From: Candidatus Omnitrophota bacterium
Lineage (GTDB): Bacteria > Omnitrophota > JACPQZ01
Reading direction: 5' to 3'
Length of the DNA: 8,699 bases
NCBI GenBank assembly: GCA_016190205.1
Contig: JACPQZ010000020.1
Location: 1 to 8,699, forward strand
Part shown: positions 1 through 8,699 of the stretch, in pieces
How the letters are laid out: the number at the start of each line of letters is the position of its first letter
How positions within the stretch are numbered: the first letter of the stretch is position 1
Notes under the pieces: generated by a model
What the model was told of the DNA's origin: nothing
The model's database searches: none
The model's input: only the letters and a program-made list of their open reading frames with translations
Program-made: the position numbers and the translations under genes

Positions 1-811
1 GAATACGGTACCAACCGGATAATTGAGAACGGATCTCACATTTTGTCCCCTCATGGAGGGTAAAGGCCACCTGTTCTTTCTCGGCAGGGGCATACCGGAC
101 CAGGGCACTGGGGGTGATCACAATGGCCTCATGACTCCTTGCGCGTGCCACTTCTACGCCGGTAACAGTAAGCATCGAGACTAGAACGAGACCCAGCATC
201 CACAGAAAAGGCCGGAGACGCCCGCCCCGGCTGGATGAATAGAAGCCGGGCCGGGGCCCGCGGATCCTGGCGAGAGATAGTTCCAGAGCGGCGAAGGCAA
301 AAAATACAAAGTAAACGATCGTAGTCGCGTGCACGCAGCCTTCGACGCTCCACAGCGCGAAAAATTCGTCCGCCTTCCTGGCCCAGTAGCCCGAGCCCCG
401 GGGGGTGATCTTGTCTTTGAGCCGTGTCTTCACCCAATCCAGGTTGGTCCGCGTCAAGGAGTCCAGAGGGTCCAGCCGCAGGGAGCGTTCGTAGTTGAGG
501 ATGGCGCGGCCGGGCCTGCCGGACTTAAAATACGCGTTCCCCAAGTTATAATGCACCGCATTGCTGGACATCTCCTTTGCCAGGATGTCCTCATAGTGGC
601 GCGCAGCTTCTTCATATTGACCCTGCGCATAGGCCTCGTTACCCTGCCGAAACAGCTCGTCAGGCGTTTCGGCCCGGGCAACCGAACACATGAGAAGAGC
701 GCACAACGTCATTGCGAGGACCCCGAGCGTAGCGAGGGGGACGAAGCAATCCCTTTTGAGATTGCTTCGTCCCGCTTCGCGGGCCTCGCAATGACAGGGG
801 TGCCGCGTCAC
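1..811 (-). CDS. batE: BatE-like TPR/SH3 membrane protein, 3' end beyond the window
   Basis: The reading frame runs off the left edge, giving at least 270 residues. Numbered from the GTG at 811, it has a signal-like hydrophobic run at about 24-44 with a likely cut after ARA (45-47). Two TPR units follow at about 51-84 and 84-117 (with YNLGNAYF), then two transmembrane helices at about 163-181 and 201-219. An SH3-like region starts near 227 (VRYAPAEKEQVAFTLHEG) and reaches GWYRI at the edge. This is the usual BatE layout. Two starts are possible. The GTG at 811 forms a GTGA overlap with the batD stop and has GGAG 8 nt upstream. The ATG at 712 lies in the end of a palindromic repeat, has no clear ribosome site, and gives a signal peptide with no positive charge before its core. 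I favour the GTG, which means the repeat is translated. Confidence 0.85.
   Translation of the reverse strand, partial: MTRHPCHCEAREAGRSNLKRDCFVPLATLGVLAMTLCALLMCSVARAETPDELFRQGNEAYAQGQYEEAARHYEDILAKEMSSNAVHYNLGNAYFKSGRPGRAILNYERSLRLDPLDSLTRTNLDWVKTRLKDKITPRGSGYWARKADEFFALWSVEGCVHATTIVYFVFFAFAALELSLARIRGPRPGFYSSSRGGRLRPFLWMLGLVLVSMLTVTGVEVARARSHEAIVITPSALVRYAPAEKEQVAFTLHEGTKCEIRSQLSGWYRI
708..795. repeat. 88-bp palindromic REP/MITE-like element at the batD-batE junction
   Basis: The ends are a perfect 12-bp inverted repeat: GTCATTGCGAGG at 708-719 and CCTCGCAATGAC at 784-795. Inside is a perfect 14-bp inverted repeat, GGGACGAAGCAATC at 738-751 and GATTGCTTCGTCCC at 760-773, with an 8-nt loop. 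Each arm between the two stems can fold on its own: CCCCGAG...GAGGGG around 721-738 and CCCGC-TTCG-CGGG at 771-783. The whole can form a three-armed cruciform. It starts 12 nt after the batD stop and runs into the batE signal region. I recognise the end and centre sequences as a dispersed palindromic type found in many environmental genomes. There is no transposase, so it would be non-autonomous. Only one copy is in this window, so its dispersal in this genome is not shown here. Confidence 0.85.
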
Positions 812-2751
812 AGCTTCTTCTCCAGGGCCCGCAGGATATGACGGGCGGTCTTTAAAGTCTCGTCCATGTCCTGGGGCGAAGCTGTTAGTGAGGCGTAACG
901 CCCCGTGTCACATGTGATCAGGCATTCCTTCAAGAGCTCAACGGTCTCTTCCTCAAATCCCTTCACCCGCATGTGCCCCAAGACCGTATCCACACTCAAG
1001 CCCGCGATGGGCAGGTTTAACTTGTCGCCGATGTACTGGCGGATGGCCTGGCTGACCGCGCCGTAAAATCCGACTCCGTCTCCCCGCTCGAGCGCCCGGC
1101 GGGCTGTGCCCAAATGGCGGTCGGACATACGCCTGGCCCGTTCAAGCCGCGCCAGGGCCGGGTTGCGCCCCAAACGCTCCCGCCGCCGCGTCCAGACGAG
1201 CACGCCCAGGTAAGCGAGCACCGGAAGCGCGTGGATCCAAAGATAAAACGGCCGTTCATAAAGCGGGGCCGTCTTAGGTCTCAAGCGCCCCAGATCCTGC
1301 CGGATGTACTGGATATCCATCCCCAATAACTCGATCTCCTGCTGGGACCCCTGCGTCCGCGCCGCGGCCGAAACCTGCTCTTCCACCGGACCCGGTTTTA
1401 CCTTCAGGGCGAATCCGCCCGTCTTTTTATTCCTGTACGTCCCGCTCGCAGGATCAAAATAGGCAAACTCAAAGGGCGGGATTTCATAGCTCCCCTCCTT
1501 CTGCGGGATCAGCACCTTTTCATAGGCCTTTTCTCCGATCACGCTCTGCTCAAAGGTGTTGACGTCCGTCGTTGTGCCGGAGTCATAATACTTGAAGCCC
1601 TCGAGCCTTGCCCACTTGGGTTCCTGCACGGTCTGGACATTTCCTTCGCCGAACACTTTTAGCTTCAAGGTCACCGGCTCATTCTCCTCCACTTCCTGTG
1701 TGTCGATGTGAGCCGTGATATCAAAGTCTCCCACAGCCCCTGTGAAGTGCTCGGGCTTCCCCTCCTGCGGAAAATCCTTCACCTCGACCGAGATGGGCCT
1801 GGTGGCGAGGCGGCGCTCGACGGACCGCGTCAGCGTCCTCCCCCAACCCGCGAAAAACGAATCATTAAAGAACTCATCGAAGAAAGGATCCCGCTCCCGG
1901 ACGCTCACCTGCGCCACGAGTATTCCGGGATCGATCGCGAGCGTGCCGCTCTTGGTCGGGAAAAGGGCGACTCTTCGCACATCCGCCTTGACGAAATCCC
2001 GCCCCTGAATGCGGACCCGTTCGGTCTTGAGCTTTTTTTCGGGAGGAAACTCCTCCTGCCAGAACCCCGTGAACTTAGGATCTTCGGCGAACTCACGGAT
2101 CGAGGCCTCCAGACGGGTGTATACCGTATAGGTGAGGAGGACCTGCTCGTTCACGTAGGCCTCCGGTTTATCCACCCAGGCCCGGATGAATATGTCCCCG
2201 CGCTCGTACTCGAACTCATTGAGCTCCGGCGGCTGCGGCACTGCCGGCCCCGCGGCCGGAGGCCTTGCGGGGGTCTGCGGCGGGGTTCGCGGGGGGGCAG
2301 GCCCCGTTCGCGGCGGGGCAGGCGCGACCCCGCCATCCAGCACCTCAACCGTTATGGGATCCGTTTTGTAAACGGATCCGTTCGCCTGGACCTCCACCGA
2401 GGGGATCGTAAAAACACCGGGCGCATGGGGCACCATCACGAAGGTGAAACGGGCGCTCGACCGCATCTGGCCATTCACAATGGATATGTTGGTGGAGCTC
2501 CCCGCCGAATAGATCGTGAAAGAATCGAGTTCGGGGGGGGAAGGCCGGGTGACATTACGGCCCCCTCCCGAGATCTCGATCGTATAGCGGAGCTGATCGT
2601 CCAGGGAAATCCGGCTTGAATCGACCATGGCCCTGACCTGAAGCGCCGCCCATGCGGACGGCAAGACAGACCCCATTGTTACCAGACAAAGGATGAAACC
2701 CGTAACTCGCATCCCGCATCCCGTATCCCGTATCCCTTTGTTCCTCACCAT
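808..2751 (-). CDS. batD: BatD-like large exported and membrane-anchored protein
   Basis: This 647-aa protein has a signal peptide with a hydrophobic core at about 18-31 and a likely cut after AWA (33-35). Several exported beta-sandwich domains follow (about 36-140, 180-325 and 335-455), with a Pro-rich linker at about 144-176 between the first two. A transmembrane helix lies at about 502-520, ending in WTRRRERL, and a cytoplasmic helical domain covers about 530-640. BatD-like marks include NEQVLLTYTVYT (201-212) and the Phe-rich DPFFDEFF (288-295). The C-terminal domain mirrors that of the 331-aa protein encoded upstream. I prefer the ATG at 2751, 2 nt after the batC stop and 9 nt behind GGAGAAGGA. 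A TTG at 2760 and an ATG at 2712 are also in frame. The N-region is encoded by a 7-nt tandem repeat. Likely role: scaffold of the Bat complex across the inner membrane. Confidence 0.92.
   Translation of the reverse strand: MVRNKGIRDTGCGMRVTGFILCLVTMGSVLPSAWAALQVRAMVDSSRISLDDQLRYTIEISGGGRNVTRPSPPELDSFTIYSAGSSTNISIVNGQMRSSARFTFVMVPHAPGVFTIPSVEVQANGSVYKTDPITVEVLDGGVAPAPPRTGPAPPRTPPQTPARPPAAGPAVPQPPELNEFEYERGDIFIRAWVDKPEAYVNEQVLLTYTVYTRLEASIREFAEDPKFTGFWQEEFPPEKKLKTERVRIQGRDFVKADVRRVALFPTKSGTLAIDPGILVAQVSVRERDPFFDEFFNDSFFAGWGRTLTRSVERRLATRPISVEVKDFPQEGKPEHFTGAVGDFDITAHIDTQEVEENEPVTLKLKVFGEGNVQTVQEPKWARLEGFKYYDSGTTTDVNTFEQSVIGEKAYEKVLIPQKEGSYEIPPFEFAYFDPASGTYRNKKTGGFALKVKPGPVEEQVSAAARTQGSQQEIELLGMDIQYIRQDLGRLRPKTAPLYERPFYLWIHALPVLAYLGVLVWTRRRERLGRNPALARLERARRMSDRHLGTARRALERGDGVGFYGAVSQAIRQYIGDKLNLPIAGLSVDTVLGHMRVKGFEEETVELLKECLITCDTGRYASLTASPQDMDETLKTARHILRALEKKL
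817..823 (-). promoter_or_regulatory. ribosome binding site supporting the GTG start of batE
   Basis: Read on the minus strand, GGAGAAG lies inside the last codons of batD. The GGAG is 8 nt before the GTG at 811, whose GTGA overlaps the batD stop. This spacing fits coupled re-initiation and is far better than anything ahead of the ATG at 712, which is preceded by repeat sequence. The purines also encode batD residues, so chance cannot be excluded. Confidence 0.55.
2357..2379. repeat. perfect 10-bp inverted repeat inside batD
   Basis: GGATCCGTTT at 2357-2366 is followed by a 3-nt loop and AAACGGATCC at 2370-2379, a perfect 10-bp stem. It falls in the BatD codons for a segment around VYKTDP, at the end of the first exported domain and ahead of the Pro-rich linker. 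There is no U-rich run after it on either strand, so it does not look like an intrinsic terminator. It could simply reflect codon use, or cause a transcript hairpin. Confidence 0.5.
2695..2736. repeat. 7-nt tandem repeat in the batD signal-peptide region
   Basis: On the minus strand six 7-nt units follow one another: GGGATAC, GGGATAC, GGGATGC, GGGATGC, GAGTTAC and GGGTTTC. The first four (2709-2736) are nearly identical and the last two are decayed. Because 7 is not a multiple of 3, the units are read in three successive frames, encoding residues 6-19 of BatD just before the hydrophobic core of the signal peptide. Adding or losing a single unit would shift the frame of batD unless translation began at an ATG inside or after it, such as 2712. 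Confidence 0.8.
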
Positions 2752-2753
2752 TG

Positions 2754-3632
2754 CTACCAATCCTTCTCCACTTCTACAGGCGGGGCCGCCCGCAACTTCT
2801 TTTCTTCATGTCCCCCTTTGAGCGTTGACTCCCGCCCCTGCCAGGCTTCTAGGATACGCTCGGCCTCCTCGCGGCTTAAGGCCCCGCTCTGACCCTGCGG
2901 CGGCTCCTCGCCCTGCGGTCCCTGGCCCTGCTCGCCTTGCTGTTGTTCGTCCTGATTCTGGTTACTTTCGCCCTGGCCTTCCTCCTCCTTCTTCTCTCCT
3001 CCCTCCTCCTTCTGCTCTTCACTCTGGTCAGAGGAAGCCTGGGACTTGTCCTCTTGATCTTGCGATCCCCCTCCCGAAGGGCTGCGCTCCTGGCCCTCGT
3101 CTCCCCCGCCGCCTTCGCTCTTTTCACTCTCGTTCTGGTTTTCCTGCTGGTCCTGGGACTCGTTCTCTTGGCTCTGATTTTCCTGCTTTTGCTGTTCCTG
3201 CTGCTCCATCTTCTGTTTGATAAACTCCAGATTAAACTTGGCATCGGTGTCGCCGGGATTTGCAAGGAGCGCACGCTCATACGCCGCCTGGGCCGCTTCC
3301 AGATTGTCCCTGCGGTAAAAATTGTTGCCGAGGTTGTAATAGAGCTGGGACGCCGGGCCGGAGTCCCCGCGGGCCAGAGACTCTGCATACTGCCTCTCGG
3401 CCCCCTCGAAATCACCCCGTCCGTGCATGGTGTTTCCCAGGTTGTAAGAGATGTCCGCGTTCGCCCCATCCTCCTCATCCAGGGCCTGGCGATAAAGCTC
3501 AAGCGCCCCGTCGTAATCTTTCTTTTCGTAGAGCTCATTCGCCCGGTTGTTCCGGCTTGCGGACGAACCCGGAAACGCAAGCTGGGAAAGTCCCAGGATC
3601 AAGATGAGAAAGATTAAGACCGTCCGGTCCAT
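2754..3632 (-). CDS. batC: BatC-like exported TPR protein with Glu/Gln-rich tail
   Basis: This 292-aa protein has an N-terminal signal sequence or anchor (about 3-20). Three TPR-like repeats follow at about 28-52, 59-90 and 95-128; the second and third carry YNLGN and the third ends in LANPGD. Residues 141-250 are low-complexity and very rich in Gln, Glu, Ser and Gly. A short conserved-looking tail begins LSREEAERILEAW (252-264) and ends VEKDW (288-292), an ending I recognise from BatC proteins. I chose the ATG at 3632, which begins MDRTVLIF and gives a clean signal sequence; the frame is open upstream to another ATG at 3707, but that start would add 25 residues inside batB without making a better signal. 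The overlap with batB is then 19 nt. The tail is probably disordered in the periplasm, and TPRs usually bind partner proteins. Confidence 0.9.
   Translation of the reverse strand: MDRTVLIFLILILGLSQLAFPGSSASRNNRANELYEKKDYDGALELYRQALDEEDGANADISYNLGNTMHGRGDFEGAERQYAESLARGDSGPASQLYYNLGNNFYRRDNLEAAQAAYERALLANPGDTDAKFNLEFIKQKMEQQEQQKQENQSQENESQDQQENQNESEKSEGGGGDEGQERSPSGGGSQDQEDKSQASSDQSEEQKEEGGEKKEEEGQGESNQNQDEQQQGEQGQGPQGEEPPQGQSGALSREEAERILEAWQGRESTLKGGHEEKKLRAAPPVEVEKDW
2761..2769 (-). promoter_or_regulatory. ribosome binding site of batD
   Basis: GGAGAAGGA on the minus strand lies within the last codons of batC, with AAGGA 9 nt before the ATG at 2751. This favours that start over the ATG at 2712, whose upstream sequence is only the GGGATRC repeat, and over the TTG at 2760, which lies immediately after the site. 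Confidence 0.65.
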
Positions 3633-4639
3633 GACCCCGCAACCCTTCTTTTTTGAGGAATAAAAAACTCGACGAAGAGCCCCAAGAGGGCCAGCCCCGC
3701 TAACCATTGAAATCGGTCTTCGAAATTCCGGGTCATCTCGTCTTTAAGTTCCTTCTGCTCCATCTGCGAGATCTCCCCGTACAGCGCATCGATTTCGTCC
3801 CCCCTGCGCGTGGCGCGGTAATAGGCCCCGCCCGCGGCCAGGGCCACGTCACGCAGGATATCCTCTTCCAGTTTTGAAATGACGACCCGCCCCTCGCGGT
3901 CTTTCTTGCTTCCGGTCACGTTTCCCTCTTCATCCCGAAGCGGGATGGGAGCTCCTTCGAGCGTTCCAAACCCTACGCAGTAGATGCGGATCCCCTCCTG
4001 GTGCACGCGCTCGGCCTGCGCGATAGGCTCCGTACCGTGATCTTCCCCGTCACTAAAAATGACGAGGGCCTTGTGCTTTCTCTCCTCCGTTTCGAAGGCG
4101 TGTGCCGCGTCGCTGATGAGGACGCCCAGGGCGGTCCCGGGTCTCGGGATCGCGTCGACGTCTATCGAGTCGAGAAAGAGACGGGCCGCGCCGTAGTCTA
4201 AAGTGAGAGGGGCCTGGACAAAACTTTTGCCCGCAAAGCTCATGAGGCCGACGCGATCCCCCTCGAGGCGGTCCATCAGGGTCCGGATGGCACGTTTAGA
4301 TGCCTCAAGGCGATTGGGCTTGAAATCCTCCGCCAGCATCGACTTGGACGTATCGAGGGCAATCATGATGTCGATCCCTTTCCGGACCACGCGCATCTCG
4401 GTCTCGCCCCACTGCGGCCGCGCCAGGGCGACGGCCATGAAGGCTATGACACCCCCTAAGAGCCATCCCTTGGCAAGCTCGAGACGCGGGCTCGCCTCCT
4501 GCGAAAGCCGCGCAATCAGCGCGGGATCTCCCAGACGCCTTTTAAGGCGGCGTTTGGCCCTTAAGCTCATCCCCACCCAAATAAACGCGGCGAGCGCCAG
4601 CCACAAAAAGTGGAGATGGTGGGGTTCTGCAAACCTCAT
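3614..4639 (-). CDS. batB: BatB-like membrane-anchored vWA protein
   Basis: This 341-aa paralogue of the preceding vWA protein has N-terminal helices at about 10-25 and 57-73, the second ending in LARPQWGE. The vWA domain spans about 88-290 and a last helix about 309-327. The MIDAS is intact: DTSKS at 96-100, the threonine in GTALG at 168-172 and the aspartate in SDGED at 196-200. APLTLDYG (143-150) corresponds to CPLTLDYD of BatA. It differs in having a charged insertion around 235-252 (DEEGNVTGSKKDREGR) and a basic C-terminal tail. The start ATG overlaps the batA stop by 4 nt (ATGA). Its last 19 nt overlap the start of batC. In related operons BatB is followed directly by BatC, as here. It likely forms a membrane complex with BatA and BatC; that is inference from family and context. 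Confidence 0.92.
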   Translation of the reverse strand: MRFAEPHHLHFLWLALAAFIWVGMSLRAKRRLKRRLGDPALIARLSQEASPRLELAKGWLLGGVIAFMAVALARPQWGETEMRVVRKGIDIMIALDTSKSMLAEDFKPNRLEASKRAIRTLMDRLEGDRVGLMSFAGKSFVQAPLTLDYGAARLFLDSIDVDAIPRPGTALGVLISDAAHAFETEERKHKALVIFSDGEDHGTEPIAQAERVHQEGIRIYCVGFGTLEGAPIPLRDEEGNVTGSKKDREGRVVISKLEEDILRDVALAAGGAYYRATRRGDEIDALYGEISQMEQKELKDEMTRNFEDRFQWLAGLALLGLFVEFFIPQKRRVAGSWTGRS

Positions 4640-5628
4640 GGGAGAGTCCTGAAACGGGAGCGTGAGAGCACGAGCTCAAGCCCCAGCGAGGCGAGCGCGG
4701 GGAAAACAAAAATCCCAAAGCGCTCCGAATATTCCACATAATCCGTGGCCACGATCCGGCTCTTCTCCAAATCGTTGATGGTCTGAAAGACCTGGGCCAG
4801 GGACTCTTCATCTTTGGCGCGGAAGTAGGCTCCCCCCGTCGTGTCCGCGATCTCCTTTAAGGTCTTCTCGTCCATTTCGGTCTCAATGCGCACGTAGCGC
4901 TTTCCAAACACGGGGTCTTCCACGGGAAAAGGTGCGAGGGCCCCCGGCTGGCCTGCCCCGATCGTGTAAATCTTAATGCCGTACGAGCGGGCGACCTGGG
5001 CCGCCGTGAGGGGATCGATCTGTCCCGCGTTACTGACCCCGTCCGTCAAGAGGACGATCACCCTCGATTTGGCGTCAGAGTGCTCCAGGCGGCTCACGGC
5101 ATTCGTGATGGCGAGCCCTATAGCCGTTCCATCCTCAATCATGCCGATCTCGATGCGATTCAGGTAATCGATCAGGACATCGTAATCTAAGGTGAGCGGG
5201 CACTGCGTATAGCTCTCGCCTGCAAATACGACGAGACCCATGCGGTCATGCTCGCGCCCCAGGATGAACTTGCGGGCCTCTGCCTTGGCGGCCCCGAGGC
5301 GGTTTTCGGGCTCAAAATCCTCCGCCTGCATGGAACCCGAGGCATCGATCGCGAGCATGATGTCCACCCCGTAGGTCTCGATATCCCGCGTGCGATGCTC
5401 CTCCTGCGGTCTCGCAATGGCTGCCACCAAAAACGCGATCGCAAAAAGGCGCAGGACAAGAACGAGGTGTCTGGCACGGACCATCCCCTGCACCGGCTGA
5501 TCTTTGAAAAAACCTAACGACGAGAATACCAGCCGCGCCCGGGCGCGCCCCTCTTTCCTGACATAGACCAGCGCCATGGTCAGTATGAGGAAGAGAAGCC
5601 AAAAAAATTGGGGATTCGCGAACCTCAT
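4636..5628 (-). CDS. batA: BatA-like membrane-anchored vWA protein
   Basis: This 330-aa inner-membrane protein has the BatA/BatB architecture. A first N-terminal helix spans about 8-23, a basic loop follows, and a second helix spans about 54-72, ending in the conserved IARPQ. The vWA domain covers about 86-285 and a C-terminal helix about 304-322. The MIDAS is complete: DASGS at 95-99, the threonine of GTAIG at 167-171 and the aspartate of TDG at 195-197. CPLTLDYD at 143-150 is a segment shared with the next gene. It starts MRFANP, almost the same as its neighbour's MRFAEP, showing that the two are paralogues. The ATG is in an ATGA overlap with the preceding stop. The vWA domain presumably binds a metal-dependent ligand. 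I name it batA because it is the first of the vWA pair; the A/B distinction is by order. Confidence 0.92.
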   Translation of the reverse strand: MRFANPQFFWLLFLILTMALVYVRKEGRARARLVFSSLGFFKDQPVQGMVRARHLVLVLRLFAIAFLVAAIARPQEEHRTRDIETYGVDIMLAIDASGSMQAEDFEPENRLGAAKAEARKFILGREHDRMGLVVFAGESYTQCPLTLDYDVLIDYLNRIEIGMIEDGTAIGLAITNAVSRLEHSDAKSRVIVLLTDGVSNAGQIDPLTAAQVARSYGIKIYTIGAGQPGALAPFPVEDPVFGKRYVRIETEMDEKTLKEIADTTGGAYFRAKDEESLAQVFQTINDLEKSRIVATDYVEYSERFGIFVFPALASLGLELVLSRSRFRTLP

Positions 5629-6620
5629 CGCCGGACCACCTCGTGCATGCGCGGTGCCGGAGCAACCGGCTCCGGTGCCGGAAGCGGCTTGGATACCTCC
5701 ACCAATTTCACGCCCGCCATGCAGGATGCCTCTGCCTCATCGGCCTGAGGGCGGAACTTGGCAAATTTCACCAGATCACACTCTTCCAAAAGGGAGCGGG
5801 TCATCCGGACCACATCCTGGTCGATGGATTGGGCCTTCATCTGCGCAAGGAGCTCTGCGGTCGTGCGGTCCAGGACCACGATTCCGTAACGGGCCTCGAG
5901 ATACGTCCGGATAATCCCTGAAAGACGGATGTAGTATTCCTTGATGTGACCCTTTTGAACAAGACCCTCCCTTTTTAAGGTCTCCAGGGCTTCGAGGGCC
6001 GTTTCAAAACAGGGCCGCGCGGGCTCCTCACACGCCTCCCGCAATTTAGGCCTGGGCCTCCTGAAGAAAAATAGAATGAGGATCACAACCGCAATAAGAC
6101 CGGCAATCCAGAGGGCGTTTTTCCACCAGATGGGAAGCGTCCTCTGGCCTTTTAGCCCCCGGATGTCCTTTGCCTCCGGGTCTAGGGCGAGCACAGAGTC
6201 CACAGTAACCGTGAGGGACTCGCTCATGACAGGCTCCCGGGTTCCGCCCGACTCCACCAGAAATTTCTGGGCCGGCAAAGTCCGCTCGCCCACCTCAAAC
6301 GTCGTAACGACCAGGGCCTGCTCCCACACAAGCTCCTCTCCCCTTTGCTCATGCACAAACTTCCTGGCCTTCTTAAGCCGGAAATCCCCGAGATCCATGA
6401 GGTGCGGCTTGGGAAAGAGGACCTTTGTGTTAAGATCGGAGCGAATCGAAAACGTCACCGTGATCTCGTCCCCAATGGTGATCTTATCCTTGTCGGCCGA
6501 GACCTCCACCTGACCCTGCCGCGCGGGTGCCGCGTCCCCGCCCACCGTACCCGCCCCGCTTAAGACAAGGCCTGCCCACAAAGCGAGCAAGACAAAGGCC
6601 AGGGAAGATCTGTGTGTCAT
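5625..6620 (-). CDS. membrane-anchored BatD-like / DUF4381-like protein
   Basis: This 331-aa protein has an N-terminal Sec signal (hydrophobic stretch about 7-22), an exported beta-rich domain (about 36-142) and a single transmembrane helix at about 168-186 followed by the basic FFRRPRPK. A cytoplasmic helical domain covers about 200-305, and the tail is Pro-rich (311-323). The exported part resembles the N-terminal beta-sandwich of BatD-type proteins, and the DIRGLKGQ segment (152-159) just before the helix is typical of such proteins in Bat operons. The cytoplasmic domain, with EYYIRLSGIIRTYLEARYG at 228-246, matches in layout the C-terminal domain of BatD in this operon. The start is the ATG in an ATGA overlap with the DUF58 stop, with GAGG 8 nt upstream. 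It is probably an inner-membrane adaptor linking periplasmic and cytosolic parts of the complex. Family naming is uncertain (DUF4381-like or short BatD-like). Confidence 0.85.
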   Translation of the reverse strand: MTHRSSLAFVLLALWAGLVLSGAGTVGGDAAPARQGQVEVSADKDKITIGDEITVTFSIRSDLNTKVLFPKPHLMDLGDFRLKKARKFVHEQRGEELVWEQALVVTTFEVGERTLPAQKFLVESGGTREPVMSESLTVTVDSVLALDPEAKDIRGLKGQRTLPIWWKNALWIAGLIAVVILILFFFRRPRPKLREACEEPARPCFETALEALETLKREGLVQKGHIKEYYIRLSGIIRTYLEARYGIVVLDRTTAELLAQMKAQSIDQDVVRMTRSLLEECDLVKFAKFRPQADEAEASCMAGVKLVEVSKPLPAPEPVAPAPRMHEVVRR

Positions 6621-7495
6621 CTGAACTTCCTCTCGCGTTCTTTGAAGAAATAGATGAGGGGGTCCACATATCCCGCCTCCGTGGAGATGGGCACGACATC
6701 CACCTGCGTCCCGCGCAGATGCGAGAAGAAGCGCTCCTCCCGGGCCCGCCCGTAGGTTTCATAGCGATTCCTGAACTCGCGGTCGGAGGTGTCGACCAAG
6801 GCCGTCTCCTGGGTCTCGGCATCCACCAGTTCCATCATCCCCACATTGGGAAGCGCCCGCTCGCGCGGGTCCAAAATCTGGATGGCGATGCAATCGTGTT
6901 TTTGATTCGTGATCTTCAGGAGCCTCTCGTACCCTTCGTCGAAGAAATCCGACATGAGAAACACGATGCAGGAGCGCGGTATCACGTCGCTGAAATAGCG
7001 CAGGGCGGCCGCGATGTCCGTCCCCTTCCCCTGCGGCCTGTAATAAAGCACCTCCCGGACCACCCGCAGGACATGCTTGCGCCCCTTCCGGGGCGGGACA
7101 AACTTCTCGACGCGGTCCGAAAAGAGGATGAGCCCCACCTTGTCATTCGAACGCAGGGCGGAAAGGGCGAGGAGCGAGCAGAGTTCCGCAGCGATCTCCG
7201 CCTTAGGTTTTGTGACGGTGCCGAAGTCGCCGGAGGCGGAGATATCCACAAGGAACATGATGGTGAGCTCGCGCTCCTCCACGTATTTTTTGATGAAGGG
7301 CCGGCCCGTCCGGGCCGTCACGTTCCAATCGATGGTGCGGATGTCATCCCCGTAGGTGTACTCCCGCAGGTCGGAAAATTCGATGCCGCGGCCCTTAAAG
7401 ACGCTCCGGTACTCCCCGCCGAAGAGCTCCTGGACCAGCCGCCCCGTCCGGATCTCGATGCGGCGGACCTTGCTTAAGATCTCCTTGGGGATCAT
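6617..7495 (-). CDS. DUF58 protein with vWA-like fold, MoxR partner
   Basis: This 292-aa protein belongs to the DUF58 family, which almost always sits next to moxR. The diagnostic DUF58 block runs from GRGIEFSDLREY (35-46) through DDIRTIDWN (50-58). It is followed by a vWA-like domain with a MIDAS DISAS at 84-88 (DxSxS), a likely MIDAS threonine in GKGTD at 156-160 and an aspartate in SDFFD at 182-186. No signal peptide or membrane helix is visible, so I place it in the cytosol as the probable direct partner of MoxR. Its ATG lies in an ATGA overlap with the moxR stop, and its own stop overlaps the next gene in the same way. The biochemical activity of DUF58 proteins is not established; metal binding is inferred from the intact motif. 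Confidence 0.95.
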   Translation of the reverse strand: MIPKEILSKVRRIEIRTGRLVQELFGGEYRSVFKGRGIEFSDLREYTYGDDIRTIDWNVTARTGRPFIKKYVEERELTIMFLVDISASGDFGTVTKPKAEIAAELCSLLALSALRSNDKVGLILFSDRVEKFVPPRKGRKHVLRVVREVLYYRPQGKGTDIAAALRYFSDVIPRSCIVFLMSDFFDEGYERLLKITNQKHDCIAIQILDPRERALPNVGMMELVDAETQETALVDTSDREFRNRYETYGRAREERFFSHLRGTQVDVVPISTEAGYVDPLIYFFKERERKFR

Positions 7496-8478
7496 GGGAC
7501 CTCAATTTCGTCGAAGATCCTCTTGATGATTTCATCGGAACTTATCTCCTCCGCCTCGGCTTCATAGCTCATGATGAGGCGGTGGCGCAAAACATCCGGA
7601 CCGATTGCCTTGACGTCGTCCGGAGTCACAAACCCCCGGCCCTTTAAAAACGCCTGGGCCTTGGCCGCCAGGGTAAGATAAATGGTGGCGCGGGGAGAAC
7701 CGCCGTAGGAGATGAGGTTTTTAAGATCGAGACCGTACTTCTCCGGGGTGCGGGTCGCAAACACGATGTCAACGATGTAGTCCTTTACCTTCTCGTCGAC
7801 GTAGATCTGATGGGCTACCTGACGGGCCTTGAGGATATCCTGGGACGATACCACAGTTTTCACTTCGATCCCCCGCCCCGTCGTCATGCGCTCAAGGATT
7901 TCACGCTCCTCTTTCTTTTCGGGATAGGTCACCTTGAGCTTGAACATGAAGCGGTCCACCTGGGCCTCGGGCAAGGGATAGGTGCCTTCCTGCTCGATCG
8001 GGTTCTGCGTGGCTAGGACAAGAAAGGGATCTTCCAGCTTAAAGGTGTTTTCCCCGATGGTCACCTGCCTCTCCTGCATGGCCTCCAAAAGCGCGCTCTG
8101 CACCTTGGCCGGGGCGCGGTTGATCTCATCGGCCAACACGAGGTTGGAGAAGATGGGACCTTTCTTCATGGTAAAATCCCCCGTTTTGGGGTTATACACC
8201 AGGGTCCCGGTCAAATCGGCGGGCAAGAGGTCCGGGGTAAACTGGATGCGCTGAAAGTGCGTCCCAATCGTCTGCGCCAATGTGCGGACGGCCAGGGTCT
8301 TGGCGAGACCCGGGACCCCCTCAATAAGTACGTGGCCATCGGCCAACAGGGCCATAATGAGGCGCTCCACGAGATATTTCTGCCCCACAATAACCTTTCC
8401 AATTTCCGTATCAAGCTGCCTCGCAAAGCCGCTTTCCCTTTCAACCAACGCATTGATCTCTCTAATTCCTGTATCCAT
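7492..8478 (-). CDS. moxR: MoxR-family AAA+ ATPase, first gene of the Bat operon
   Basis: This 328-aa protein is a cytosolic AAA+ ATPase of the MoxR family (AAA_3 core plus AAA lid), which is thought to act as a chaperone-like remodeller for vWA-domain partners. Visible motifs are Walker A GVPGLAKT at residues 54-61, Walker B with ADEIN at 116-120, sensor 1 ATQNP at 156-160, the EAQVDRF arginine-finger region at 171-177, and the sensor 2 motif GGSPRA at 259-264. Length is typical for the family and no key residue is missing. There is no signal peptide or membrane segment. The ATG at 8478 has GGAGG 10 nt upstream and lies behind a strong promoter. Its TGA overlaps the ATG of the DUF58 gene by 4 nt, so the pair is probably coupled. 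The family call is secure; the substrate is unknown. Confidence 0.97.
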   Translation of the reverse strand: MDTGIREINALVERESGFARQLDTEIGKVIVGQKYLVERLIMALLADGHVLIEGVPGLAKTLAVRTLAQTIGTHFQRIQFTPDLLPADLTGTLVYNPKTGDFTMKKGPIFSNLVLADEINRAPAKVQSALLEAMQERQVTIGENTFKLEDPFLVLATQNPIEQEGTYPLPEAQVDRFMFKLKVTYPEKKEEREILERMTTGRGIEVKTVVSSQDILKARQVAHQIYVDEKVKDYIVDIVFATRTPEKYGLDLKNLISYGGSPRATIYLTLAAKAQAFLKGRGFVTPDDVKAIGPDVLRHRLIMSYEAEAEEISSDEIIKRIFDEIEVP

Positions 8479-8488
8479 AATAACTTAG

Positions 8489-8493
8489 CCTCC
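8489..8493 (-). promoter_or_regulatory. ribosome binding site of moxR
   Basis: GGAGG on the minus strand lies 10 nt upstream of the ATG at 8478 and within the expected short leader of the transcript. It fixes the moxR start. Confidence 0.8.
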
Positions 8494-8520
8494 TGCTCTC
8501 GCGTTTTAGCCAAGATTCTA

Positions 8521-8549
8521 ATTATAACAAACATATATATCTTATTCAA
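8521..8549 (-). promoter_or_regulatory. sigma70-type promoter of the operon
   Basis: On the minus strand TTGAAT (8549-8544) and a consensus TATAAT (8526-8521) are separated by exactly 17 nt. The -35 box matches TTGACA at four of six positions and the -10 at six of six. The spacer is AT-rich (ATATATAT) in an otherwise GC-rich sequence. Transcription would start near 8514, giving a leader of about 35 nt before moxR. It is the only convincing promoter I see, so it probably drives the whole operon. I see no clear operator palindrome over it. Confidence 0.8.
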
Positions 8550-8699
8550 TGAGGCATAGGTGGGATAGTCCTTCAATCGTGAAAGGCCCGTCTTGTCCCC
8601 TTTGGCCGCCGTCTGTTTTCCCCCCTTACCACCAAACATCGGGGGGGTCGGTGTTCTCCTGGCCGGCTCGGGGAACGGCTGAACTCGGCCCGCTTAAGC
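8550..8699. other. upstream region without a supported gene
   Basis: About 150 bp upstream of the operon promoter returns to high GC. Short open frames touch the right edge: on the minus strand one ends in TAA near 8629 (tail DPPDVWW) and another in TGA near 8575, and on the plus strand a frame from a GTG near 8580 stays open to the edge. None is long enough or recognisable. I see no clear terminator hairpin with a U-run. One of the minus frames could be the end of a preceding gene, but this cannot be decided here. Confidence 0.4.

Follow-up and report, generated by a model that had tools for sequence, protein, structure and literature searches.

A REP/RPE-like palindrome probably inserted within the signal peptide of BatE and read in frame in a Candidatus Omnitrophota bacterium

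To our knowledge, most known cases of palindromes inserted in frame come from Rickettsia, and whether the insertion sites in these bacteria are hotspots or were inherited is an unsettled question. The Rickettsia elements RPE-4, RPE-6 and RPE-7 contain an ATGAC motif, are inserted in frame and share their insertion sites among orthologues (PMC3767692). The CGTC-tagged REPs form head-to-head pairs with stems that start with AT, and some of them are intragenic, with the caution that many REPs located at N-termini may be annotation artefacts (Di Nocera et al. 2013, PMC3733652).

The case described here comes from a window of 8,699 nucleotides, the whole stretch of DNA that was analysed, which is contig C9 of a draft assembly (76 contigs, 1.65 Mb) of a Candidatus Omnitrophota bacterium. 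The minus strand of the window encodes a Bat operon that consists of MoxR, DUF58, a short unassigned protein, BatA, BatB, a TPR protein, BatD and BatE; Pfam matches were used to identify the operon, and the names BatB and TPR/BatC were assigned solely by gene order. The batD gene (PF13584; 808-2760, minus strand) ends with a TGA (810-808) that overlaps the start of a gene for a TPR-domain protein (2-811, minus strand), the 3' end of which is cut off by the contig end. By Pfam matches and gene order, this protein, located 3' of BatD within a MoxR-DUF58-BatA/B operon, is BatE. In batD, the n-region itself harbors a short tandem repeat, GGGATACGGGATACGGGATGCGGGATGC (2706-2740), that reads GIRDTGCGMRVTG in frame, ahead of the hydrophobic core, and similar strings, with 3 mismatches, are found at four other places in the genome. 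At three loci from other genomes (L207, L209 and L210 in G147, G200 and G239), open frames of 880-920 aa extend over batE, suggesting a one-frame batD-batE fusion.

Between the batD stop and the body of batE lies an 88-bp dispersed palindrome (708-795, minus strand) with the outer ends GTCATTGCGAGG...CCTCGCAATGAC, a head-to-head pair of GTC-tagged stem-loops that is free of stops in the batE frame and corresponds approximately to residues 6-34. The outer arms (708-726/777-795) are 89% complementary and the inner arms (735-751/760-776) 94%; with the unit structure delineated by eye from the genome copies, the two ATTGC...GCAAT stem-loops map to 711-750 and 761-792, the latter followed by a GAC tag. 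The repeat is present at 17 loci in the genome, that is, this one and at least 16 more, some of them partial, and the copies, most of which are intergenic, share the same ends but have variable interiors, so that full copies range from 74 to 260 bp. Among 28 copy-strand readings of the repeat family, the L-A-M-T reading is open in 15 and the R-N-D reading in 8, whereas the third reading always ends with TGA, so openness is a further filter. The element has no match in Rfam, and no target-site duplications were seen in the copies from this genome; a two-base target duplication, which would make the insertion 90 nt long, was considered and received no support from the other copies. No related elements were found in plasmids or in viral contigs, the latter scanned with one exact pattern; as for closer relatives, the class is represented by this genome alone, and a contig scan gave only two distant matches, from Eremiobacterota. 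Elsewhere in the genome (L075, contig C15), the gene for a DegT-like aminotransferase has a copy across its 3' end, which apparently provides its C-terminal residues and stop.

Upstream of the element, the batE frame reaches a GTG (809-811, minus strand) that overlaps the batD stop as GTGA and is preceded, at a distance of 8 nt, by a Shine-Dalgarno-like GGAG (820-823, minus strand) within the last batD codons. The 99 nt from this GTG to an in-frame ATG borne by the element (710-712, minus strand, in CAATGAC) contain no stop and translate as VTRHPCHCEAREAGRSNLKRDCFVPLATLGVLAMTLCALLMCSVARAETPDELF. We read 158 batE loci across the phylum, 139 of them usable for a start-codon count, and in 110 of these 139, the start codon and the batD stop share bases as xTGA; 103 of the 110 are open in the batE frame. 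Strong Shine-Dalgarno words lie ahead of 61 of 107 such overlapping starts as against 8 of 107 at a control position 60 nt upstream. Because the GTG is located outside the element and conforms to this phylum-wide rule, it is best seen as the inherited start of batE rather than one provided by the repeat. A previous sequence-only reading of this DNA had recognized the 88-bp stop-free element and the overlapping GTG with its GGAG, in frame through the repeat, and the sequence bears out both; by contrast, the accompanying statement that the start codon comes from a repeat in either case is not supported, and ATG712 is not the only ATG, given that another follows in frame 21 nt downstream. A signal peptide starting downstream of 712 in relatives that lack the element would have spoken against the proposal, but the usual start in those genes is at the batD stop. 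It was also correctly noted that removal of the 88 nt breaks the frame (88 mod 3 = 1): a clean removal leaves the GTG off frame by one, which implies that a small indel either accompanied the insertion or arose later.

When the 5' end of batE at all 158 loci was scanned for palindromes of the pattern GTCA...TGAC, with the set gathered regardless of phase, six batE genes in five genomes were identified: the gene in the window (G000), G382, G171, G039 (two loci) and G179, where the distance from the start codon to the element is 16, 12, 19, 23 and 18, and 38 nt, respectively. The lengths of the six elements are 70, 70, 88, 104, 113 and 117, not all of them multiples of three; nevertheless, all six are in phase and free of stops, and they follow the charged n-region and precede the hydrophobic core. 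The chance of phase in all six is (1/3)^6 = 0.0014, a post hoc value that treats the cases as independent. Each of the six inserts is multicopy within its own genome. The encoded N-termini read MKRN-element-CCSNCITTFAMIFILFF in G382, MKISDV-element-LIFSTLIFMVHC in G171, MRRFGKP-element-WFFFSSLC at the first G039 locus and MKIERIVLMLKK-element-AVAMVYLCICF in G179; the second bat locus of G039 gives MTKRCN-element-TNILFVLFFFALLC and carries a repeat of the GTCATTGCGAG type, as in the window.

Repeats also occur at several other batE junctions. A junction palindrome in G031 was not counted because it lies upstream of the gene's own ATG and n-region and hence is intergenic. At L157 (G229), another palindromic repeat, CCCCGTTAGACCTT...AAGGTCTAACGGGG, of which that genome has 24 matches, extends in frame over the batE start codon. 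The batD-batE junction of L012 (G040) has a GTAGGAGCGGCC...GGCCGCGAAC palindrome that resembles a GTAG-type REP and is in frame in the batE n-region, with a GTG preceded by GGAGG ahead of it. At L009 (G007) and L019 (G013), short repeats (GCCATGCGC-like, or AAAGTGCCTAAAGT) make up the open frame upstream of batE and are a possible source of start codons or hydrophobic stretches.

In-frame elements are found in other genes as well, and since these were detected via an open-frame search, they serve as illustrations of the phase argument and not as tests of it. In this genome, the gene for a cytochrome c assembly protein (PF01578, contig C27) reads MHSKRSA-element-RVPILRLALAMTVLAASFAWSS in frame, with GGGGAG upstream of its ATG, and in the gene for a carbohydrate-binding, probably secreted protein (PF21582, contig C62), the repeat immediately precedes the core; an NMT1-type binding protein gene of G382 has an in-frame element in the same layout as the cytochrome c assembly protein gene. 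The xseA- and glmU-like genes contain in-frame copies near the N-terminus, where a downstream start is possible. A yqgF-like gene of G039 (L274) is likely to start at the terminal ATG of an GTCATTGCGAG-type element (MTQILGIDYGTKR; MTQILGIDYGTKRIGLA), in which case the start is supplied by the repeat. G179 has an in-frame element of the family at a mid-gene position in miaB, which leaves no room for an alternative start. With this copy and with all six insertions in batE in phase, it is very probable that the element in the window is translated in the batE frame, as the sequence-only reading had proposed, and that it separates the n-region of the BatE signal peptide from the hydrophobic core.

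Alongside what is directly observed, namely, the repeat, its open frame, the conserved overlapping start and five parallel in-frame cases, we consider it likely (probability of about 0.8) that a REP/RPE-like palindrome was inserted inside the Sec signal peptide of BatE and is read in frame from the overlapping GTG. Under this scenario, a non-autonomous CGTC/ATGAC-type palindromic repeat would have landed in batE some five codons downstream of the start, after the n-region and before the hydrophobic core; ribosomes that terminate on batD would restart at the overlapping GTG and pass through the element in frame; pre-BatE would gain approximately 29 residues; and the extra residues would be lost with the removal of the signal peptide, leaving mature BatE unchanged. 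From the sequence features we infer that BatE is translated, exported and cleaved. The suggestion that the element serves as the signal peptide stands in part: it forms the middle portion, and VPLATLGVLA may yield a longer hydrophobic stretch, but the hydrophobic core and c-region, LCALLMCSVARA (671-706, minus strand; from translation and hydropathy, with a putative cleavage site after A-R-A), are host-encoded. The in-phase insertions presumably survive through selection against out-of-phase ones rather than through any benefit.

The principal competing explanation, in our estimate an unlikely one, is that the element is untranslated and supplies a new start, the terminal ATG712, so that BatE would begin with MTLCALLMCSVARA. 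All elements of this type end with ATGAC, and their ATG is in frame with batE in five of the six cases; furthermore, the yqgF-like frame of G039 appears to use such an ATG, and REPs at annotated N-termini are suspected to be untranslated (PMC3733652). However, the ATG of the G179 element is off frame and so cannot be the start of that gene, and initiation within the elements leaves the phase with the upstream start in all six cases unexplained. Moreover, neither Lys nor Arg precedes the core in the form starting at ATG712 or in the short forms tested for the other genes with inserts, whereas all 102 insert-free relatives have Lys or Arg before the core, with a net charge of +1 or more. In the predicted fold, ATG712 is fully paired (unpaired probability 0.00) and the region of the GTG is partly open. 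Taken together, the n-region charge, the pairing and the out-of-frame ATG of G179 favor read-through from the GTG over a start at ATG712, and the repeat-given start allowed for previously loses ground accordingly.

Still less probable is that the element, as an RNA hairpin between batD and batE, chiefly modulates coupling, mRNA decay or the batE level, with the reading frame being incidental. The element indeed has a very stable predicted fold (-79 kcal/mol compared to a shuffle mean of -50, z -7.0), with the base abutting a ribosome positioned on the batD stop, and REPs have been discussed as post-transcriptional elements (PMC3733652). Nevertheless, no hairpin is conserved at this junction across the phylum, the majority of the 145 junctions that were folded being without one, and this role does not predict the in-phase pattern; a hairpin function could exist in addition to the translation of the element. 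That batE is decaying, or that the locus is misassembled at the repeat, seems to us very improbable. This is one of 76 draft contigs, batE runs off its end, and repeats are assembly hazards; yet the element is internal, batE keeps an unbroken frame as far as the contig end, the remainder of the bat operon is likewise intact, and parallel cases come from independent assemblies.

Turning back to insertion within a translated signal peptide, one gene has taken up at least six insertions, which belong to four or more repeat types and lie at nearly identical functional positions; this points to tolerance by this part of the host protein rather than to common descent. Conceivably, although we would place this somewhat below even odds, mobile palindromes in the phylum generally find a safe harbour in signal peptides, in the interval that separates the n-region from the core, where inserts would be kept whenever in phase because the extra residues are discarded with the signal peptide. 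If so, signal peptides would be a recurrent entry port of repeat DNA into coding sequence. For annotation, N-terminal translated-repeat extensions such as WIPAFAGMT and SFASLRMT are easily dismissed as artefacts, but some of these appear to be real parts of preproteins.

How close the described systems come to this case differs between them. As in the CGTC-tagged REP superfamily, a C/TGTC tag followed by an AT-starting stem is present at the outer ends (CGTCATTGC on one strand and TGTCATTGC on the other), the two ATTGC...GCAAT units are arranged head-to-head with the tags outermost, and some copies are intragenic; the end of a CGTC-REP read in reverse gives ATGAC. Instead of a stem of 8-9 bp with a loop of 4-5 nt and a CCA-like tail, however, the element has a 5-bp outer ATTGC/GCAAT stem and a long variable interior, and the copies that we read have no CCA tail and a central joint of the CTC/GAG type. 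The Yersinia RU-2 repeat in YPO1552 (Delihas 2007, PMC2759123) is a single locus, whereas the insertions described here are recurrent in one conserved gene, with the host n-region and core kept on either side. RPE-4, RPE-6 and RPE-7 (PMC3767692, PMC2229807) are likewise short palindromes with an ATGAC end motif that are found in frame in protein genes, with different repeat types close together in the same orthologous gene. In-frame insertion into functional protein genes is seen here at the sequence level, in batE, in other genes and in the middle of miaB. RPEs reside in solvent-exposed parts of mature proteins, whereas the present insertions are in the coding region of a signal peptide, in another lineage and six times in one gene of a phylum. 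Judged from the sequence, the batE case is the same kind of event as the known in-frame repeats, in another lineage and at a part of the protein that is discarded after export.
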